DNA of 64,000 nucleotides, taken from contig NZ_VCNC01000001.1 of the NCBI RefSeq assembly GCF_006210265.1, forward strand, positions 1,188,843 to 1,252,842. Reading direction: 5' to 3'. Within the stretch, counting starts at the first letter, position 1, and the number at the start of each line of letters is the position of its first letter. The position numbers and the translations under genes were made by a program. The stretch comes from Desulfovibrio sp. UCD-KL4C (GTDB lineage Bacteria > Desulfobacterota > Desulfovibrionia > Desulfovibrionales > Desulfovibrionaceae). The notes under the pieces were generated by a model. It made no database searches. It saw nothing but the letters and a program-made list of their open reading frames with translations, and was not told the DNA's origin. Of the stretch, positions 1-64,000 are shown piece by piece.

Positions 1-2159
1 AAATTAAAAGGTTTATTTGTTCGTATGCTGTGAATTACAACTTTTATGATGTAAATGGATTTCAGATCCCATTTACAAGTGTTCCCGTTGCCAAAACAAA
101 ACTTGCTCCTTCTTCAAGTGACTCATGCAAAGGGTTGCTCGGTTATTGGGAAAGTTGTGACTCGAAAGTTTCGGAATTAGCCCACTTATATTTTGTGGAG
201 CATATGAAACTAGGGGAGAAGAAAGATTATATAAGGCCTGTTCTTGCAAACCTATTAAAATGTAATGTTTTTAGGCAGTTTATTAATAGTTCAACATATA
301 GAATTGATGAAGCCAAATTGCTTGCTAAAATGATTGGTGGCTCTGCAATTAAGGCCTTTTTAAATTCCTGTCCTAACTCAACGCGAAGCGAAGATAATGA
401 CCTTATCCGCATCTTCGATAATAAAAATATGTATTTACTGTTGCCCCGCATTGCGTGCTCTCGGGTTTCTGAAGAATTGAGTGCAATAAATAGTAATTTG
501 CAATGCACATCAGAATGTCACGTTCCAAGGGCGTCTGTTTTGCCCTATGCTTCAAAAGCATTTGAAGTTGATAGACCTATGGCACTTGAAGGTTGTGTTT
601 TAAACTCGTCAGGTTTTTATCACGTAGACAGTTCTAAAGTCCCCAATGAGAACTTTAGGATTATGGACCCAATCTGGGCTAGAGATAACTTTCTAGGCGG
701 GCGGCAGATCATTTGCCACGATATGTATGGTTTTCGAAGAGAACTCTACCTTTCTGAAGAAGACCTTGATTCTCCTAAATTATTTTCAATTTTGCGTTCT
801 CACCAAGTTTATGTTCCGACCAATAAGGTTAAGCAAGGGGCTCTCCGGAGATATCTGCTTAGTCAATGTCCCCATATAAAAGAAAAATCAGTTTATTCAA
901 TCTCCGAGTATGCTGGCTGGCAAGACGATGGCAGCTATATCCCTCCGACTGAAACCACTCAGCCACAAGATCAAAATATTAAAGTTAAATCCCATGTCTT
1001 ACCGCCCCCGGAAGACCTTTATAGTTTCCCAAGGCTAGGAAAAGAAAAATTCAGCACGGAAGCAACTTTGGCAGCTTTGTTTTCGCTGGTGGCTCCATTG
1101 CTGAGAAAGTTAGGGATGAAAGGTGTTTGTTTACACTTTCATGGAGGTTCTGCAGATGATCGTGACCTCATTATACACGCTGTTCAAACAGTCTGGAGAA
1201 GTTATCTGTATCCAGTTCATTATTCACTGCCGGATGTAAAAAGGCATATTGCTGCACTTAAAATGCACAGAAAAGATTCCGTGTTGTGCGTGCGGGAAGT
1301 GCAGGAGCATCAAGTTAAAAATATGAGGAGCGTTTTACGACGTTTTTTCCTTGGCCGGAAAGGTTCTGACCCTGGAGTTGATGGGGTGATCGTTTCTACA
1401 GGGGCAGTCCCATTGGGAGAAGAGAAGGAAGGAAGGAAAGGGCGTGCGGGGTATATAAGCAAAGGCAGAGTTCTGGCGGTAGACGTGGAACTTGGGAAAG
1501 ACCGAAATGCTGGGGGTGAGTTGACTCATTCTACGGGTGAAGTTTTTTTGGGGAAAATTATAGATGGTAATTTTGCTCAGCTTTTGAGTGAATTTAAGTA
1601 TTATTTTGTAGCGGACAAAAAACAGGGTAGTGGAGATATCGTTTTTGGAGTCCTTACTGATATTGCTACTGTTGCATTCGTAATGATTAGGTGGCTCCAT
1701 AGTGCCGCTGGTATTCCACCTGCGACCATTGACTTTTGTGATCAAGAGTTTGGTAATTTGATATTTCGTCATGATTTAGAATTGATTAAGTATGGGCCGA
1801 TAGTTGTTGAGCTTCATAAAATTATTCAAAATGCTCAAAAAAATCCTGCTTCTTTTTTAAAACAAGTAGTTCCATGTGGGCGAGGATGTTTTGCTATTAC
1901 CGCCAAAGATTTTAAAAAGATTATCCCTGATGAAGTCTCGTTAACTTTTTTTTCGATTTGGCTTAAAAAGAAAAAAATACTTCGTTTAAGTCAGGACAAA
2001 AGTTTGTGCGGAGTTCATCATTTTACTGGTCTTGGTGGATCTGCTCGGGCCTATTTTGTACATGAAAAAAGTTTGAATTCGTTTCTGGGTAATCCAATAG
2101 ATAAATTAGGTTTATCTACTTGTAGTTTTAGAGACATAGTAGAAGATTTTTCAAAATAA
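1..2159 (+). CDS. Degenerate DUF927-type (Cch-like) helicase protein, open at left edge
   Basis: The frame is open to the left edge and the first possible start (GTG at 30) has no usable ribosome binding site, so the gene probably begins outside the window. From about residue 230 the protein follows the DUF927 layout, a RecA-fold module of phage, plasmid and SCCmec-type replication proteins: a GW...YIPP segment near residue 305, a hydrophobic helix, then LHFHGGSADDRD near residue 371 where the family has its Walker A loop. The GKT/GKS is missing, and the expected Walker B acidic pair reads VLCVREVQE. Later strands (VIVSTGA, RVLAVDVEL) still match the family order. ATPase activity is therefore unlikely. 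A hairpin terminator follows. The family call comes from motif order only. Confidence 0.6.
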   Translation, partial: IKRFICSYAVNYNFYDVNGFQIPFTSVPVAKTKLAPSSSDSCKGLLGYWESCDSKVSELAHLYFVEHMKLGEKKDYIRPVLANLLKCNVFRQFINSSTYRIDEAKLLAKMIGGSAIKAFLNSCPNSTRSEDNDLIRIFDNKNMYLLLPRIACSRVSEELSAINSNLQCTSECHVPRASVLPYASKAFEVDRPMALEGCVLNSSGFYHVDSSKVPNENFRIMDPIWARDNFLGGRQIICHDMYGFRRELYLSEEDLDSPKLFSILRSHQVYVPTNKVKQGALRRYLLSQCPHIKEKSVYSISEYAGWQDDGSYIPPTETTQPQDQNIKVKSHVLPPPEDLYSFPRLGKEKFSTEATLAALFSLVAPLLRKLGMKGVCLHFHGGSADDRDLIIHAVQTVWRSYLYPVHYSLPDVKRHIAALKMHRKDSVLCVREVQEHQVKNMRSVLRRFFLGRKGSDPGVDGVIVSTGAVPLGEEKEGRKGRAGYISKGRVLAVDVELGKDRNAGGELTHSTGEVFLGKIIDGNFAQLLSEFKYYFVADKKQGSGDIVFGVLTDIATVAFVMIRWLHSAAGIPPATIDFCDQEFGNLIFRHDLELIKYGPIVVELHKIIQNAQKNPASFLKQVVPCGRGCFAITAKDFKKIIPDEVSLTFFSIWLKKKKILRLSQDKSLCGVHHFTGLGGSARAYFVHEKSLNSFLGNPIDKLGLSTCSFRDIVEDFSK

Positions 2160-2211
2160 TTTTTATTAATCCATTTATGGTGATTTTAAATTTGTTCTAG
2201 AGATGAAATTA

Positions 2212-2237
2212 AGACGGGCATAAGCCCGTCTTTTTTT
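2212..2237 (+). terminator. Rho-independent terminator after the DUF927-type gene
   Basis: Perfect 8-bp stem AGACGGGC / GCCCGTCT with an ATAA loop, followed by seven T. It lies 50 bases past the stop of the preceding gene on the same strand. Bases 2238-2451, between it and the next gene, hold no recognisable gene. Confidence 0.88.
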
Positions 2238-2451
2238 GTCTAATAGATAAATATGTAAGGTGGGGTCTTTTCCGAGATATCATGGGTATGAAGTCGTTTT
2301 TATATCTATTTATGAAATTTTATTTCAAAACGTAAGCGTATGATATGACGCATTAGAAGTGAATTATAAATGACTATAAAGCACTGTAAAAGAAGATAAC
2401 TTGAAGAGTCAATCATGATGTGTTAACGATACTATTAAAGGGGTACTAGCA

Positions 2452-2760
2452 ATGTCCATAAAATCTAAAATTGATTCACATAAAAAGTATAATCCGGTTC
2501 TTAAACAAACTACAATACGCATATCAAAAGAGTCTTTAGAAAGAATTAAAAAGTATGCGAAAGAAAACAAAATAAAAGAGGGAACACTGCTTCGAATTTT
2601 AATCGAAGACGGTATTGAAAAGATTGATGGGGACGGTGAACAGGGTGCGGAAGATCCCGTAGCTGCTTTGAGAGAAGAGGTTTCTTTTTTATCTGAAGAG
2701 CTGGAGAATATGCAAAAGGAATTCACAAAGTTACGCGGTAAGCGCAGTGGAGATCTTTAG
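2452..2760 (+). CDS. Ribbon-helix-helix DNA-binding protein with C-terminal coiled coil
   Basis: A 102-residue basic protein. Residues about 18-48 (a strand with QTTIRIS followed by helices LERIKKYAKENKI and GTLLRILIEDGIEKI) have the shape of a ribbon-helix-helix (Arc/MetJ/CopG) domain, which binds DNA as a dimer. Residues 65-95 are a heptad-rich acidic coiled coil. Such proteins are common as regulators or mobilisation accessory factors on plasmids and integrated elements, which fits its place beside a DUF927-type gene at a tRNA. AAAGGGG lies about 9 bases before the ATG. Its target is unknown; it could regulate itself or a neighbour outside the window. Confidence 0.65.
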   Translation: MSIKSKIDSHKKYNPVLKQTTIRISKESLERIKKYAKENKIKEGTLLRILIEDGIEKIDGDGEQGAEDPVAALREEVSFLSEELENMQKEFTKLRGKRSGDL

Positions 2761-3149
2761 GGACGGAGGTTGTTTCGAGTATTCAGATCGATTACGTACT
2801 ATGACGCTCTCGAAGCATACTGTGTGAATTAGACACTATGATTCGTTCTTAGGAATGACTGAGAGGTTGGCTGTGGACAGTTTTAAGCCGTATTGGTTTG
2901 CACTGGGGTTGAGTGGAGAAGGATTGTAATCGCGAAGTAGTCTTAAAGCTCTGAAAGAATTTCATAGTACCGTACTGTTGATAAACAGTGCGGTATTTTT
3001 TATGTGGTCGGGAATTTCGCTTAAAATAGGAAAAAAGAGGCTTCTAGTGTGCTTTACTGCCTTGTTCAAACTCACAGATTGTCACAGAAAATCACTCTCC
3101 ATAGCCGTTTAAGTGGGGACAGAGTGGGGACAGAATCGACTTTTCCCAT
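2761..3149. other. Gene-free stretch beside tRNA-Leu with an 11-bp tandem repeat
   Basis: No convincing coding sequence was found in about 390 bases. It contains a strong hairpin terminator (listed separately) and a perfect tandem repeat of AGTGGGGACAG at 3112-3122 and 3123-3133, next to the tRNA-Leu terminator. This would be the border of any element integrated at the tRNA 3' end, but no integrase gene is visible here. Confidence 0.5.
2968..3002 (+). terminator. Rho-independent terminator
   Basis: A 12-bp stem TACCGTACTGTT / AACAGTGCGGTA (one G-T pair) with a GATA loop, followed by seven T. It sits 208 bases after the ribbon-helix-helix gene, so it may end that transcript or an unrecognised small RNA arising in between. 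Confidence 0.82.
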
Positions 3150-3192
3150 AAAAAAAGGGTCCACAAACAATCGTGAGATTGTTCGTAAACCC
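3150..3192 (-). terminator. Terminator of tRNA-Leu
   Basis: Read on the minus strand: a 15-bp stem beginning GGGTTTACG and ending GTGGACCC (with G-T pairs), a 6-base loop, then seven T. It starts 12 bases beyond the tRNA CCA end, so it belongs to the tRNA-Leu transcript. Confidence 0.9.
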
Positions 3193-3204
3193 TTGATTTA
3201 ACCG

Positions 3205-3291
3205 TGGTACCCAGAACGAGACTTGAACTCGTACAAGCCGAAGCTCGAGGGATTTTAAGTCCCTTGCGTCTACCAATTCCGCCATCCGGGC
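3205..3291 (-). tRNA. tRNA-Leu (anticodon UAA)
   Basis: Class II tRNA of 87 bases read on the minus strand. Acceptor GCCCGGA pairs with TCTGGGT (two G-T pairs), followed by discriminator A and an encoded CCA. The anticodon arm is AGGGA / TCCCT with loop CTTAAAA, giving anticodon TAA. The long variable arm (TCGAGCTTCGGCTTGTACGA region) and the TTCAAGT T-loop are present. The 3' end faces the accessory genes to the left, the usual geometry for tRNA-targeted integration. Confidence 0.97.
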
Positions 3292-3346
3292 ACGGAGTAA
3301 AAGTTAATATACTTAGTCTATTAACTAGTCAAGTAACTTTAGCGTA

Positions 3347-5044
3347 TTATAACAAATTTTTTATTTCAAGGTAATTTCTGTAAAGTCTCGGACTTATTCG
3401 TGAGAATTTATCCATGTCTGAAACAATCTCCAAACCCGGTATAATCGCCCGAGTTACGGGGATTTCAAGGTCTTTACGCGTAAGGTCTGCATAGATTGGA
3501 TAGTAGTCGTTTTTGGTGAGTAGAGTTTCAAGTACCATCACATCACCTTGCGTACTTCCGGTGGAGAAATTCGGAAGATCTTCCAACTTGAGTATAGGTA
3601 ATCCTTTTGGGATGTCCATGGTTGCAGGGCCGGGGAAGGGGTAGGGGACTTCTGTTAGGGCAGAGAGAAGTGCCCGTTTACCGTCCAGATTGCATCCTCC
3701 TCCTTTATTGATGTCACCATGCTTGCCGACAGCGAAGGCTCTATAGCATGGAACTCCAAGCTCGGAGGTCATGTCTTGAAACCAGACCTGAATTCCTGAA
3801 TCTTTCAGATCGTTCAGGTGTTTATTAATTTCAGCATTATCACTTTCAATTCTGAAACATTTTTCTTTGGCAAACGGGATTGTTGAATCAGAATCACGCT
3901 CAAGAACTTCAAGAAGACCGCTTAGTCTTGCCTCATCAAAAGTGTTACCAGAGGCCAGTCCTGTTGAACTAAGCCCACTGAACAGATTCTGTTCGTCAAG
4001 GTTACAAAATAGAAATACATGCTGAATAGGAATCAAAATCTTCTCATACTCTGTGCCGTTAAAGCTTTCCGACTCCATCCACCAGAGCGATTGGCCTTCA
4101 TAAGGATATTCCAGTGATAGAGTGGACGGATTAAGAGTTTTGCTGTCTTTTGATACCTCTTCATAAGTACCTTTAACTACAGGACAAGGGTTAACTCTGT
4201 TAAGAATTCCGGCTTTACCTATGCTGCCATAGGAGCTGACTCTTTCCACCACTTCCATCGCGCAGGAAACTTGAGCATTTATAAGTGAAAAGCCGCGGCC
4301 GTAACTAGTTTGGATAGCATCCAGCGAATTAGAAAATGAACCGATGTCAGTTCTAGTTTTAACTTGCCAGTGCTGAAGTACCGCGGCAGGGCTCAGACAA
4401 CCCTTCTGGCGCATCTGCGGTCCAAGAAAAACGTCAATAGCTTTGAGTTGTTTCATGGCATGAGCTGTTACTTCAGCTATAGGTGCGCGTTCTTTTGCAG
4501 GGGGGAGCTTTCCTTCTTTTTCAAGCGAAATTCTAACTGCACTGGCATCTATGGAAACTTTAGCCGGTAGTTCGTTTGTCTTGTATAAAGGTGGTAATCC
4601 TGATTCTTCAGGTGTGGGCAGGTCCTTATGCTCTTCCATGTTTGCAGATAAAATTGAAGTCCATTGATTGTGCAAAGACTGATCTGATAAAATATGTGAG
4701 CGTAGATGTAGTGTCGGCGAAAAATCTTTAAGCTCGTTCGCATCAAACTCTTTTTCAATTTGTTCTTTTATGGGAGCAAGTTTAGGGTATGTAAGACACG
4801 CTTCGTATATTAAAGCTGCGAGAACTTTCTTGTTGGGATTCCCTTTAATTTCAGTGATCAGTTTTTCGATTTTGCGAGTGCGATGCTTGCCTAGCATGTC
4901 GAGCATATGGCGGTGCATAAAATCATCATGGGGATATCTTTCCAGATGGTTTAATACTTCTGAAAAACTTAAGTTTGGTTCGGGGAGCGCCGCAAAGCAC
5001 CCTGTACCTGAAAGAGTATCCATAAGTTTAAGTTGGTAACGCAT
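3347..5044 (-). CDS. YcaO-domain protein (ATP-dependent backbone-modifying family)
   Basis: A 565-residue protein. YcaO enzymes use ATP to activate backbone amides, making azolines, thioamides or amidines, or assist protein methylthiolation. Two YcaO signatures are visible: NAQVSCAMEVVERVSSY around residue 265 and STGLASGNT...EARLSGLLEVLERDSDS around residue 375, both carrying the Glu-rich ExxER helices that bind ATP and magnesium. The ending TRAIIPGLE is also typical. The first ~170 residues are a helical extension that I do not recognise. AAGGA lies 6 bases before the ATG. The gene stands alone, 159 bases after a binding-protein gene, with no precursor peptide or TfuA partner nearby. The substrate is unknown. 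A second YcaO lies at 28737. Confidence 0.85.
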   Translation of the reverse strand: MRYQLKLMDTLSGTGCFAALPEPNLSFSEVLNHLERYPHDDFMHRHMLDMLGKHRTRKIEKLITEIKGNPNKKVLAALIYEACLTYPKLAPIKEQIEKEFDANELKDFSPTLHLRSHILSDQSLHNQWTSILSANMEEHKDLPTPEESGLPPLYKTNELPAKVSIDASAVRISLEKEGKLPPAKERAPIAEVTAHAMKQLKAIDVFLGPQMRQKGCLSPAAVLQHWQVKTRTDIGSFSNSLDAIQTSYGRGFSLINAQVSCAMEVVERVSSYGSIGKAGILNRVNPCPVVKGTYEEVSKDSKTLNPSTLSLEYPYEGQSLWWMESESFNGTEYEKILIPIQHVFLFCNLDEQNLFSGLSSTGLASGNTFDEARLSGLLEVLERDSDSTIPFAKEKCFRIESDNAEINKHLNDLKDSGIQVWFQDMTSELGVPCYRAFAVGKHGDINKGGGCNLDGKRALLSALTEVPYPFPGPATMDIPKGLPILKLEDLPNFSTGSTQGDVMVLETLLTKNDYYPIYADLTRKDLEIPVTRAIIPGLEIVSDMDKFSRISPRLYRNYLEIKNLL

Positions 5045-5203
5045 ATATTTCCTTGGTTCGGCTTAAAAAAGCATCTAATGTTGATAATTTAATATGTAAT
5101 CGTTATTCTGGCCGAAACGGAATGTTATGGTATTTATGCTTTCAAGTGAAGTAGGTAAATATGGCTATAAATGATTGATTAAAAAATAGAACTTTAATCC
5201 TCA

Positions 5204-6424
5204 TTACATTTCATCCGCTAAAGAAATTTTACCAGCGTTAGATTGAATTATATAAAGCGGTTTTTGCGCACTTCCACCGGTAAAAGATATGTTACCGGAA
5301 ACTCCTTGAAAATTCTTAATTGTCGGTAGATTGGCCCGTATGTTTACAGACGTATTGCCTATTTTTTCAGCTGCTTCAGCGAGTAGAAGAATTGAATCAA
5401 ACCCGAGAGCCGAATATCCTGTTTGCGGTTTTTTACCGAACAGTTCTGCATAGTCTTTTACAAAGAGTGTAACAAGGTTATCCTCACGGGTAAGACTTGC
5501 CTGCGAAGCAAAAACAATAGTTCCTGACCAAGCAGCAATGGATTTTTTTATTTCCACGGTATCAAAACTTGTGCCACCTACGACATTATACGCCATTTGC
5601 TTTTTTTGCATGAGTCGCAACAGGTGTGCACTGACTCTAGCTGGAGCCAAAATAACCACAGCTTCAATTTGTTGAATTTCAGGAGGAGACGAGCGTTGCT
5701 GCGTAATAATTTCGGCATCACTATCCGAATATTCACTTGCGACGATACCTTTATCTGTTGTTGTACTATCAGACTGAGGCAGAGGAGCGAATGCATCAAT
5801 AGCCTTCATAATGTAAGATAAATCAGGGTTTGGTTCGGTTATGCGAAGCTCTGAAAGTATTTTTCCTCCTTTCGCTGTAAACTCAGATGTAAAGCTTTCC
5901 GCCTGATGCGCCGTTGAATCCTTCATGTCTGATCTTATCAAGAAAATATGGCCGGCCTGAAGTGTTGAAATTGTATATTTTGCAAGGTCGGAACCGATTT
6001 TATTGTCTGGTACTGCTAAGGTAAAAATGTCGGGAGTTTTAGAATTTGTCAGTCCTATGAGTTGTGCACCGCTGCAGATGAAAGGGAGTTGTAATTCCTG
6101 AAAAGTCGGAGCGGCGGAAAGAGCTGCATCTTCAGATACAATTCCTACTGCGGCAGAAATTCCTTTTGTTTTAGAAAGATTATGAACAGTTTTCATTATC
6201 TCCAGCGGATCTCTTGTGCATGTTTCGCATTTAAGTTTAATTTTTAAGTTTGGACTTGACTCATTGAATTTTTTTACGGCAAGAATTGCTCCATTCATAG
6301 CCTCCTGCGCGGTAAGTGCATTTACTCCTTTATTTTCGAAAATAGTACCGAAAATTAATTCATTAGCTGAAATAGTCGAAGAAGCAGAAAGCAAGATTGC
6401 AAGCGTCAGCAGTATGGTTTTCAT
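5204..6424 (-). CDS. Periplasmic branched-chain amino acid-type substrate-binding protein
   Basis: A 406-residue protein with a Sec signal peptide (MKTILLTLAILLSASSTISA). The mature part follows the Leu/Ile/Val-binding (Peripla_BP_6) type I fold: LIFGTIFENKG at the start, AQEAMNGAILAVKKFN, a middle lobe ILAPARVSAHLLRLMQ, and GYSALGFDSILLLAEA late in the chain. A low-complexity loop near residue 220 (SDSTTTDKG) is unusual. Its start overlaps the patatin stop by four bases (ATGA), so the two are translationally coupled. No permease or ATPase genes accompany it, so it may be an orphan receptor or the ligand sensor of a dispersed system. The ligand is unknown. Confidence 0.8.
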   Translation of the reverse strand: MKTILLTLAILLSASSTISANELIFGTIFENKGVNALTAQEAMNGAILAVKKFNESSPNLKIKLKCETCTRDPLEIMKTVHNLSKTKGISAAVGIVSEDAALSAAPTFQELQLPFICSGAQLIGLTNSKTPDIFTLAVPDNKIGSDLAKYTISTLQAGHIFLIRSDMKDSTAHQAESFTSEFTAKGGKILSELRITEPNPDLSYIMKAIDAFAPLPQSDSTTTDKGIVASEYSDSDAEIITQQRSSPPEIQQIEAVVILAPARVSAHLLRLMQKKQMAYNVVGGTSFDTVEIKKSIAAWSGTIVFASQASLTREDNLVTLFVKDYAELFGKKPQTGYSALGFDSILLLAEAAEKIGNTSVNIRANLPTIKNFQGVSGNISFTGGSAQKPLYIIQSNAGKISLADEM

Positions 6425-7524
6425 GTTCCTGATCCTCTTCTTTCCTTTCTGGTTTTAATTATTTTTATCTTACGTTTAGCTTTATTGGGTTTGGGAGGAT
6501 TATCTGTAACGACAGGATGTCCTATTTTTACAGTTTCTTCATGTTTCGCGTCTTTCTTTTCGTTATTCATTTTTTCTTCATTAAGTTTTCTGGCTTCTTC
6601 TTTTCTGCGTAACTCGTTTTCTTTGAGTTCGGCTTTCTTTTTAAATTCAAAAACAGCTTCTTCAAAATTTCTTTTTTTAGTGGTAAGTGCCACTTTTCCT
6701 GAGTGTACAATCTCTGTAATTTTTTTAATCTCCCACATTTCAATCGGACGTGGGTGTTTAATATACACAGGGATTATTTCGTGATGATGCATGTCTATAG
6801 AAAGTGAAAGTTGGCTGGTAAGAATAGATCTTCTGAAGATTCTGGAAGAGTTGAAGTAACTCTCAATAAAATTGCAAGGTTCGGAATTACAAGCGTCATC
6901 AAAGTAGATGGCAATGATGATATCAATATTTCGCTTAACGCATTCCATGATCGGCATAGGTGAGGAAAAAGCTCCATCAATTAATTTTTGGCCGTCGATA
7001 TCTGCCGGAGGCATAAGCGGATATACTGCGCTGCTAGCATAGATTGCCTGAGCTAGATGACCCTTTTCCAGAATTACAGGGAGGCCTGTTGTAAGGTTGG
7101 TGGTGGTGATTATGGTCTTAGGTTTTAGGTCAGAAATATCCATATCTTTAAACAGTGTTTCATATGTTCTGCGAATGCATTCTGTCTTTAGAATACCGGA
7201 TTCTGCTGAAAATTTGCCTTTGCTTATTTCGGCTATATCCATGACGGATTTATGATTGATATCTCTGAAGAAATGCGGGTCTACTGCTTTTGAAAAAATG
7301 TCCTGAATCTGTTTCAGATCGTATCCGGATCCGAGAAACGCAGCAAGCAATGCTCCTCCGCTGACTCCGATGACAAGATCAATCTTAATCTTTTCTTTTT
7401 GCAGGTATTCAATAAAAGGTAATGCACAAAAAGATTTAATTCCTTCAGAACCTATTATCAGAGCGATTGAAGGGCTGTCTTCATATTTCTTTGGCGGATC
7501 TTCCGGTGCTGCAGTTTCTTCCAT
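6421..7524 (-). CDS. Patatin-like phospholipase (RssA-type) with charged C-terminal tail
   Basis: A 367-residue putative acyl hydrolase. The nucleophile elbow is GVSGG (Ser55) and the second dyad member is DGA (Asp183), both intact. The oxyanion loop, usually G-G-G-x-R/K-G, reads GSEGIKS near residue 25, so it lacks the triple glycine. Residues 1-290 cover the patatin fold. The last ~75 residues are rich in Lys, Glu and Arg, contain a coiled-coil stretch (KKAELKENELRRKEEARK) and end in a basic tail. There is no signal peptide, so it is probably cytoplasmic or membrane-associated. It overlaps the binding-protein gene by four bases. Confidence 0.85.
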   Translation of the reverse strand: MEETAAPEDPPKKYEDSPSIALIIGSEGIKSFCALPFIEYLQKEKIKIDLVIGVSGGALLAAFLGSGYDLKQIQDIFSKAVDPHFFRDINHKSVMDIAEISKGKFSAESGILKTECIRRTYETLFKDMDISDLKPKTIITTTNLTTGLPVILEKGHLAQAIYASSAVYPLMPPADIDGQKLIDGAFSSPMPIMECVKRNIDIIIAIYFDDACNSEPCNFIESYFNSSRIFRRSILTSQLSLSIDMHHHEIIPVYIKHPRPIEMWEIKKITEIVHSGKVALTTKKRNFEEAVFEFKKKAELKENELRRKEEARKLNEEKMNNEKKDAKHEETVKIGHPVVTDNPPKPNKAKRKIKIIKTRKERRGSGT

Positions 7525-7612
7525 TAGTTCTCCATTTATTTATAATGAGATAACTTTCTTGGAAGAAAAAAACAATAATAATCAGAAAAACTGGGATATA
7601 TGGTTATTAAAA

Positions 7613-8176
7613 TTAAGCAGTCAGTTCGTTATAGAAGGTCTTGAATAGCGGGAATATATTCTCAACTATTATTGAAATTCCTTCAGTATTAGGGTGTACT
7701 CCATCTGTTTGATAATACTCAGGTTTTTCGTCTAGTCCTTCCATGAAGTTTGCATAAAAAGGAATGTTGTACTTTTGAGCAATGTCTGGAAATATTGAGT
7801 TAAAAGATAAAGCGTATGATTGCGGCGTGAAATTCATAGGCATAAAGCCTAACAGGATCACAGGAATATGCGCTTCCTGAAAGGCTTCGATTATGGCCAT
7901 GATATTTAACTTGATCTGTTCAGGATCGACTAGCTGAAAACAATCGTTTGCTCCGAATTCTATGTAGCCTGCATCAGGTTTGCTTTCAATCACATCTGCA
8001 AGTCGTGACAGGCCGTCAGCTGATGTTTCGCCTGAAATTCCGTAATTGGCAATTTCCAGGTTGCATCCTTCCTCAAGCAGTTTTCTTTCTAGCTGTGCAG
8101 GAAAAGAACTGTATGCCGGTAAGCCGTATCCTTCAGTCAGACTGTCGCCAAATGCTGCTAATGTAATCCTTGCCAT
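7613..8176 (-). CDS. GDSL-family esterase/lysophospholipase (TesA-like)
   Basis: A 187-residue SGNH hydrolase. All four family blocks are visible: FGDSLTEGYG (nucleophile Ser12), NYGISGETS (oxyanion Gly), FGAND (oxyanion Asn), and DGVHPN carrying the catalytic Asp and His. The order and length match TesA-type thioesterase/lysophospholipase I, but no N-terminal signal peptide is present, so the enzyme is probably cytoplasmic, unlike periplasmic E. coli TesA. It lies 16 bases after the second RdgC part and 88 bases before the patatin gene, so two acyl hydrolases may share a transcript. The physiological ester is unknown. Confidence 0.88.
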   Translation of the reverse strand: MARITLAAFGDSLTEGYGLPAYSSFPAQLERKLLEEGCNLEIANYGISGETSADGLSRLADVIESKPDAGYIEFGANDCFQLVDPEQIKLNIMAIIEAFQEAHIPVILLGFMPMNFTPQSYALSFNSIFPDIAQKYNIPFYANFMEGLDEKPEYYQTDGVHPNTEGISIIVENIFPLFKTFYNELTA

Positions 8177-8192
8177 TTAATTTACTCTTTAT

Positions 8193-8726
8193 TTATTCTT
8201 CATCATTACGGAGCCAGTGACGGAATTTTGCAACTTCGTCCTGCCAGTCTGATGAAATTCTAATTTTTATGAACTCCATAAATACACAGTCCAATAATGA
8301 AATACATTTCTCAATTAGGAATATCTTTTCAAGAAATTTTGAATCAGGATCATCTCCCTCTTCGTCTTTCATTTCAACTTTCGGAGTCTTAAGGCCGCTT
8401 AGGGCAAAGTCTTCTGCTTTAATCTGCACCTGCCAAGCATTTTCGTCAATTTCCATTCTTAATTGGGCACGAGTAACTTTTTTACCTGTTTTAAGACCCA
8501 TTAAAACTTCTGTCATATCCCCAGTTGAGGAGTTGACTGTGGCCGTATCTATATTTTCGCCTTCGCCGCCCTGAACAGATATACGCTGTTCCATGAAAAG
8601 CAAAAAACGTTCACCATTTTCAAGTTCGAAGAGACCGTCACGAATTTCACTTTTGTACCAGAGCCATGTCAGAAAATCCTGACCGAGCAGGGTGTTTTCC
8701 CTTTCTGCAAGAAGTAACATATCCAT
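8193..8726 (-). CDS. RdgC C-terminal half, separate gene
   Basis: A 177-residue protein matching the C-terminal part of RdgC, the ring-forming DNA-binding recombination factor. A motif LLGQDFLTWLWYKSE near residue 13, which I associate with RdgC-like proteins of this group, is followed by a segment aligning with the E. coli region 'HIEAGKVVTKLALDW...SLKRLKF' (here GLKTGKKVTRAQLRM...ALSGLKTPKV). It is in the same frame as the upstream RdgC N-terminal gene. Only a UAG and 12 sense codons separate the two, and the ATG has its own AAGGA seven bases upstream. So it may be a genuine split gene rather than decay. See the findings. Confidence 0.72.
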   Translation of the reverse strand: MDMLLLAERENTLLGQDFLTWLWYKSEIRDGLFELENGERFLLFMEQRISVQGGEGENIDTATVNSSTGDMTEVLMGLKTGKKVTRAQLRMEIDENAWQVQIKAEDFALSGLKTPKVEMKDEEGDDPDSKFLEKIFLIEKCISLLDCVFMEFIKIRISSDWQDEVAKFRHWLRNDEE

Positions 8727-8762
8727 AAAATTATCCTTATTTTTAACTGGCAGACCCGTCTT

Positions 8763-9380
8763 CTAGGCTATGAAATATGTCGGATCTAGAGATTCAAGTT
8801 TTTGTGCAGCATCGTCTCCAAGCATTTCCATTGCAAGAAAGAAAGGAGTCAATGGTTCTAAAGTCAGTTCAAATGTGTCTGAAAAGTACTCTTCAAACAT
8901 ATCAAGAACTTTTGAGTTGGTACAAGCAAAGTAAAGTCTGTTTTCAGGAATATTCCATACAACATCAAAAACGGCCGGAATCGGAAGGCTTCTTGCGCGT
9001 AATTTGAGAATTACCTGATCTTTTATTTCACGCTTTCTATCACGGGAAATAAAGTTTTTCCCTTCTTTCTTTGCTTCTTCAAGCTCATAATTGAGGGCTA
9101 TCTGTAAATGCTTTTTAAGGACAGCCGGCTGGATTCTGCGTGTATCAAGGCGCAGCGAAAAAGTATGGTATTGCCCTTTTTCCGGCGGTGAAACGCTCCA
9201 TTTGTCATCGAGCATTTCATCCATATTCACCCATCCGAAAGATCTTTCTTCAGCGGTGTTGTCAATATCCTTAAAAGCATATTTTACTAAGAGATTAGGG
9301 ATGGCTCTAATTAGATCATCCTCAATATCTTCCAGTATTCTATAGCGGGTAAGTCCGACACTAGCGGAAAGTATAGGCAA
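8763..9380 (-). CDS. rdgC: RdgC-like recombination-associated protein, N-terminal part
   Basis: A 205-residue protein starting at TTG, with AAGGAG six bases upstream. It resembles the first two thirds of RdgC: FGWVNMDEML early, then a long helix LKKHLQIALNYELEE..., RKREIKDQVILKLRARSLP matching the E. coli 'KDSLKDEVLHSLLPRAF' region, and DVVWNIPENRLYFACTNSKVLDMFEEYF matching 'MMWIDTVNGLIMVDCAS'. Family members are about 300 residues and RdgC forms a ring around duplex DNA. This one stops at a UAG and its C-terminal half is encoded by the next gene in the same frame. The gene symbol refers to the family. Confidence 0.75.
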   Translation of the reverse strand: MPILSASVGLTRYRILEDIEDDLIRAIPNLLVKYAFKDIDNTAEERSFGWVNMDEMLDDKWSVSPPEKGQYHTFSLRLDTRRIQPAVLKKHLQIALNYELEEAKKEGKNFISRDRKREIKDQVILKLRARSLPIPAVFDVVWNIPENRLYFACTNSKVLDMFEEYFSDTFELTLEPLTPFFLAMEMLGDDAAQKLESLDPTYFIA

Positions 9381-9620
9381 AACAGACTCCTTGAACCGGT
9401 AGCTATTTAAATTGATTCATACCGGATTTATTTTATCGTGCATGACGCACTTTCAACAGTAATGCCTAAAATCATTCGTTTGATATGTAAAGCGAAAGAA
9501 TAGCAGATTGATCGATTATGGCATATTTGGTGCATAATATTTAGCAGGATATTTGTAAATCTGGTCATATTTTAAGGAGGATTCAGTCGAGTAAGACTGT
9601 TGCAAGCACAGGAGGTCATT

Positions 9621-9824
9621 ATGGCACTCTGGAAAGTTCAATTAGAAGACGGATACATTGTTATGGGTAATCAGCGTAGAAAGATGCTCACTTCTAACGG
9701 TTGTAATGAACCGTTTAAGGGAAGATTCTGGTGTCCACGCAAAAGATGGTTTATGAATGGGCCTTGTCCTTTTCTTAATAAGCATGAGTGCGGCAATTAC
9801 AGGCAAATATGCGGGGGGCTGTAA
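9621..9824 (+). CDS. Small cysteine-rich protein of unknown function
   Basis: A 67-residue basic protein starting at the ATG with AGGAGG at ideal spacing; the upstream in-frame TTG lacks a site of its own. Cysteines lie at positions 28, 38, 49, 57 and 64 with aromatic and proline residues between them (RFWCPRKRW, GPCPF, HECGNY, QICGGL), which suggests a metal-binding or compact knuckle fold. A second purine-rich AAGGAGG and a short CAGTC/GACTG hairpin lie 20-45 bases upstream in the leader. It is divergent from the RdgC genes. I do not recognise a family. Confidence 0.68.
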   Translation: MALWKVQLEDGYIVMGNQRRKMLTSNGCNEPFKGRFWCPRKRWFMNGPCPFLNKHECGNYRQICGGL

Positions 9825-9927
9825 TTACAGTGATTTTTCATATATAAAGATAATAAACATATACCTGCTTGATTTTGATACTCATGGCACCTAATATAGT
9901 ATCAAAATTAAAAACAGAGGAAATGAA

Positions 9928-10305
9928 ATGTCTGTTGACCCATACAAAGCTGTTGCAAACTGGCTTGATGATGAAGCTGTAAAGGTTCGTGATATTGAAA
10001 AACACGCAAATTCAGCACTGTACGACAATAAAGATGAAGATTCGTATAGAGATCTTATGCGCCAAAAAACGATGCTTTTAGCGAGCCTAGGGGATAGACT
10101 TGAATCGTTGGTTGAGCCTTTGAGTGTCGAAGATAGTCTTTTAGTGAAAAAAAGAGTGAAACGTTTTGCCATGTCTGCTTCCAAAGCCTTGGAAATAGGA
10201 AGTGTCTTTTTTATGTCAGCTTTGTTATATCCTGATGATTATAAAGATGGTGAAAAAAATGATTTGGAAATTTTTGCAGAAAAAGTTCGTAATATCTCAC
10301 GATAA
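9928..10305 (+). CDS. Hypothetical helical protein
   Basis: A 125-residue protein predicted to be almost wholly helical, with no signal peptide. It opens MSVDPYKAVANWLDDEAVKVRDIEKHA, continues with a charged segment RQKTMLLASLGDRLESLVEPL, and has a hydrophobic turn ALEIGSVFFMSALLYPDDY near residue 90 that is too short and polar-flanked to be a clear membrane span. CAGAGGAAATGAA precedes the ATG. It sits alone between a Cys-rich small gene and a receiver gene, all on the plus strand. I do not recognise the family. Confidence 0.72.
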   Translation: MSVDPYKAVANWLDDEAVKVRDIEKHANSALYDNKDEDSYRDLMRQKTMLLASLGDRLESLVEPLSVEDSLLVKKRVKRFAMSASKALEIGSVFFMSALLYPDDYKDGEKNDLEIFAEKVRNISR

Positions 10306-10449
10306 TGTTATTCTGCATAGAATGTAGGCTACTTTATTTTCTTTATAAAAAATGTTGTGAATATTTTGACAGTGATATATCTCTTTCTGCGGGGAGGAAA
10401 CAGTCCAACGAATATTGGTCTGTTTTTTGAAGGTTAACAAGGTAGCCTA

Positions 10450-10881
10450 ATGTATTCTACAGATTTAAAAGACCTCATCGTTGCTGATGAAAATCACGTT
10501 TCAAACAAAATTTTAAAAATTTTGTTGGCAGAAGATTGTGAAAATAATGTGCTGTTGGTTCAATTGTATCTTAAAAAATTTCCATATTCTATAGACGTCG
10601 CGGAAAACGGCGAACAGGCTTTTGAGAAGTATAAAGAGAATAGTTATGATCTGGTTCTCATGGATATTGAAATGCCCTTTATAGATGGATATCAAGCAAC
10701 GACTAATATCAGGAAATATGAACACGATAACAATCTTAAGAGTACTCCGATTGTTGCTGTTACCGCCCATGCTTTAAATGAAAATAAAGAAAAAGCTTAT
10801 AGTGTCGGGTGTGATCACTTCATGACCAAGCCAGTCAAAAAAGTTGACTTAATCAGTGTTATTAAGAAATTTACAGAATAA
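10450..10881 (+). CDS. Single-domain response regulator (receiver)
   Basis: A 143-residue protein with a ~20-residue N-terminal extension and one complete receiver domain. ILLAEDCENN holds the acidic pair region, LVLMDIEMPFIDG holds the phospho-acceptor Asp (near residue 76), VAVTAHA has the conserved Thr, and MTKPVKK has the conserved Lys. The DIEMPxxDG and TAHA patterns are typical of receivers paired with hybrid histidine kinases rather than CheY. No output domain or kinase gene is adjacent, so it is probably a phosphorelay intermediate or a protein-interaction regulator. Confidence 0.85.
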   Translation: MYSTDLKDLIVADENHVSNKILKILLAEDCENNVLLVQLYLKKFPYSIDVAENGEQAFEKYKENSYDLVLMDIEMPFIDGYQATTNIRKYEHDNNLKSTPIVAVTAHALNENKEKAYSVGCDHFMTKPVKKVDLISVIKKFTE

Positions 10882-10928
10882 TTAACAACTTAAGTAAAAT
10901 TATCGATTATTCTTTCTGATTAGTCTTA

Positions 10929-11891
10929 TTAAAAAGTGTTTACTACATTGATGGGGTGACCACCGAGAAAGGCCTCTGTATTTTGGATTGTTATTTTTAG
11001 CAGTCTGGCTCGTGCTTCAAGTGTTGCCCATGCAATATGTGGTGTTATGAGAATATTCGGTGCTGTGAGCAGGGGGTTCTCCGGTGACATTGGCTCCTTG
11101 CTTAAAACATCAAGAGCCGCTCCGCCTATAGTTCTGTTTTTCAATGCTTCGGCAAGATCTTCTTCATTTATAAGTTGCCCTCGAGCTGTGTTAATAAGAA
11201 TAGCATTTTTCTTCATTGTCTGGAGGAGTGATCTATTGATAAATTTTTCATTGTCAGCCGTAAGCGGGCAGTGGAGTGATATTACATCTGATTCACTCAT
11301 GAGTTCTTCAAGGCTGGCAAATTTGAAAGGTAGATATTCCGGTTTTGGTTTCGGGCGTGGTGCATAGGCTATTATTTCCATTCCGAACGCATTTCCCCGC
11401 ATGGCTACTTTGTTACCTATACCTCCGAAGCCGACTACTCCAAGTTTTTTACCCTTAAGCTCAACCAGTGGAGTTTTCCAGAAGCAGAAATCTTCCTGAG
11501 CAGACCATTCTCCATCTTTAACGGCTTTGTCGTGCAAGCTTACCTGATTGGAAAAATTGAGTAAGAGTGCAAAAACATGCTGTGCAACAGATGGTGGAGA
11601 ATATTCTGGAACATTTGAAACAATAATCCCTTTTTTAGCTGCTGCTGACAAATCGATTGTATTATATCCTGTAGCTAGTACGGATATGAATTTTAAATTT
11701 GGTAGGGAATTGATTATTTCAGCGGTAATAATGCTTTTGTTGGTGAAAATTATTTCTGCATCTATGCACCGTTCAATTATTTTAGATTGCGGAGTGCGAT
11801 CATAAACGATTAAATCCCCTAATTTTTCTAACTCAATCCAAGGGTTATCACCGGGATTAACGGTATAGCCGTCAAGAATAACCATGCGCAT
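10929..11891 (-). CDS. D-2-hydroxyacid dehydrogenase (glycerate dehydrogenase-like)
   Basis: A 320-residue NAD-dependent D-2-hydroxyacid dehydrogenase. The Rossmann signature is GVVGFGGIGNKVAMRG around residue 150. The catalytic triad regions are visible: ARGQLINEEDL (Arg), the Glu in AALDVLSKEPM, and His in ITPHIAW. Length and motif spacing fit hydroxypyruvate/glycerate or broad 2-hydroxyacid reductases. It reduces 2-oxoacids to D-2-hydroxyacids in the cytoplasm; the exact substrate cannot be read from sequence. AGAGGAC precedes the ATG at suitable spacing. It stands alone, converging with the receiver gene. Confidence 0.9.
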   Translation of the reverse strand: MRMVILDGYTVNPGDNPWIELEKLGDLIVYDRTPQSKIIERCIDAEIIFTNKSIITAEIINSLPNLKFISVLATGYNTIDLSAAAKKGIIVSNVPEYSPPSVAQHVFALLLNFSNQVSLHDKAVKDGEWSAQEDFCFWKTPLVELKGKKLGVVGFGGIGNKVAMRGNAFGMEIIAYAPRPKPKPEYLPFKFASLEELMSESDVISLHCPLTADNEKFINRSLLQTMKKNAILINTARGQLINEEDLAEALKNRTIGGAALDVLSKEPMSPENPLLTAPNILITPHIAWATLEARARLLKITIQNTEAFLGGHPINVVNTF

Positions 11892-11964
11892 ATGAGTGTC
11901 CTCTATGTTGTTTAAAGATAAATTATCATGATTTCAAAAGATAAAAAATCAGAGTGGTATGATA

Positions 11965-12531
11965 TCAGAGTTCAATCTTTTTTGTAGGTTGTTTTTTTAA
12001 GTTGTGCTTATCTTGTTTCTCAGCAATTTTAGTGATCTCATCTTCTGTAGTGTCATTAGTATTTTTACAGGATTTTGTTTTTTTAATAGTTCTTTTTTGA
12101 GCAGCAACAACAATCTTACTGATAATTTTATCCTGATCCTTGTTTAATTCATGAAATTCGCAACCCACAAGTTCTTCTTTACGTCTTACTATTTTCAATT
12201 TTAAATTTTTGAGAATAGGCTTTCCGGACCATATCAAGACCGTATCGATTATTACTCCAATCGGAAATTCTTCTGAACTTATAAAGCCGATACCGTTAAC
12301 GCTGATATCTTTAATGCGGCACTTTACTCTTGGCGTGCGACACACTACTTGCATATTATCCACATGAATTCGATACGCCTTGCGTGCGCTCGCCGAACTC
12401 TGTTTGGCGTTAAAAGAAATGTCGAATGATTCGGTTTCTTTATTTCCAAGCATTCTGTGCAGCTTCTCTTTTAGCTGCCCTAAAATGCTATGGTTCTTTT
12501 CTTCGCTTGCCATTGTTTCCTCTGTATTCAA
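11965..12531 (-). CDS. PilZ-domain c-di-GMP-binding protein
   Basis: A 188-residue protein with a PilZ domain at about residues 49-135. Both nucleotide-contact motifs are intact: RKAYR (Arg50, Arg54; RxxxR) and DISVNG (residues 75-80; D/NxSxxG). This supports real c-di-GMP binding. The first ~45 residues are a polar helical lead and the last ~50 a Lys-rich disordered tail (TIKKTKS...KKQPTKKIEL). No catalytic or membrane domain is present, so it is likely a cytoplasmic adaptor passing c-di-GMP signals to motility or envelope targets. A diguanylate cyclase is encoded at 54204 in this window; any link is inference. Confidence 0.88.
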   Translation of the reverse strand: MNTEETMASEEKNHSILGQLKEKLHRMLGNKETESFDISFNAKQSSASARKAYRIHVDNMQVVCRTPRVKCRIKDISVNGIGFISSEEFPIGVIIDTVLIWSGKPILKNLKLKIVRRKEELVGCEFHELNKDQDKIISKIVVAAQKRTIKKTKSCKNTNDTTEDEITKIAEKQDKHNLKKQPTKKIEL

Positions 12532-12729
12532 AATATGAATAAAAATAGAGTGTTAAAGGATTTATAAATGGCTATTTAATCTTTTGTGATCCATATATTA
12601 ATTTTATATGTATGATTGTATTTGTCAATAAATTTACTTAAACTATATCTTGACATTATAATGAATAACAGTGATGGATATTAAATATTTTTTGTCATTA
12701 ATTGGGCTTAATAATTGGAGGTACATGCG

Positions 12730-12873
12730 ATGATTGGTGAATTGCTTAGTAATATCGGGCATAGCAGTACAGCTGGCTTTGTGGGGGTTTCTCTTATTTT
12801 TGCTTACTTTGCTTGGATTCTTGTAATGGCTTTTTACAGAATAGAGCAGGGTAAAAAAGAAAGTCAGCATTAA
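12730..12873 (+). CDS. Small single-span membrane protein (47 aa)
   Basis: The frame runs from an ATG with GGAGG eight bases upstream to a TAA, and a strong hairpin terminator follows 43 bases later. The protein has a polar start (MIGELLSNIGHSS), one membrane segment (AGFVGVSLIFAYFAWILVM) and a charged end (RIEQGKKESQH), so an N-out/C-in orientation is likely. It is divergent from the PilZ gene and convergent with the exported-protein gene, hence its own transcript. Family unknown. The ribosome binding site, hydrophobic pattern and terminator together support it as real. Confidence 0.62.
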   Translation: MIGELLSNIGHSSTAGFVGVSLIFAYFAWILVMAFYRIEQGKKESQH

Positions 12874-12916
12874 GATAATAAATTTTAGAGAAAACTTTAT
12901 TTCTTATAATTTTCAT

Positions 12917-12951
12917 AAAAAAAGGCGCGATCAAATCGCGCCTTTTTTTAT
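12917..12951. terminator. Bidirectional terminator
   Basis: Stem GGCGCGAT / ATCGCGCC with a CAA loop, flanked by an A-run on the left and a T-run on the right, so it can end transcripts from both directions: the small membrane protein gene (plus) and the rfbA/exported-protein transcript (minus), whose last codons overlap it. Confidence 0.88.
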
Positions 12952-13451
12952 TTTAATTCTGTGTTAATACGTGTTAGCTGTTTTAAAGTGATGTTTAATT
13001 GTGCTTCAAGTATGTAAGCAAGATCTTTTAATTTTTGGTCATTGGTTTTAATAACTATATTATGAACGAAGACTTGCCTCCGTAGAAAATCATTAGTGGC
13101 GAATATACTTTTTTGTCTCAGTTCTTTTGCTTCTTTTGTTTCAAATCTTTTTTCATGTTTTATGATGCTTAAAGCCGAGTATATTGAATTAAGACCATGA
13201 ACTTGAAGTCTGCTTGTTTTGCACAGATTGGCTAAATCTTGCAGTGCGAATGTTCTATCAGGTGTTGCATCTGTCCCCGCGAGATTGTCTAGATTTGCAC
13301 CCATGGTTTTGAGGGCAGATTCTACAGCTGATAGCTTTTTGAAACTCTGAGCAATGTTTGATTCTTGCAAGGATTCAGGTTCACTGCACTTGGCAGAAAC
13401 AGGAATACAAATAATAGACGCCAGTAGTAGAATTAAGAAAAAGTTACGCAA
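12948..13451 (-). CDS. Exported helical protein of unknown function
   Basis: A 167-residue protein with a signal peptide ([20 protein letters not shown], followed by KCSEP). The Cys directly after the likely cleavage region could make it a lipoprotein, but the residues before it (PVSAK) are a poor lipobox. The mature protein is helical ([45 protein letters not shown]). It overlaps the rfbA stop by eight bases and so is translationally coupled to it. Function not recognised; the coupling may hint at an envelope role. Confidence 0.78.
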
Positions 13452-14331
13452 TGCTATTCTCCTTAGCTTCGTTATATACAGCCATAAGGTATTTGCCGTA
13501 ATCGTTTTTCAGCATATCTGAGGCAAGATCTTTCAATGCTTCGGCCCCGATATACCCCATTCTAAAGGCTATTTCTTCGAGGCAAGCCAATAGGAAACCT
13601 TGCCGTTCCTGAATTGCTTCAACGTATGCAGCGGCTCTAAGAAGTGACGCATGTGTTCCCATATCCAGCCATGCGTATCCACGGCCGAGCAATTCAACAT
13701 TAAGTGAACCTTGCTTCAAATACTCTTTATTAACATCTGTGATTTCAAGTTCTCCGCGATGAGAAGGGGCAATATTCTTTGCAATTTCGATAACGGAATT
13801 ATCATAAAAATAAAGTCCTGTAACAGCAAATTTTGACTTAGGGTTTTCCGGTTTTTCTTCAATGCTAATTACAGAGTGATTTTTATCAAATTCGACAACT
13901 CCGTAGCGTTTAGGGTCTTTCACTGCGTAGGCGAAAACAGTTCCGCCCTTTTTTAATTTAGCCGCATTTTGCAGTAGATGCGGAAGATCATGACCGTAAA
14001 AAATATTATCGCCTAGTATCAGACTTACGCTGTCTTTTCCAATAAACTCCTCGCCAATTATAAATGCCTGAGCAAGTCCTTCCGGTTTTGGTTGGACTTT
14101 GTACGATATATTAATACCGAGTCTAGATCCATCGCCAAGCAAGTCTTCAAATCTGTGCAGGTCTTCAGGTGTTGAGATTATGAGAATATCTTTTATTCCT
14201 GACATCATATGTATAGATAGAGGGTAGTAAATCATCGGCTTATCATAAACAGGAAGGAGCTGTTTGCTGACTACGCGAGTTAAAGGATAAAGCCGTGTTC
14301 CTGAACCGCCTGCCAGAATAATACCTTTCAT
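13444..14331 (-). CDS. rfbA: Glucose-1-phosphate thymidylyltransferase
   Basis: A 295-residue RmlA/RfbA enzyme making dTDP-glucose from glucose-1-phosphate and dTTP, the first step to dTDP-rhamnose and related sugars. The nucleotide-binding start [30 protein letters not shown] is intact (residues 8-37), and GDNIFYG (Mg/substrate) and EEKPENPKS follow in the expected order. Length matches the short RmlA class. AGGAGG precedes the ATG closely. Partners rfbB, rfbC and rfbD are not in the window, so this copy is detached from a full sugar operon. Confidence 0.95.
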
Positions 14332-14463
14332 AAAATTGTAATCCTCCTAAATTTCTATAAAATAAACTTGCTTAATTTATCAATAATATCTTGAAGTGTC
14401 AGCTTTAATAGCTTTAAATATGGCATTTAAAGAAATATTAATAACAATGGAGTTGTCATCAGC

Positions 14464-15168
14464 ATGCGCGGCCCTTTATTTTCTCTACCTACGGTAATGA
14501 TATTAGGCACTCTATTTTTTATTTTCATATTCTTTTTGTTTATATTTGTACAGGTTGGGATTATAACTATAGCTTTTTCAAAATTAGGGCTTACTTCAGG
14601 GCAGGGGTTTGCTCTCCTACTAGCAACCTTGTTAGGCAGTGGAATGAATATTCCCATTTTTAAGTCAGATCGATTGGTTCCTGATGTGCTCGTCAGAAAG
14701 ATTAGAATCTTTAATCCAAAAGTTTCCGGCGAAACTCCTTTACAGGGCAAGCCTCTGGTTCACCAAACGGTGGCAGTGAACATAGGAGGATGTGTTATTC
14801 CTGTATTGTTATCAATCACTTTGCTTAATCATTATGGATTGAGTTTACCTGTTTTTATCTGTATTTTTATTGTAAGTGCAGCTACTTATGCTTTGGCGAG
14901 ACCTGTCCCAGGCGTTGGGATAGGTATCCCCGTTCTCATTCCGCCTATAATTACGGCCTTGGCCGCCCTTATATTTGTTCCGGGTGATATTGCTCCTGTT
15001 GCAGCATATGTTGCTGGGAGTTTGGGTACTTTGATAGGGGCTGATCTCCTTCATTTGGCAACTCCTGCAACGAGAAAAGTGCTTGATGCTCCGGTGGTTT
15101 CAATCGGGGGGGCAGGAACTTTTGACGGGATATTTATTACCGGAATCCTAGCGGTTTTACTGGCTTGA
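14464..15168 (+). CDS. DUF1614 integral membrane protein
   Basis: A 234-residue protein with about six to seven membrane segments: an N-terminal pair (LGTLFFIFIFFLFIFVQVGII), then PVLLSITLLNH, LPVFICIFIVSAATY, and a C-terminal hydrophobic series. The conserved end SIGGAGTFDGIFITGILAVLLA is what I associate with DUF1614. NVGGCV-like (VNIGGCVIPVLLS) and GADLLHL segments also fit. GGAG lies ten bases before the ATG. Its stop overlaps the region just ahead of the MogA-like gene, so the two are probably co-transcribed. Molecular function is not known for the family. Confidence 0.8.
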   Translation: MRGPLFSLPTVMILGTLFFIFIFFLFIFVQVGIITIAFSKLGLTSGQGFALLLATLLGSGMNIPIFKSDRLVPDVLVRKIRIFNPKVSGETPLQGKPLVHQTVAVNIGGCVIPVLLSITLLNHYGLSLPVFICIFIVSAATYALARPVPGVGIGIPVLIPPIITALAALIFVPGDIAPVAAYVAGSLGTLIGADLLHLATPATRKVLDAPVVSIGGAGTFDGIFITGILAVLLA

Positions 15169-15197
15169 TATACAGCAGTACTTTAAGGAGTATTATT

Positions 15198-15977
15198 ATG
15201 GTTAAATGTGATTTTTCGTCATTAGGTAGCATCCGCGTCGGCAATCGTGTTTATCTTGGGTACAGCAATAATTTGCCGCAGGGATGTCCGTTTATCAAGG
15301 TTTCTAAAGAAGCCGGAAAATTGCGCGCAGGAATGAGACTTGTCAGTGAAGGGCGTGATTTGCTTAGGATTGTTTCCGGTTCATGGATAGACGGAGTGCC
15401 GGGAGCTAAAACATGGGTTGCTGAAGTTCTTGATATTCTTCCTGAGACTGGAATTATTGATTTGAAAATTGAAAAAACAGGTTATTCTGTTGCATATGTG
15501 ACTCTTAGTGATAAAGGAGCTGCAGGACTTAGGGAAGATAAAGGCGGACCGATGATCGCAGGAATCACCAGCGATGCATTACCTGTCTCGGTTGTACACG
15601 GTTTTCTTATTCCTGATGAGTATGGTGATTTAAAATCACTATTGATGCATCTTTCGTATACGAGTCGGTTTGACCTTATTATTACTACCGGCGGGACGGG
15701 GGTAGGGCCGCGTGATATTTCACCTGAAGCTACTCTTGCCGTTATTGAAAAAAGATTGCCTGGTTTTGAAAGAGCTATAACTGCAACAAGTCTTGCTAAA
15801 ACTCCGCATGCGATGATTTCCAGAGGTGTTGCTGGAACATTAGGTGAGAGTCTCATAATAAATGTACCGGGTAGTCCCAAAGCGGTTAAAGAGAGTTTAG
15901 AAGCGGTTCTTCCCGCTATTAAACATGCAATTGATAAATTGCAGGGTGATTCTGCAGATTGTGCAGTCATTGCATAG
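15198..15977 (+). CDS. MogA/MoaB-like molybdopterin-binding protein with N-terminal extension
   Basis: A 259-residue protein. The start chosen is the ATG with AAGGAG seven bases upstream, not an earlier in-frame ATG at 15165 that overlaps DUF1614. Residues ~100-250 are the MoCF_biosynth domain: VAYVTLSDKGAAG, a TTGGTGVGPRDISPEAT active loop, and NVPGSPKAVKE. These bind molybdopterin for adenylylation or metal insertion in molybdenum cofactor synthesis. The first ~95 residues (with GVPGAKTWVAEVLDILP) form an extra small domain, resembling a MOSC-like beta fold by pattern only. moaE and moaC occur elsewhere in the window as singletons. Confidence 0.85.
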   Translation: MVKCDFSSLGSIRVGNRVYLGYSNNLPQGCPFIKVSKEAGKLRAGMRLVSEGRDLLRIVSGSWIDGVPGAKTWVAEVLDILPETGIIDLKIEKTGYSVAYVTLSDKGAAGLREDKGGPMIAGITSDALPVSVVHGFLIPDEYGDLKSLLMHLSYTSRFDLIITTGGTGVGPRDISPEATLAVIEKRLPGFERAITATSLAKTPHAMISRGVAGTLGESLIINVPGSPKAVKESLEAVLPAIKHAIDKLQGDSADCAVIA

Positions 15978-16089
15978 TGTTTACTTACAAAATGTTTCTT
16001 GATTACATTGTCAAGAACATTTATATAGGGTTTGATTTTATGTTTTAGATTTTAATTATAAATAACATGTATTGCTTAGGACGGATAGA

Positions 16090-17514
16090 ATGAAACGCAA
16101 CAGATCCTTTTTATTTACTTTATTTTTCTTACTTGCAGCATCTACATCTGCTTTTGCTCAACAGCTTTCAGGTGAAAGTAACCTTGGGGAAGCTGAGGCA
16201 CCTGTTTCAATGGAGCAGGCAGCAACTCAAGTTCCACAGGCTGTTGATCCTGTAAAGGGTGCTGAATTGACTCTTACACTTGAAGAGTGCGTTGAGATGG
16301 GGCTTAAACAGAACCCTACCATTATTTCTGCACGTAAACAGCTGATGGCTTCAGAAAGCAGTGTTAAGTCACAGCGTGGTCAGTTCGGAGCTGGAATGTC
16401 AATGAAGTATGGTTTTACACATTCAAATGACCAACCTAGATCTGCAGATAATCCTTCAGCATATCAGGATCAATGGGGACTTGGAATTAATGTAAGTCAG
16501 CCTATTTTTATGGGATTTGAACTTCTTTCAAAATATCAGAAAACTAAGCTTCAAAGAGATCAGAGTGATGCCCAGCTTTACAATGCTGAACTTGTTTTGA
16601 TCAGAAATATTCAGGAAGCATTTCTGACTCTCCTGCAAGGACGTATGGAAGTAAAAAGTAATCAGGATTCTGTTGCCAGACTTAAATCTCAGTTAGGTGT
16701 TATTCAGGCTTTTTACCAGGTTGGTCTGAGACCTAGAGCAGATGTTTTGCAGGCTGAAGTTGAACTTGCCACTGCGGAACAGTCTCTTCTTAAAGCAAAT
16801 AACTCTGTTGCTTCAAAAACTGCCAGATTGAATACATTACTTAACCTTCCACTTAATAAAAAGGTTGATTATACTGGTGAACTTACTTACCTGCCTTTTT
16901 CAATGACTTTAGACCAGTGCATTGTCAGAGCTGACAAGGATCGTCCTGATCTGCGTATTGCGATGAAAGCTGTTAAGATTTCAGAAGAAGATGTAACAAT
17001 TTCAGAAAGTTCTTTTTATCCTAAGCTAACCGCCGACTTTAATTATAACAGTGCTGGCGGCGATCCTTCCGTAAGTAAAAATAGATATAATTATAAAAAT
17101 CGTCCCGATTCATGGGATGTTGGCGCTAATGTTAATTGGAATTTCTTTAACTGGGGCGAAACATATTATGATGTCCAGAAGTCTAAAGAGACTGTAAATA
17201 AAATTAAGGCTGATTATGATAATACCAGACTTGAAGCATCCTATGAAATTAAAGATCAGCTTTTAAGTTTGAAGGCCGCAGCTGATAGAATCAGGGTTGG
17301 CCGTAAGTCTGTTGAATCCGGACGTGAAGGGTACAGAATGGAAATGGCTCGCTATCAGGCTCAAGTCAGCACAAACAACGATGTTCTTAATGCTCAGTCA
17401 AGACTCAGTGCTAGTGAAGCTCAGCTGATTGAAGCTTTGTCTGATTATCAGGTTGCACTTGCCAGATTGTTTGTTGCAATGGGAGTTAAGAACCCTTCTC
17501 TTAAGACCAGTTAA
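16090..17514 (+). CDS. TolC-family outer membrane efflux protein
   Basis: A 474-residue outer membrane factor. The start is the ATG giving signal peptide MKRNRSFLFTLFFLLAASTSAFA; an in-frame TTG 18 bases earlier lacks a better site. After a ~50-residue linker come two OEP repeats: ECVEMGLKQNPTIISARKQLMAS and later YEIKDQLLSLKAAADRIRVG...EMARYQAQVSTNNDVLNAQSRLS, the long helices that form the periplasmic tunnel. Paired beta segments (SMKYGFTHSND, LTADFNYNSAGGD) would sit in the outer membrane. No inner-membrane pump or fusion protein is adjacent, so partners must be encoded elsewhere. A terminator follows. Confidence 0.93.
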   Translation: MKRNRSFLFTLFFLLAASTSAFAQQLSGESNLGEAEAPVSMEQAATQVPQAVDPVKGAELTLTLEECVEMGLKQNPTIISARKQLMASESSVKSQRGQFGAGMSMKYGFTHSNDQPRSADNPSAYQDQWGLGINVSQPIFMGFELLSKYQKTKLQRDQSDAQLYNAELVLIRNIQEAFLTLLQGRMEVKSNQDSVARLKSQLGVIQAFYQVGLRPRADVLQAEVELATAEQSLLKANNSVASKTARLNTLLNLPLNKKVDYTGELTYLPFSMTLDQCIVRADKDRPDLRIAMKAVKISEEDVTISESSFYPKLTADFNYNSAGGDPSVSKNRYNYKNRPDSWDVGANVNWNFFNWGETYYDVQKSKETVNKIKADYDNTRLEASYEIKDQLLSLKAAADRIRVGRKSVESGREGYRMEMARYQAQVSTNNDVLNAQSRLSASEAQLIEALSDYQVALARLFVAMGVKNPSLKTS

Positions 17515-17534
17515 GTAAATAAAATATACTTTTA

Positions 17535-17563
17535 GAGCCGGGTTCCTTTAAGGAGTCCGGCTT
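17535..17563 (+). terminator. Terminator after the TolC gene
   Basis: Stem AGCCGG...CCGGCT with inner TCCT/AGGA pairing and a small internal mismatch, followed by six T. It ends the outer membrane protein transcript 20 bases after its stop. Confidence 0.87.
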
Positions 17564-17574
17564 TTTTGTTATGG

Positions 17575-17603
17575 TTACCCTGATATAGGGGAGATCCTAT
17601 ACA
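17575..17603 (+). promoter_or_regulatory. Possible sigma-70 promoter of the small selenoprotein gene
   Basis: TTACCC (3 of 6 to the -35 consensus), a 17-base spacer, then TATACA (4 of 6 to the -10). It lies just past the TolC terminator and 20 bases before the selenoprotein start, so a new transcript is expected here. Confidence 0.4.
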
Positions 17604-17623
17604 GAAGTAAACTAGGGGGAATT

Positions 17624-17854
17624 ATGAGCGGAGGAAGAAAACTTTCATCCCGTTTTAGAGATTTTAATAAAGCTGCAAAGGCGAGTATGCCTTGTAAAGC
17701 TTGTGGAGAAGAACTACATTCCCTGCGCAGCTGAACAGGTGTTTATTTGTGCTGCAGGTCATGCGGCAAACAGTATGAAGTTGCGGAATATGCTAAGTTT
17801 ATTGATGATGATTTTGAAGAAGAAATGGCTAATGTTCCGATGAGTAGATTATAA
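17624..17854 (+). CDS. Small dual-CxxC zinc-ribbon selenoprotein (UGA read as Sec37)
   Basis: A frame of 76 sense codons interrupted once by TGA at 17732-17734. Before it lies a basic N-terminus and CKAC (Cys24, Cys27); after it, in the same frame, C-CRSC (Cys43, 44, 47), then an acidic tail EVAEYAKFIDDDFEEEMANVP. The two CxxC pairs on either side of the TGA make one complete zinc-ribbon only if the TGA is read through. A bacterial SECIS-like hairpin begins right after the codon (separate entry). GGGGGA precedes the ATG, and the next gene starts ten bases after the TAA. Desulfovibrio species are known selenoprotein users, and I recall dual-CxxC small selenoproteins annotated in them (from memory, not checked). 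Function unknown; probably redox or metal binding. Confidence 0.82.
17740..17772 (+). promoter_or_regulatory. Bacterial SECIS element (selenocysteine insertion hairpin)
   Basis: Lower stem TGTTT / AAACA, a 5'-side bulge ATTTGT, and upper stem GCTGC / GCGGC closing the loop AGGTCAT. The apical loop begins 21 bases after the TGA, inside the 16-37 base range known for bacterial SECIS elements. The upper loop AGGTCA is nearly the AGGTCT loop of the E. coli fdhF SECIS, including the G and U that SelB contacts. Confidence 0.8.
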
Positions 17855-17863
17855 CGAGGAATT

Positions 17864-18817
17864 ATGAGTTCTAAATTTAAATATCTTATATTGATTGTGT
17901 TTTTTTGTTTTTTACTTGTAATTAGTACTTCAGTTTGCTGTTTTGCTGCAAGCTCTGTTGGACACTCCAATGAATCGCATGAAGCATGGACTTCTTTGAA
18001 GGACAGACTTGTTAATGATGGTTTTAGCAGAGAATATGTTGAGGCTGTTTTTTCTGTCAGTTCTGTTAAGTATGATTCGGCAATGATGGCTCGGAAGATG
18101 AAAGTGCTGCTTCAGCGCAGGTTTGAACCACAAGCTAAAAAAATAGCACGTGAAAAAGAGTTTGATGAAAGATATGTTGGAACAATCCTTTTAGCTGGTG
18201 CATATTCATATTTGCGTGAAAATTATGAAATCCTTACTAAAATAGATAAGCAATATGATGTTTCTCCATCTGTCTTAGTTGCTTTGCTGCTTGTTGAAAC
18301 AAAGCTTGGTCATACTCTCGGAACTTCTCCGGCTTTTTGCAATCTTGCTAATATGGCTGCTAGCCCCGACCCTGATGTCTTTTTTAAAGATTTAGACTCT
18401 GCTGAACTTAGTCTCGCTGATATGAAATGGCTAAGAAAAAGAACTAAGCGGAAGGCTGACTGGGCGTATAAAGAATTGTCAGCACTTTTAAAATTTTCTT
18501 CGGACAACTCGATTAATCCGTCTGAAATTCCGGGGTCACCTTACGGAGCTTTTGGTATTTGTCAGTTTATGCCAACTACAGCCCTCAGTTATGCTGTTGA
18601 TGGTGACAATGATGGACGAATAGATCTGTTTGGTAAGAATGATGCGCTGGAAAGCATGGCCAATTTTTTTAAAAGGCATGGCTGGAAAAAATCACTTAGT
18701 AAAGATAAAAAACTAAAAGTTATCTACCGCTATAACCACTCAATGGTATATGCACGGACTATATATGAAGTAGCCAATCAGCTGGATCGCATTCGATCTA
18801 CTTTCGGTCCTGATTAA
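17864..18817 (+). CDS. Lytic murein transglycosylase (MltB/SLT_2 type)
   Basis: A 317-residue exported enzyme that cleaves the MurNAc-GlcNAc bond of peptidoglycan. Signal region residues 1-28 (LILIVFFCFLLVISTSVCCFAA) precede an SLT_2 domain. The catalytic Glu is in LLVETKLGHTLGT (Glu145), followed by NLANMAASPD and GAFGICQFMPTTAL, the family's substrate-groove motifs. An Asp-rich DGDNDGRIDLFGKNDA near residue 247 resembles the MltB calcium site. GAGGAATT precedes the ATG. It follows the selenoprotein gene by ten bases and is likely co-transcribed with it. There is no clear lipobox, so it is probably periplasmic. Confidence 0.9.
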   Translation: MSSKFKYLILIVFFCFLLVISTSVCCFAASSVGHSNESHEAWTSLKDRLVNDGFSREYVEAVFSVSSVKYDSAMMARKMKVLLQRRFEPQAKKIAREKEFDERYVGTILLAGAYSYLRENYEILTKIDKQYDVSPSVLVALLLVETKLGHTLGTSPAFCNLANMAASPDPDVFFKDLDSAELSLADMKWLRKRTKRKADWAYKELSALLKFSSDNSINPSEIPGSPYGAFGICQFMPTTALSYAVDGDNDGRIDLFGKNDALESMANFFKRHGWKKSLSKDKKLKVIYRYNHSMVYARTIYEVANQLDRIRSTFGPD

Positions 18818-18837
18818 TCTTTTCAGCACTTAGCGAT

Positions 18838-19953
18838 CTATTCATTCTTGTTCAGTAACCCCTGATAAAGAGTAAGAGTGCGTTTTAAAAAGCCAGTTCC
18901 GGAAAGTTGGGACATTGTTTTAGCGTGTAATTCAAGTAAGTTTTTTTCCATTTTAGGGTTGCCGATTACTTCTTCAATCTTCAGTGAAAGTGCAGAAACA
19001 TTTTCAGGTTCAACCAGAGCTTCTTCAGGAAGCAGGTCTGGCATAACTCCAACCGTGGTAGAAATGAGAGGCCTGTGGCAAGCCATTATTTCAAGAGCGG
19101 CTCTAGCGATTGTTTCAGACCAGAGTGAAGCTATCACTCCAAGGTCAATTGCTGAAATACAGGCTGAAATGTTTTCACATTTACCGCTTATTTTAGTGAT
19201 GTCTTCTATTTTATTTTTCTTTAACCATGAATCGACTTCGTGTCTGCTCGTGGCTGTCGGAAATCCCATCAAGAAAAGTCGGATGTTCTCATACTTAGAA
19301 TTGTTACGGATTTTGGCAATTGCTTCTATAAGTTCACGTTGCCCTTTAACTCGGTCGAAGCGTCCAAGAAGTCCGATGACTATATGGTCATCGGTAAATC
19401 CGAACTGCTTGCGCACTTCATATCTTCCTTGCTTGGTGAATTTAAATTTAGCAGTATCTACACCACCATGTATAAGCCAGAGGCTTTTTTCTACTAATTG
19501 CATTTTTTTTAGAAAATGTTCAGCCATACGTTTGTTTGTAACAACAACAGCATCGGCTACACTTGAATGCAGATAGCGGTTAATAACGTCATTTCGCGGA
19601 AGACGTTGGTCTCCTCTCGTTCTGACGAGCTTGAAGCCGAGTCCTAATTTTCTGAGAATTCCCCACCAGAAGAAAGCTTCTCCTCTGTGGCAGTTTACGA
19701 TATCAGGTTTATGACTGCGGACGAGAGAAAGAACCCTTGCACATGCTTTAACAAGTTTTATAGGGTGCGTTGAATTCAGTTCGATTGTCTCAACTTTAAG
19801 ACCCATTTCTCGAGCTTTTTCTTCCGTTTCAGTATCAGGAACGGTGATGACAAGAACATCATGCCCCGCATCTTGCAGTAGTTTACTGAGGTAGAGGGCA
19901 TACCATGAGGTTGCATTGAACCAGCGGACGTTTATGACTTGGAAAATTCGCAT
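18838..19953 (-). CDS. Glycosyltransferase family 4 (GT1-type)
   Basis: A GT-B glycosyltransferase of about 371 residues, starting here at the ATG giving MRIFQVINVRWFNATSWYALYLSKLL; a TTG 15 bases upstream is an alternative. The C-terminal domain shows IVIGLLGRFDRVKGQRELIEAI (nucleotide-sugar domain start) and ASLWSETIARAALEIMACHRPLISTTVGVMPDLL, the E-x7-E donor site. It probably adds a sugar to lipopolysaccharide or another surface glycan in the cytoplasm. It is convergent with the transglycosylase and divergent from the GT2 gene. Donor and acceptor are unknown. Confidence 0.9.
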   Translation of the reverse strand: MRIFQVINVRWFNATSWYALYLSKLLQDAGHDVLVITVPDTETEEKAREMGLKVETIELNSTHPIKLVKACARVLSLVRSHKPDIVNCHRGEAFFWWGILRKLGLGFKLVRTRGDQRLPRNDVINRYLHSSVADAVVVTNKRMAEHFLKKMQLVEKSLWLIHGGVDTAKFKFTKQGRYEVRKQFGFTDDHIVIGLLGRFDRVKGQRELIEAIAKIRNNSKYENIRLFLMGFPTATSRHEVDSWLKKNKIEDITKISGKCENISACISAIDLGVIASLWSETIARAALEIMACHRPLISTTVGVMPDLLPEEALVEPENVSALSLKIEEVIGNPKMEKNLLELHAKTMSQLSGTGFLKRTLTLYQGLLNKNE

Positions 19954-20139
19954 GAAGTTAGATGACAATCCGTTAACTAAAGAGTCAAGTAAAAAGGTCC
20001 GATAAACAATATTATAAGTTGAAATCTCAGTAAAATTGTTTAGCGAACTGTATCCATCGCAGGCTTTATCTTGTTTGTTAATAACGTGTACACCTGACAG
20101 TTTGAATTATAAAGATTTTTTTTAAAAGAAGGTAAGTTA

Positions 20140-21030
20140 ATGTCGGTTGAAAAAAATAATTATCATCCAGAAATTTCTATTATTATACCTACTTACAATA
20201 GGTCGGAAATGCTTTGTAGAGCAGTAAGGTCTGCTTTAGGGCAGAGTTTTACTGACTTTGAGTGTTTGATTGTTAATGATGGCTCAACAGATGATACTAA
20301 GCAGACACTCGAAACATTTACTGATTCGCGTATAAAAGTTTTGTTTCAGGAAAATAAAGGCGTTTCTGCAGCACGTAATCTGGCGATAAAAGAATCAACA
20401 GGAAAATATATAGCTTTGCTTGATTCAGATGATGAGTGGCTGCCTAAAAAACTTGAAATGCAACTTGCATTTATGAAGTCTGAAAACTTAGATATAAGTC
20501 AGACAAATGAAATTTGGGTTCGTAATGATAAAAGGGTTAATCAAAGCAAAAAATATGCGAAACCATCAGGAATGTTTTTTGATCGATCTCTTGAAACATG
20601 TTTAATCAGTCCCTCTTGCGTAATATTTAATAAAAAATTTTGGGACAGTGTCGGTCCGTTTGATGAGTATATGCCAGCTTGCGAAGATTATGATCTATGG
20701 ATCAGGTCTGGTTTTAAATTTCCTGTAGGACTGCTGGAAGATAAATTAACTATTAAGTATGGTGGTCGCCCGGATCAGCTTACGAATAGTGTTGCATGTT
20801 TTGATTTGTACAGAATTTATTCTATTATAAAGTTATTACATTGCAATGAATTGAGCCCAGTAGAACTTGACCTTGCTAAGGAAGAGCTACAGCGCAAAGC
20901 GGGTTATTTTGTAGGTGGCTGTAAAAAACGTGGAAAGTTTGAGCAGGCTGAAAAGGTTGAACAAATGGTCAAAAATGTTTTAGAAGGGCAGGTAGTAAAT
21001 CCAGTAGATATTCTTCCTGTGCAAGAATAA
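20140..21030 (+). CDS. Glycosyltransferase family 2
   Basis: A 296-residue GT-A enzyme. SIIIPTYNRSEMLCRAVRSAL opens the fold (residue ~11), LIVNDGSTDDTKQTL supplies the first Asp, ALLDSDDEWLPKKLEMQL is the metal-binding DxD-type motif (DSDD), and PACEDYDLWIRSG is the usual E-D-YDLW acceptor motif. The last ~70 residues are helical, with a Lys-rich segment KEELQRKAGYFVGGCKKRGKF. No membrane span is present. AAAGAAGG precedes the ATG. It probably builds a surface polysaccharide with the divergent GT4 gene. The sugar specificity is not readable. Confidence 0.9.
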   Translation: MSVEKNNYHPEISIIIPTYNRSEMLCRAVRSALGQSFTDFECLIVNDGSTDDTKQTLETFTDSRIKVLFQENKGVSAARNLAIKESTGKYIALLDSDDEWLPKKLEMQLAFMKSENLDISQTNEIWVRNDKRVNQSKKYAKPSGMFFDRSLETCLISPSCVIFNKKFWDSVGPFDEYMPACEDYDLWIRSGFKFPVGLLEDKLTIKYGGRPDQLTNSVACFDLYRIYSIIKLLHCNELSPVELDLAKEELQRKAGYFVGGCKKRGKFEQAEKVEQMVKNVLEGQVVNPVDILPVQE

Positions 21031-21050
21031 TTATTTAAACACAGATTGCC

Positions 21051-21113
21051 CAAAAGAGATCCGGTTGTATTACAGCGCAGCTATGGATGAGGCTCTTGGC
21101 CGAATCTCTTTTG
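21051..21113. repeat. Long inverted repeat between convergent genes
   Basis: CAAAAGAGAT at 21051-21060 and ATCTCTTTTG at 21104-21113 are perfect complements. The pairing extends inward to 16 bp with one mismatch (CCGG against CCG), leaving a loop of about 31 bases. It fills the gap between the GT2 stop and the moaE stop. It has no T-run on either side beyond TTTT in the stem, so it may be a weak two-way terminator or a transcript-end stabiliser. Confidence 0.5.
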
Positions 21114-21123
21114 AACAAATCGT

Positions 21124-21486
21124 TTAAGCCATTATTTCATTTTTGCTGAAAGCTTCAGATTTTACTCTATCGAGCAATGAAGCGAGGCAGGCTTTGACGT
21201 TTTCGCGAATATCACCTGCAACAATGAGAAAGAGAAGATCATCGCCGGGTTTGAATGATCCTTCATTCGCTTCGACAACTATTTTATAGATACCTGGAAA
21301 TTTTTCGTGTTCAGCTTTAATTTGTTTAATTTTTGCATAGTCGGCTTTAATTTCTATTCCGGAAACTTCATCGTGTGAACCGCGGGACCTGCCGCGGACA
21401 ATTCCATTATGAATTAAAATCATTCCGACGTTGTTAGCAAACTCTGGATCTTGTTTCAGTTCAGCAATTTTTTTTGAAATGTCCAT
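21124..21486 (-). CDS. moaE: MoaE-like molybdopterin synthase large subunit (short form)
   Basis: A 120-residue protein resembling MoaE, which with MoaD converts precursor Z (cPMP) to molybdopterin. NNVGMILIHNGIVRGRSRG matches the family's 'G(A/C)...F.G.VR' start, and EGSFKPGDDLLFLIVAGDIRENVKACLASLLDRVK matches the 'G.l..GD..v.v.v...hR...f.a....id.lK' core. It is shorter than the usual ~150 residues and the C-terminal P-x-W-K-x-E active-site tail is replaced by SEAFSKNEIMA. The catalytic Lys may therefore be shifted or lost. No moaD is adjacent. The start lies only 30 bases from the divergent TPR gene. Confidence 0.75.
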   Translation of the reverse strand: MDISKKIAELKQDPEFANNVGMILIHNGIVRGRSRGSHDEVSGIEIKADYAKIKQIKAEHEKFPGIYKIVVEANEGSFKPGDDLLFLIVAGDIRENVKACLASLLDRVKSEAFSKNEIMA

Positions 21487-21516
21487 AATCTCTCCGGTGA
21501 GTAAGGAGTTGTTGTT

Positions 21517-24189
21517 TTGTATCAGATTGCCAGCTTATTTGAAAATCTTCCTGTTGTCAGCCATTCTCGAATGGTTAATCGCGGTTACGGTGTATGGATG
21601 GTTTGGGGAGGGTCTCTTGACGATTCTGTTTCACGCAGTCTGAGTGATTTTGGCGGAATGTTGATGGAGGAGGGAACAAATCAGGCATACTGGTTCTTTT
21701 TCAGCAATGATGTATTTCGCGTTTTGTCGAGGTTGCAAATCTGGTCAAGACTTAATCCAATGCCTGTTTTTGCCCAGCTTATGCCAGCGACTTTGCTGGT
21801 AGATTACAAATTACATCTTTCACTGAATGTTTCAGATGAATTTACAAATCAAGAAGTAGCGCTTCCGAATGATTTTGAAGTTTTGGTTCATCCTCAGTTA
21901 AGTACTGAGGTTAAGAAAATTTCCGGTTTGAACCTAGAGTCTGAGAGGACTCCAAGCAGCCTTTCTAAATCAGGATGGCTAAAATTAATACCTGATCAAG
22001 GTTTGGGGTATGAGTCACTTCAGAATTGGTATTTTATTTTAATTCCGATTGGGAATCCTTCGGATAAAGATTTTATTAAAGGGTGGAGAGCTTTTTTTTC
22101 GGAAGTACAGGTGTTGCTACAAAAGCTCGGGATTCAGTACATTACTTCTGAAGAGCGCGTGCTACTTCCTGTTGCATCTTTATCTCTGCTCAGAATCTTT
22201 TTGCGAGATCTTTTGATTCTTATAAGTGAATTAAGAAATAATGAAGGCGAGGATGTTCGTTATTGGCCGACAGTTATGGCTTTAATTCCCCAAAATGGGA
22301 TGAGTTTTAACGATGAAGTTATACGTAAAATTAGCCTAGATTGGGATAAACTAACACCTGATTGCCCCCATTTAAGATATAGAGATGCTTATCTTCTTGG
22401 GAAAGATTTTGCGATTAATGAAGTAAGGTTCGGAAGTGAGCAGGAAAGTTTAGATGGTTGGTGTAATGTAAGCCTCAATAAAGGTTTCGAAAGTAGTGAT
22501 TCTGACTCTATGGATGTAACTATCGCACGTAGAGTTTCAGTTGGTGAGTATGAAGACTGTTTTTATTGCGGTATGAAAAATCATACTACCGTCGATTGTC
22601 CGAGTAGAACCATCCGAGGGCTTGATCAAAAAGTATGGAAACAGCTTGCAGCAATAAACAGTGATAAATTTACGGAAGGTTTTCAGAATATTGATATTGG
22701 AATGCAGGGGAAAGAAAATATAGTCGCGGAGTTCAATAATCTTTTGAAAGCAGGTAGCAGTTACGAAAGTATCATTGCTAATGCTCTCTTCAGCATTAAT
22801 TCTGTATCTCAGTTACGTACTTTATATATGGTTTGGCGATCCAGAGGTAAAGAATGGCCTAACGGTATAACTGAGCAGAGTCCTGAAGAAGGAGAGCTTA
22901 TCTGGTCAGCTTTTGAATCTTTAGTTAGTGGAGATTTAAATGGAGCCGAAGTTCTTATTAAGAATGCAATGATAAGGTTTAGTCGTGGGTATCAGCCACG
23001 GTCTTTAATGGGGTTTCTACAACTTGAACTGGGGCAAAATGAGCAGGCGGCTTTCTACTGGCAGGAAGCTGAACGAATGAGTTTTTCTCCATTACAACAG
23101 GCTTATTTTTCATATTTGCAGGCCAGATTGCAGGAAGTAGGCGGAGAATTTGGTGAAGCCAGCAATCTGTATAAAAGATCTTTTAGTATTTGCCCGAACT
23201 GGCTTGAGCCTCAATATCGCCGAGCAATCTGCATGGTTAAAATGGGGTTTTCTGAGCAAGCTATTAGCTATTTTGTAGATATTATTAGTAAAGATCCTAA
23301 CTATTTCAACAGAATATTAATAGACCCTGAACTTGACAGAGGTAGAATGATTATTCTGCAGGCTCTGGGTGGGTTATGGGATACTGCTGAGGCGAATGCT
23401 AAGGAAGTTGCTTCAGGAATTGAATCTTTTTCAGCTGATATCTCCCAGTGGTTTGAGGATGGTCATGAATTTGCTTCAGACGCAGCACAATTTATGGAGA
23501 GAATGAGTAGGCTGGCTAAGGTAAAAAATTATGTAGCTTTCAGCCATCTTATTTCCGGAATTGCAAAACTCAAAGAAGAGATTGAAAAAAGAGTTGAATA
23601 TGAAATTAAGGTTATTAATAAGAAAATTGAAATTTTCAGAGACCAATTGATAGAAGTTCGCGGAGAAGCTTCATGGTTTCCGTTTCCTAAATTGCTCACA
23701 GAATTTAATGGTGATTTTAATTACTGCGCCACAAAGATTCATTGGATTAAATCACAGCATTTAAATGTTGCTGAAACTTTTAGAAAAACACAGAAATATC
23801 TTATTCAGATTGAAGATAGACTTAGAAAGTTAAAAGGTCGATTGGTTACTTTACGAGTCGTCAGAGATTCAACTCTTTTTATCATGCTGCTTGGGCGAAA
23901 CTTTATTTGGCTGGAAGTTATCTTTTTGGGACTAGCTTTGCTTTGTATTCCTTTACTTGTTTATTACTCTACAAATGTTCATTCTAACTTCTTGATTGAT
24001 ATGATCATACGTCAAAAATGGGAATTTCAAAAAGGATTAATTCTTATTCTCAGTATATTAGCTCTGGCCATTTCCGCGTTTAAAGCCGCAGTTGTTTTTG
24101 AAAAGCGGAAGCGTGAATTGTTTTCGTATGGAGATGTGGATAAGGAGAATGGCAAAGAAGATAAGGGTAAAAAAGGCAAGAAAAAGTAA
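21517..24189 (+). CDS. Large TPR membrane protein with a CCHC zinc knuckle
   Basis: An 890-residue protein starting at TTG with AAGGAG eight bases upstream. Residues 348-361 read C-x2-C-x4-H-x4-C, an exact retroviral-type CCHC zinc knuckle (Cys348, Cys351, His356, Cys361). Residues ~455-620 contain TPR-like helical repeats (LNGAEVLIKNAMIRFSRGYQPRSLMGFLQLELGQNEQAAFYWQEAE and following). A helical, coiled-coil region with KLKEEIEKRVEYEIKVINKKIEIF follows, then two membrane spans near the C-terminus (FIWLEVIFLGLALLCIPLLVYY and LILILSILALAISAFKAAVVF) and a Lys-rich tail. The N-terminal 330 residues are unrecognised. It has no signal peptide, so most of it probably faces the cytoplasm. Function unknown. 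Confidence 0.8.
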   Translation: MYQIASLFENLPVVSHSRMVNRGYGVWMVWGGSLDDSVSRSLSDFGGMLMEEGTNQAYWFFFSNDVFRVLSRLQIWSRLNPMPVFAQLMPATLLVDYKLHLSLNVSDEFTNQEVALPNDFEVLVHPQLSTEVKKISGLNLESERTPSSLSKSGWLKLIPDQGLGYESLQNWYFILIPIGNPSDKDFIKGWRAFFSEVQVLLQKLGIQYITSEERVLLPVASLSLLRIFLRDLLILISELRNNEGEDVRYWPTVMALIPQNGMSFNDEVIRKISLDWDKLTPDCPHLRYRDAYLLGKDFAINEVRFGSEQESLDGWCNVSLNKGFESSDSDSMDVTIARRVSVGEYEDCFYCGMKNHTTVDCPSRTIRGLDQKVWKQLAAINSDKFTEGFQNIDIGMQGKENIVAEFNNLLKAGSSYESIIANALFSINSVSQLRTLYMVWRSRGKEWPNGITEQSPEEGELIWSAFESLVSGDLNGAEVLIKNAMIRFSRGYQPRSLMGFLQLELGQNEQAAFYWQEAERMSFSPLQQAYFSYLQARLQEVGGEFGEASNLYKRSFSICPNWLEPQYRRAICMVKMGFSEQAISYFVDIISKDPNYFNRILIDPELDRGRMIILQALGGLWDTAEANAKEVASGIESFSADISQWFEDGHEFASDAAQFMERMSRLAKVKNYVAFSHLISGIAKLKEEIEKRVEYEIKVINKKIEIFRDQLIEVRGEASWFPFPKLLTEFNGDFNYCATKIHWIKSQHLNVAETFRKTQKYLIQIEDRLRKLKGRLVTLRVVRDSTLFIMLLGRNFIWLEVIFLGLALLCIPLLVYYSTNVHSNFLIDMIIRQKWEFQKGLILILSILALAISAFKAAVVFEKRKRELFSYGDVDKENGKEDKGKKGKKK

Positions 24190-24270
24190 GTATAAAGAGT
24201 TTTTTTAATGTTGGTATACTTGGTGCATTCCTGATATTGAAATAATATTTTTTTGACAGAGGGAAAAGCC

Positions 24271-25278
24271 ATGACCAATATTAATGATAATATTGCATCG
24301 ATAATGAAGGTGCTTGGGAATTACTCAGGAAATACTGCGGCTAATAAGCCAAATATTGCTGCTCTGAAAGATAAAGCAGGGGCTTTTGATATGGAGATGG
24401 CGATGGCAGGGCGCATGTTCTCTGACGGTCGGGATGATGAAGGATATTCCGGACAGGGAATGGATATGGGGGTTATGAATAATGCATTGATGCTCGAAGC
24501 TCTGACAACTTTGAATTCTATTGAAGGTTTGCATAAAAATAAAATTGGTAAATCAGCTCTTTCTGGCAATCAGTATGGCATTGTTCCAGCCTCTCTTGAT
24601 TTGAATTCTGTCAAAAATATGTCAATTCCTGCAGTACCTGAAGTTGCTGGAGAGCTTGCAGCTAAATTTGAATCAGGGTCTCAAGGTGTGTCGGCCATAG
24701 GGTATGATCGCGTGGGAGGAACCTCATACGGAAAATATCAAATTGCATCCAACACAGGAACAATGGGACAGTTTATAGATTTTTTGAAGGGTAAAAATCC
24801 TGAAATTGCAAAAAGACTTGAATTATCCGGTCAGGCAAATACAGGGTCTAAACATGGCAAAATGCCTGATGAATGGCGCAAGATAGCCGCAGAAGATCCT
24901 GAAAGCTTTGAAAAGCTGCAACATGATTTCATTCGTAGCAGTCATTACGACCCGGCTGTTAAGAAAATTCTAGCGCAGACAGGCATTGATGTTAATAAGT
25001 TGCCGGAACCTCTTCGTGAAGTGCTTTGGAGCACGTCAGTGCAGCATGGGGCAACTGGTGCGTCCAATATGATTTCACGGGCACTCAATAAACTGTCGGT
25101 GCAGGCTACAGAAAAAAACTTTCCATCAGAGCTCGTTAAAGAGATTTATGGCGAGCGCAAGGATCAGTTTGCATCCTCAACGGGGGCGGTTCAAAATAGC
25201 GTGACTGAGCGTTTAACGAAAGAGCAGAATATGGTCCTTGCAATGCTTAATCAATCTACGCTTTCAAAAATGGCTTAG
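24271..25278 (+). CDS. Muramidase-like (lysozyme-fold) protein
   Basis: A 335-residue protein; the ATG at 24271 is preferred over an in-frame TTG 18 bases earlier. The C-terminal ~190 residues contain AAKFESGSQGVSAIGYDRVGGTSYGKYQIAS, a pattern seen in phage- and VgrG-associated lysozyme-like domains, where the first Glu (in KFESG) would be the catalytic acid. WSTSVQHGATGASNMISRAL further on also fits such folds. The first ~110 residues are low-complexity and Met-rich. No signal peptide is seen, so export would need a special route such as flagellar or another secretion system. It lies 81 bases after the TPR gene. Activity is inferred from pattern only. Confidence 0.65.
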   Translation: MTNINDNIASIMKVLGNYSGNTAANKPNIAALKDKAGAFDMEMAMAGRMFSDGRDDEGYSGQGMDMGVMNNALMLEALTTLNSIEGLHKNKIGKSALSGNQYGIVPASLDLNSVKNMSIPAVPEVAGELAAKFESGSQGVSAIGYDRVGGTSYGKYQIASNTGTMGQFIDFLKGKNPEIAKRLELSGQANTGSKHGKMPDEWRKIAAEDPESFEKLQHDFIRSSHYDPAVKKILAQTGIDVNKLPEPLREVLWSTSVQHGATGASNMISRALNKLSVQATEKNFPSELVKEIYGERKDQFASSTGAVQNSVTERLTKEQNMVLAMLNQSTLSKMA

Positions 25279-25300
25279 TCGGTATGGATTTAAAATAAGG

Positions 25301-26815
25301 TTATTTCTTTGCGAGAGATTCTTCTAGCGAGTGGTTTATTTTTACGTGCAGAACCCGGTTGACATTATCAACAGCAACCTGACCCGGTGCTGCTCCCTTT
25401 CTATTGCGAACATCCTTAACAAGTGCGCACATTACATCTGCTTTTGAATCGTCACACCTGTAACTTTTAATAGCTGCAAGTGTTGCCGCTTCGTTAAAGG
25501 TTGTTTCAGGAACTTCATGCCCTGGGTGATCCCGTTTCAAAATAACGTGCGACCCCGGTCCTCCTTCAACATGGAACCAATAGTCAAAAACAGATGAAAC
25601 TTTGCTAAGTAAGTCATGGTTTGCTTTGCTGTTTTTACCGCGTATCATAAGAAAACCATCTGAAGACACAAAAAGACCCACTGCAATATCCTTATATTTT
25701 TTAGGAATTTCAATGGTTGCTCTTTTTTTGTCATTGTTTGACGGAGGTAACAGGTTAGACTGTAAAAAATCTTCCTGTTCAGCTTCGACTTCCGCTTTTC
25801 TTCGCTCGATATGCTTAAGGCCTCTTTGAGCCTTAGCCGAAAGTTTGAATATTTTAGCCATGTTTTCAGCAGGAGTGAGAGTTGGGTCCAGTTTTACGAT
25901 CATTTTACCGTGTTCTGGATGTGTAACTGTCACCTTGTCCAGTTCTCGCAGGGATTTAAGACGGTACATTTCTGCTTGAAGAGCCTGTGCTTCGACTTTT
26001 CGATTTAAAAGTATATGTAGTCTGGCTTCCTCCTCAGCAATTCTATTCATCACTTTCTTAAATTTCTTTTTACCGGACTTTAGAGCCTGTTTGTTTTCTG
26101 AATTTTCAATCCGTTCCATGGTCGGGAATAGTACTTTTTCCCCATAAGCTGAGGCTGCATCAATGGCGGATGAAAATATTTGTTGGCTTGATTTTGAGTC
26201 AGGCCATACGCGTGGGGGCATTAATGCGTTTTTACCTTCAGTTGTAAGATAAAAAGTGTCAGCTTCTCCATTTTTAAGCTTTTCCAATAAATTTTGAGCT
26301 TCTGGAGGAGTTAAGGCGCTTAGAGTCTTGCGGAGAGGAGGGGAAATATGCGGGAACTCTTTCCATATTTCATGGGTATCCTGAATATCTGCATATGAAG
26401 GCCAGTCTACCTGCTGTCCAAAGTCTTGTGGAAGCTCATGAACCAGAGAAACTCCTTTTTTCATATCGAATAAAAGGAATCTATATCTGCCTGGCTCTCT
26501 TCCCGGAGAAAGGGTGAATGCCACGCGAAGATTAATCCAGTCATGGACTGTTTCAAAGATCCTTCGCCCTGAAAGTCTTTTCCGCAGCCACATTACTGTA
26601 CCAGTGGGGTTTGCTGGATTGACAGGTTTTACCTTTGAAATAAAAAAAAGGCCCACCGATTTGGCGGGCCTGAATAGTAAGAATTCTTTACCACCTGTAG
26701 ATTGGAGCGCAAAAGTCCATACTCCGTCAGCTGGAGCAAATATTTTTTCAACCCTGCGTCCCTTGAGATTTTCCTCAAGTTCACGTGTCAGGGCACGGAA
26801 GAAGTGCGCATCCAT
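25301..26815 (-). CDS. NFACT family protein (RqcH/Rqc2-like)
   Basis: A 504-residue protein with the NFACT layout: an N-terminal domain (MDAHFFRALTRELEENLKGRRVEKIF...), a central long coiled coil (FKKVMNRIAEEEARLHILLNRKVEAQALQAEMYRL and the following helix), and a C-terminal NFACT-R domain (GLFVSSDGFLMIRGKNSKANHDLLSK, DYWFHVEGGPGSHVIL). In other bacteria RqcH binds obstructed 50S subunits and adds C-terminal alanine tails to stalled peptides. Basic residues dominate the coiled coil, as expected for ribosome contact. It lies 18 bases after dksA and is probably co-transcribed with it. Confidence 0.88.
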   Translation of the reverse strand: MDAHFFRALTRELEENLKGRRVEKIFAPADGVWTFALQSTGGKEFLLFRPAKSVGLFFISKVKPVNPANPTGTVMWLRKRLSGRRIFETVHDWINLRVAFTLSPGREPGRYRFLLFDMKKGVSLVHELPQDFGQQVDWPSYADIQDTHEIWKEFPHISPPLRKTLSALTPPEAQNLLEKLKNGEADTFYLTTEGKNALMPPRVWPDSKSSQQIFSSAIDAASAYGEKVLFPTMERIENSENKQALKSGKKKFKKVMNRIAEEEARLHILLNRKVEAQALQAEMYRLKSLRELDKVTVTHPEHGKMIVKLDPTLTPAENMAKIFKLSAKAQRGLKHIERRKAEVEAEQEDFLQSNLLPPSNNDKKRATIEIPKKYKDIAVGLFVSSDGFLMIRGKNSKANHDLLSKVSSVFDYWFHVEGGPGSHVILKRDHPGHEVPETTFNEAATLAAIKSYRCDDSKADVMCALVKDVRNRKGAAPGQVAVDNVNRVLHVKINHSLEESLAKK

Positions 26816-26833
26816 TAGGTGTTGTCCTGGAGA

Positions 26834-27196
26834 TTAATCTCCGCGATTTTGCTCTTCCTCTTCCTGTTTACTCTTACATGCAATGCAAAGAGTTGTCATA
26901 GGACGAGCTTTAAGGCGAGCAATTGAGATGTCATCTCCGCATGATGAACAATAACCGAAGTCTCCGTCGTCAATGCGTTTAATTGCTTTTTGAATTTTTT
27001 TAATAAGTTTACGTTCTCTATCTCTGAGTCGTAAAGTAAAAGCTCTGTCGGATTCGGCTGTAGCACGGTCAGCAGGGTCGGCGTAAGTCTCACCGGACTC
27101 CGTCATGTCTTCGATTGTTTCCTGCCCTTTCTGCAAAATATCATTAAGATTTTGATTCAAGGTCTCGCGGAAAAATGCTAAGTCTTTCTGGTCCAT
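26834..27196 (-). CDS. dksA: RNA polymerase-binding transcription factor DksA
   Basis: A 120-residue DksA/TraR family protein. A long N-terminal coiled coil (FFRETLNQNLNDILQKGQETIEDM...) carries the acidic tip sequence DPADRATAESDRAF, close to the D-x-x-D-x-A motif that enters the polymerase secondary channel. The zinc finger CSSCGDDISIARLKARP...CIAC has all four Cys. With ppGpp it tunes stable-RNA and amino-acid promoters. AGGTTAAT precedes the ATG. It lies next to a tRNA cluster, a class of genes it regulates. Confidence 0.93.
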   Translation of the reverse strand: MDQKDLAFFRETLNQNLNDILQKGQETIEDMTESGETYADPADRATAESDRAFTLRLRDRERKLIKKIQKAIKRIDDGDFGYCSSCGDDISIARLKARPMTTLCIACKSKQEEEEQNRGD

Positions 27197-27551
27197 ATTA
27201 TTAACCTCCCATTTGGAGAAGTTGATTTAAAATAATTACCTCGACAACAGTAAGCTTTTAAAGATGAAAGGTCTTATCCCAAAGAAGCTTAAAAAGTAAA
27301 GTAAAAGTATAACAAATGTTGTTAGAAATATAAATAAATTAAAAATGTAAATCGGTTGACAAAACCTTGGGGCTGTCCTAAAAGCTTTTCTCGGTTGACG
27401 CAATTAGTTCATTGAAAATTTTTTTTGATTTAAGTTTTATTTGCATTTAATTTGGCTAAGCAATTAGAACTTAAAGAAAAATTCAGAAAAAAGAAAAAAA
27501 GTTGTTGACAGGGTTTAGCTGAAAGGTTATCTTCTGTTTCGCTTTTTGTGA
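27197..27551. other. Intergenic region upstream of dksA and the tRNA cluster
   Basis: About 355 bases of AT-rich sequence between dksA (minus) and the tRNA genes (plus). Besides the tRNA promoter listed separately it holds a second TTGACA (27356) with TAAAAG 17 bases on, a weaker candidate. No coding sequence is convincing. Confidence 0.5.
27505..27533 (+). promoter_or_regulatory. Sigma-70 promoter of the tRNA cluster
   Basis: Consensus TTGACA, a 17-base spacer, then TATCTT (4 of 6). The predicted transcription start falls about ten bases before the first tRNA-Gly, a typical short leader for tRNA operons. Confidence 0.75.
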
Positions 27552-27626
27552 GCGGGAATAACTCAGCGGTAGAGTGTAACCTTGCCAAGGTTGAAGTCGC
27601 GAGTTCAAATCTCGTTTCCCGCTCCA
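27552..27626 (+). tRNA. tRNA-Gly (anticodon GCC), copy 1
   Basis: Acceptor GCGGGAA / TTCCCGC, D-arm with AGCGGTA, anticodon loop around TTGCCAA giving GCC, T-loop TTCAAAT, discriminator T and encoded CCA. Differs from copy 2 by a single C/T in the D-loop. Confidence 0.97.
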
Positions 27627-27638
27627 TTTTTTTTCTTA

Positions 27639-27713
27639 GGCGACATAGCCAAGCGGTAAGGCAGAGGTCTGCAAAACCTCCATTCTCCGGTTCAAATCCG
27701 GATGTCGCCTCCA
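27639..27713 (+). tRNA. tRNA-Cys (anticodon GCA)
   Basis: Acceptor GGCGACA / TGTCGCC, D-arm with AGCGGTAAGGC, anticodon arm GAGGT-CTGCAAA-ACCTC giving GCA, T-loop TTCAAAT, discriminator T and encoded CCA. It lies between two near-identical tRNA-Gly genes. Confidence 0.97.
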
Positions 27714-27717
27714 GCTT

Positions 27718-27792
27718 GCGGGAATAACTCAGTGGTAGAGTGTAACCTTGCCAAGGTTGAAGTCGCGAGTTCAAATCTCGTTTCCCGCTCCA
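27718..27792 (+). tRNA. tRNA-Gly (anticodon GCC), copy 2
   Basis: Same fold and anticodon as copy 1, with a T in place of C in the D-loop (AGTGGTA). It starts four bases after the tRNA-Cys CCA, so the three tRNAs must be processed from one precursor ending at the following terminator. Confidence 0.97.
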
Positions 27793-27802
27793 AGAGAATT
27801 CA

Positions 27803-27833
27803 GGGTCGGTCAGTAATGACCGACCCTTTTTTT
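27803..27833 (+). terminator. Terminator of the tRNA cluster
   Basis: A perfect 10-bp stem GGGTCGGTCA / TGACCGACCC with a GTAA loop and a run of T, starting 11 bases after the last CCA. Confidence 0.93.
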
Positions 27834-28015
27834 GTGCCTTTTAAATATAACTCTTCTTTTTTGTTTCACGCCAAAACATATTGTTGACCGTCCTGATGTT
27901 AATGATTACTCCTTTTCGCGCGGATAAAGTTTATCTATACCAATCATGAATAGAATTTGTCTGTATTTTTTTCTGGCAGACAAAAAAAGAATCGAACTTT
28001 CATAGGAGGAAATCC

Positions 28016-28735
28016 TTGAATAATATAGCTTTAAATCCAGAATCGTCATTCGATGAACTGCTTGCGGCTGCTCGTAATAAATTTGGTGCAATAAAATTTG
28101 AGACTGTTAAACTTGGATCAAAAACTATTGAAGTAGCTCAAGTAGTCGATATGCCTGCCTATTTGGACCGTTTAATTGATAAGGCCAGAGGCGGTAAAAA
28201 AATTGATCTGCCATTGTGGGCTAAGATTTGGCCATCCTGTATGGTTCTTGGTGTTTATCTCTTAAAATTTTCTCCTGTTGAGAATGCAACATTTCTAGAA
28301 GTCGGTGCCGGCGGTGGGCTTTGTGGCCTTGTAGCTGCCAGCCGTGGTTATAATGTAGTATTATCTGATATTGATGATGATGCTCTGCTTTTTTGCCGCT
28401 TGAATGCTGTCCGTAATAATCTTGATGACAAAATTACCGTGAAGAAAATAGATTTCTGCAATGATGGTCTGGGTGAAAAATTTAATTATATTATAGGTTG
28501 TGAAGTTCTTTATCAGGAAAATATCCAGATTCCTTTTTATAATTTCATAGATAAGCACATTAGCAAGGATGCTGGGTCAGAAGCATTGCTTGCGATGGAT
28601 AAAAAACGTGCTGGGCGATTGTTTTTTGAAGAAGCTAAAAAAGGATATCGTTTAATGCGGCAGGAAGTTCCTTTTGCCGGAGATGACAATGACGGTAAAA
28701 CAATCATTTCTCTTATAAAAATGGGAGCCCTTTAA
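28016..28735 (+). CDS. SAM-dependent methyltransferase (METTL/Methyltransf_16-like)
   Basis: A 239-residue protein starting at TTG with TAGGAGGA well placed upstream. LPLWAKIWPSCMVLGVYLL followed by the motif I stretch FLEVGAGGGLCGLVAASRGYNVVLSDID is typical of METTL21/Methyltransf_16-like enzymes, many of which methylate lysines of proteins. GCEVLYQ takes the motif IV position, where such enzymes have (N/D)-x-x-Y-type contacts. It ends two bases before the YcaO-TPR gene and is certainly in the same operon, just upstream of dsrC. A protein substrate is plausible; its identity is unknown. Confidence 0.82.
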   Translation: MNNIALNPESSFDELLAAARNKFGAIKFETVKLGSKTIEVAQVVDMPAYLDRLIDKARGGKKIDLPLWAKIWPSCMVLGVYLLKFSPVENATFLEVGAGGGLCGLVAASRGYNVVLSDIDDDALLFCRLNAVRNNLDDKITVKKIDFCNDGLGEKFNYIIGCEVLYQENIQIPFYNFIDKHISKDAGSEALLAMDKKRAGRLFFEEAKKGYRLMRQEVPFAGDDNDGKTIISLIKMGAL

Positions 28736-28736
28736 A

Positions 28737-30467
28737 ATGATCAAACTTAAATCTTGCCCTAAAGTTTATACAACTGATCAGGATAAAGCTGTTTCGCCAG
28801 AAGAAACTGTTTCACACGTTAAAAAATTATTGGAACAGAAATGCGAAGGTGTGCTCGGTTGTACCCGCAAAATCGATACCGGACGACTTGGGATTCCGGT
28901 TTTCATCAGTGAATGCGGACCAGCCGCGCGTGAGATAATGCCGACCCGTAAGCAGATGGGGAAGGGTGCTTCGGTTCCACAGGCAGAAGCCTCTGCATTA
29001 ATGGAACTGGTAGAAAGGTTCAGTTTTTTCAGTTTTTGGAGTGAACCTGAAAATTTTACTCTTGCAACATATAGTGAAGCTGAAGAAATTTGGCCCGGTA
29101 AAGTTATTACGATTGAAAAGATTCTTCAGTCTGTTGAAGAAAAAATGGAACCTGCCAAAGCCAGAGTTATTCTGGATTTGGTTCGCTGGCATTTTCATCC
29201 GGCTCTCAACGTGCTTACCGGTGAAACAGAATATGTTCCGTTGGACTGGTTTAAAATATTAAATGAATTTAATGGCTCGTCCGCCGGAAATACTCCTGAG
29301 GAATCTGTTCTTCAAGGTAGTAGTGAGCTCGTAGAAAGGCATGTTTGCGCTGTTATTGATCGTGAGAGATGTGATGTTAACTGTATTGAATCATCATCGT
29401 GTACGGACCCTGTTCTGGCAAATTTGTGTAAGTGTTTTGATGATAATGGAATCAAATACATTATAAATGATTTTTCATTAGGGATGCCTTTGCCAACTGT
29501 CGCAGTAACCGCTTGGGACCCTTCAACTTTCCCGGGAATGAGTGAAATTGTGTTTACTGCCGGAACTTCTTCATGTCCATCAAAAGCAGCAATTAGAGCA
29601 TTCACTGAAGTCGCTCAGCTTGCCGGAGATTTTGAAACAGGTCGTGTTTATGAAGCTTCAGGGCTTCCTAAATTTACTGAGCTCGAGCAGACTGACTGGC
29701 TTGCCAACGGAGACCACGTTACGCTTGATAGTCTTCCTACCGTAGAACATGACGACATATACGATGAACTTATGACGCTTGCTACGGGGCTTAATGATCA
29801 AGGTTACACTCTTTACACTGTTGATATCACTCACCCTGATTTAGGTGTCTCTGCTAATTATAATTTTGTACCCGGTTTTCGTTTCAGAGAACGCACTCCG
29901 CATGCAAGTCTAGGACTTTTTGTCGGACGTATTTTATCAGAAAAAGTTGCTATAGATCTAGCAGGTGAAGGCTTAGACGTTATTTCAGATATTTATGAAG
30001 ATGATTATTTTATTCCGTTTTTTGAAGGTATGCTTGCTCTCCGCAGTGGAGATACTTCAAGAGCTGCAGACATGTTTACGCTGGCAATAGAAGAGCAACC
30101 TGGTAACGAAGAAAAGGCATTGTCAGCTTTTTATACAGCCTACGCTATGTCCTTGGAAGAAAGATGGAATGAAGTGACTCCGTTCCTTGATCGTGCTATT
30201 GAGCTTGATAATGAAGCTAAGGAATATTTTAATTTGCGCGGAGTTGCCAAATTTAAAACTGGTGATTACTCTCTTGCAGCTGAAGATTTTAAATCAGCTT
30301 TAGCAATAGATAACGGTTCAGCTTCCGATTTAGCCAATTTGGGACTATGCTATAAGTTTATGGGTGAGACTGAAGAGGCCGTAGAATATTTAAGAACTGC
30401 GCTTGAGCTTGAACCGGGGCTCGAGTATGCAAGAGTCCACCTTGAACAACTGCTTGCTGGTAAATAA
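28737..30467 (+). CDS. YcaO-domain protein with C-terminal TPR repeats
   Basis: A 576-residue protein. The YcaO part spans residues ~40-395: QAEASALMELVERFSFF (first Glu helix), ESVLQGSSELVERHVCAVID (second), and late VPGFRFRERTPHASLG. These are the ATP-binding Glu helices of enzymes that activate backbone amides. Residues ~405-576 are TPR repeats (FFEGMLALRSGDTSRAADMFTLAIEEQPG, YFNLRGVAKFKTGDYSLAAEDFKSALAID, ANLGLCYKFMGETEEAVEYLRTALELEPG), a protein-binding arm. It follows the methyltransferase by one base and precedes dsrC by 206 bases. The order suggests a modification system acting on a folded protein or on sulfur relay. The substrate is unknown. Confidence 0.85.
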   Translation: MIKLKSCPKVYTTDQDKAVSPEETVSHVKKLLEQKCEGVLGCTRKIDTGRLGIPVFISECGPAAREIMPTRKQMGKGASVPQAEASALMELVERFSFFSFWSEPENFTLATYSEAEEIWPGKVITIEKILQSVEEKMEPAKARVILDLVRWHFHPALNVLTGETEYVPLDWFKILNEFNGSSAGNTPEESVLQGSSELVERHVCAVIDRERCDVNCIESSSCTDPVLANLCKCFDDNGIKYIINDFSLGMPLPTVAVTAWDPSTFPGMSEIVFTAGTSSCPSKAAIRAFTEVAQLAGDFETGRVYEASGLPKFTELEQTDWLANGDHVTLDSLPTVEHDDIYDELMTLATGLNDQGYTLYTVDITHPDLGVSANYNFVPGFRFRERTPHASLGLFVGRILSEKVAIDLAGEGLDVISDIYEDDYFIPFFEGMLALRSGDTSRAADMFTLAIEEQPGNEEKALSAFYTAYAMSLEERWNEVTPFLDRAIELDNEAKEYFNLRGVAKFKTGDYSLAAEDFKSALAIDNGSASDLANLGLCYKFMGETEEAVEYLRTALELEPGLEYARVHLEQLLAGK

Positions 30468-30502
30468 GTTCTAAATTTTATACGTATTTTGATGGAACAT
30501 TA

Positions 30503-30673
30503 TTGACAAGAAAGCATATTAGAGATTATCGCTTTGTAAGCAAAAACATCTTTTCGTTTTTGCCACTTAAAAAGTCGTGAAACAGTGGATCACTGTTTTT
30601 GGATATGGTTGATCAGGCTTATGCCTGATTACAGATTAGCTTAATAGCATAATATTCCTAAGGAGTATCAGAG
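30503..30673 (+). promoter_or_regulatory. dsrC promoter and structured leader
   Basis: TTGACA at 30503 with a weak -10 (TTATCG or TATCGC) 17-18 bases on. The leader then holds three hairpins in series: CAAAAAC/GTTTTTG (30541-30562), AAACAGTG-GAT-CACTGTTT (30580-30598, followed by TT), and ATCAGGC-TTAT-GCCTGAT (30612-30629). CTAAGGAG precedes the start codon. The second hairpin could act as a partial terminator or the set as RNA stabilisers. Confidence 0.5.
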
Positions 30674-30991
30674 ATGGCACAAGTAGAATTTGAAGGTAAA
30701 AGTTTTGAAGTAGATGAAGACGGTTTTCTTTTAAAGTTCGAAGAATGGGCTCCTGAGTGGGTTGACTACTGTAAAGAAGGCGAAGGCATCAAAGAGCTTA
30801 ACGAAGAACACCAGAAAGTTCTTGATTTCTTGCAGGACTACTACAAGAAAAACGGAATCGCTCCTATGGTTCGTATCCTTTCTAAAGTTACTGGTTACAA
30901 ACTTAAACACATCTATGAATTGTTCCCTTCCGGTCCTGGTAAAGGAGCATGTAAGATGGCTGGTCTGCCTAAACCTACTGGTTGCGTATAG
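30674..30991 (+). CDS. dsrC: DsrC sulfur-carrier protein of dissimilatory sulfite reduction
   Basis: A 105-residue TusE/DsrC/DsvC family protein. The flexible C-terminal arm GACKMAGLPKPTGCV carries both conserved cysteines (Cys93 and Cys104, CX10C), the feature of true DsrC rather than TusE-only homologs. In sulfate reducers DsrC is the co-substrate of DsrAB: sulfite-derived sulfur is bound as a trisulfide between these cysteines and reduced at the membrane by DsrMKJOP. The GYKLKHIYELFPSGPG segment is conserved. As in other sulfate reducers it is away from dsrAB. It has its own promoter, leader and strong terminator, fitting high expression. Confidence 0.97.
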   Translation: MAQVEFEGKSFEVDEDGFLLKFEEWAPEWVDYCKEGEGIKELNEEHQKVLDFLQDYYKKNGIAPMVRILSKVTGYKLKHIYELFPSGPGKGACKMAGLPKPTGCV

Positions 30992-31014
30992 CATCTAGTT
31001 TTTGCAGAATATTT

Positions 31015-31044
31015 AGGCGGGGCCTTCTGGCCCCGCCTTTTTTT
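31015..31044 (+). terminator. Terminator after dsrC
   Basis: A perfect 10-bp GC-rich stem AGGCGGGGCC / GGCCCCGCCT with a TTCT loop and six or more T. Confidence 0.95.
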
Positions 31045-31052
31045 ATTATTGA

Positions 31053-31081
31053 TTGACTTGTTGGCCGTTTCTACATAAAAA
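31053..31081 (+). promoter_or_regulatory. Promoter of the rpmE transcript
   Basis: TTGACT, a 17-base spacer, then TAAAAA (4 of 6), just downstream of the dsrC terminator. This gives a leader of about 80 bases before rpmE. Confidence 0.5.
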
Positions 31082-31169
31082 TTTCAATCAAAGCAGATAT
31101 TCCTTGCAAATTGTATGCGGTGGGGGTATTGGGCTTTGTTTCCACGGTTAACAAAGACAGGAGTAAGTC

Positions 31170-31400
31170 ATGAAAAAAGATATCCATCCTAAACTTTATA
31201 AGGCAACAGTTCGCTGTCATTGCGGATATGAGTCCAAAGTTTTTTCTACACTTGGTGAAGAGGTCAGCACTGAAATTTGTTCTAACTGCCATCCTTTTTA
31301 CACAGGTAAACAGCGTTTCATCGATGCAGCTGGTCGTATTGATCGCTTCAAGAAGAAATTTGGTGATTTCAGCGCTGCCGATAAAGTTAAAGGCAATTAG
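31170..31400 (+). CDS. rpmE: Ribosomal protein L31 (zinc-binding form)
   Basis: A 76-residue L31 of the large ribosomal subunit. [22 protein letters not shown] is the standard start; the Cys16/Cys18 pair and [14 protein letters not shown] (Cys37, Cys40) show the C+ zinc-binding type. The rest ([16 protein letters not shown]) is canonical. GGAGTAA precedes the ATG. It heads the conserved order L31, DUF1385, prfA, prmC, but a terminator separates it from the DUF1385 gene. Confidence 0.97.
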
Positions 31401-31428
31401 CTCTTTTTTTGCGGTTCTACCGCGCAAG

Positions 31429-31470
31429 CATGCCTCTGTTGCCTTTCGGCGGCAGAGGCATGTTGTTTTT
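31429..31470 (+). terminator. Terminator after rpmE
   Basis: A ~14-bp stem CATGCCTCTG...CAGAGGCATG with inner TGCC/GGCG pairing around a TTTC loop, followed by TTGTTTTT. It could also partly serve the opposite direction. Confidence 0.85.
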
Positions 31471-31653
31471 CTGTATCCAATTGAAAGTTCTGCCGTATGG
31501 TGAAGCGGGGCTTTCACTTTCCATCCTGCACAGTCTTTTGTTCTGGGAAATCTCGCGCTGAACCCTTGTCTGATTACTTATGCGTGATTATCCTATCTAA
31601 ATCTGAAATTACTTGAATTAAGCGGGAATTATATCCCAAAGAGAGGAAACGCT

Positions 31654-32592
31654 TTGAAATCAGCTCTTTTAATGTCCGCAGCTAAAACCGTCGGTGGTCA
31701 GGCTGTTATCGAGGGCGTTATGATGCGAGCTAAGGACAAGCTTGCTATCGCGGTCCGTCGTCCTGACGGTGAAATCACCGTGGAATTACGTCCTTGGTTT
31801 TCTATGACCCCTAATTTCATGAAGAAACCTTTTTTACGCGGTTTTCCAATTTTTATTGAGACTATGGTCAACGGTGTAAAAGCTCTGAACTATTCCGCGA
31901 CTCAGGCTCTTGATGAGGAAGATGGTGAACTTACCAGTTTTCATCTGATACTTACAATGGTTATAGCTCTTGGGGCAGCCTTGGGGCTTTTTGTTGTTCT
32001 TCCACATTTTTTTTCTATCATGATGGAATGGTTCGGCCTGTCCGGTGATGTAAATACTCTTAGTTTTTATGTATGGGATGGGGCGTTTAAAATACTTATG
32101 TTTCTGGGATATATTTTATCCATATCATTTGTCCCTGATATAAAACGTGTTTTCCAGTATCATGGTGCTGAACATAAAGTTATATGGGCATATGAATCCG
32201 GATGCGAACTTACATCAAGTAAAGTTAAAGACTTTAGTAGACTACATCCCCGTTGCGGAACAGCTTTTTTGTTGTTTGTACTGGTTGTAAGTATTTTAAT
32301 GTTTACTATACTGGTTCCTTTGTTGCTTGCTATTTGGTCTCCTGAAACTTTTATTTATAAGCATTTATATATTGTAGGCATTAAATTGTTGCTTATGGCT
32401 CCGGTTAGTGCTGTTGCTTATGAAATGATCAAGGCGTCCGGCAAGCATACAGATAGTAAACTTTGTCAGGTTATGTGTCTTCCAGGGCTCGGTATGCAGC
32501 TTTTGACTACGCGTAATCCTGATCAAGATCAGATTGAGGTCGCTTTGGCTGCCCTTGCAAAGGCTGTTGAAGAGGATGGAGGGGAGAATTAA
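31654..32592 (+). CDS. DUF1385 membrane protein
   Basis: A 312-residue protein starting at TTG with GAGAGGA about eight bases upstream. It begins with the family hallmark [23 protein letters not shown], has two central hydrophobic hairpins ([43 protein letters not shown]) and the conserved [15 protein letters not shown] and [13 protein letters not shown] motifs, whose His, Glu and Cys suggest a metal site. About four membrane spans. Function unknown; the gene is often found before prfA and rpmE. Its stop overlaps the prfA start by one base, so expression is coupled. Confidence 0.92.
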
Positions 32593-33662
32593 TGTTTGCT
32601 AAGCTTGAAGATATCGAGCGTTCTTATATGGATTTGGAGCAGGAACTTAGTGATCCTGAAGTTTACAACAATCAGGAACGTTTCAGAAAAGTGACACGTG
32701 CTCACTCTGATATGGGAGAGGTTGTCCGGGTTTTTAGAGAGTATAAGCAGCTTTCTGCAGACCTAGAAGAAAATAAAGAAATGGCTCAAGATTCTGATCC
32801 TGAAATTCGTGAGATGGCCGAAATGGAAATCTCTGAAATTAAAGAAAGAATACCAGAACTTGAAAATGAGCTTAAATTACTGCTTCTGCCTAAAGACCCA
32901 ATGGATGAAAAGAATATTATTCTTGAAATCAGAGCGGGTACAGGCGGTGAAGAAGCTGCTCTTTTCTGCGCTGATGTTTTCAGAATGTATACTCGCTATG
33001 CAGAGCAGAATGGCTGGAAAGTTGAAATATTAAGTTCCAACCCTACCGGAACTGGCGGGTTTAAGGAAATGATTGCTTCAATTAGCGGGCCTAAAATTTA
33101 CAGCAAAATGAAGTATGAATCAGGAACTCATCGTGTTCAACGTGTTCCGGCTACTGAATCTCAGGGACGTATTCATACATCTGCTATTACTGTTGCGATT
33201 ATGCCTGAAGCCGAAGAAGTTGATGTGCATGTTCGCACTGAAGATGTTCGTGTTGATGTTTTCCGTGCATCAGGTCCCGGCGGGCAGAGTGTTAACACAA
33301 CTGACTCTGCTATCCGACTGACACATATTCCTTCAGGTCTTGTAGTTATTTGTCAGGATGAAAAATCCCAGCACAAGAATAAAGCTAAGGCTATGAAAGT
33401 TTTGTGCTCAAGGCTTCTTCAGCAGGAGCAGGATAAGCAGCATGCTGAATTGGCAGAAGTTCGTCGTGCTCAGGTTGGTTCAGGTGATCGCTCTGAGCGA
33501 ATTCGTACTTACAATTTCCCACAAGGCCGCGTGACTGACCACAGGATTAACCTTACCCTCTATAAATTGGATTCAGTTATAGAAGGGGATATGTCTGAGT
33601 TGATTGATTCACTTATTAATCATTATCAGTCAGAAGCTTTAAAGAATCAGGCTTCCGATTAA
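32592..33662 (+). CDS. prfA: Peptide chain release factor 1
   Basis: A 356-residue class I release factor reading UAA and UAG. The catalytic GGQ is in [25 protein letters not shown]. The anticodon-mimic loop, PxT in RF1, falls in [19 protein letters not shown] (PAT). [14 protein letters not shown] is the conserved domain 3/4 helix. Full length. RF1 reads UAG, which is relevant to the in-frame UAG that splits rdgC in this genome. The gene is translationally coupled to the DUF1385 gene and is followed by two hairpins. Confidence 0.97.
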
Positions 33663-33715
33663 TCTCCGGTATAAGTTTAGAGTGTTGCTTTTCACTCTTT
33701 GTTTTATGATATTAC

Positions 33716-33749
33716 AGCCCGCTGCCAATTTGGGAGCGGGCTATTTTTA
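33716..33749 (+). terminator. Terminator after prfA
   Basis: Stem AGCCCGCT / AGCGGGCT with an 11-base loop that can pair further (CC/GG), then ATTTTTAT. A smaller hairpin AGAGTG/CACTCT followed by TTTGTTTT lies 15 bases earlier. Confidence 0.78.
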
Positions 33750-33791
33750 TAGAAGTTTAAGATTTTAATTCGATCCCGGAGACCTTAACGT

Positions 33792-34655
33792 ATGAAAAAA
33801 AATACACTCAAAGAAGTTCTTTCTGCAGCAACTCTCAAACTGTCAGAAGCAGAAATAGATTCTCCGGCCCTTTCTGCGCAGCTTCTTGCTGAAAAGATTT
33901 TTAAGTTAGATCGTTTGAAAATGATTATGGAAATGAATAACCCTGTTGAGTCCGAATTGATTCACCCTTTCAATGGCTTAGTTGATAGAAGGGCGCAGGG
34001 GGAACCTGTTGCATACATTCTCGGACAAAAAGAATTTTATGGACTTGAATTTAAAGTCGGCTCAGGCGTTCTTATACCGCGCCCTGAAACAGAAGAAATT
34101 GTTGAGCATGTTTTGAAAAAGTTTAAACGCGAAGATCCTTTTTTATTTGCTGATTTTGGTACTGGTTCAGGGATACTCGCTGTAACAATAGCAAAGTTTT
34201 TTCCTAAGGCTAGAGGTATTGCCATGGATTTAAGTTCAGATGCTCTTGTTATTGCCAGAGATAATGCCAAAAATCATTCAGTGGATGATCGCGTTTTATT
34301 TGTTCAGGCAGATTTTACGGAGCCAGTTTTTAAAAATTCTATTTTTGATCTAATTCTTGCCAATCCTCCATATTTAAGCGTTGCAGAACTTACGGATATA
34401 AGTCAAGAGGTTGCTGCGTTTGAACCCGTTTCAGCCCTAGTTGGAGGGGAGCAGGGAGATGAACTTATCAAAGGTTGCGCTGGACATATTGCTGCCGCAT
34501 TAAAGTCGCCCGGATACATGTATATGGAGATAGGTTATCTACAAGGGCGTGCAGGATATGAGATCTTTGATGCGTATGATGCTTTTTCAGGGCAGGTGCG
34601 TGTGTTAACTGATATCTCAAATCATGACCGTATCATTTTTGCCAAAAAGAGTTGA
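33792..34655 (+). CDS. prmC: Release factor glutamine methyltransferase
   Basis: A 287-residue PrmC/HemK enzyme that methylates the GGQ glutamine of RF1 and RF2. It has an N-terminal helical domain (LKEVLSAATLKLSEAEIDSPALSAQLL), the SAM motif ADFGTGSGILAVTIAKFFP and the diagnostic NPPYLSV tetrad around residue 195. YGLEFKVGSGVLIPRPETEE is the conserved substrate-cleft strand. It follows its substrate gene prfA as in many bacteria, after a terminator, so it may use its own promoter. The gene call is secure. Confidence 0.96.
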   Translation: MKKNTLKEVLSAATLKLSEAEIDSPALSAQLLAEKIFKLDRLKMIMEMNNPVESELIHPFNGLVDRRAQGEPVAYILGQKEFYGLEFKVGSGVLIPRPETEEIVEHVLKKFKREDPFLFADFGTGSGILAVTIAKFFPKARGIAMDLSSDALVIARDNAKNHSVDDRVLFVQADFTEPVFKNSIFDLILANPPYLSVAELTDISQEVAAFEPVSALVGGEQGDELIKGCAGHIAAALKSPGYMYMEIGYLQGRAGYEIFDAYDAFSGQVRVLTDISNHDRIIFAKKS

Positions 34656-34828
34656 ATGTTGTTGCATGGTTGCAAAAAAACCACAGTGTATGTTTAATCT
34701 TGTTGTAAAAAAACAACTACTTGTGAAGATTAGTAAGATTTAAAGATATAAATTACAGTAAATCAAGTACTTACAGATATCATATTTCAGGCATGACACT
34801 TGCAAGTGTAAGGGGCAAGGGAGACAAT

Positions 34829-35755
34829 ATGCTACAGACAACAATCCAGAAAACAGTAAGTTGTAAAGGGGTCGGACTTCACAGCGGCAAGCAGGTGGAG
34901 ATCGTTTTGAGACCTGCTGCTGAAGATACTGGTATTCTTTTTTCACTTCATACTGGAGCAGGTAATTCATTTATAACTCCAAATCCAGATCTGGTTGTAG
35001 CAACCGGACTTGCTACGACTATTGGGAATGGCAAAGATTCTGTTTCAACAGTTGAACATCTTCTCGCCACCGTACGTGGAATGGGAATTGATAATATTCA
35101 TGTAGAAGTCAGGGGTAATGAGTTACCCATCATGGACGGTAGTGCCGGACCTTTTGTTTATCTTCTCCGTCAGGCTGAAGTTAGAAAACTTTCAAAGCCG
35201 CGCAAAGTTCTCGCAGTTACTAAGTCTTTAAATTTTGAGCAGGATGGAAAGTTTATTAGAGCTTACCCTTATGATGGTTTTTCAATTGATTACACAATTG
35301 AATTTGATCATCCTCAGATTGGAAGACAATCTTTATCTCTTGAAATTACTCCAGATGTATTTGCAGATCATTTGGCTAAAGCCAGAACATTCGGTTTTTT
35401 GAAAGAAGTTGAATATTTACACGCTAACGGACTTGCTCTTGGCGGTTCTCTTGATAATGCCGTTGTTCTAGATGATTACAGCATTTTAAATGAAGACGGG
35501 CTTCGTTTTGCAGATGAGTTTGTAAGACACAAAATTTTAGATTTTATCGGTGATATGGCTGTAATGGAAATCCCATTGCAGGGTAGATTCGAAATATTCG
35601 CTTCCGGTCATGCTCTGAATAATTCATTTCTCAGATATCTTTATGCAAATGCTGAAGATTATCTCGAAGAACGTGTACTTGAACCTCTTTACGACAATGT
35701 TGCACAGAAAGAGCATGCTCCTGCATTTCCAGAAGTTGTTTCAGTACCTGTATAG
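34829..35755 (+). CDS. lpxC: UDP-3-O-acyl-N-acetylglucosamine deacetylase
   Basis: A 308-residue zinc enzyme catalysing the committed step of lipid A synthesis. The start chosen is the ATG giving MLQTTIQKTVSCKGVGLHSGK, the family's usual start, with AAGGGAG upstream; a longer in-frame ATG 36 bases earlier is ignored. Zinc ligands are visible in STVEHLLATV (His) and FVRHKILDFIGD (His, Asp); ASGHALNNSF supplies the catalytic His. Its presence confirms a lipopolysaccharide-bearing Gram-negative cell. A terminator follows. Confidence 0.96.
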   Translation: MLQTTIQKTVSCKGVGLHSGKQVEIVLRPAAEDTGILFSLHTGAGNSFITPNPDLVVATGLATTIGNGKDSVSTVEHLLATVRGMGIDNIHVEVRGNELPIMDGSAGPFVYLLRQAEVRKLSKPRKVLAVTKSLNFEQDGKFIRAYPYDGFSIDYTIEFDHPQIGRQSLSLEITPDVFADHLAKARTFGFLKEVEYLHANGLALGGSLDNAVVLDDYSILNEDGLRFADEFVRHKILDFIGDMAVMEIPLQGRFEIFASGHALNNSFLRYLYANAEDYLEERVLEPLYDNVAQKEHAPAFPEVVSVPV

Positions 35756-35781
35756 ATTTTAAATTTGATCGAATTATTTTT

Positions 35782-35811
35782 AAGGCCCACCGAATGGTGG
35801 GCCTTTTTTTG
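35782..35811 (+). terminator. Terminator after lpxC
   Basis: A perfect 10-bp stem AAGGCCCACC / GGTGGGCCTT with a GAAT loop and a T-run, 27 bases after the stop. Confidence 0.94.
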
Positions 35812-35959
35812 TTTGGTCTGTATACTTGTGAAAGGAAACGGGCTTGACTCAATTTCATGCAAGAGTAAATATCAATATGACTAAGACTTAAAATTCATTA
35901 GAGATGAATTGAAATATTTTTTAATTATTATGCAGATGTTGTAATACTAAGGAGTTTTT

Positions 35960-38098
35960 ATGTTCCGCTCCATGAGCTCTAGAATTTCATATATGGTTGC
36001 CATTGTAGTTATTATTTCTACTGTGATAACGCTATTTTTTATTGATAATACTCTTGAACGGGACATGTTTGAGGCGCAGGGTAAAACCGCAAGAAATACG
36101 ATTCGTATGGGGTTGTTATATCTGCAGGAGGGAAAGCAGTCCATTGATGTGTACCGGAAGGAAGCTTATCAGGAGCGTAAACAGGCTATTAAGGATGCAA
36201 TGAGTATTTTTTATGCCCAAATTGACGCTTATTACTCTCTCTACAAGTCTGGGGTGATGACAGAGAAGCAGGCTAAAGAAGCTGCTTATCAGCTAGCAAG
36301 AACTACCAGATATTTTAACAATGACTACTTTTTTATTTATACTGATAAGCTTACTTTATTGGCTCATCCTGATAGAACTTTGGAAGGACAAGATTTATCA
36401 AAGTCAAAGGATAAAAAAGGATATGTCTTCGGTCCGGACATGATGGCAAAAGGAACTACAGAAATCGGTGGGTTTACTGACATATGGTGGTCCAGATTAG
36501 GCTCCGCTGTTCCTGTTCCTAAAATTTTATATGTAAAACATTTTTCAAAATGGAATTGGATACTTGGTACTGGAAATTATGTTGATGATATTGAGAACTC
36601 TATTGAAGTTCAGGAAGCTGGATTAATAAAAGATTTGCAGAAAGGTTTTTCTCAAATTCGTTTAGCTGAGACAGGGCGCTTATTTATTTTTGACAATGAT
36701 AAAAATGTATTGGTTCCCCCCGCTGGGGCAAGCTCTAATTTTGGAGATACAATTAATATTGATACTGGAAAAAGTTTAATTCATGATTTGAAAATGATTG
36801 CGAAACAAGGGCAATGGAATTTAAATTATAAAATTAAAAAAAATGATGGAAATGAAATCGATAAGCAGGCATTTGTTAGATACTATGCTCCTCTTGGTTG
36901 GTATATTGCTTCAACAGTCCCTATCAGTGAAATTCATGCTCCTGTAAATAGTTTGATTATAAAGCAGGCTGCTATAAGTCTGATTATTCTTATAGTTACA
37001 ATTTGTTTTATTTATTACGTTGTCCGCAAAACATGTTTGCCAATACAAAGTGTATCAAAGGTGGCATATTATATTTCTAAAGGTGATCTTAAAAAAGCCA
37101 AGAAAATTTTTATTACCGAATCTGATCCTGCCTTGTTAAAGCGGGTTTTTGAGGGGCATGGTGCCAATAATAGCAGCCGAAAATTGGATGAAATTGATTA
37201 TTTAGTTAAGTCATTTCATACAATGCTTACCACCCTAAATTCATTAGTGAGTCAGGTTCAAAACTCTGGTGACATGGTGACCGGATCTTCTCTCAAACTA
37301 AGTTCTGCAATTGGGCAGCTTGAAATCGCTGTTGAGAATCAGGCCACAGCGACTCAGGAGCTTGGTAGTACTTCTCGCGAGATATCCGCAACATCCCAAG
37401 AACTCGCCCATACGATGAATGAAGCAACTGAAGTTGCCCTTTCAACAGCAGAGTTGGCTGATCAAGGAGTTTTGGATCTGGATGTTATGGGACAAAATAT
37501 GGAAAAGATGCGAGATGCTTCTGGGGGGATTTTTTCTAAGCTTTCCATAATTAATTCTAAAGCTGCAAATATAAGTTCTGTCGTTACTTCAATTTCTAAA
37601 ATCTCAGAGCAAATTAATTTACTTTCACTTAACGCGGCAATTGAAGCTGAAAAAGCCGGCGAATTCGGTCAGGGATTTTCTGTTGTAGCACGCGAAATTA
37701 GAAAACTTGCTGATAAAACAGCAATGTCCACTTTGGATATTGAAAAAATTGTAGCGGAAATGCTTTCTGCTGTTTCATCAGGTGTTATGGAAATGGATAA
37801 GTTCCGCCAGCAGGTTGAAACAGGTGTAAGCAACGTAGAAGTGCTTGGCCAGGGCATTACCGGAGTTGTCGATCAGGTCCGTTCGCTGACTCCGCAGTTT
37901 GAATCTGTTAATGAAGGGATGCAGAATCAAAGTGAAGGTGCGGAGCAAATAAGTAAAGCGATACTACAGCTTAGTGAAACATCTATTCAAACAAAAGATG
38001 CACTTCAAGAATTTGTAAATATTACTGAACAACTGTCATTATCTGTTGAGTCTTTAGAAGAAGAAGTTGCTGTTTTCCGTGTAGAGAAAGAATCGTAA
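35960..38098 (+). CDS. Methyl-accepting chemotaxis protein with Cache sensor (WspA-like tip)
   Basis: A 712-residue chemoreceptor. One membrane span (residues ~12-32), a large periplasmic sensor with two Cache-type units (NNDYFFIYTDKLTLLAHPDRTLEGQD; RLFIFDNDKNVLV; RYYAPLGWYIASTVP), a second span (QAAISLIILIVTICFIYYVV, ~335-355), a HAMP-like linker, then a signalling domain. The hairpin tip reads EQINLLSLNAAIEAEKAGEFGQGFSVVAREIRKLADKTA, closer to WspA-type surface-sensing receptors than to the canonical EQTNLLALNAAIEAARAGE. AAGGAG lies about eight bases before the ATG. It faces the end of the flagellar operon. The ligand is unknown. Confidence 0.9.
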   Translation: MFRSMSSRISYMVAIVVIISTVITLFFIDNTLERDMFEAQGKTARNTIRMGLLYLQEGKQSIDVYRKEAYQERKQAIKDAMSIFYAQIDAYYSLYKSGVMTEKQAKEAAYQLARTTRYFNNDYFFIYTDKLTLLAHPDRTLEGQDLSKSKDKKGYVFGPDMMAKGTTEIGGFTDIWWSRLGSAVPVPKILYVKHFSKWNWILGTGNYVDDIENSIEVQEAGLIKDLQKGFSQIRLAETGRLFIFDNDKNVLVPPAGASSNFGDTINIDTGKSLIHDLKMIAKQGQWNLNYKIKKNDGNEIDKQAFVRYYAPLGWYIASTVPISEIHAPVNSLIIKQAAISLIILIVTICFIYYVVRKTCLPIQSVSKVAYYISKGDLKKAKKIFITESDPALLKRVFEGHGANNSSRKLDEIDYLVKSFHTMLTTLNSLVSQVQNSGDMVTGSSLKLSSAIGQLEIAVENQATATQELGSTSREISATSQELAHTMNEATEVALSTAELADQGVLDLDVMGQNMEKMRDASGGIFSKLSIINSKAANISSVVTSISKISEQINLLSLNAAIEAEKAGEFGQGFSVVAREIRKLADKTAMSTLDIEKIVAEMLSAVSSGVMEMDKFRQQVETGVSNVEVLGQGITGVVDQVRSLTPQFESVNEGMQNQSEGAEQISKAILQLSETSIQTKDALQEFVNITEQLSLSVESLEEEVAVFRVEKES

Positions 38099-38108
38099 AT
38101 TGATATTG

Positions 38109-38945
38109 TCAGGGAGAACTTAGCAATTCAGATAAAAATCCGCCTGAGAAATTTGCAGGAATATTTTCAATTCCTAGATATTCTGGAAAGGATTCTTTTA
38201 ATTTAGAAGACAATAACAAGCTTATGTTTCGTGAATCTGCAAGAAGTTTAAAGCCATATTGCGGTTTTTTATACATAAATTTAAAACGCATAGGTGCCGA
38301 CGGGGAAAGGTCAAAAGCGTAAAACAGTTCATAAAAAGAATTGTCAGAGTTTTTTTCATCTTTTTTTATTTTAAGAACTATTTCTTGATTCAAAGCGGAA
38401 GGCATGAGCCATGGCATGTAATGCAGAGTTGCTGTTTTCAGTGATGAATTTAGCAGTGAGACACATTTTAGTGTTTCAAAAAAAAGAATTGAGCTTTGAG
38501 AGTCCTCACCAATTACTTTCAAATATAATTCCAGTTTGTCTGGATCGGTTTTTGTCGCACTACCATAGTTCTTTTTGATAATATTGCGTGACTGTGCTTC
38601 AAAGGCCGCTCTTTTGGTTACAAACAGCCTTGTTAAATCAGATGGGGTAACAGCTTGTCCTCTGTCATGTAACTCGTTAGAATTAATTTCTTTTAGAATT
38701 ATATCAGGGTAGAGTTGCTGAACTATAAAAGTAAGAACGTCTCCTGGTTCTGGAGAAGATGAAATATTTGCCAGCAAAGATTGAGAATTTATTTGAACCC
38801 AGCCAAGCTTATTACGTTCCCATTTTAGAAGTTTACCTTTCAGTATCTCTCCAACACTATATTTATTTCTAAATGCCGCAGCTCGTGATGATGATTTTGA
38901 ATTGTTATTCCCGTAATGTCCGCTACCGTATCTGGAAATTTTCAT
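38109..38945 (-). CDS. Unrecognised protein at the end of the flagellar operon (possible FliK-like fold)
   Basis: A 278-residue protein. It has a Ser/Asn-rich N-terminus and a small beta domain (VGEILKGKLLKWERNKLGWVQI...LTFIVQQLYPDIILKEI) near residues 30-95, then a C-terminal region with alternating strands and a helix (MRFKFMYKKPQYGFKLLADSRNISLLLSSKLKESF). That strand-helix arrangement recalls the hook-length protein FliK C-terminal domain, but this is pattern only. It is the last gene of the minus-strand series that begins with fliR, eight bases after its neighbour, and converges with the chemoreceptor gene without a clear terminator. Confidence 0.68.
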   Translation of the reverse strand: MKISRYGSGHYGNNNSKSSSRAAAFRNKYSVGEILKGKLLKWERNKLGWVQINSQSLLANISSSPEPGDVLTFIVQQLYPDIILKEINSNELHDRGQAVTPSDLTRLFVTKRAAFEAQSRNIIKKNYGSATKTDPDKLELYLKVIGEDSQSSILFFETLKCVSLLNSSLKTATLHYMPWLMPSALNQEIVLKIKKDEKNSDNSFYELFYAFDLSPSAPMRFKFMYKKPQYGFKLLADSRNISLLLSSKLKESFPEYLGIENIPANFSGGFLSELLSSP

Positions 38946-38953
38946 AGATTGTG

Positions 38954-39364
38954 CTAGTTATACTGATCAAGAATTAGTTCAACTTCTTCAGTAGATAATC
39001 CCGTAGCTTTAGCGAGACTGCTGATGGGTTTACCTTCTTTATGGCCTGTAATTATTATTTGACGTAAGAATTGTGGAGAACGAGAAAATTCTTCAGCTTG
39101 TGAAAGAATTTTTTTCAGCTTTTTGGTTTTGTTATCTAAAAGCTGGTCAAGCTGCGACAATTCAAGTTGTCGTTGTTCAAAAGTAGAAATGATCTCACTT
39201 TCAAGTTGAGCATTGAAGTGAAGTTTATTTATAAACTCTTCTTGCTTGGACTGAAGTTGATTTAGCAATGATTCTGACTTCTTAAGTCTCATAAAGAAAA
39301 TAATAATCGCAATGAGTAGAATGATCTCGGTAAGTGAGAAAAATATGAGTAGAAAGATAGTCAT
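38954..39364 (-). CDS. Membrane-anchored coiled-coil protein with C-terminal HTH-like end (DUF2802-like)
   Basis: A 136-residue protein: an N-terminal membrane span (IFLLIFFSLTEIILLIAIIIFF), a coiled coil (SLLNQLQSKQEEFINKLHFNAQLESE... to about residue 95), and a C-terminal two-helix motif (GHKEGKPISSLAKATGLSTEEVELILDQ) with the shape of DUF2802, whose members lie in polar flagellar and chemotaxis clusters of other Proteobacteria. It probably anchors a flagellar or chemotaxis factor at the membrane. Family call by pattern; function unknown. Confidence 0.7.
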   Translation of the reverse strand: MTIFLLIFFSLTEIILLIAIIIFFMRLKKSESLLNQLQSKQEEFINKLHFNAQLESEIISTFEQRQLELSQLDQLLDNKTKKLKKILSQAEEFSRSPQFLRQIIITGHKEGKPISSLAKATGLSTEEVELILDQYN

Positions 39365-39409
39365 TATTAATCAGCTTCTCTATTAGTCCGCAGTTGTTAG
39401 TTAAATTAA

Positions 39410-39736
39410 TCAGATTTTAACATTTATGATGTTACCAGACCATGGAGAAGATTTCGGAGATTCTTCTTCTGATTCCGGCTCAGATTCTTTCTTTTTTCTT
39501 TTGCGAGATTGAGCTTCCTGTTTGGTATTCCCAGCAGATTTATCTTGGATACCTTTAGATTCTTCATCTTTTTCAATTTTTTGAATTTGTTTTTGTGATT
39601 CTTTGTTTTTATCTTGCTCTGACGGATTAATCATGAGTGATTGTTGTAATTCCGATTTAGTCAGTTCGGAATTGGATATTTTTTGAACGTTCGCAAGTTG
39701 CGATATGATTAGAGGCATGTCCAGAGAGCCGGGCAT
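39410..39736 (-). CDS. Small disordered protein of the flagellar operon
   Basis: A 108-residue hydrophilic protein. A short ordered N-terminus (MPGSLDMPLIISQLANVQKIS) is followed by a Lys/Glu/Ser-rich disordered stretch with a basic patch RKRKKK, and the end GNIINVKI is again ordered. It lies four bases after the FliL-like gene and is translationally linked. Not recognised. Its charge pattern suggests a flexible adaptor. It is unlikely to be an artefact, because the frame is tightly packed in the operon and convincing alternatives are lacking. Confidence 0.6.
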   Translation of the reverse strand: MPGSLDMPLIISQLANVQKISNSELTKSELQQSLMINPSEQDKNKESQKQIQKIEKDEESKGIQDKSAGNTKQEAQSRKRKKKESEPESEEESPKSSPWSGNIINVKI

Positions 39737-39740
39737 AAAA

Positions 39741-40427
39741 CTACCTCACAAGATATTTTTCAAATAGAATCGTTTCAAACTGACCTGCAACAATATATTG
39801 GTTTATAACCATGAGCAGGTCTTTTTTTAATTTCTCCGCATTATTCTTATCGGATAAGAATTGTAAATCTTTATTTTTTAGATAGTAATACACCGCGTCA
39901 CGTAAAATCAAAGTTTTACGTCTATACTCCGCGACGATTCTCTCGTCGGTGGTTGTCATCGCAAGTCTTGCTACTAGGAAACGGATATGTCCCTTTTCGT
40001 CTTTCTGCTCTACCCAAAAAGGATCCATTCTAAGTAATGTTACGCCTGGTTCTTCAGGAGGAGGCGGAGGAGCTTCAGCTTGTTTAGGAATTTCAACAGC
40101 TTTTTCTTCTACCGGAGCAGGAGGCTCAGCAGGTGGACTGTCACTAAATAAAAAAAGTTTAACAAGAATTAGGGATAGAAGCAGAATAATTGCGCCGATT
40201 CCAATATAAATAAATTTCTTGGAACCTGTACTTTTAGTTTTAACTTCTTCCAGAGCTTCAAGTTCTTGGGGTTCTTCTTCGGGGACAAGGTCTTCTTCGT
40301 CTTCATCCTCTAGAAAAGGAGCATCATCAAGGTCTAGGTCAACTTTTTGGGTTGCCTTACTTGTTGGTTCCGGTGTCTGCACTTCCTCCTCGGAGTCATC
40401 AATGTCATCTAGAGCGAGGAAAATCAT
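39741..40427 (-). CDS. fliL: FliL-like flagellar basal body-associated protein
   Basis: A 228-residue single-span membrane protein. The cytoplasmic N-terminus (~75 residues) is very acidic (DDAPFLEDEDEEDLVPEEE); a membrane span (FIYIGIGAIILLLSLILVKLFLF) and a Pro/Glu-rich linker follow; and the periplasmic C-terminus (IRFLVARLAMTTTDERIVAEYRRKTLILRDAVYYYLKNKDL...LLMVINQYIVAGQFETILFEKYLVR) has the FliL/SPFH-like arrangement. FliL forms a ring around the stator and aids torque. The long acidic N-tail is unlike the short one of E. coli FliL. It lies 106 bases downstream of cheY. Confidence 0.78.
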   Translation of the reverse strand: MIFLALDDIDDSEEEVQTPEPTSKATQKVDLDLDDAPFLEDEDEEDLVPEEEPQELEALEEVKTKSTGSKKFIYIGIGAIILLLSLILVKLFLFSDSPPAEPPAPVEEKAVEIPKQAEAPPPPPEEPGVTLLRMDPFWVEQKDEKGHIRFLVARLAMTTTDERIVAEYRRKTLILRDAVYYYLKNKDLQFLSDKNNAEKLKKDLLMVINQYIVAGQFETILFEKYLVR

Positions 40428-40500
40428 GCGTGAAACCCTTTGCTAAAGTCTTGGCGCTTAGAAATAAGTTTTCCGGTTATGCTTAATGAAAATAATTAGT

Positions 40501-40526
40501 CAGCGGGTATAAAATTATACCCGCTG
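40501..40526. repeat. Perfect inverted repeat between cheY and fliL
   Basis: CAGCGGGTATAA / TTATACCCGCTG, 12-bp arms with an AA spacer, in the 106-base gap downstream of cheY. It lacks a T-run on the minus strand, so it is more likely an RNA-processing or stability hairpin that lets cheY be expressed above the downstream genes. Confidence 0.6.
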
Positions 40527-40533
40527 GAAAATT

Positions 40534-40923
40534 TTATAATTTTTCAAAAATTTTATTAATTTTCTGACCAAGAGTGTCAGGAGTAAAAGGTTTTACTATA
40601 TAGTTAGAGACTTTTGCCTGAACTGCTTCAATGATATTTTCCTGCTGCGCTTCAGCTGTAACCATCAAGAAGGGGAGGTCAGCGAATTCTTCGCTGGCTC
40701 TGACTTTACGTAAGAATTCAATTCCAGTCATTTGGGGCATGTTCCAGTCTGAAACGATGAACTGAATGCTGTCATCTTTATTCAGAAGTTCCCACGCAGT
40801 TGTTCCGTCATCAGCTTCTACTATGTTCGTAAAACCGATTTGACGAAGGATGTTTTTGATAATGCGGCGCATGGTTGCGAAGTCATCAACAACAAGAACT
40901 TTCATAGAGTAATCAATGGACAT
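40534..40923 (-). CDS. cheY: Chemotaxis response regulator CheY
   Basis: A 129-residue single receiver domain. The acidic pair is VVDD (Asp13, Asp14), the phosphorylated Asp is Asp59 in VSDWNMPQMTGIEFL, the Thr is in LMVTAEA and the Lys in IVKPF. The SDWNMP and TAEA patterns are the true CheY type that binds FliM, unlike the receiver at 10450. It lies ten bases after fliA in the flagellar operon, a usual place in polar flagellates. Phospho-CheY switches motor rotation. Confidence 0.95.
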   Translation of the reverse strand: MSIDYSMKVLVVDDFATMRRIIKNILRQIGFTNIVEADDGTTAWELLNKDDSIQFIVSDWNMPQMTGIEFLRKVRASEEFADLPFLMVTAEAQQENIIEAVQAKVSNYIVKPFTPDTLGQKINKIFEKL

Positions 40924-40933
40924 TTGCTTCTCC

Positions 40934-41725
40934 TTAAGGTTCCGTACTATATTTTTCCTGGAACATTTTTCTTAATTTTGCAAGGGCTTGAGAGTGAAGT
41001 TGAGAAACTCTCCCTTCTGTAATTTCCATTACGTCGGAAGTTTCTTTCATATTCAGCTCTTCTCCGTAATATAAAGATAATACCAATTTTTCTCTTTGCG
41101 TCAAATTATCAATTAGATTTGCAACCTTGTCCACTGTTTCTTCAAAAGCAGCGGAATTGTATGGTTCATTTTCAAATTGATTATCATGATTGCTAGGAAT
41201 ATTGTCATTAAAAGCATCAAGGCTTATGCAGAACTGATTTTGCAAAGCTTCTAAACCCTGCTGAACTACTTTTGCAGAAAATCCTGTAGCCTCTTCAATT
41301 TGTTCACTTGTAGGTGTTAAACCTGTTTCGTGTTCAAGGTCTCTAATGCTGCTTTCAATAGTTTTAACTTTCTGCCGTAATCCGCGTGAGAACCAGTCTA
41401 GTCGCCTAAGGTCATCAAGCATGGCTCCTTTTATACGGCTTTCAGCATAAGTTTCAAATTTGATTTTAAGGTCAGGACGGAACTTTCCAAGTGATTCTAC
41501 AAGTCCCATACTTCCGGCACTAATAAGTTCACCAAGTTCCACGTTTTTGGGCAGCTTGGCTTTCATTCTGAGTGCAATGATACGGATTTTCGGAGAATAA
41601 TGCCGTACTATCGCCTCTCGATCAGATGACGAAAAATCTTCCCAACTAGTAACTCCGGACTCTAATTTAAGCCACGGACTGTTCTTGGAAGAGAAGTTTT
41701 TTCCAGAAGAACTTAATATTTCCAT
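40934..41725 (-). CDS. fliA: Flagellar sigma factor FliA (sigma-28)
   Basis: A 263-residue sigma-28 family protein. Region 2 (DREAIVRHYSPKIRIIALRMKAKLPKNVELGELISAGSMGLVESLGKF) and the RIKGAMLDDLRRLDWFSRGLRQK signature of flagellar sigma factors are clear. Region 3 (TPTSEQIEEATGFS) and region 4 (LTQREKLVLSLYYGEELNMKETSDVMEITEGRVSQLHSQALAKLRK) follow. Its only plausible start lies 59 bases inside the end of flhG, an unusually long same-strand overlap, because no later start codon precedes region 2. It transcribes late flagellar genes. The anti-sigma factor FlgM is not in the window. Confidence 0.95.
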   Translation of the reverse strand: MEILSSSGKNFSSKNSPWLKLESGVTSWEDFSSSDREAIVRHYSPKIRIIALRMKAKLPKNVELGELISAGSMGLVESLGKFRPDLKIKFETYAESRIKGAMLDDLRRLDWFSRGLRQKVKTIESSIRDLEHETGLTPTSEQIEEATGFSAKVVQQGLEALQNQFCISLDAFNDNIPSNHDNQFENEPYNSAAFEETVDKVANLIDNLTQREKLVLSLYYGEELNMKETSDVMEITEGRVSQLHSQALAKLRKMFQEKYSTEP

Positions 41726-42503
41726 CGAGCTCAGAGTTTGATTTCCATGTTGTTATTTTTTTAGCTGCTTCCCCAATTTTTGCACAGGCCGGGCTGGAAG
41801 GGTGCAGATTACACAGAGGAGTCTGGTTGATAACAGCGTCACGCATTTTAGGGTCGCGGGGAATTACCCCCGTAAGTTCAAGAGACACACCACTTAAGAA
41901 ATGGTCACAAGCCATATAAAGTTTTTTGAAAATATCTTTAGCTGTTGCCATATCAGGAGTCATGTTCACTAAAATTTTAAATTTGTCTACCCCATGGTTA
42001 AGTTTCATTACTTTAATCAGTGCATACGCATCAGTGAGAGATGTCGGTTCAGGTGTAAGGACCAGAAGTCGTTCCTGAACCGCGAGGTTAAAGTATAATA
42101 CGTTCTCATTGATACCGGCTCCGGTGTCAATTATAAGATAGTCTATTTCTTCTTCAAGATGGTCCATTGCTTCCAGCAAGTCGAGTTTTTGACCTGTTGA
42201 GAGAGAGACCATATCGCTGACTCCTGAGGAGGCAGGAAGTATATCAAAGCCGAATTTTGTTTTGTACAAAACCTCTCGGAGATTGGTTCCTTCATGAAAA
42301 AGATGGAACAGGTTGTACCTAGGAGCTATTCCAAGAAGTACATCCACATTGGCCAGTCCTAAGTCGGCATCCAATAATAAAACTTTCTTGCCCATGCGGC
42401 TAAGATGGTAGGCCAAATTTACAGAAATATTTGTTTTGCCTACGCCTCCTTTGCCGGAGGTGACTGAAAAGACCATGGGAAGATTGTAGCTCATTTGCAT
42501 CAC
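41667..42503 (-). CDS. flhG: Flagellar number regulator FlhG (FleN, MinD-like ATPase)
   Basis: A 278-residue MinD/ParA-family ATPase limiting flagellar number. The deviant Walker A SGKGGVGKTN is near residue 15, LLDADLGLANVDVLLG is switch I, and YLIIDTGAGINENVL contains Walker B. It follows flhF as usual in polar flagellates. The last 20 codons overlap fliA in a different frame. The C-terminus (FWKKLLFQEQSVA) is short. It works with FlhF at the cell pole and slows FleQ-type regulators in pseudomonads; a FleQ homolog is not visible here. Confidence 0.93.
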   Translation of the reverse strand: MMQMSYNLPMVFSVTSGKGGVGKTNISVNLAYHLSRMGKKVLLLDADLGLANVDVLLGIAPRYNLFHLFHEGTNLREVLYKTKFGFDILPASSGVSDMVSLSTGQKLDLLEAMDHLEEEIDYLIIDTGAGINENVLYFNLAVQERLLVLTPEPTSLTDAYALIKVMKLNHGVDKFKILVNMTPDMATAKDIFKKLYMACDHFLSGVSLELTGVIPRDPKMRDAVINQTPLCNLHPSSPACAKIGEAAKKITTWKSNSELDGNIKFFWKKLLFQEQSVA

Positions 42504-42607
42504 CTGTTTATATTTTATCTCTATTGTTTACGTTGCTAGCAGAAATTATGCAACGAGTATCGTACACTAAATTGTTCAAAAATGGCTGACTTAACAAAAC
42601 TAACTGA

Positions 42608-43696
42608 CTAGACAGCCTTTGCAAATGAAGTTTCATCTTTTTTGGGAAGCTGGTGTTTAAAGATGAGTCTCCAGAAATCTTTTTCAATAGCACTTTTTAA
42701 GCTGTTTCTTAATCCAGATCCATATGACAGCAGTGAGACAGGTAGTCCGCTTTCATATGAAGTGTTAATAAGTGCGCCGTAAGAACAGGATTCATCAAGT
42801 TTTGTCCAGATAATACTTTTTAGTTTTGATGATTTGTATCTTTTCAAAAATGCAGTGTATTGCGCTGGAGCAAAGTATGGGTTCATTACCAAGTGAACAG
42901 CTATGTCGCAGGTTCCGGTCAGTCCACATACAGCCAGCCAGCTTTCAAGTTCCGAATTTCCTGAAAGTCCAGGCAGATCTATAAAAATTTTGTCAAATTT
43001 ATGACTTTCGCCTGTCAGTGCAGCAAAATCGTCTCTTGTTGCAAGATCTTTGAATTCAAGCCCAGAAAGGTCTGCGTAGTGACGCAGTACAAGGCGTCCT
43101 TTCCCCTGTCCTTGGTCCGCGGAGGCTACGCATATCCGTGCCCCTGGATTATCCTTCTTTTCTTTAAGAGCAAGCCTGATGATTGTAGAAGTTTTACCTA
43201 CACCGTGCGGTCCAGCCAATGCATGAATCTTTTGAGGCCAGTTCTTTTGGCCGAAAGGGCAGACCTGTGCTATATTTTCTAGAACGGGTAGAATCTGTTT
43301 TGAAGGGTCTTGTCTAAGGTCATGAAATAAACTCATAATAACCTTACCTTCAACTCCTTCACGCTCAAGGTATTCTAGAGCGAGGCGTTGGCGGGGGGCA
43401 AGGAGATTAAGGTTCATTTGAGGCTTTAAAAGAGCCATCATATGTCCTTTAATCTGATTCCATTCCTGATTCCATTCAGGAATGGAATTTATAGCATCAC
43501 CCAGAACATCATCTCTGGTGGGCTGCGTCTGGACAGGAGTCTCCTGACCTTCGACACCGACCATGATTTCGTGGATTTTACATCCACCTTCCTCTACTGA
43601 CTTATTGCTGAGGATTACAGCACTGTCACCGAATTCAGCTTTGATTTCGGCGAAAATTGATGCTGTGCTGTTTCCTCTGAATGTTTTTACCCGCAT
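42608..43696 (-). CDS. flhF: Flagellar placement GTPase FlhF
   Basis: A 362-residue SRP-type GTPase that sets the flagellar pole. Its basic start MRVKTFRGNSTASIFAEIKAEFGDSAVILSNK is typical FlhF. The NG domain has the P-loop GPHGVGKTSTIIRLAL (~residue 170), then ICVASADQ, and IFIDLPGLSGNSE at the G3 position (family DTAG; here DLPG), with WTKLDES as G4. The altered G3 may affect hydrolysis. The segment encoding IPEWNQEWNQ contains a strong hairpin. It lies 13 bases after flhA and 104 before flhG. Confidence 0.93.
   Translation of the reverse strand: MRVKTFRGNSTASIFAEIKAEFGDSAVILSNKSVEEGGCKIHEIMVGVEGQETPVQTQPTRDDVLGDAINSIPEWNQEWNQIKGHMMALLKPQMNLNLLAPRQRLALEYLEREGVEGKVIMSLFHDLRQDPSKQILPVLENIAQVCPFGQKNWPQKIHALAGPHGVGKTSTIIRLALKEKKDNPGARICVASADQGQGKGRLVLRHYADLSGLEFKDLATRDDFAALTGESHKFDKIFIDLPGLSGNSELESWLAVCGLTGTCDIAVHLVMNPYFAPAQYTAFLKRYKSSKLKSIIWTKLDESCSYGALINTSYESGLPVSLLSYGSGLRNSLKSAIEKDFWRLIFKHQLPKKDETSFAKAV
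43457..43488. repeat. Perfect 13-bp inverted repeat inside flhF
   Basis: ATTCCATTCCTGA (43457-43469) and TCAGGAATGGAAT (43476-43488) with a 6-base loop; the 5' arm also contains a direct repeat of GATTCCATTC. It encodes the WNQEWNQ segment of FlhF, so the same bases serve both code and RNA structure. Confidence 0.7.
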
Positions 43697-43709
43697 ATTA
43701 CCAACCTTT

Positions 43710-45809
43710 TTAAAACTCTACAGTACCTGCAGACATGATTCTTACGCTTGCAGGAATCTCAGCCTGAGATATTATAGGGATTGTAGGCAAGAACCGTACC
43801 ATCAGTTGTGCTAAATGGCTTCGCATCTGAGGAGCACACAGCACAACGGGTTGACCGTCAGTATTCAGTACATTTTCAGCAGCTACGCTGACAGATTGAA
43901 TTAACTGCTGAGCTGCTCCTGGGTCAAGTGCAAGAAATCCTCCAGTTTCAGAAGTTCTCATTGCCGAGTTGAGAGTAGCTTCTACGTTAGGCCCAAAAGT
44001 CAGAATCGGTAAGCTTCCATCACTGGCAAGGTAGGGTTTAATAATCGTTCTGCTCATGTGAGAGCGGACGTATTCAGTTAACTGACCAGGGTCCTGAATA
44101 GATGGCCCGTAGTCAGCTAGAGCTTCAACTACTGTTAGCATATCGCGAACTGAAACATTTTCTTTAACAAGATTTTGTAAAACTTTCTGAACAGTTCCAA
44201 GCGGCATAATGTTTGGAACCAGATCTTCAACGGCTTTAGGAGCACGTTTAGAAAGGTTGTCCAGCAGTTCCTGTGTTTCCTGTCTTCCAAGGAATTCTCC
44301 AAGGTTGCGGCGGAAAATTTCAGTAAGATGAGTAGCAATAACTGTTGAAGGATCAACAACCGTGTATCCAGCAAGCATTGCTTCTTCTTTTTGACTGTCA
44401 GGGATCCAGATGGCAGGCAGATTGAAAGCTGGCTCAACTGTTTCAATACCTTTGATTCGATGTTTAGCGTCACCCGGGTCCATAGCAAGCTGATGATCGA
44501 TAAGAATCTCAGCTGAGGCAACAGCGTTGCCTTTAATGAGGACTCTGTATTCTCCGGGTTTGAGTTGGAGATTATCACGCAGATGCAGTGACGGAACAAT
44601 GACACCCATGTCCAAAGCGAATTGTCGACGTATTGAGCGTATACGGGAAAGAAGATTACCATTTTGTTCTTCGTCAACCAGCGGAATGAGTCCATACCCG
44701 ACTTCCAGTTCCAATTGGTCAAGTGGTAGCAGGGCTTGTACTTCTTCTGGACTGTCCAGAGAGGGAGCATCTGCATTTGCTTTTTTGTCTTTGGCTTCCT
44801 GCTTATCGTTAGCTTCTTCGTTGTCACGATTAAGTGTGGAAATGGCGTAAACTACTATGGCAAGAGCTAGGAATGGAATCGTCGGCATTCCGGGAACTAT
44901 TCCGAAAATTACAAGTATAGCTGATACAAGTTTAAGAGCGCGTGAGTGATAAGTAAGCTGACCGAGGAATTCTTCGCCCATCTTGGCTTCAGCCGCGGCG
45001 CGTGAAACAATGATTCCAGCTGATGTAGATATGATAAGTGAAGGGATTGTGGAAACAAGACCATCACCGATTGTCAGGAGAGTATATGTCTGTGCTGCAT
45101 CAGCCCAGTTCATGTTTTTTTGCAGAACCCCGATTAAGATTCCGCCGATGATATTTACGAATGTAATCATCATACTGGCGTTGACATCCCCCTGTACGAA
45201 CTTACCGGCACCGTCCATGGCTCCGTAGAAGTCTGCTTCTCTACGGATCAAGGTTCTTTGACTTTGAGCTTCTTCTTCATCTATTAGGCCGGAGTTAAGG
45301 TCAGCCTCAATTGACATTTGCTTACCTGGCATTGCGTCCAAGGTGAATCGTGCGGCTACTTCCGCAATACGTGTTGTACCGGCAACGATAACTTTTTTAT
45401 TTAAAATGAAAAGAATGAGGAATATAACAATACCGATTATGTAGTTACCACCTACAACAAATTCCCCAAAGCTTTGAATAACGTTACCGGCGGCTGATGT
45501 ACCTTCATCCCCGTGTAAAAGAATTGCTCGCGTTGTTGCGACGTTAAGAGCCAGCCGCAAAAGTGTTGTGACCAGCAGGAGTGATGGAAATATTGAAAAT
45601 TCTAGGGGAGACTGCATGAACATGGATGTAATAAGAATGATTAATCCAAGAGAAATACTTACGGTCAGCATAAAGTCAATTATAAGTGTGGGAAGTGGAA
45701 TCAGCATGACGAATAGAATAATAACTACGCCTGCTGCTAATAGAAGATCACCATGCTTGGCAAATCTATCATAATTTATATTTACTGCTTTTGACTTAGA
45801 TGCGGCCAT
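43710..45809 (-). CDS. flhA: Flagellar export gate protein FlhA
   Basis: A 699-residue full-length FlhA. About eight membrane spans occupy residues 20-320 (LLLAAGVVIILFVMLIPLPTLIIDFMLTVSISLGL at the start). The FHIPEP-family stretch FSIFPSLLLVTTLLRLALNVATTRAILLHG and the cytoplasmic loop DAMPGKQMSIEADLNSGLIDEEEAQSQRTLIRREADFYGAMDGAGKFVQGDV are canonical; the Asp/Arg residues here pass protons in the export motor. A large cytoplasmic domain binds chaperone-substrate complexes. It lies between flhB (71 bases upstream) and flhF. Confidence 0.97.
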   Translation of the reverse strand: MAASKSKAVNINYDRFAKHGDLLLAAGVVIILFVMLIPLPTLIIDFMLTVSISLGLIILITSMFMQSPLEFSIFPSLLLVTTLLRLALNVATTRAILLHGDEGTSAAGNVIQSFGEFVVGGNYIIGIVIFLILFILNKKVIVAGTTRIAEVAARFTLDAMPGKQMSIEADLNSGLIDEEEAQSQRTLIRREADFYGAMDGAGKFVQGDVNASMMITFVNIIGGILIGVLQKNMNWADAAQTYTLLTIGDGLVSTIPSLIISTSAGIIVSRAAAEAKMGEEFLGQLTYHSRALKLVSAILVIFGIVPGMPTIPFLALAIVVYAISTLNRDNEEANDKQEAKDKKANADAPSLDSPEEVQALLPLDQLELEVGYGLIPLVDEEQNGNLLSRIRSIRRQFALDMGVIVPSLHLRDNLQLKPGEYRVLIKGNAVASAEILIDHQLAMDPGDAKHRIKGIETVEPAFNLPAIWIPDSQKEEAMLAGYTVVDPSTVIATHLTEIFRRNLGEFLGRQETQELLDNLSKRAPKAVEDLVPNIMPLGTVQKVLQNLVKENVSVRDMLTVVEALADYGPSIQDPGQLTEYVRSHMSRTIIKPYLASDGSLPILTFGPNVEATLNSAMRTSETGGFLALDPGAAQQLIQSVSVAAENVLNTDGQPVVLCAPQMRSHLAQLMVRFLPTIPIISQAEIPASVRIMSAGTVEF

Positions 45810-45880
45810 GATTTTGACACCCCTTTCAGGTCTTTAATTGAGGTAACGAAAGTGGAGGAGGTAAGATGCTTAGCCCTTTA

Positions 45881-46939
45881 TTAGCGCTTAAATCTATTAA
45901 GTTTAGCGAGAATAGCAGCTACAGCTTGATACAGTTCTTCCGGAATTACGTCACCGATCTCAACCTGTTTATACAAAGCCTGTGCCAAAGGTTTATTTTC
46001 ACGGATAGGGACATTATTTTCACGGGCGATTTCTTTGATTCTTTCAGCTACTTTATTCATACCTTTAGCCAGAACCTGAGGGGCTGGAGCCTGGAGAGCA
46101 TCGTACCGCAATGCTATTGCGAAGTGGGTTGGGTTGGTAATAACTACGTCTGCTTTAGGAACATCACTCATCATCCTTTTCTGAAGGATTGCTTGCATTT
46201 TTTGTTTCATCTGCATTTTGACTTGTGGGTCACCTTCAGATTGCTTGCGTTCATCTTTGACTTCATCTTTACTCATTTTGAGATTTTCCTGGTAATCCCA
46301 GCGGGTGTACAAAAGATCGACAATGGCTATCACCATCATTGGAAGCATAGTATAGCTGACCATTTTGTATCCGACTTCAAGCATGAAAGTAGCAAGCCTG
46401 TGGGCGTCGGAGTGAAAAAGAGGCAGAAAATTAGGTAGTTCCTGTTGAATAACAATATATGGTGCAATTCCTACAACTATTGCCAGTAAGAGGCTTTTAG
46501 AGAGTCTGACGAGTGTTTTTACATCAAAGAGAAGTTTTTTTACGCCAGCCATTAGGTCAAACATTTTGCTGAATTTAGGCTCAAACACTTTAGTAGACCA
46601 CAAGCTTCCGACCTGAAGTCTAAGAGTTAGATATGCCGCAAATGCAATGGAGAGCAGCAGTGGTAGCAGGATCATTGCAAGTTTTTCTGAGCACCACATA
46701 AATAGTGTGTAAACTGAATTTTTATTTAATTCTAAAAAAATTCCTTTGGTTAAAAACCATTGGAAAAGTGTGTAAAATTCTTCGTAATAGAACTCCATCA
46801 GGAATTTAAGCGCAATAACTCCTGCTAACAAAGTTATAGTTTTCCCCATTTCTTGTCCCTTAGGAACACTGCCTTCTTTCCTCGATTTATCTATTCGCTT
46901 GGGGGTCGCTTTCTCTGTTTTACTTGGATCTTCTTGCAT
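45881..46939 (-). CDS. flhB: Flagellar export substrate-specificity protein FlhB
   Basis: A 352-residue FlhB with a charged start (DPSKTEKATPKRIDKSRKEGSVPKGQEM), four membrane spans, and the autocleavage motif NPTH in VVITNPTHFAIALRYD (Asn-Pro cleavage switches export from hook to filament proteins). The KDEVKDERKQSEGDPQVKMQMKQKMQAILQKRM linker is typical. It starts six bases after fliR and is co-transcribed with it. AGGCCGCC is a poor ribosome site, so translation probably depends on coupling to fliR. Confidence 0.96.
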   Translation of the reverse strand: MQEDPSKTEKATPKRIDKSRKEGSVPKGQEMGKTITLLAGVIALKFLMEFYYEEFYTLFQWFLTKGIFLELNKNSVYTLFMWCSEKLAMILLPLLLSIAFAAYLTLRLQVGSLWSTKVFEPKFSKMFDLMAGVKKLLFDVKTLVRLSKSLLLAIVVGIAPYIVIQQELPNFLPLFHSDAHRLATFMLEVGYKMVSYTMLPMMVIAIVDLLYTRWDYQENLKMSKDEVKDERKQSEGDPQVKMQMKQKMQAILQKRMMSDVPKADVVITNPTHFAIALRYDALQAPAPQVLAKGMNKVAERIKEIARENNVPIRENKPLAQALYKQVEIGDVIPEELYQAVAAILAKLNRFKR

Positions 46940-46945
46940 GGCGGC

Positions 46946-47749
46946 CTATTTTAATGGTGGAATATCCAGCGGACTTGCCGCCTTGATAATATTTAACATG
47001 TAAGCCGGGAGTGTATGCACAAAATCTCCAATAAATATGGCTAAAATTGTGAATACCATACTTAAGAAGTAAAATCCCACCATGATCTTTAAAGGGAAGC
47101 CAAGCATCAGCACGTTCATCTGTGGGGACATTTTACTAATTAGTGCAAGAGCAAGGTCAACTACAAAAATAGAAGCAATGATTGGGGAAGCCACCTTTAC
47201 GGCTAAAACAAAAAGTTCAGTTGAGATTGTCATTATTTGAGTAACCAGAGTTTCATTAATAAAAATCTGTCCAGGAGGGATATATTTGAAACTGTCAACA
47301 AGTCCTGAGATAAGGTATAAGTGACCGTTAAGGGCTAGAAAGACGAGAATAGAGCACATATACAAGAAGTGAGCTGTTACTGCTTCGTTTACTCCAGTCA
47401 TGGGGTCTAAAACGTTAACCATAGATAAGCCCATATGTACGCCTATAAAGTTACCGCCTGTTTGGATCGCAGAGAAAACGACGTTAATAATAATTCCAAG
47501 CGTTAGTCCTAAGACTAATTCTCCCAAGATCATAAGAGCGATATTATATGGATTTGATGGCATAAGAGAGCCGTCAAACGAGACTGCAGGCCATATGGCG
47601 ATAGTCAAAACAATAGCAAGCGCAGCTTTAAGCATATTCGGAATTGAGTTGGATCCGAAAAAAGGCAGCATAAAGAGCACAATACTTACCCGAAAGAAGG
47701 TAAGATAGAAGCTCATAAGATCGTTTGGACTGAAGTTAAAAATATTCAT
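46946..47749 (-). CDS. fliR: Flagellar export gate protein FliR
   Basis: A 267-residue protein with about six to seven hydrophobic spans, forming the core export gate with FliP, FliQ and FlhB. The start MNIFNFSPNDLMSFYLTFFRVSIVLFMLPFFGS and the GELVLGLTLGIIINVVFSAIQTGGNFIGVHMGLSMVNVLDP segment are family hallmarks. It is the first visible gene of the minus-strand flagellar series. fliP and fliQ are not adjacent in this window. AAAAGAG lies ~9 bases upstream. A promoter probably lies in 47750-47875, but I could not pick one with confidence. Confidence 0.95.
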   Translation of the reverse strand: MNIFNFSPNDLMSFYLTFFRVSIVLFMLPFFGSNSIPNMLKAALAIVLTIAIWPAVSFDGSLMPSNPYNIALMILGELVLGLTLGIIINVVFSAIQTGGNFIGVHMGLSMVNVLDPMTGVNEAVTAHFLYMCSILVFLALNGHLYLISGLVDSFKYIPPGQIFINETLVTQIMTISTELFVLAVKVASPIIASIFVVDLALALISKMSPQMNVLMLGFPLKIMVGFYFLSMVFTILAIFIGDFVHTLPAYMLNIIKAASPLDIPPLK

Positions 47750-47875
47750 GCTGTTCTCTTTTTGTAATCCAATGCAAGAAAAGACCCATTATTTAGATAT
47801 TGTTAGCATTAAGTTTTAAATAGATCAAAGGCGAGAATAAGGGGTATTATCTTGTTGCGATCTGTTTTTGGGCAA

Positions 47876-47910
47876 TAAAAAGGCCCGTTAGGAGAGTTTC
47901 CTTACGGGCC
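47876..47910 (-). terminator. Terminator of the M23 peptidase gene
   Basis: On the minus strand, GGCCCGTAAGGA pairs with TCCTAACGGGCC (one mismatch) around an AACTC loop, followed by TTTTT. It lies 23 bases past the stop of the peptidase gene and insulates it from fliR. Confidence 0.88.
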
Positions 47911-47933
47911 ATAAGACTGCTTCAAAATAAGTC

Positions 47934-48839
47934 TTAATTTAAAATGTAACGTAACGGGCTGACTGGAACGCCTCCGAGTCTAACTTCATAGTGTAGGTGA
48001 GGGCCGGTTGAGCGTCCGGTGCTGCCGGCATAACCGATAAGTTCACCGCGTGTTACGACTTGGCCTTTTTTAACTGCTGCCATTTTCAGATGCCCGTATC
48101 TTGTCGAAAGGTTTGCACCGTGATTTATTTTAATTAAGCGTCCATATCCGCCGCTAAGTCCTACGAAGGAAATTGTTCCTTGTGCCGGAGCATATATAGG
48201 TGTCCCGAGAGGACAAGAAATATCTAATCCTTTGTGATATTCTCTTTTGCCTGTAAAAGGGGAGCTTCTCCAGCCGAATGGGGATGTTACCCAACCTTCA
48301 ACTGGCCAGATAGATGGCGTTGAATCAAGCGCATCTTGCCTGGAGCGCATGGAATGAATTATTTCTTGTTGTTTTACTTCTTCCAGTTTTGCTTCAGTGC
48401 TGAGCTGAGCTAAAAAATCATGCATTTTACGTACAAGAAGTTCTTGGCGGTAAAGCGGAAGGTAGTTGTTTGAAAAATTGGGTTCAGTAGAACCTCCTTT
48501 CGGAGTTACGCTTTGAACATTTTCCTGATCCAAATTAATCATTACTCGTAGTTTGGAGTCAAAGTTTCTGACTCTATCGAGGTCTTGAGAAATATTCATC
48601 ATCTTTTGAGAAAGAGATAGAAGCTGCGCTTTTTGCTCTTGAACAGCCTTTTCAGCATGAGCAAGATTTGATTCTAATCCAGAATAATTTTCGTAATATT
48701 TCCATAGCATTATATTGCCGCCAACAAGTCCGGCTATTAGGGCAAAAATGGATATAAACAACCATCCCCTAATTTGGAATTTGCGGGCATTCTCGCTAGG
48801 ATTTTTAAATATAACAATATGGTATTTTTTGAATAGCAT
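47934..48839 (-). CDS. M23 (LytM) peptidoglycan peptidase with coiled coil
   Basis: A 301-residue protein. An N-terminal membrane span (WLFISIFALIAGLVGGNIMLW) anchors it, a coiled coil (NLAHAEKAVQEQKAQLLSLSQKMMNISQDL) follows, and the C-terminal LytM domain has HKGLDIS (first His and Asp) and TGPHLHYEVRLGG (HxH). These zinc ligands are complete, so it is probably an active endopeptidase and not an EnvC-type activator. YAPAQGTISFVGLSGGYGRLIKINHG is the canonical core. It acts in the periplasm during growth or division. It stands alone between the flagellar operon and a TtcA-like gene. Confidence 0.92.
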   Translation of the reverse strand: MLFKKYHIVIFKNPSENARKFQIRGWLFISIFALIAGLVGGNIMLWKYYENYSGLESNLAHAEKAVQEQKAQLLSLSQKMMNISQDLDRVRNFDSKLRVMINLDQENVQSVTPKGGSTEPNFSNNYLPLYRQELLVRKMHDFLAQLSTEAKLEEVKQQEIIHSMRSRQDALDSTPSIWPVEGWVTSPFGWRSSPFTGKREYHKGLDISCPLGTPIYAPAQGTISFVGLSGGYGRLIKINHGANLSTRYGHLKMAAVKKGQVVTRGELIGYAGSTGRSTGPHLHYEVRLGGVPVSPLRYILN

Positions 48840-48913
48840 TTTTCCCGTTGGCCTGTTTAATTATGAGGTTAAATTCATCTCTGTGTAAAAGGCGTAATTA
48901 ATTCCGAGAATTG

Positions 48914-49663
48914 TTATTTCTTTTTCATGTTTAAGTCAAGTTGCCAACGCCTTAAAGCATTGAAAGTGTTATTTCTAGTGATAGGATTCTTGTTCCATTC
49001 TTCTTGGAGTCGCTCGTAAATGTAGCTGCGTTTGGTTGCGTTGTTGGATGGACAGTTGTTTTTCCAGATTGGCAATTCCCATTGGCGGGCGGCTGCTTTA
49101 ATGAACTTTTTTTCAAGCATAAGAGCTGGGCGGATCATCTGAAGCTTGCCTTTAAAGAAAGGTTCATTGGCTGAAAGTCCTTGAATTCTTCCATTTTGTT
49201 CCATGTTCATATGAAATGTAGTAACAAGATCATCTGCAGTATGTCCTATAGCCAAATGGGTTAAATCGTATTGTTCGCATAATTCAAATAGTCTTTTACG
49301 CCGCAGTCTGCTGCAAAAGAAGCAGGCTGATTTATTCCTGTTTTCCGGTCCGTGAGCACGTGGTCCATAATTTGTTAATTCTATATGTGAAGAAACTCCG
49401 TTTTCAATACACCAGTTGGTGAGTGGATGGTGGCTATCTGGATCAAATCCTGGGTTGACGTGAAGAACCATGAGTTCTATATTTATAGGTATGATGGCCT
49501 GTCTGATGAGCATTGTTTTGATTAGTACAAAGCTGTCAACTCCTCCTGAGACTGCTACGCCGATGCGAGCCCCTTCGTGAATCATCTCTGTTTTTTGCAT
49601 AAGCATGCCCACGGTAGAGACCGTTTTTTTTTGTGCATAGCTTAATTTTCCCCATTTGGGCAT
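48914..49663 (-). CDS. TtcA-like tRNA-thiolating PP-loop ATPase
   Basis: A 249-residue PP-loop protein. GVAVSGGVDSFVL (SGGxDS) binds ATP, and ENRNKSACFFCSRLRRKRLFELC contains the CxxC (CFFC) that in TtcA binds an Fe-S cluster. LAIGHTADDLVTTFHMNMEQNG matches TtcA's 'GHh.dD...T...N'. TtcA converts cytidine-32 of some tRNAs to 2-thiocytidine. Family members are near 260-310 residues, so this is slightly short. The exact target nucleoside is not provable from sequence. It lies 74 bases before the M23 gene. Confidence 0.82.
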   Translation of the reverse strand: MPKWGKLSYAQKKTVSTVGMLMQKTEMIHEGARIGVAVSGGVDSFVLIKTMLIRQAIIPINIELMVLHVNPGFDPDSHHPLTNWCIENGVSSHIELTNYGPRAHGPENRNKSACFFCSRLRRKRLFELCEQYDLTHLAIGHTADDLVTTFHMNMEQNGRIQGLSANEPFFKGKLQMIRPALMLEKKFIKAAARQWELPIWKNNCPSNNATKRSYIYERLQEEWNKNPITRNNTFNALRRWQLDLNMKKK

Positions 49664-49835
49664 TTTGAAAACTCCAAATCAGTTATGAAATAAATTAGAA
49701 AAAAACTGATTTTATTTAAGAATTAGTTTAGGTCTATCACTGAATAATGATTTTCTTTGAAAGAAGTGGGCACTTTGCCTTAAAATTAATTGACATGCAA
49801 GTCTATTGCGTTTATCTTAGTAAATTGCTCCGTTG

Positions 49836-51185
49836 ATGAAACTGTTTCAAACCTGTTATCCTAAGGTGTGGTCTGTGCTGAAAAGATTTTTTATTTTTCT
49901 GGCTCTGGTTGCCATCATCTGTGGAGTCTTTTATTTTAGCTCGCCGAAACTTCCTATGTTGCGGTCTGAGCCACTCTGGCCGTCCGTTTTGTCGAAGCAG
50001 GTGGACAAAATTGATATTTGTCGTTCTGGAAAAGACTGCTTTTCACTGGTGCGCAAGACTGGTGGTTGGGATGTTGTTCAGCAGGACTGGAATGAATATC
50101 CCTTAGCAGATACTTCGAAGGTGGATAGATTATTAAGAGTTTTAGCTCAGGGACATGCTTTAAAATATATCGGGCGCATGACTGGAAAAAACAGGCAGCA
50201 GTATGGATTGCTTGTCCCTCAGATACGAATATCAACGGGCGGAGGTCAGGCTTTGAGTTTGACTATCGGTGATAGGTCTCCGTCGGATGAAGGCTCTTTT
50301 GCTGTGAATTCTTTGAGTCAAAACGATTTATTCGTTTTAAATAATGATTTTGTCCGTCGGTGTGATTTTCCGGCAGAGTATTATTTCAATCTGCAATTAC
50401 TCTCTGGCGAAGTTAATAATATTTCTTCTATTTCTCTTAGCAACGGCGACTCTCCTTTATGGACTATTGTTCGTCAAAAAGACCAATTTGTTTTTTCTTT
50501 TCCTGTCACTTTGACAGGTCAAACAGCCCGTTCAGGGGAGATAGATTTATTTTTACACTCTTTAATGGAAACTCCGGCAAAAGGGCTTGTTTCTGGATCT
50601 TCAGAAAAGCTAGGTAATTTGCTCTTTAGTCTCGAAGTTTTATTTCGTGATAAGAGTATTAAAAGTATTGATTTTTTTGATGTGGAAGGTGATAAAGATT
50701 ATTATTTAGCAAATTCCACTATTCAAAATGGTTTCTTTGTTCTTAGTAAAGAGCATGTAGATCAGTTGAATAAAACAGCATTCGGTATGCGCAAGCGTTC
50801 TATTCTTTCTGTTGAAACAGGAAAGATTGGTTCTATTCGTGTTTTACAAGGTAATCAGACTTTTATTGGGATTAAATCTGATAAAAACTGGGAAAGCCTT
50901 GATGAAAGAAAACCTTTGCTGGGTATTGACATGTCCCTATGGCGACTTAATGAATTAAAATTCGAGGCGGAACCGATTAGTGATCTTTCAAGTTCAGCTG
51001 TAAAAGCAATGGAACTTGAACTAATGAATGTGGCTGGCAGCAGGCTTGTAAAAGTTGTTTTTTTTACTGACCCTGAACTTCCGTCAGGGCTGTGTTGGCT
51101 TTCACTAGGTGATGACAAAGGATACTATCAGGTATCCAATAAATTGCTTGAAGATTTGCAAGGTCAGATTCCTCTCAGAAAATAG
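49836..51185 (+). CDS. DUF4340-domain protein
   Basis: A 449-residue protein with an N-terminal membrane span (KRFFIFLALVAIICGVFYFSS) and a long beta-rich extracytoplasmic region. LSKQVDKIDICRSGKDCFSLVRKTGGWDVVQ...YPLADTSKVDRLLRVLAQ fits DUF4340, which accompanies gliding-type ABC transporter subunits in other bacteria. The start is unclear: ATG at 49836 has little ribosome site; a GTG at 49875 (giving VLKRFFIF) with AAGG upstream is an alternative. It precedes rpoZ by 48 bases. No ABC transporter gene is adjacent. Function unknown. Confidence 0.75.
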   Translation: MKLFQTCYPKVWSVLKRFFIFLALVAIICGVFYFSSPKLPMLRSEPLWPSVLSKQVDKIDICRSGKDCFSLVRKTGGWDVVQQDWNEYPLADTSKVDRLLRVLAQGHALKYIGRMTGKNRQQYGLLVPQIRISTGGGQALSLTIGDRSPSDEGSFAVNSLSQNDLFVLNNDFVRRCDFPAEYYFNLQLLSGEVNNISSISLSNGDSPLWTIVRQKDQFVFSFPVTLTGQTARSGEIDLFLHSLMETPAKGLVSGSSEKLGNLLFSLEVLFRDKSIKSIDFFDVEGDKDYYLANSTIQNGFFVLSKEHVDQLNKTAFGMRKRSILSVETGKIGSIRVLQGNQTFIGIKSDKNWESLDERKPLLGIDMSLWRLNELKFEAEPISDLSSSAVKAMELELMNVAGSRLVKVVFFTDPELPSGLCWLSLGDDKGYYQVSNKLLEDLQGQIPLRK

Positions 51186-51233
51186 TCGTAAAGAGATTTT
51201 CTCTTTCGGCAAAACCATCGTTTTGGAGATAAT

Positions 51234-51455
51234 ATGGCAAGGATTACAATTGAAGATTGTCTGGCTGAAGTCGGTAACAGATTCCTTATTGTCCAGATGG
51301 CCATCAAAAGAGTTAAACAGTATCGTGAAGGATACCCTCCTCTTATTGAATCCAAGAACAAAGAAATTGTAACAGCTTTGAGGGAAATTGCCGCTGGTAA
51401 GGTTATCCCTGAAGATTATCACACATTTTCTGGAGCAAACCCGGATAGTGAATAA
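51234..51455 (+). CDS. rpoZ: RNA polymerase omega subunit
   Basis: A 73-residue omega subunit. [33 protein letters not shown] is the standard N-terminal helix pair, followed by [16 protein letters not shown], which embraces the beta-prime C-terminus. GGAGAT precedes the ATG. The ppGpp-binding MAR start is intact. It ends two bases before dnaJ, so omega and the chaperone are co-transcribed. Confidence 0.95.
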
Positions 51456-51457
51456 AT

Positions 51458-52570
51458 ATGTCTAAACGCGATTATTACGAAATTCTACAGGTCACACGGG
51501 AATCTCAGGAAGGTGAAATAAAAAGAGCTTATCGCAAGCTTGCTTTTGAATATCATCCTGACCGTAATCCTGGTGACGACGAAGCTGAGGCAAAGTTTAA
51601 AGAAGCTGCTGAGGCATACGAAGTCCTGCGTGATCCCGAAAAGCGAAGTCGTTATGACCGCTACGGGCACGAAGGTATGAACGGTGGTGGATTTAGTGGA
51701 TTTAAATCTTCGGAAGATATCTTCGGTTCATTCGGAGATATCTTCGGAGATATTTTCGGATTCAGTCAGGGGCAGAGCGGTAAACGCATGCAGGCTGGAT
51801 CAGACCTTAGATATAATCTTACGGTTTCTTTCCGCGATGCGGCTAAAGGAACTGAAGTTGAGCTGACTCTTCCTGTTACAGATACTTGTGAAGAATGTGA
51901 CGGAAGCGGGGCTGCTCCCGGCTCATCTCCGGAAACTTGTTCTCACTGCGGCGGCAGGGGCTCAGTTGTACAGAGTCAGGGCTTTTTCCAGATTTCTGTG
52001 CCGTGCCCTTCATGTAACGGTCGTGGACAGGTTATTACTAACCCTTGTTCTGCCTGTCGCGGAGCTGGGTATGTCCGTAAAGAAAAAAATCTTAATGTTC
52101 GAATTCCTGCCGGCGTAGACAATGGATCAAGACTCCGTCTGCGCGGTGAGGGTGAAGCCGGATTGAACGGTGGTCCACATGGTGATCTGTATGTTGTTAT
52201 CACTGTGCAGCCGGATAAAGTATTCAAACGTCAGGGACAGGATCTTGTCCTAACCACGGAGATTACTTTTGTTCAGGCCGCATTGGGTTATAAAATGAGT
52301 GTTCAAACTCTTGACGAGCCTGTTGATATGGACATCCCTAAGGGAACGCAAAGCGGTGAAGTCTTCCAGCTTAGAGGATTAGGTCTTCCTTACTTAGGAA
52401 GTTCACATAAAGGTGAGCTTCTAGTCGAGGTTAAGGTTAAAACTCCAACTAATATCAGTGCTAAGCAGCAGGAACTTCTGGAGCAGTTTGCAGCTCTTGA
52501 GGAAGAAAAACCCATGAAAAAAGTGAAGAAACTTTTTAAAAAAGCTAAAGACAAGGTGATGGGTGATTAA
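51458..52570 (+). CDS. dnaJ: Chaperone protein DnaJ
   Basis: A 370-residue type I DnaJ. The J-domain has HPD (EYHPDRNPG), a Gly/Phe-rich linker follows with repeated GDIFG units (SSEDIFGSFGDIFGDIFGF), and the zinc centre has four CxxCxGxG repeats (CEECDGSG, CSHCGGRG, CPSCNGRG, CSACRGAG). The C-terminal substrate-binding region ends in a Lys-rich tail (EKPMKKVKKLFKKAKDKVMGD). It stimulates DnaK ATPase. dnaK is not in view, so this may be one of several DnaJ genes. The stop is three bases from moaC. Confidence 0.95.
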   Translation: MSKRDYYEILQVTRESQEGEIKRAYRKLAFEYHPDRNPGDDEAEAKFKEAAEAYEVLRDPEKRSRYDRYGHEGMNGGGFSGFKSSEDIFGSFGDIFGDIFGFSQGQSGKRMQAGSDLRYNLTVSFRDAAKGTEVELTLPVTDTCEECDGSGAAPGSSPETCSHCGGRGSVVQSQGFFQISVPCPSCNGRGQVITNPCSACRGAGYVRKEKNLNVRIPAGVDNGSRLRLRGEGEAGLNGGPHGDLYVVITVQPDKVFKRQGQDLVLTTEITFVQAALGYKMSVQTLDEPVDMDIPKGTQSGEVFQLRGLGLPYLGSSHKGELLVEVKVKTPTNISAKQQELLEQFAALEEEKPMKKVKKLFKKAKDKVMGD

Positions 52571-52573
52571 AAA

Positions 52574-53050
52574 ATGAGTGAATTCTCCCACTTAGATGCT
52601 GATGGAAATGCCGTAATGGTAGATGTTTCAGCTAAAAAAGATACTATTCGCAAGGCTGTCGCTAAAGGAAAGGTTCTTCTAAATCAGAAAACTTTTGAAA
52701 TGTTGCAAGAAAATGCTCTCCCTAAAGGAGATGCTTTGAATACAGCAAAGATTGCCGGAATAATGGGAGCTAAGGAAACTCATAGATTAATTCCCCTATG
52801 TCATCCTTTGGCAATCAGTTATGTTGATGTCCGTTTTAATGTGGATGATAAAAATTATCTTATTGAAATTGAAGCTGAAGCACGTACAACCGGTAAAACT
52901 GGAATCGAAATGGAAGCTTTAATAGCTGTTCAAATTGCAGCAGCAACCATTTATGATATGTGCAAAGCTGTTCAGAAGGATGTTGTTATTACAGATTGTC
53001 GTCTTGTCTATAAAGAAGGTGGTAAATCCGGCATATTTAAAGCCGAATAA
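52574..53050 (+). CDS. moaC: Cyclic pyranopterin monophosphate synthase MoaC
   Basis: A 158-residue MoaC that, after MoaA, makes cPMP from the GTP-derived intermediate in molybdenum cofactor synthesis. [19 protein letters not shown] (active-site HP), [34 protein letters not shown] (conserved helix with Lys) and the KSG end are canonical. The start is the ATG three bases after the dnaJ stop. Being coupled to rpoZ and dnaJ is unusual; other moa genes are elsewhere. A strong palindromic terminator follows. Confidence 0.96.
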
Positions 53051-53070
53051 GTTACCTTTACTAAGCAAAT

Positions 53071-53108
53071 AAAAAAGCCCACCTTGAGTACTCAAGGTGG
53101 GCTTTTTT
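53071..53108. terminator. Palindromic bidirectional terminator
   Basis: AAAAAAGCCCACCTTGAG followed by its complement, 18-bp arms around a TA centre, with A- and T-runs on both sides. It terminates moaC and, overlapping its last codons by two bases, the UDP-xylose synthase gene on the other strand. Confidence 0.93.
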
Positions 53109-54054
53109 ATTTGCTTAAAATTTTCTCGAAGTAAGCTATGGTTGGCTTAAGACCTTCTTCAAGTGAAGTGGAAGGAGTCCAGTCAATTGTTTTTTGTGCA
53201 AGGGTTATGTCCGGGCTCCGTTGGCATGGGTCGTTTTCTGGTAGTGGTTTAAATATTATTTTTGAAGATGATCCGATCATATTAATAATAATTTCTGCAA
53301 GCTGGCGGATTGTAAATTCTCGAGGATTTCCGAGATTAACTGGCCCCGTGAACGAATCGTCTGTATTCATGATTTTAAGAAAGGCATCAATCAGATCATC
53401 TATGTAACAAAAAGATCTGGTCTGTAACCCGTCTCCGTAAAGAGTTATAGGGTCGTTTTTTAGAGCTTGTACAATGAAATTTGAAACAACACGTCCATCA
53501 TTTACAGCCATACGCGGACCGTATGTATTGAATATTCTAGCAACTTTAATGCGTAATTTATGCTGCCGGTGGTAATCGAAAAAAAGAGTTTCCGCGCATC
53601 GTTTACCTTCATCGTAGCAAGCTCTGGGGCCTATTGGATTTACATTTCCCCAGTAGTCTTCTTTTTGTGGATGGCATGCAGGATCTCCGTATACTTCTGA
53701 AGTCGATGCCTGAAAGATTTTAGCCTTAACTCTTTTTGCAAGTCCAAGTACATTGATAGCGCCGTGGACAGATGTTTTAGTCGTTTGAACAGGGTCAAAC
53801 TGATAGTGAATAGGAGATGCGGGGCAAGCTAGATTAAATATGTTATCTGTTTCCAGATAAAGGGGGAAGGTTATGTCATGTCGCATCATTTCGAAGTACG
53901 GGCTATCCATCATTTTTATAATGTTAGATTTTTGCCCTGTATAGAAGTTATCCACACACAATACTTCGTGTCCTTGTTCAAGCAGTTTTTCGCAGAGTCT
54001 TGAGCCAAGAAATCCGGCTCCGCCTGTAACTGTATAGTGTTGTCTTTTGCTCAT
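53107..54054 (-). CDS. UDP-glucuronate decarboxylase-like (UDP-xylose synthase) epimerase
   Basis: A 315-residue short-chain dehydrogenase/epimerase. The start is the ATG giving [20 protein letters not shown] with GGAG upstream; a 25-residue longer frame is ignored. The NAD loop is TGGAGFLGS; the catalytic YxxxK is YDEGK in [20 protein letters not shown], the wording typical of UXS enzymes rather than Gal[23 protein letters not shown] and [19 protein letters not shown] are the substrate loops. It probably turns UDP-glucuronate into UDP-xylose for surface sugars. Confidence 0.9.
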
Positions 54055-54203
54055 TTTTATCTCCGGATACAGCATAATAAAATATTCAGCCGATAAATAC
54101 TTTGAAATTAGGGATAAAACAAGCAACAAAAACAGAATCTTATTTTTGTAAAAAATATTATTCTAGGGTTTTAACTTTTAACGAATTGTATTAAGTTTAA
54201 CTT

Positions 54204-55538
54204 ATGGATAATTCCTTAAAAATACTTATTGTTGACGATAATGTAGTCAACTTGATGTTACTAGACAGGCTTCTACGTAACGAAGGGGCAGAAATTTTTA
54301 AAGCCGTTAACGGTGAAGAGTCAGTTGAGCTCTGTGAAGAACATGATTTTGCTCTAATTCTTTTAGATGTTCAGATGCCAGGCATGGACGGTTACGCCAC
54401 TGCAAAAGCGATTCGAAGGATAAGTTCTTGTAAATTAATCCCAATTATATTTCTGACTGCTATATATAAAGATCCGGCATATGCACGAATGGGATATGAT
54501 GTCGGAGCTGTTGATTTTTTAACGCAACCGATCGACCCTCCTACCTTGCGCAGTAAAGTCGGAGTTTTTCTCCAGTTAAAGAGACAGAACGATCTTCTTG
54601 AACGGGAAATTGCTCAGCGTATTAAAACGGAAAAAGCTCTGCGTATCGCCGAAGAAAAATATCGTAATATTTTTGTTCGCGCAGTTGAAGGTATTTTCAG
54701 ATCAACTTTAGACGGTGATTTTGTAGAAGTTAATCCTGCTCTTGCCAGAATTTTAGGATATGATTCGCCTGATGATGTTTTAAAGTCAGGTTGCGGGCGT
54801 AATCTTTTTGCCAGTGCAGGTGCAAAGTTTGATTATATAGAATCTTTAAAACGCGATAAGTATTTAAATGATTGTGAAATAAAGGTAATCCGAAAAGATG
54901 GTTCTCTTATTTGGATTTCAGAGAGTTCAAGGCTTTTCGAGGAAGATGGCGAGTTTTATGTTGAAGGAGTCATTGAAGATGTTACCCAGCGGAAGTTGTG
55001 TGAACTTGATCTTAAGGAAAAAGCGACTTTGGATGCGTTGACAGGAGTTCCTAATCGTTATCTGTTTTTTGATAGGCTTGAGAAATCAATTGCTAATGCG
55101 CAAAGATATAAAGAAAAATTAGCATTACTCTTCATTGATTTGGACCATTTTAAATCTGTAAATGATCAATTCGGACATCATGCCGGGGATATTTTGTTAC
55201 TCCATGTTGCTAATCGCTTGAAATCTAGGCTGAGGTCATCTGATACATTAGCTCGGCTGGGTGGTGATGAATTTTGCGTTTTACTTGAAAGACCTTCCAA
55301 TATAGACGATGTTAAAAAAGTTGCAGAAGAATTTGTTGAAAGTCTTACTAATGAGTTTAATGTTGACGGGGTTATTTGTAATATTGGAGCTTCGGTGGGA
55401 ATAAGTCTTTTCCCTGAAGATGGGAAGAATGCTCAAGATTTGGTGCAGAAAGCAGACTCTGCAATGTACAAGGTTAAAGAAGGAGCTTTCAAACGATTTT
55501 GTTTTTTTAGTGAAGAAGGATGCTGCGAGAAACTTTAG
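54204..55538 (+). CDS. REC-PAS-GGDEF diguanylate cyclase
   Basis: A 444-residue signalling enzyme: receiver (residues ~6-122, acidic pair IVDDN, phospho-Asp in LLDVQMPGMDGY, Lys position altered to LTQPID), a short coiled linker, PAS (~residues 150-265, GTL-type EKYRNIFVRAVEGIFRS...), and a GGDEF domain with LGGDEFCVLLE intact, so it should make c-di-GMP. RSSD five residues before GGDEF is a complete inhibitory I-site (RxxD). The receiver's missing Lys (Q instead of K) may weaken phosphorylation control. It stands alone, followed by a terminator. Confidence 0.9.
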   Translation: MDNSLKILIVDDNVVNLMLLDRLLRNEGAEIFKAVNGEESVELCEEHDFALILLDVQMPGMDGYATAKAIRRISSCKLIPIIFLTAIYKDPAYARMGYDVGAVDFLTQPIDPPTLRSKVGVFLQLKRQNDLLEREIAQRIKTEKALRIAEEKYRNIFVRAVEGIFRSTLDGDFVEVNPALARILGYDSPDDVLKSGCGRNLFASAGAKFDYIESLKRDKYLNDCEIKVIRKDGSLIWISESSRLFEEDGEFYVEGVIEDVTQRKLCELDLKEKATLDALTGVPNRYLFFDRLEKSIANAQRYKEKLALLFIDLDHFKSVNDQFGHHAGDILLLHVANRLKSRLRSSDTLARLGGDEFCVLLERPSNIDDVKKVAEEFVESLTNEFNVDGVICNIGASVGISLFPEDGKNAQDLVQKADSAMYKVKEGAFKRFCFFSEEGCCEKL

Positions 55539-55583
55539 TCTTAAGTCTCGATCTGTTAAAAGTTCCTAAATTTTAGTGTGTTG

Positions 55584-55614
55584 AACTCTCATAACTTGTT
55601 GTGAGAGTTTTTTT
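55584..55614 (+). terminator. Terminator after the diguanylate cyclase gene
   Basis: Stem AACTCTCA / TGAGAGTT with a 10-base loop and a run of seven T, about 45 bases after the stop. Confidence 0.87.
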
Positions 55615-56111
55615 GTTTTTTTGGATTTATAGATCTTTCGAGTATCTATTTAAAAAGATGATAGCAGTGTTGTAAGGTCTTTAATTTTAAACAAAAATGT
55701 ATATTGTTTTTACTATAAATATACCCAAATGAGATTGTGAAAATAATCTCTTTTGGGTTGTGAATTTAAATCACCATAAACAGTTTGAGTGTTATTTGTA
55801 TGTAGAATTTGTCTAAATGTTTTTTTGAAAAAAGATTTAATAATTAAACTTATTTTTAACTATTTGAATTTTAAGGTAAAAAAAAATTTAACTTTTTCAA
55901 AAATGTTCAATAATGCACATGTATTTTCTGAAGTTGCTGTTATAACACCTTGACACGATGAAAGGCTGGTGACATAAGCTTTAATAAAAATAGCTACTTG
56001 ATGTTGTTTTTGTTGAATCTTTTTTGATTCTGCTAGTTTTTTCGTGCTACTTGTCTCTGTCTATTTCTCTTCTTGTGTTACTAATTTTTAAAAAGTAAGC
56101 GAGGGCGAAAG
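55615..56111. other. AT-rich region upstream of the nuo operon
   Basis: About 500 bases with no convincing coding sequence. It carries a promoter candidate (listed separately) and TTGTGA-N7-TCACC at 55758-55775, a near but wrongly spaced CRP/HcpR-like palindrome. Long T-rich leader sequence follows up to nuoA. Confidence 0.5.
55950..55978 (+). promoter_or_regulatory. Promoter candidate of the nuo operon
   Basis: TTGACA (perfect -35), 17-base spacer, CATAAG (4 of 6 to the -10). Transcription would start near 55986, leaving a ~125-base leader before nuoA. Confidence 0.55.
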
Positions 56112-56489
56112 ATGATCTTTACTTGGCTTCAGTTAGCCATTTTCCTTTTTATGCTTGGCGGTTTGCTTTTTGCCGGTGGCCCTTTGATTTTGTCAAAGGT
56201 TGTAGCCCCGTGCGCGAAGGGTGGCGATATCGGAATGCCGTATGAGTGCGGTATGAAACCGCATGGGCGAGCATGGAATCAATTCGGAATAAGTTATTAT
56301 GTCTACGCTTTGCTGTTTTTAGCATTTGATGTTGATGTTTTGTACTTATTTCCTGTTGCTGCTTGGTACCCTCATGCCGAAGGGATGATGTCATTTTACA
56401 AAGTGGCTGTTTTTATGGGCGTTTTGGCTCTAGCAATAATCTACTTCTGGAGAAAAGGGGTATTCACATGGCCGAGGAAAATATCCTGA
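56112..56489 (+). CDS. nuoA: NADH-quinone oxidoreductase-like subunit NuoA
   Basis: A 125-residue membrane subunit with three spans ([59 protein letters not shown]). YECGMKPHG...[23 protein letters not shown] is the canonical NuoA loop and second span with its conserved Glu/Asp. AGCGAGG precedes the ATG. It overlaps nuoB by 22 bases, so translation is coupled. Confidence 0.95.
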
Positions 56490-57004
56490 CACCAGGCGGA
56501 CACCATGTAGAAGATGGTCTTGTCCGACTTCAACTTGCAGAGGATGCAATGGATATATGTAGATCCATGTCCCTCTGGCCTATGACCTTTGGTCTTGCAT
56601 GCTGTGCTATTGAGATGATGGCTTGCGGTATGGCTAGGTTCGATATGGCGCGTTTTGGAGCGGAGGTTTTCCGTCCTTCTGCCCGTCAGGCTGACTTAAT
56701 GATCGTAGCGGGAACAGTTACAAAAAAAATGGCGCCTGCTGTTGTCAGATTGTATGAACAGATGCCTGCGCCTAAATGGGTTCTAGCTCTTGGTAACTGT
56801 GCAATTTCAGGTGGTCCTTTTAAATTTAAAAATCAATACGGCATAATTGAAGGTGTTGATAAACTTATTCCTGTTGATGTTTTCGTTCCGGGGTGTCCTC
56901 CTCGTCCGGAAGCTTTGCTTGAAGGATTGTTCGAAATCCAGAAAAAAGTATCCGGTAAACGTTGGTGGCCTGTTGCTGACTCTCTTGAAAAGGAGAATGC
57001 ATAA
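56468..57004 (+). CDS. nuoB: NADH-quinone oxidoreductase-like subunit NuoB
   Basis: A 178-residue peripheral subunit holding cluster N2. [14 protein letters not shown] supplies the tandem Cys pair, and GNCAISGG and [16 protein letters not shown] the other two ligands, all intact. The start is the ATG at 56468 (MAEENILTP), inside the end of nuoA; a longer frame read through nuoA is ignored. The [31 protein letters not shown] stretch is canonical. N2 passes electrons to quinone. Confidence 0.95.
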
Positions 57005-57534
57005 TGTCGGTAAGCGAGAAATTACTGGAAACTGTTACTCCTTTGATGTGCTACAAGTGTTCTTTTGAAAAAAGCGGAATTAATTATAATGTATTTTTGT
57101 CACCAGATGATATTCTGGCCGCAGCAACAGAGATGCTCCGGAAAGGATATTACCTAGAGGATATAGATGCACTTGATGTTTCTGAAGGCTTTTTAGTTAC
57201 CTACCATTATGCACGTTTCGATTCTTCTGAGCGGGTGGCTCATCGGGTAATGCTTGCTCATAACGAGCCGGTAATTCCTACCATATCAAATGTGCATCAG
57301 GGTGCGGACTGGCATGAACGTGAATGTGCTGATTTTCACGGAATCAATTTCAGCGACCATCCCAACCTTATTCCTATTCTCCTTGATCCTGATACTCCGC
57401 AAGGAGTTCTTCTTAAAGATGAGAAGTCACGTGTTTCTGTGCGTGATTTGATTGATCCGGGGAAATCTATTTTTACGACTGAGGGGTTTACGCTGTTTGA
57501 TGAGGTTCAGGCCGAACCAGAAGAACCGAAATAG
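57004..57534 (+). CDS. nuoC: NADH-quinone oxidoreductase-like subunit NuoC
   Basis: A 176-residue 30-kDa-type subunit, starting at an ATG that shares one base with the nuoB stop. ECADFHGINFSDHPNLIPILLDPD matches the family signature ('E.yD.fGI.F.gHP.l.RIl'). NuoC is often fused to NuoD in other bacteria; here they are separate genes. The N-terminus has two cysteines (MCYKCSFEKSG), unusual for NuoC. It is followed 11 bases later by nuoD. Confidence 0.92.
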   Translation: MSVSEKLLETVTPLMCYKCSFEKSGINYNVFLSPDDILAAATEMLRKGYYLEDIDALDVSEGFLVTYHYARFDSSERVAHRVMLAHNEPVIPTISNVHQGADWHERECADFHGINFSDHPNLIPILLDPDTPQGVLLKDEKSRVSVRDLIDPGKSIFTTEGFTLFDEVQAEPEEPK

Positions 57535-57545
57535 GAAGCACAGTT

Positions 57546-58697
57546 ATGAATGCATTTCCTGAAGGCGATTTTTATACGAATCATTTCGAGAAAGGTGCCA
57601 GAGACAATACCATGATTTTGAACATGGGCCCTCAGCATCCTTCTACCCACGGCGTTTTGCGGGTTATTCTCGAACTTGACGGTGAATATATAGTACGTGC
57701 TGAACCAGTTCTCGGCTATCTGCATCGCATGCACGAAAAGATGGCAGAGGTAAAAACATGGGTTCAGTATATGCCCAATATGGGTAGAGTTGATTATTTA
57801 CACCCTCTTGCATGGAACCACGCATATGTCGGAGCAGTTGAAAAACTGGCCGAAATAGAAGTTCCTGAGCGCGCTGAATTTATCAGAGTTATTACTACCG
57901 AGTTAAACAGAATTTCATCACATTTGCTTTGGTGGGGAGCATATCTTCTGGATTTAGGAGCTTTTACTCCGATCATGTATGCTTTTGATGATCGCGAAAA
58001 AATCATGGATATGATGCAGAAGCCGACCGGTTCAAGACTGACTTACAGTTCGTTCCGTATCGGTGGCGTTGTGCATGATCTTGATGACGATTTTCTCAAA
58101 CAATGTGCTGAGTTAGTACCTTATTTGAGAAGTCGCCTTCCTATCTATAAAGACCTGGTTACCGATAACATCATTCTTAGGAAGAGACTTGAAGAAGTCG
58201 GGATCATGGATAAGGATATGTGTTTGCGTTACGGAGCAACCGGACCGCTTATTCGTGGAGCCGGGATTAAGCACGATACCCGTAAAATGGAACCTTATTC
58301 TGTGTATGATCGTTTTGACTGGGAAGTTCCTGTCTATAACGAAGCAGATTCAATGGCTAGATATATGGTCCGCATGGATGAAATTGAGCAGAGCTTGCGC
58401 ATAGTTGAGCAGGCTGTAGCAATGATTCCAGAGGGTGAATATATTATGAAAAAAGCACCTAAACCGACTTGGAAAGCTCCGGCTGGCGAAGCTTATTTTT
58501 CCTCGGAGGGTGCTCGTGGTAAAATTGGTGTTCATGTTGTGAGTGACGGTAGTAAAAATCCTTATCGGGTTAAGCTTCGCGCTCCTGGATTCTCAAATTT
58601 AAATCTTTTCGCTGAATGTGCGAAAGGGACGATGCTGGCTGATGCTGTTGCCATTCTTGGTAGTATTGACATGGTAATCCCTGAAATCGACAGGTAG
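57546..58697 (+). CDS. nuoD: NADH-quinone oxidoreductase-like subunit NuoD
   Basis: A 383-residue 49-kDa-type subunit forming the quinone pocket with NuoB. NMGPQHPSTHGVLR holds the pocket His and EPVLGYLHRMHEKMAEV the Tyr. MWWGAYLLDLGAFTP-like segment (HLLWWGAYLLDLGAF) is canonical. No NiFe Cys ligands are present, as expected in Nuo (unlike Ech or hydrogenase-4 large subunits). Full length. It precedes nuoH by 17 bases. AGGAAGC precedes the ATG. Confidence 0.95.
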   Translation: MNAFPEGDFYTNHFEKGARDNTMILNMGPQHPSTHGVLRVILELDGEYIVRAEPVLGYLHRMHEKMAEVKTWVQYMPNMGRVDYLHPLAWNHAYVGAVEKLAEIEVPERAEFIRVITTELNRISSHLLWWGAYLLDLGAFTPIMYAFDDREKIMDMMQKPTGSRLTYSSFRIGGVVHDLDDDFLKQCAELVPYLRSRLPIYKDLVTDNIILRKRLEEVGIMDKDMCLRYGATGPLIRGAGIKHDTRKMEPYSVYDRFDWEVPVYNEADSMARYMVRMDEIEQSLRIVEQAVAMIPEGEYIMKKAPKPTWKAPAGEAYFSSEGARGKIGVHVVSDGSKNPYRVKLRAPGFSNLNLFAECAKGTMLADAVAILGSIDMVIPEIDR

Positions 58698-58714
58698 AGT
58701 GAGGAAATATCGAT

Positions 58715-59686
58715 ATGTCTCAAATACCCGTTGAACTGGTAAAATTACTGATTGCTTTAGTGGCGATTGCAGCATTCGTTGGGCTTAATGGACTTGTTTT
58801 GGTTTACCTTGAACGTAAGGTGGCAGGGCATATCCAGCGTAGACCTGGACCGTTTGAAGTTGGTCCTCATGGTCTTTTACAGCCACTTGCGGACGCTGTG
58901 AAATTGATTGGTAAGCAGCTTTTCACACCGAAAAGCGCGGATGGATTCCTCTTCTGGTTGGCACCTATAATATCATTTCTACCGGTACTCTTACTTTTTG
59001 TTCCAATTCCGTTTGGGCCTGTTGCGACCGGAATGGAAATGAATTTGGGCTTACTTTTAATTTTAGCATTTTCAGGTCTTAATGTTTTAGCTCTCTGTCT
59101 TGCGGGCTGGGGGTCTAATAATAAATACGGGGTACTTGGAGCTGCACGTGCCGTGGCTCAGTCTGTTGCGTATGAAATCCCGTTGTTATTGGCTGTTCTG
59201 GCAATAGCTTTTCAGACTGGAAGTCTGAATTTGTCAGAAATTGTTCAGGGTCAGGGGGGCTGGCCGTGGCAGTGGAATGCAGTTTTGCAGCCTTTAGCTT
59301 TTATTATTTATTTCGTAAGTGCTCTTGGAGAAACAAACCGTGCACCTTTCGATCTTCCTGAAGCAGAAAGTGAACTGACTGCAGGTTTTCACACAGAATA
59401 TTCTGGAATGGGGTTCGGACTGTTTTTTCTAGCTGAATACGCCAACATGATTGTTGTCTGTTCAGTAGCGGTTGCTCTTTTCTTAGGCGGATGGCACGGC
59501 CCATTCTTCGACGGAAGTTGGTGGTTTCTTGCAAAAGTATACGTTCTCCTGCTGATAATGATCTGGTTGCGCTGGACTTTCCCCAGAGTTCGTTTTGACC
59601 AGCTTTTGAATATCAACTGGAAGTGGCTCATGCCGCTTGCATTGCTTAATTTGTTGATAACTGCCTTTGTAACCAAGCTTTCTTGA
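58715..59686 (+). CDS. nuoH: NADH-quinone oxidoreductase-like subunit NuoH
   Basis: A 323-residue membrane subunit with about eight spans. [33 protein letters not shown] is the conserved Q-site/loop region, and [40 protein letters not shown] the acidic loop that links the quinone site to the proton path. All charged residues appear intact. GTGAGGAAA precedes the ATG. Confidence 0.96.
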
Positions 59687-59702
59687 ATCAGGTGGTGATA
59701 TA

Positions 59703-60272
59703 ATGACCGCAATTAAAAAGATATGGGAAAACGTAACGGGACTTTGGAGTCTTGTTGTGGGACTCAAAATTACGGGGAAGAATTTTGCGGATAAGCAGCT
59801 TACACTGCACTATCCGCGTGAAACTGTTACAGATGCGCAATTAGAAGGTTTTAGAGGTCCGCTTGAACTCGTTGGTAAACCAAAGGATCCTGCTTCTCCA
59901 AAGTGTATCGCATGTATGATGTGCGTTACGGCTTGCCCAAGTAAGTGTCTCACGGTGCTCAAGGCGAAAGCTCCGGCTCCAACTGAAGAAGAATTACAGA
60001 TAATGAAAGAGGCGGAAGAACGCGGAGAAAAAGTTGAAAAACCGAAAGCTCCGAAGAAACCTGCTAAATTTATTTATGATTATACACTTTGTTCACTTTG
60101 TGGAATATGCGTTGAAAGCTGCCCTGTTAAATCGCTTAGATATTCCAGCAATGTGTATCTAGCTTCTACGGATCGCAAAGCTTTTAAGATGGATCTTCTG
60201 GCTCGTCTCGCCGCTAAAGCTCAGGCTAAGACGCCTCCCAATGAACCTGAAAATTCAACGAGGGAAGATTGA
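59703..60272 (+). CDS. nuoI: NADH-quinone oxidoreductase-like subunit NuoI
   Basis: A 189-residue ferredoxin-like subunit with two [4Fe-4S] sites, CIACMMCVTACPSKC and CSLCGICVESCPVKS, all eight Cys present. Between them is a 38-residue charged linker (EEELQIMKEAEERGEKVEKP and a Lys/Pro run), longer than the ~20 in typical NuoI. ITGKNFADKQLTLHYPRE is the canonical start. It passes electrons from the input module to N2; no NuoEFG genes are visible. Confidence 0.95.
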   Translation: MTAIKKIWENVTGLWSLVVGLKITGKNFADKQLTLHYPRETVTDAQLEGFRGPLELVGKPKDPASPKCIACMMCVTACPSKCLTVLKAKAPAPTEEELQIMKEAEERGEKVEKPKAPKKPAKFIYDYTLCSLCGICVESCPVKSLRYSSNVYLASTDRKAFKMDLLARLAAKAQAKTPPNEPENSTRED

Positions 60273-60274
60273 TT

Positions 60275-60790
60275 ATGGAACTGTTGGCTAAAATCGCTTT
60301 CGTTGTGTACACGCTGCTGGTTCTCGGCGGCGGGTGTTTTGCGGTTGGGGCGCACAGTCTGGTTCGGGCAATGGTCGGCCTCATAACATCTTTGATGGGG
60401 GTAGCAGGAATGTATTTGCTGATGGCTGCTCCTTTCATGGCTTTTATGCAGATACTTATCTATGTGGGCGCAGTCTGTGTTTTAATCTTTTTTGCGATCA
60501 TGCTTAGCAGAGCTGATGCTCAAGGGATTGAATCAGGTGTTCGCAGACCCGGAAAGGCTTTGTTGTCCGCACTGGCATTTATTTCGCCAGTCTTTGTAAT
60601 CGGATTGGTAGTCGTAAATTATCAGCCGGTAAGTATTAAACTTCCGGTAGAAGTTCCTCTTGCTGTCCTAGGTAAAGGTTTGCTTGATAATTATTCGCTT
60701 GCCTTCGAACTTATTTCAGTGGTTCTGCTGGCGGCAATGGCCGGAGCTGTGCTGCTTGCTTTTGAAAAAAAAGGGAGGGCAGCTGAATGA
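60275..60790 (+). CDS. nuoJ: NADH-quinone oxidoreductase-like subunit NuoJ
   Basis: A 171-residue membrane subunit with about five spans. The start is the ATG at 60275 (MELLAKIAFVVYTLLVLGGG), with GAGGGA at suitable spacing; an in-frame TTG six bases earlier overlaps the nuoI stop. The helix MYLLMAAPFMAFMQILIYVGAVCVLIFFAIML is the family hallmark that flips in the coupling mechanism. It overlaps nuoK by four bases (ATGA). Confidence 0.93.
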   Translation: MELLAKIAFVVYTLLVLGGGCFAVGAHSLVRAMVGLITSLMGVAGMYLLMAAPFMAFMQILIYVGAVCVLIFFAIMLSRADAQGIESGVRRPGKALLSALAFISPVFVIGLVVVNYQPVSIKLPVEVPLAVLGKGLLDNYSLAFELISVVLLAAMAGAVLLAFEKKGRAAE

Positions 60791-61095
60791 GTCCGCTCAT
60801 GATGTATCAGCTTGTGGCTCTTGGACTGCTGGCAATAGGTCTCTATGGAATTGTCTGGCGCAAGAGTTTGGTAGGGATGCTGATTTCGGTGGAACTTATG
60901 CTCAATGGAGCCGGACTTTCCATTGTTTCAGCATCGCAGTTGACCTCAGCCGATAGCGCGACAGGGCAGATAGCTACTCTTTTTGTCATGGGACTGGCTG
61001 CTGCCGAGGCCACACTTGTACTTGCAATTATTGTGGTCGTTGCAAAACGATTCAAAAGTACTGAAACAGATGTTGTTTCAAGGCTGAAGGGTTGA
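60787..61095 (+). CDS. nuoK: NADH-quinone oxidoreductase-like subunit NuoK
   Basis: A 102-residue three-span subunit. GLLAIGLYGIVWRKSLVGMLISVELMLNGAGLSIVS carries the conserved membrane Glu (in SVELMLN) and the second acidic residue is in AAAEATLVLAIIV. These form the central proton channel. It starts within the nuoJ stop, so the two are coupled, and is followed five bases later by an antiporter-type subunit. Confidence 0.95.
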   Translation: MSPLMMYQLVALGLLAIGLYGIVWRKSLVGMLISVELMLNGAGLSIVSASQLTSADSATGQIATLFVMGLAAAEATLVLAIIVVVAKRFKSTETDVVSRLKG

Positions 61096-61099
61096 TCAT

Positions 61100-62593
61100 A
61101 TGACAGTTAATAATGAATTTATAAACAGTACACGTATGCTCATTCCGCTGGCCATTACAATGGTTGCGCCGATCTTGATCTGGTTGTTTCGCGAGAATCA
61201 AAATAAAAGAGAGGCTGTTTCTGTCTGGGCCGGAATATTAGCATTTATTTCAGTTGCATCCATGGTTCCTGCAGTCCTTCAGGGGACAATAAGAGAGTAT
61301 ACACTCTTCACTATTATGCCGGGGATCAATGTTTCTTTTGCTGCTGATGGGCTGGCATTTGTTTTTGCACTGGTTGCATCACTTTTGTGGATTTTTGCAA
61401 CCAGCTATAACATCGGTTACATGCGAACCCTGAATGAACACGCGCAGACCAGATATTATTTCTGTTTTGCCGTTGCAATCTTCGGAGCAATCGGGGTTGC
61501 ATTTTCTGCTAACATCTTCACGCTGTATCTTTTCTACGAAGTTATATCGGTATTTACTTACCCGCTTGTTGCTCATCATCAGGATGATGTATCATTCAAC
61601 GGGGCCAGAAAATACATGGTTTACCTTATGGGTACATCAAAATTGTTTTTCCTTCCGGCGATGGTTCTTACCTACGTGCTGGCTGGAACTCTTGATTTCA
61701 ATATCGGAAACATTCAGCATGGTATTTTCCCTGCCGATGCGAATCAGACCTTAGTAACTATAACTTATGTCCTTTACCTTGCGGGGCTTGCAAAAGCAGC
61801 TCTGATGCCTTTGCATAACTGGTTGCCGTCCGCAATGGTTGCTCCTACTCCTGTTTCAGCTTTGCTGCATGCAGTGGCGGTTGTTAAGGCCGGTGTGTTC
61901 TCGGTTTCACGCGTTATCCTTTCAGGGTTTGGTGTGGACCTCATGGATAAACTCGGACTCGGGCTTCCCACCGCATACCTTGCGGCGTTTACTATTATTA
62001 CGGCTTCACTGATTGCGCTTACTAAAGATGATATTAAAGCTAGGCTGGCATATTCAACAGTCAGTCAGCTCTCATACATCATTGTAGGTGTTGCCATGCT
62101 CACCCCTGAAGCGGTGCAGGGCGGGTTGATGCATATTGCCCATCACGCCTTTTCCAAAATCACATTGTTCTTCGGGGCTGGGTCAATTTATGTAGCTACC
62201 CATATCAGAGAAATAAGCAAAATGGATGGGCTTGGACGACGAATGCCATGGACATTTGGAGCATTTGCAATTGCTTCGCTGTCAATGATCGGTGTTCCGC
62301 CTGTTTGTGGATTTGTAACCAAATGGTATCTGATTAAAGGTGCTGTAACCATTGGACAATGGGGACTTCTGATTGCTCTTTTAGCCAGTACATTCCTGAA
62401 TGCCGGATATTTCGCTCCTATTATTTATAGAGCGTTTTTTAAAGCTCCGGCTGAGGGTGCTAATCTTGAGCAATACAGTGAAGCTCCTCTCACCATGGTT
62501 ATTCCTCTATTTACTACGGCATTGATTTCCGTCTGGCTGGGCCTTTATCCCCAGACGTTTTTACAGTTTATCAACGTCTTCGGAAAATTCTAA
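61100..62593 (+). CDS. MrpD/NuoM-type proton-antiporter subunit
   Basis: A 497-residue membrane protein with about 14 spans in the antiporter (Proton_antipo_M) fold. FYEVISVFTYPLVAHHQD holds the TM5 Glu, KAALMPLHNWLPSAMVAPTPVSALLHAVAVVKAG the TM7/TM8 Lys and His region, and LAYSTVSQLSYIIVG follows. The VAHHQDD and KMDGLGRRMPWTFGAF wording is closer to Mrp-type subunit D than to classic NuoL or NuoM. Placed right after nuoK, it probably is a proton-pumping arm of the complex, or a Na+/H+ antiporter fused to it by operon. ATGACAG at 61100 is five bases after nuoK. Confidence 0.85.
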   Translation: MTVNNEFINSTRMLIPLAITMVAPILIWLFRENQNKREAVSVWAGILAFISVASMVPAVLQGTIREYTLFTIMPGINVSFAADGLAFVFALVASLLWIFATSYNIGYMRTLNEHAQTRYYFCFAVAIFGAIGVAFSANIFTLYLFYEVISVFTYPLVAHHQDDVSFNGARKYMVYLMGTSKLFFLPAMVLTYVLAGTLDFNIGNIQHGIFPADANQTLVTITYVLYLAGLAKAALMPLHNWLPSAMVAPTPVSALLHAVAVVKAGVFSVSRVILSGFGVDLMDKLGLGLPTAYLAAFTIITASLIALTKDDIKARLAYSTVSQLSYIIVGVAMLTPEAVQGGLMHIAHHAFSKITLFFGAGSIYVATHIREISKMDGLGRRMPWTFGAFAIASLSMIGVPPVCGFVTKWYLIKGAVTIGQWGLLIALLASTFLNAGYFAPIIYRAFFKAPAEGANLEQYSEAPLTMVIPLFTTALISVWLGLYPQTFLQFINVFGKF

Positions 62594-62605
62594 GGAGCGT
62601 TTGGC

Positions 62606-62866
62606 ATGAGCAACAGTTTCGGAAACTGGTTTGAAACCCAGCGCACAAAGAATCTCACAATATGGAAAAGGGCATTTGCCATCTTTCTTGTTGTGTTACT
62701 GGCACTGAATTTCTTCATTCATCCTCATCATCCAGAATATCACTATGATATTTATCCAGGATTCTGGGCTTTATTCGGCTTCGGAGTTTCTGTCGCGATG
62801 GTTTTTTTGATGAAGGTTCTCTTACAACCTTTCCTTGTGGGACCGGAGGAAGATGATGGAAATTAA
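62606..62866 (+). CDS. Small two-span membrane protein in the nuo/mrp operon
   Basis: An 86-residue protein with two hydrophobic segments (WKRAFAIFLVVLLALNFFI and GFWALFGFGVSVAMVFLMKVLLQPFLV), separated by a His-rich loop HPHHPEYHYD, and an acidic end PEEDDGN. TAAGGAG precedes the ATG. It lies between two antiporter-type subunits and overlaps the next one by 11 bases, so it is probably an accessory subunit of the same complex. Not recognised as a named Nuo or Mrp subunit. Confidence 0.78.
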   Translation: MSNSFGNWFETQRTKNLTIWKRAFAIFLVVLLALNFFIHPHHPEYHYDIYPGFWALFGFGVSVAMVFLMKVLLQPFLVGPEEDDGN

Positions 62867-64000
62867 TGGATTTCTTCATCCGGCTGTCGCCTTTATAGCT
62901 TTGGCTATGGCGTTGCCATTTTTTAGGGGACAACACTGGAAATGGTTGCTTCTTGTCCCGCCCATCATTGCAATTACGGTTGTGTTCACTGCAACAATGG
63001 GCAGTTTCGGGATTATCCCTTATCTGGGAAACACCCTGATTCTGGGCAGAGTAGATAAACTATCACTGGTGTTTGCAAATGTTTTTGCCATCCAATCGTT
63101 GATCGGCATGATTTATTCCCTTCATGTGAAGGAAAAAGCGCATCATGCATCAGCGGCATTATATGTCGCCGGATCATTCGGTTGTGTATTTGCAGGAGAT
63201 TACCTGACTTTATTTATCTTCTGGGAACTAATGGCAGTAGCTTCTACATTCCTTGTCTGGCTTCACAGAACTAAAACTTCAAGCGCAGCAGGATTCAGAT
63301 ACTTTCTGTTTCACATGCTTGGCGGGCTTTTCCTGCTCGGCGGATTGTTGCTTAGATATCATGAAATAGGCACCTTTGCATTTTTGGCTGTTGATCCTTC
63401 GGCAATGCAATATTACGACTGGCTGATCCTATTAGGATTTTGTGTTAACGCCGCTGTTGTTCCTCTGCATGCGTGGCTGCCGGATGCTTATCCTGAAGCT
63501 ACCATCCCGGGCGCAGTTTTTATGTGTGCGTTCACAACAAAAACAGCCGTTTATGTACTGGCTAGAGGGTTTTCCGGTGTATACATTCTGGCTGTTGCCG
63601 GAACATTTATGGCGGTTTACGGAGTGCTTTACGCGTCCATGGAAAACAATGCGCGCAGGATTTTATCTTACCACATCGTTTCTCAGGTCGGTTACATGGT
63701 TGCCGGTATCGGAATCGGAACCGCAATGTGTATGAACGGGGCTGTAGCTCATGCTTACGCACATATCCTATATAAAGGATTGCTCTTCATGAGTGTCGGA
63801 ACACTGATGTATTCAGTGGGTACGGCTAATCTTGATAAGCTTGGCGGTCTGGTCGGAAGACTTCCATGGGTGGTTTTGCTGTATATGGTCGGGGCGGTTT
63901 CCATTTCCGGAATGCCGTTCTTTAACGGGTTTATCAGTAAAACCATGACCATAACAGGCGCGGCTGAATCGCATCATACTTTGCTTGCGATAGGGCTTGA
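62856..64000 (+). CDS. Second MrpD/NuoM-type antiporter subunit (cut by window edge)
   Basis: The frame opens at ATG 62856 (MEINGFLHPAVAFIALAMAL), with GGAGG six bases upstream, and stays open for 381 codons to the window end. It has repeated hydrophobic spans and antiporter motifs: IFWELMAVASTFLVWLHR (TM5 Glu), VVPLHAWLPDAYPEATIPGAVFMCAFTTKTAVYVLARG (family 'LH.WLP.A....A'), and ENNARRILSYHIVSQVGYMVAG. The nature of the C-terminus is not visible. Overlaps the previous small gene by 11 bases. Confidence 0.85.
   Translation, partial: MEINGFLHPAVAFIALAMALPFFRGQHWKWLLLVPPIIAITVVFTATMGSFGIIPYLGNTLILGRVDKLSLVFANVFAIQSLIGMIYSLHVKEKAHHASAALYVAGSFGCVFAGDYLTLFIFWELMAVASTFLVWLHRTKTSSAAGFRYFLFHMLGGLFLLGGLLLRYHEIGTFAFLAVDPSAMQYYDWLILLGFCVNAAVVPLHAWLPDAYPEATIPGAVFMCAFTTKTAVYVLARGFSGVYILAVAGTFMAVYGVLYASMENNARRILSYHIVSQVGYMVAGIGIGTAMCMNGAVAHAYAHILYKGLLFMSVGTLMYSVGTANLDKLGGLVGRLPWVVLLYMVGAVSISGMPFFNGFISKTMTITGAAESHHTLLAIGL

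Follow-up and report, generated by a model that had tools for sequence, protein, structure and literature searches.

The window analysed here, a stretch of 64,000 nucleotides from Desulfovibrio sp. UCD-KL4C, contains a short reading frame interrupted by a single TGA. The question this locus raises is whether that codon ends a peptide or is read as selenocysteine (Sec), and, in the latter case, what the small protein might do. On the forward strand the frame runs for 76 codons from 17624 to 17854. The TGA at 17732–17734 is codon 37 and lies between a first CxxC pair at 17693–17704 (C24 and C27) and a second at 17753–17764 (C44 and C47), and the frame closes with a TAA at 17852–17854. A likely ribosome binding site, AGGGGG at 17614–17619, can be read from the sequence 5–10 bases before the ATG. 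A first-pass annotation had already described the frame, its single in-frame TGA and the two cysteine pairs, and translation confirms all of these. A conventional reading stops at the TGA, and the listing of open reading frames of at least 60 residues has none in this frame. The case illustrates once more that ordinary gene finders would truncate genes of this type at their TGA.

When the frame is read through, the protein matches the NCBIfam family NF041197, “dual CXXC motif small (seleno)protein”, with 78.2 bits (cut-off 40) over the whole of the profile (positions 1–53 of 53), and it shows the feature of that family, a Sec or Cys placed between two CxxC pairs. Nothing sets it outside the family, and the gene is a member of this already catalogued family rather than of a new one. 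In Pfam no family scores over its cut-off for the protein; the Lar, LysW and FmdB zinc ribbons show a weak profile likeness to it or to its relatives, in every case under the curated cut-offs. The dual CXXC motif small protein is listed as OS_HP3, a prokaryotic selenoprotein family with the motif RxU, in a passage of PMC13188914, and OS_HP3 is also found in a table of PMC9312934; these passages of the two reviews give no function for it. Beyond the two reviews, none of the titles and starts of abstracts among the papers listed names the family or ties a small selenoprotein to dsr genes, and an earlier mention is possible (2007 Olavius; 2025 Haft and Tolstoy).

The most direct evidence on the TGA comes from homologs. 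In a protein search with Cys placed at codon 37, 164 of the 199 genomes of the same bacterial family were matched at E ≤ 0.001, and among the matches listed a single TGA interrupts the matched region in at least 43 genomes, the others having no stop. From 127 loci a set of 128 rows was taken for comparison. Codon 37 is TGA in 80 of these rows and a Cys codon (TGC or TGT) in the remaining 48, and in all 128 the U or C is followed by six residues and then by the second CxxC pair. Both states occur even within the window's genus, where 13 TGA and 3 Cys forms are found among 16 genomes, and on a tree built with the codon-37 column masked (55 columns, poorly resolved) the state changes at least 13 times. 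The frame after the TGA also behaves as coding sequence. Relative to the sites available, the changes in close pairs are mostly synonymous. Over 39 codons the window and its nearest relative differ by 4 synonymous and 3 non-synonymous changes (dN/dS 0.15), and of 9 distinct close pairs 8 gave a value for this part, with dN/dS between 0 and 0.30. The first-pass annotation had proposed looking for homologs with Cys or UGA at this codon and with conserved flanks, and both were found. The computation shows that UGA and Cys replace each other at codon 37 among homologs, and that the frame downstream of it is under constraint at the protein level. As a separate observation, one subfamily of NF041197 (L137–L140, L143 and L144) ends in IIYD instead of (D/N)R(I/L); its six rows are all Cys forms and are set apart from the others by a branch with an SH-aLRT of 100.

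Bacterial Sec insertion depends on a hairpin downstream of the codon, and here the reading of the first-pass annotation stands with small corrections. It had placed a SECIS hairpin after the TGA, with a loop AGGTCAT and its apex 21 bases past the TGA, and the hairpin is found. The stem pairs 17750–17756 with 17762–17768 on the forward strand, and the loop is GGTCA (17757–17761), 23–27 bases past the last base of the TGA. The SECIS element of E. coli fdhF lies within the coding sequence, soon after the UGA, and consists of a short stem whose loop contains GGUC. We take the window hairpin to resemble it in these respects (short stem, GGUC-containing loop, intragenic position), presumably with the difference that its loop is a few bases further from the UGA. 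A further difference from fdhF is that the window hairpin overlaps the codons of the second CxxC pair. Whether the hairpin appears depends on the length of the stretch that is folded: it is part of the minimum-energy fold of 44- and 37-nt stretches, an alternative pairing beats it in a 66-nt stretch, and it does not form in a 28-nt stretch that cuts the stem. Compared with synonymous shuffles, the window hairpin taken alone is not unusual (z −1.46, p 0.10). The family gives a clearer signal. The mean hairpin z against such shuffles is −1.53 in the TGA rows of the main family (n = 62, window included; p ≤ 0.05 in 29 of them) and −2.17 in 18 TGA rows of a paralogous subfamily (p ≤ 0.05 in 12), as against −0.02 in 41 Cys rows, of which only 2 reach p ≤ 0.05. 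Counting the T of the TGA as 0, position +26 is a G in 60 of the 62 TGA rows versus 13 of the 41 Cys rows. A bias of the hairpin to the TGA rows together with a kept loop G would be expected under selection for a SECIS element, and it is because of the homologs, not of the window sequence alone, that the hairpin is regarded as more than chance. At the level of the family, a SECIS hairpin with a conserved loop G follows the UGA.

The machinery for Sec is likewise encoded in the genome from which the window comes. The earlier annotation had named selA, selB and selC as genes to look for, and all three are present, as is selD, their best matches lying over the curated cut-offs: tRNA-Sec 78.7 bits (cut-off 47), selB 382.6 (242), selA 598.7 (268) and selD 329.2 (125). 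The selA and selB genes are ∼1.4 kb apart on one contig. It is worth noting that selD itself (L200, G000:C1:379227-380144) has an in-frame TGA, so that the selenophosphate synthase looks like a selenoprotein too. In the sample of the window's bacterial family, tRNA-Sec was found in 41 of the 43 TGA genomes among those listed, the two TGA carriers without a match being G175 and G189 (81–84% complete). In a wider sample of the phylum it was found in 76 of 81 carriers, searched at E ≤ 1e-11 with the stricter filters used for large searches; there the TGA carriers without a match are G302, G342, G381, G397 and G423 (95, 81, 81, 98 and 97% complete). These missing matches are taken as gaps in draft assemblies or as missed matches. 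Taken together, homologs, hairpin and machinery leave it practically certain that the selenoprotein gene is real.

As for what the protein does, its distribution points to sulfate reduction. In the phylum sample of 297 genomes there are 81 carriers at E ≤ 0.001, of which 64 are over the NF041197 cut-off. A strong dsrA (a match at E ≤ 1e-40) is present in 78 of the 81 carriers versus 66 of the 216 non-carriers (Fisher p 3e-27). The three carriers without one are G239 (67% complete, with a weak dsrA), G308 (76%) and G242 (98%), the last having a weak family match that contains two TGAs. The p values are inflated by shared descent, and kinship is controlled only partly, by counting bacterial families: counted in this way, dsrA is found in 33 of 33 carrier families versus 17 of 62 non-carrier families (p 4e-13), where one carrier family (f8) rests on the weak match of G242, dsrA being present in other f8 genomes. 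With over-cut-off matches only, the figures are 28 of 28 versus 22 of 67 dsrA-positive families (p 2e-10). The aprA gene follows the same pattern, being over its cut-off in 76 of the 81 carriers versus 41 of the 216 non-carriers. Since only 3 of the 31 genomes with a strong dsrA and no aprA are carriers, the family follows full sulfate reducers. It is not essential to the pathway, since 66 of the 144 strong-dsrA genomes of the phylum sample are without it. Within the window's bacterial family (199 genomes) dsrA is found in 156 of 164 carriers versus 11 of 35 non-carriers; among the 8 carriers without dsrA at E ≤ 1e-40, four (G011, G024, G061 and G163) are 98–100% complete. Selenium machinery was considered as the cause of this distribution and rejected, tRNA-Sec being found in 259 of the 297 phylum genomes, far above the 81 carriers.

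A link to the dsr genes at the level of gene position is seen in the paralogous subfamily mentioned above, and not in the subfamily to which the window gene belongs. None of 65 over-cut-off matches (window included) lies within 7 kb of a listed dsrA, although a listed dsrA is on the same contig for only 10 of them, and in the window's genome the window gene, the single family match, is on a different contig from dsrA. For the window's subfamily the link to sulfate reduction is thus a phyletic profile. The phylum search also gave 40 matches below the NF041197 cut-off. Nine of these, in five bacterial families, have a listed dsrA within 7 kb (the largest distance being 6.0 kb), and just 14 of the 40 are on a contig that also has a listed dsrA. 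The nine (L202–L210, in G227, G458, G439, G397, G374, G263, G297, G459 and G478) are all TGA forms. Nineteen fetched paralog rows, 18 with TGA and one with Cys, make up one side of a tree branch against all other rows (SH-aLRT 98), and share a CxxCGG-like first pair, a GxU before the second pair and the lack of the (D/N)R(I/L) tail. Six of the nine dsr-near paralogs are in this clade; those of G227, G458 and G439 are outside the tree set and have the same motif with TGA. Scored with Cys in place of the TGA, two paralogs come out slightly above the NF041197 cut-off, at 46.8 and 40.4 bits; the dsr-near paralogs are borderline for NF041197, and their TGA makes them easy to overlook.

In G227 and G374 the paralog is immediately ahead of dsrA. 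At some of the nine loci it is flanked by a dsrP-like gene and by TPR genes: in G459 it lies between, on one side, an NrfD gene preceded by a Fer4 gene (dsrP- and dsrO-like, from Pfam) and, on the other, TPR genes, with dsrA beyond; other dsr gene names at the paralog loci were assigned by eye. TPR proteins are found beside the dsr-linked paralog at L190, L205, L209 and L210 (from Pfam for L190). The same loci have a protein in which TPR/HEAT repeats are combined with cysteine pairs close to the N-terminus, and cysteine-rich small proteins between the dsrP-like and dsrA genes. It is possible that these TPR and cysteine-rich neighbours are further Dsr accessories. Another small protein tied to dissimilatory sulfite reduction is DsrD, which is described as an allosteric activator of DsrAB in a passage of PMC10591310. 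At several of the fetched loci dsrAB is followed by small DsrD-like frames (named by eye). They differ from the present family in that, judged by eye, they lack an in-frame TGA and, in the portions read, CxxC pairs. Since dsrA and aprA accompany the family across genomes, and since the paralogous subfamily is found near dsrA in nine genomes, a role tied to sulfate reduction is likely.

A structure model built from seven sequences has a mean pLDDT of 64.5 and values of 78–84 over residues 21–50. Between the two CxxC pairs the model has strands at residues 30–36 and 39–44, with residue 37 in the turn. With moderate confidence, the model suggests a zinc ribbon with Sec at the tip of a hairpin, apart from the metal knuckles. 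In the mechanism proposed here, SelB bound to the RNA hairpin would lead to insertion of Sec at the UGA. The two CxxC pairs would bind one zinc and form the ribbon. The tip of its beta-hairpin would be occupied by Sec (or Cys), with an Arg two residues before it, and a partner may dock on the acidic segment at the C-terminus, whose last residues are (D/N/S)R(I/L). The protein would probably serve sulfate reducers in thiol/selenol redox reactions or in the handling of sulfur, and the first candidate partners would be DsrC or DsrAB intermediates. That the Sec finger-tip carries out redox chemistry or sulfur transfer on a Dsr-type partner is a tentative proposal.

A different use of the same residues is conceivable, in which Sec or Cys serves as a fifth metal ligand or metal sensor and the protein is a zinc or soft-metal binder or buffer instead of a redox or sulfur factor. 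Two CxxC pairs and a soft selenium ligand in one small protein would suit this, as would the zinc-ribbon rows in the structure comparison. The first-pass annotation had also raised Sec as an unusual metal ligand. The model does not favour it: residue 37 is placed in the hairpin turn, and six strand residues would keep it from C44, which makes a metal-ligand role unlikely. The protein could also be a zinc ribbon that binds nucleic acid or RNA polymerase, a factor in transcription or translation for which Sec would act as the redox switch. The nearest rows in the structure comparison include RNA polymerase zinc-ribbon subunits and ribosomal proteins, and there is a weak profile likeness to ribosomal L37ae. 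However, the best Foldseek E is 0.14 and the best VIA Z is 3.9, a value where the tool says that likeness may mean only a common arrangement, and all family matches apart from NF041197 are under their cut-offs, so that a factor of this kind seems improbable. A sequence search of solved structures gave nothing convincing, the best match being ribosomal L37A at E 0.039. The rows of the structure comparison are weak and of a generic zinc-ribbon type.

The genes on either side could point to yet another role, in the cell envelope. Upstream is an outer-membrane efflux (tolC-like) gene at 16072–17514 (Pfam OEP), followed on the forward strand by an intrinsic-terminator-like stem-loop at 17534–17564 (14 pairs and then a T-run). 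Such sites number 3 in the 1.6 kb scanned versus 1.1 expected; with one of them after the tolC-like gene, the selenoprotein gene probably starts a new unit. Downstream on the same strand is a lytic transglycosylase gene (Pfam SLT_2, MltB-like; Pfam and ORF listing) at 17864–18817. A peptidoglycan hydrolase gene had been noted here earlier with a gap of ten bases; the gene is there, and the gap between the TAA and its ATG at 17864 is 9 bases. In all 16 genomes of the genus the tolC-like gene is upstream and an SLT_2 homolog begins 3–18 bp downstream. The suggestion of co-expression with the hydrolase holds only in part: in this genus the selenoprotein gene and mltB are possibly co-transcribed, but most loci of other clades are arranged differently. 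Elsewhere in the window, Rfam at gathering thresholds yields tRNAs only, three in tandem at 27552–27789 on the forward strand and one at 3208–3291 on the reverse strand.

From this arrangement the selenoprotein could be a partner or regulator of the lytic transglycosylase, and Sec decoding could tune mltB translation to the selenium supply. The closely spaced SLT_2 homolog throughout the genus speaks for this, as does the terminator-like site after tolC, which would make the selenoprotein gene and mltB a separate unit. However, at most loci outside the genus the neighbours are others, such as truA, fabD and alaS-like genes (named by eye); a separate start codon, preceded by a purine-rich stretch, is present for mltB; and the Cys forms L080, L083 and L087 keep the same arrangement. 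An envelope role is quite improbable on these grounds. As a general partner the lytic transglycosylase is unsupported, the neighbours changing between clades, and no constant neighbour that could serve as a functional clue to the main family was found across loci of different clades. The last alternative, that the TGA is a plain stop ending a 36-residue peptide before a decayed remnant, agrees with the conventional reading that terminates there and with the unremarkable hairpin of the window alone, but comparison of homologs, in which 48 of 128 rows have Cys there, the C-terminal half is conserved and dN/dS after the TGA is low, brings it close to refuted, and with the hairpin favoured in TGA forms and the Sec machinery in the genome it appears extremely improbable.

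The best explanation overall is probably a selenoprotein of NF041197, a zinc ribbon tipped with Sec, that works in thiol or sulfur handling in sulfate reducers. Relative to the NF041197 record, and as far as was searched, the sulfate-reducer profile, the dsr-linked paralog and the model with Sec in a turn are new. The family, to which the passages of the two reviews assign no function, can now be given a testable place, in that it follows dsrA and aprA across the phylum and has a Sec-bearing paralog near dsrA. It is possible, although far from established, that it is an overlooked accessory of sulfate reduction, in which the Sec finger-tip would reduce, or transfer the sulfur of, a protein-bound intermediate such as a tri- or persulfide of DsrC. 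If this is true, one paralog would be encoded in the dsr region, and the paralog of the window type would act from elsewhere in the genome.
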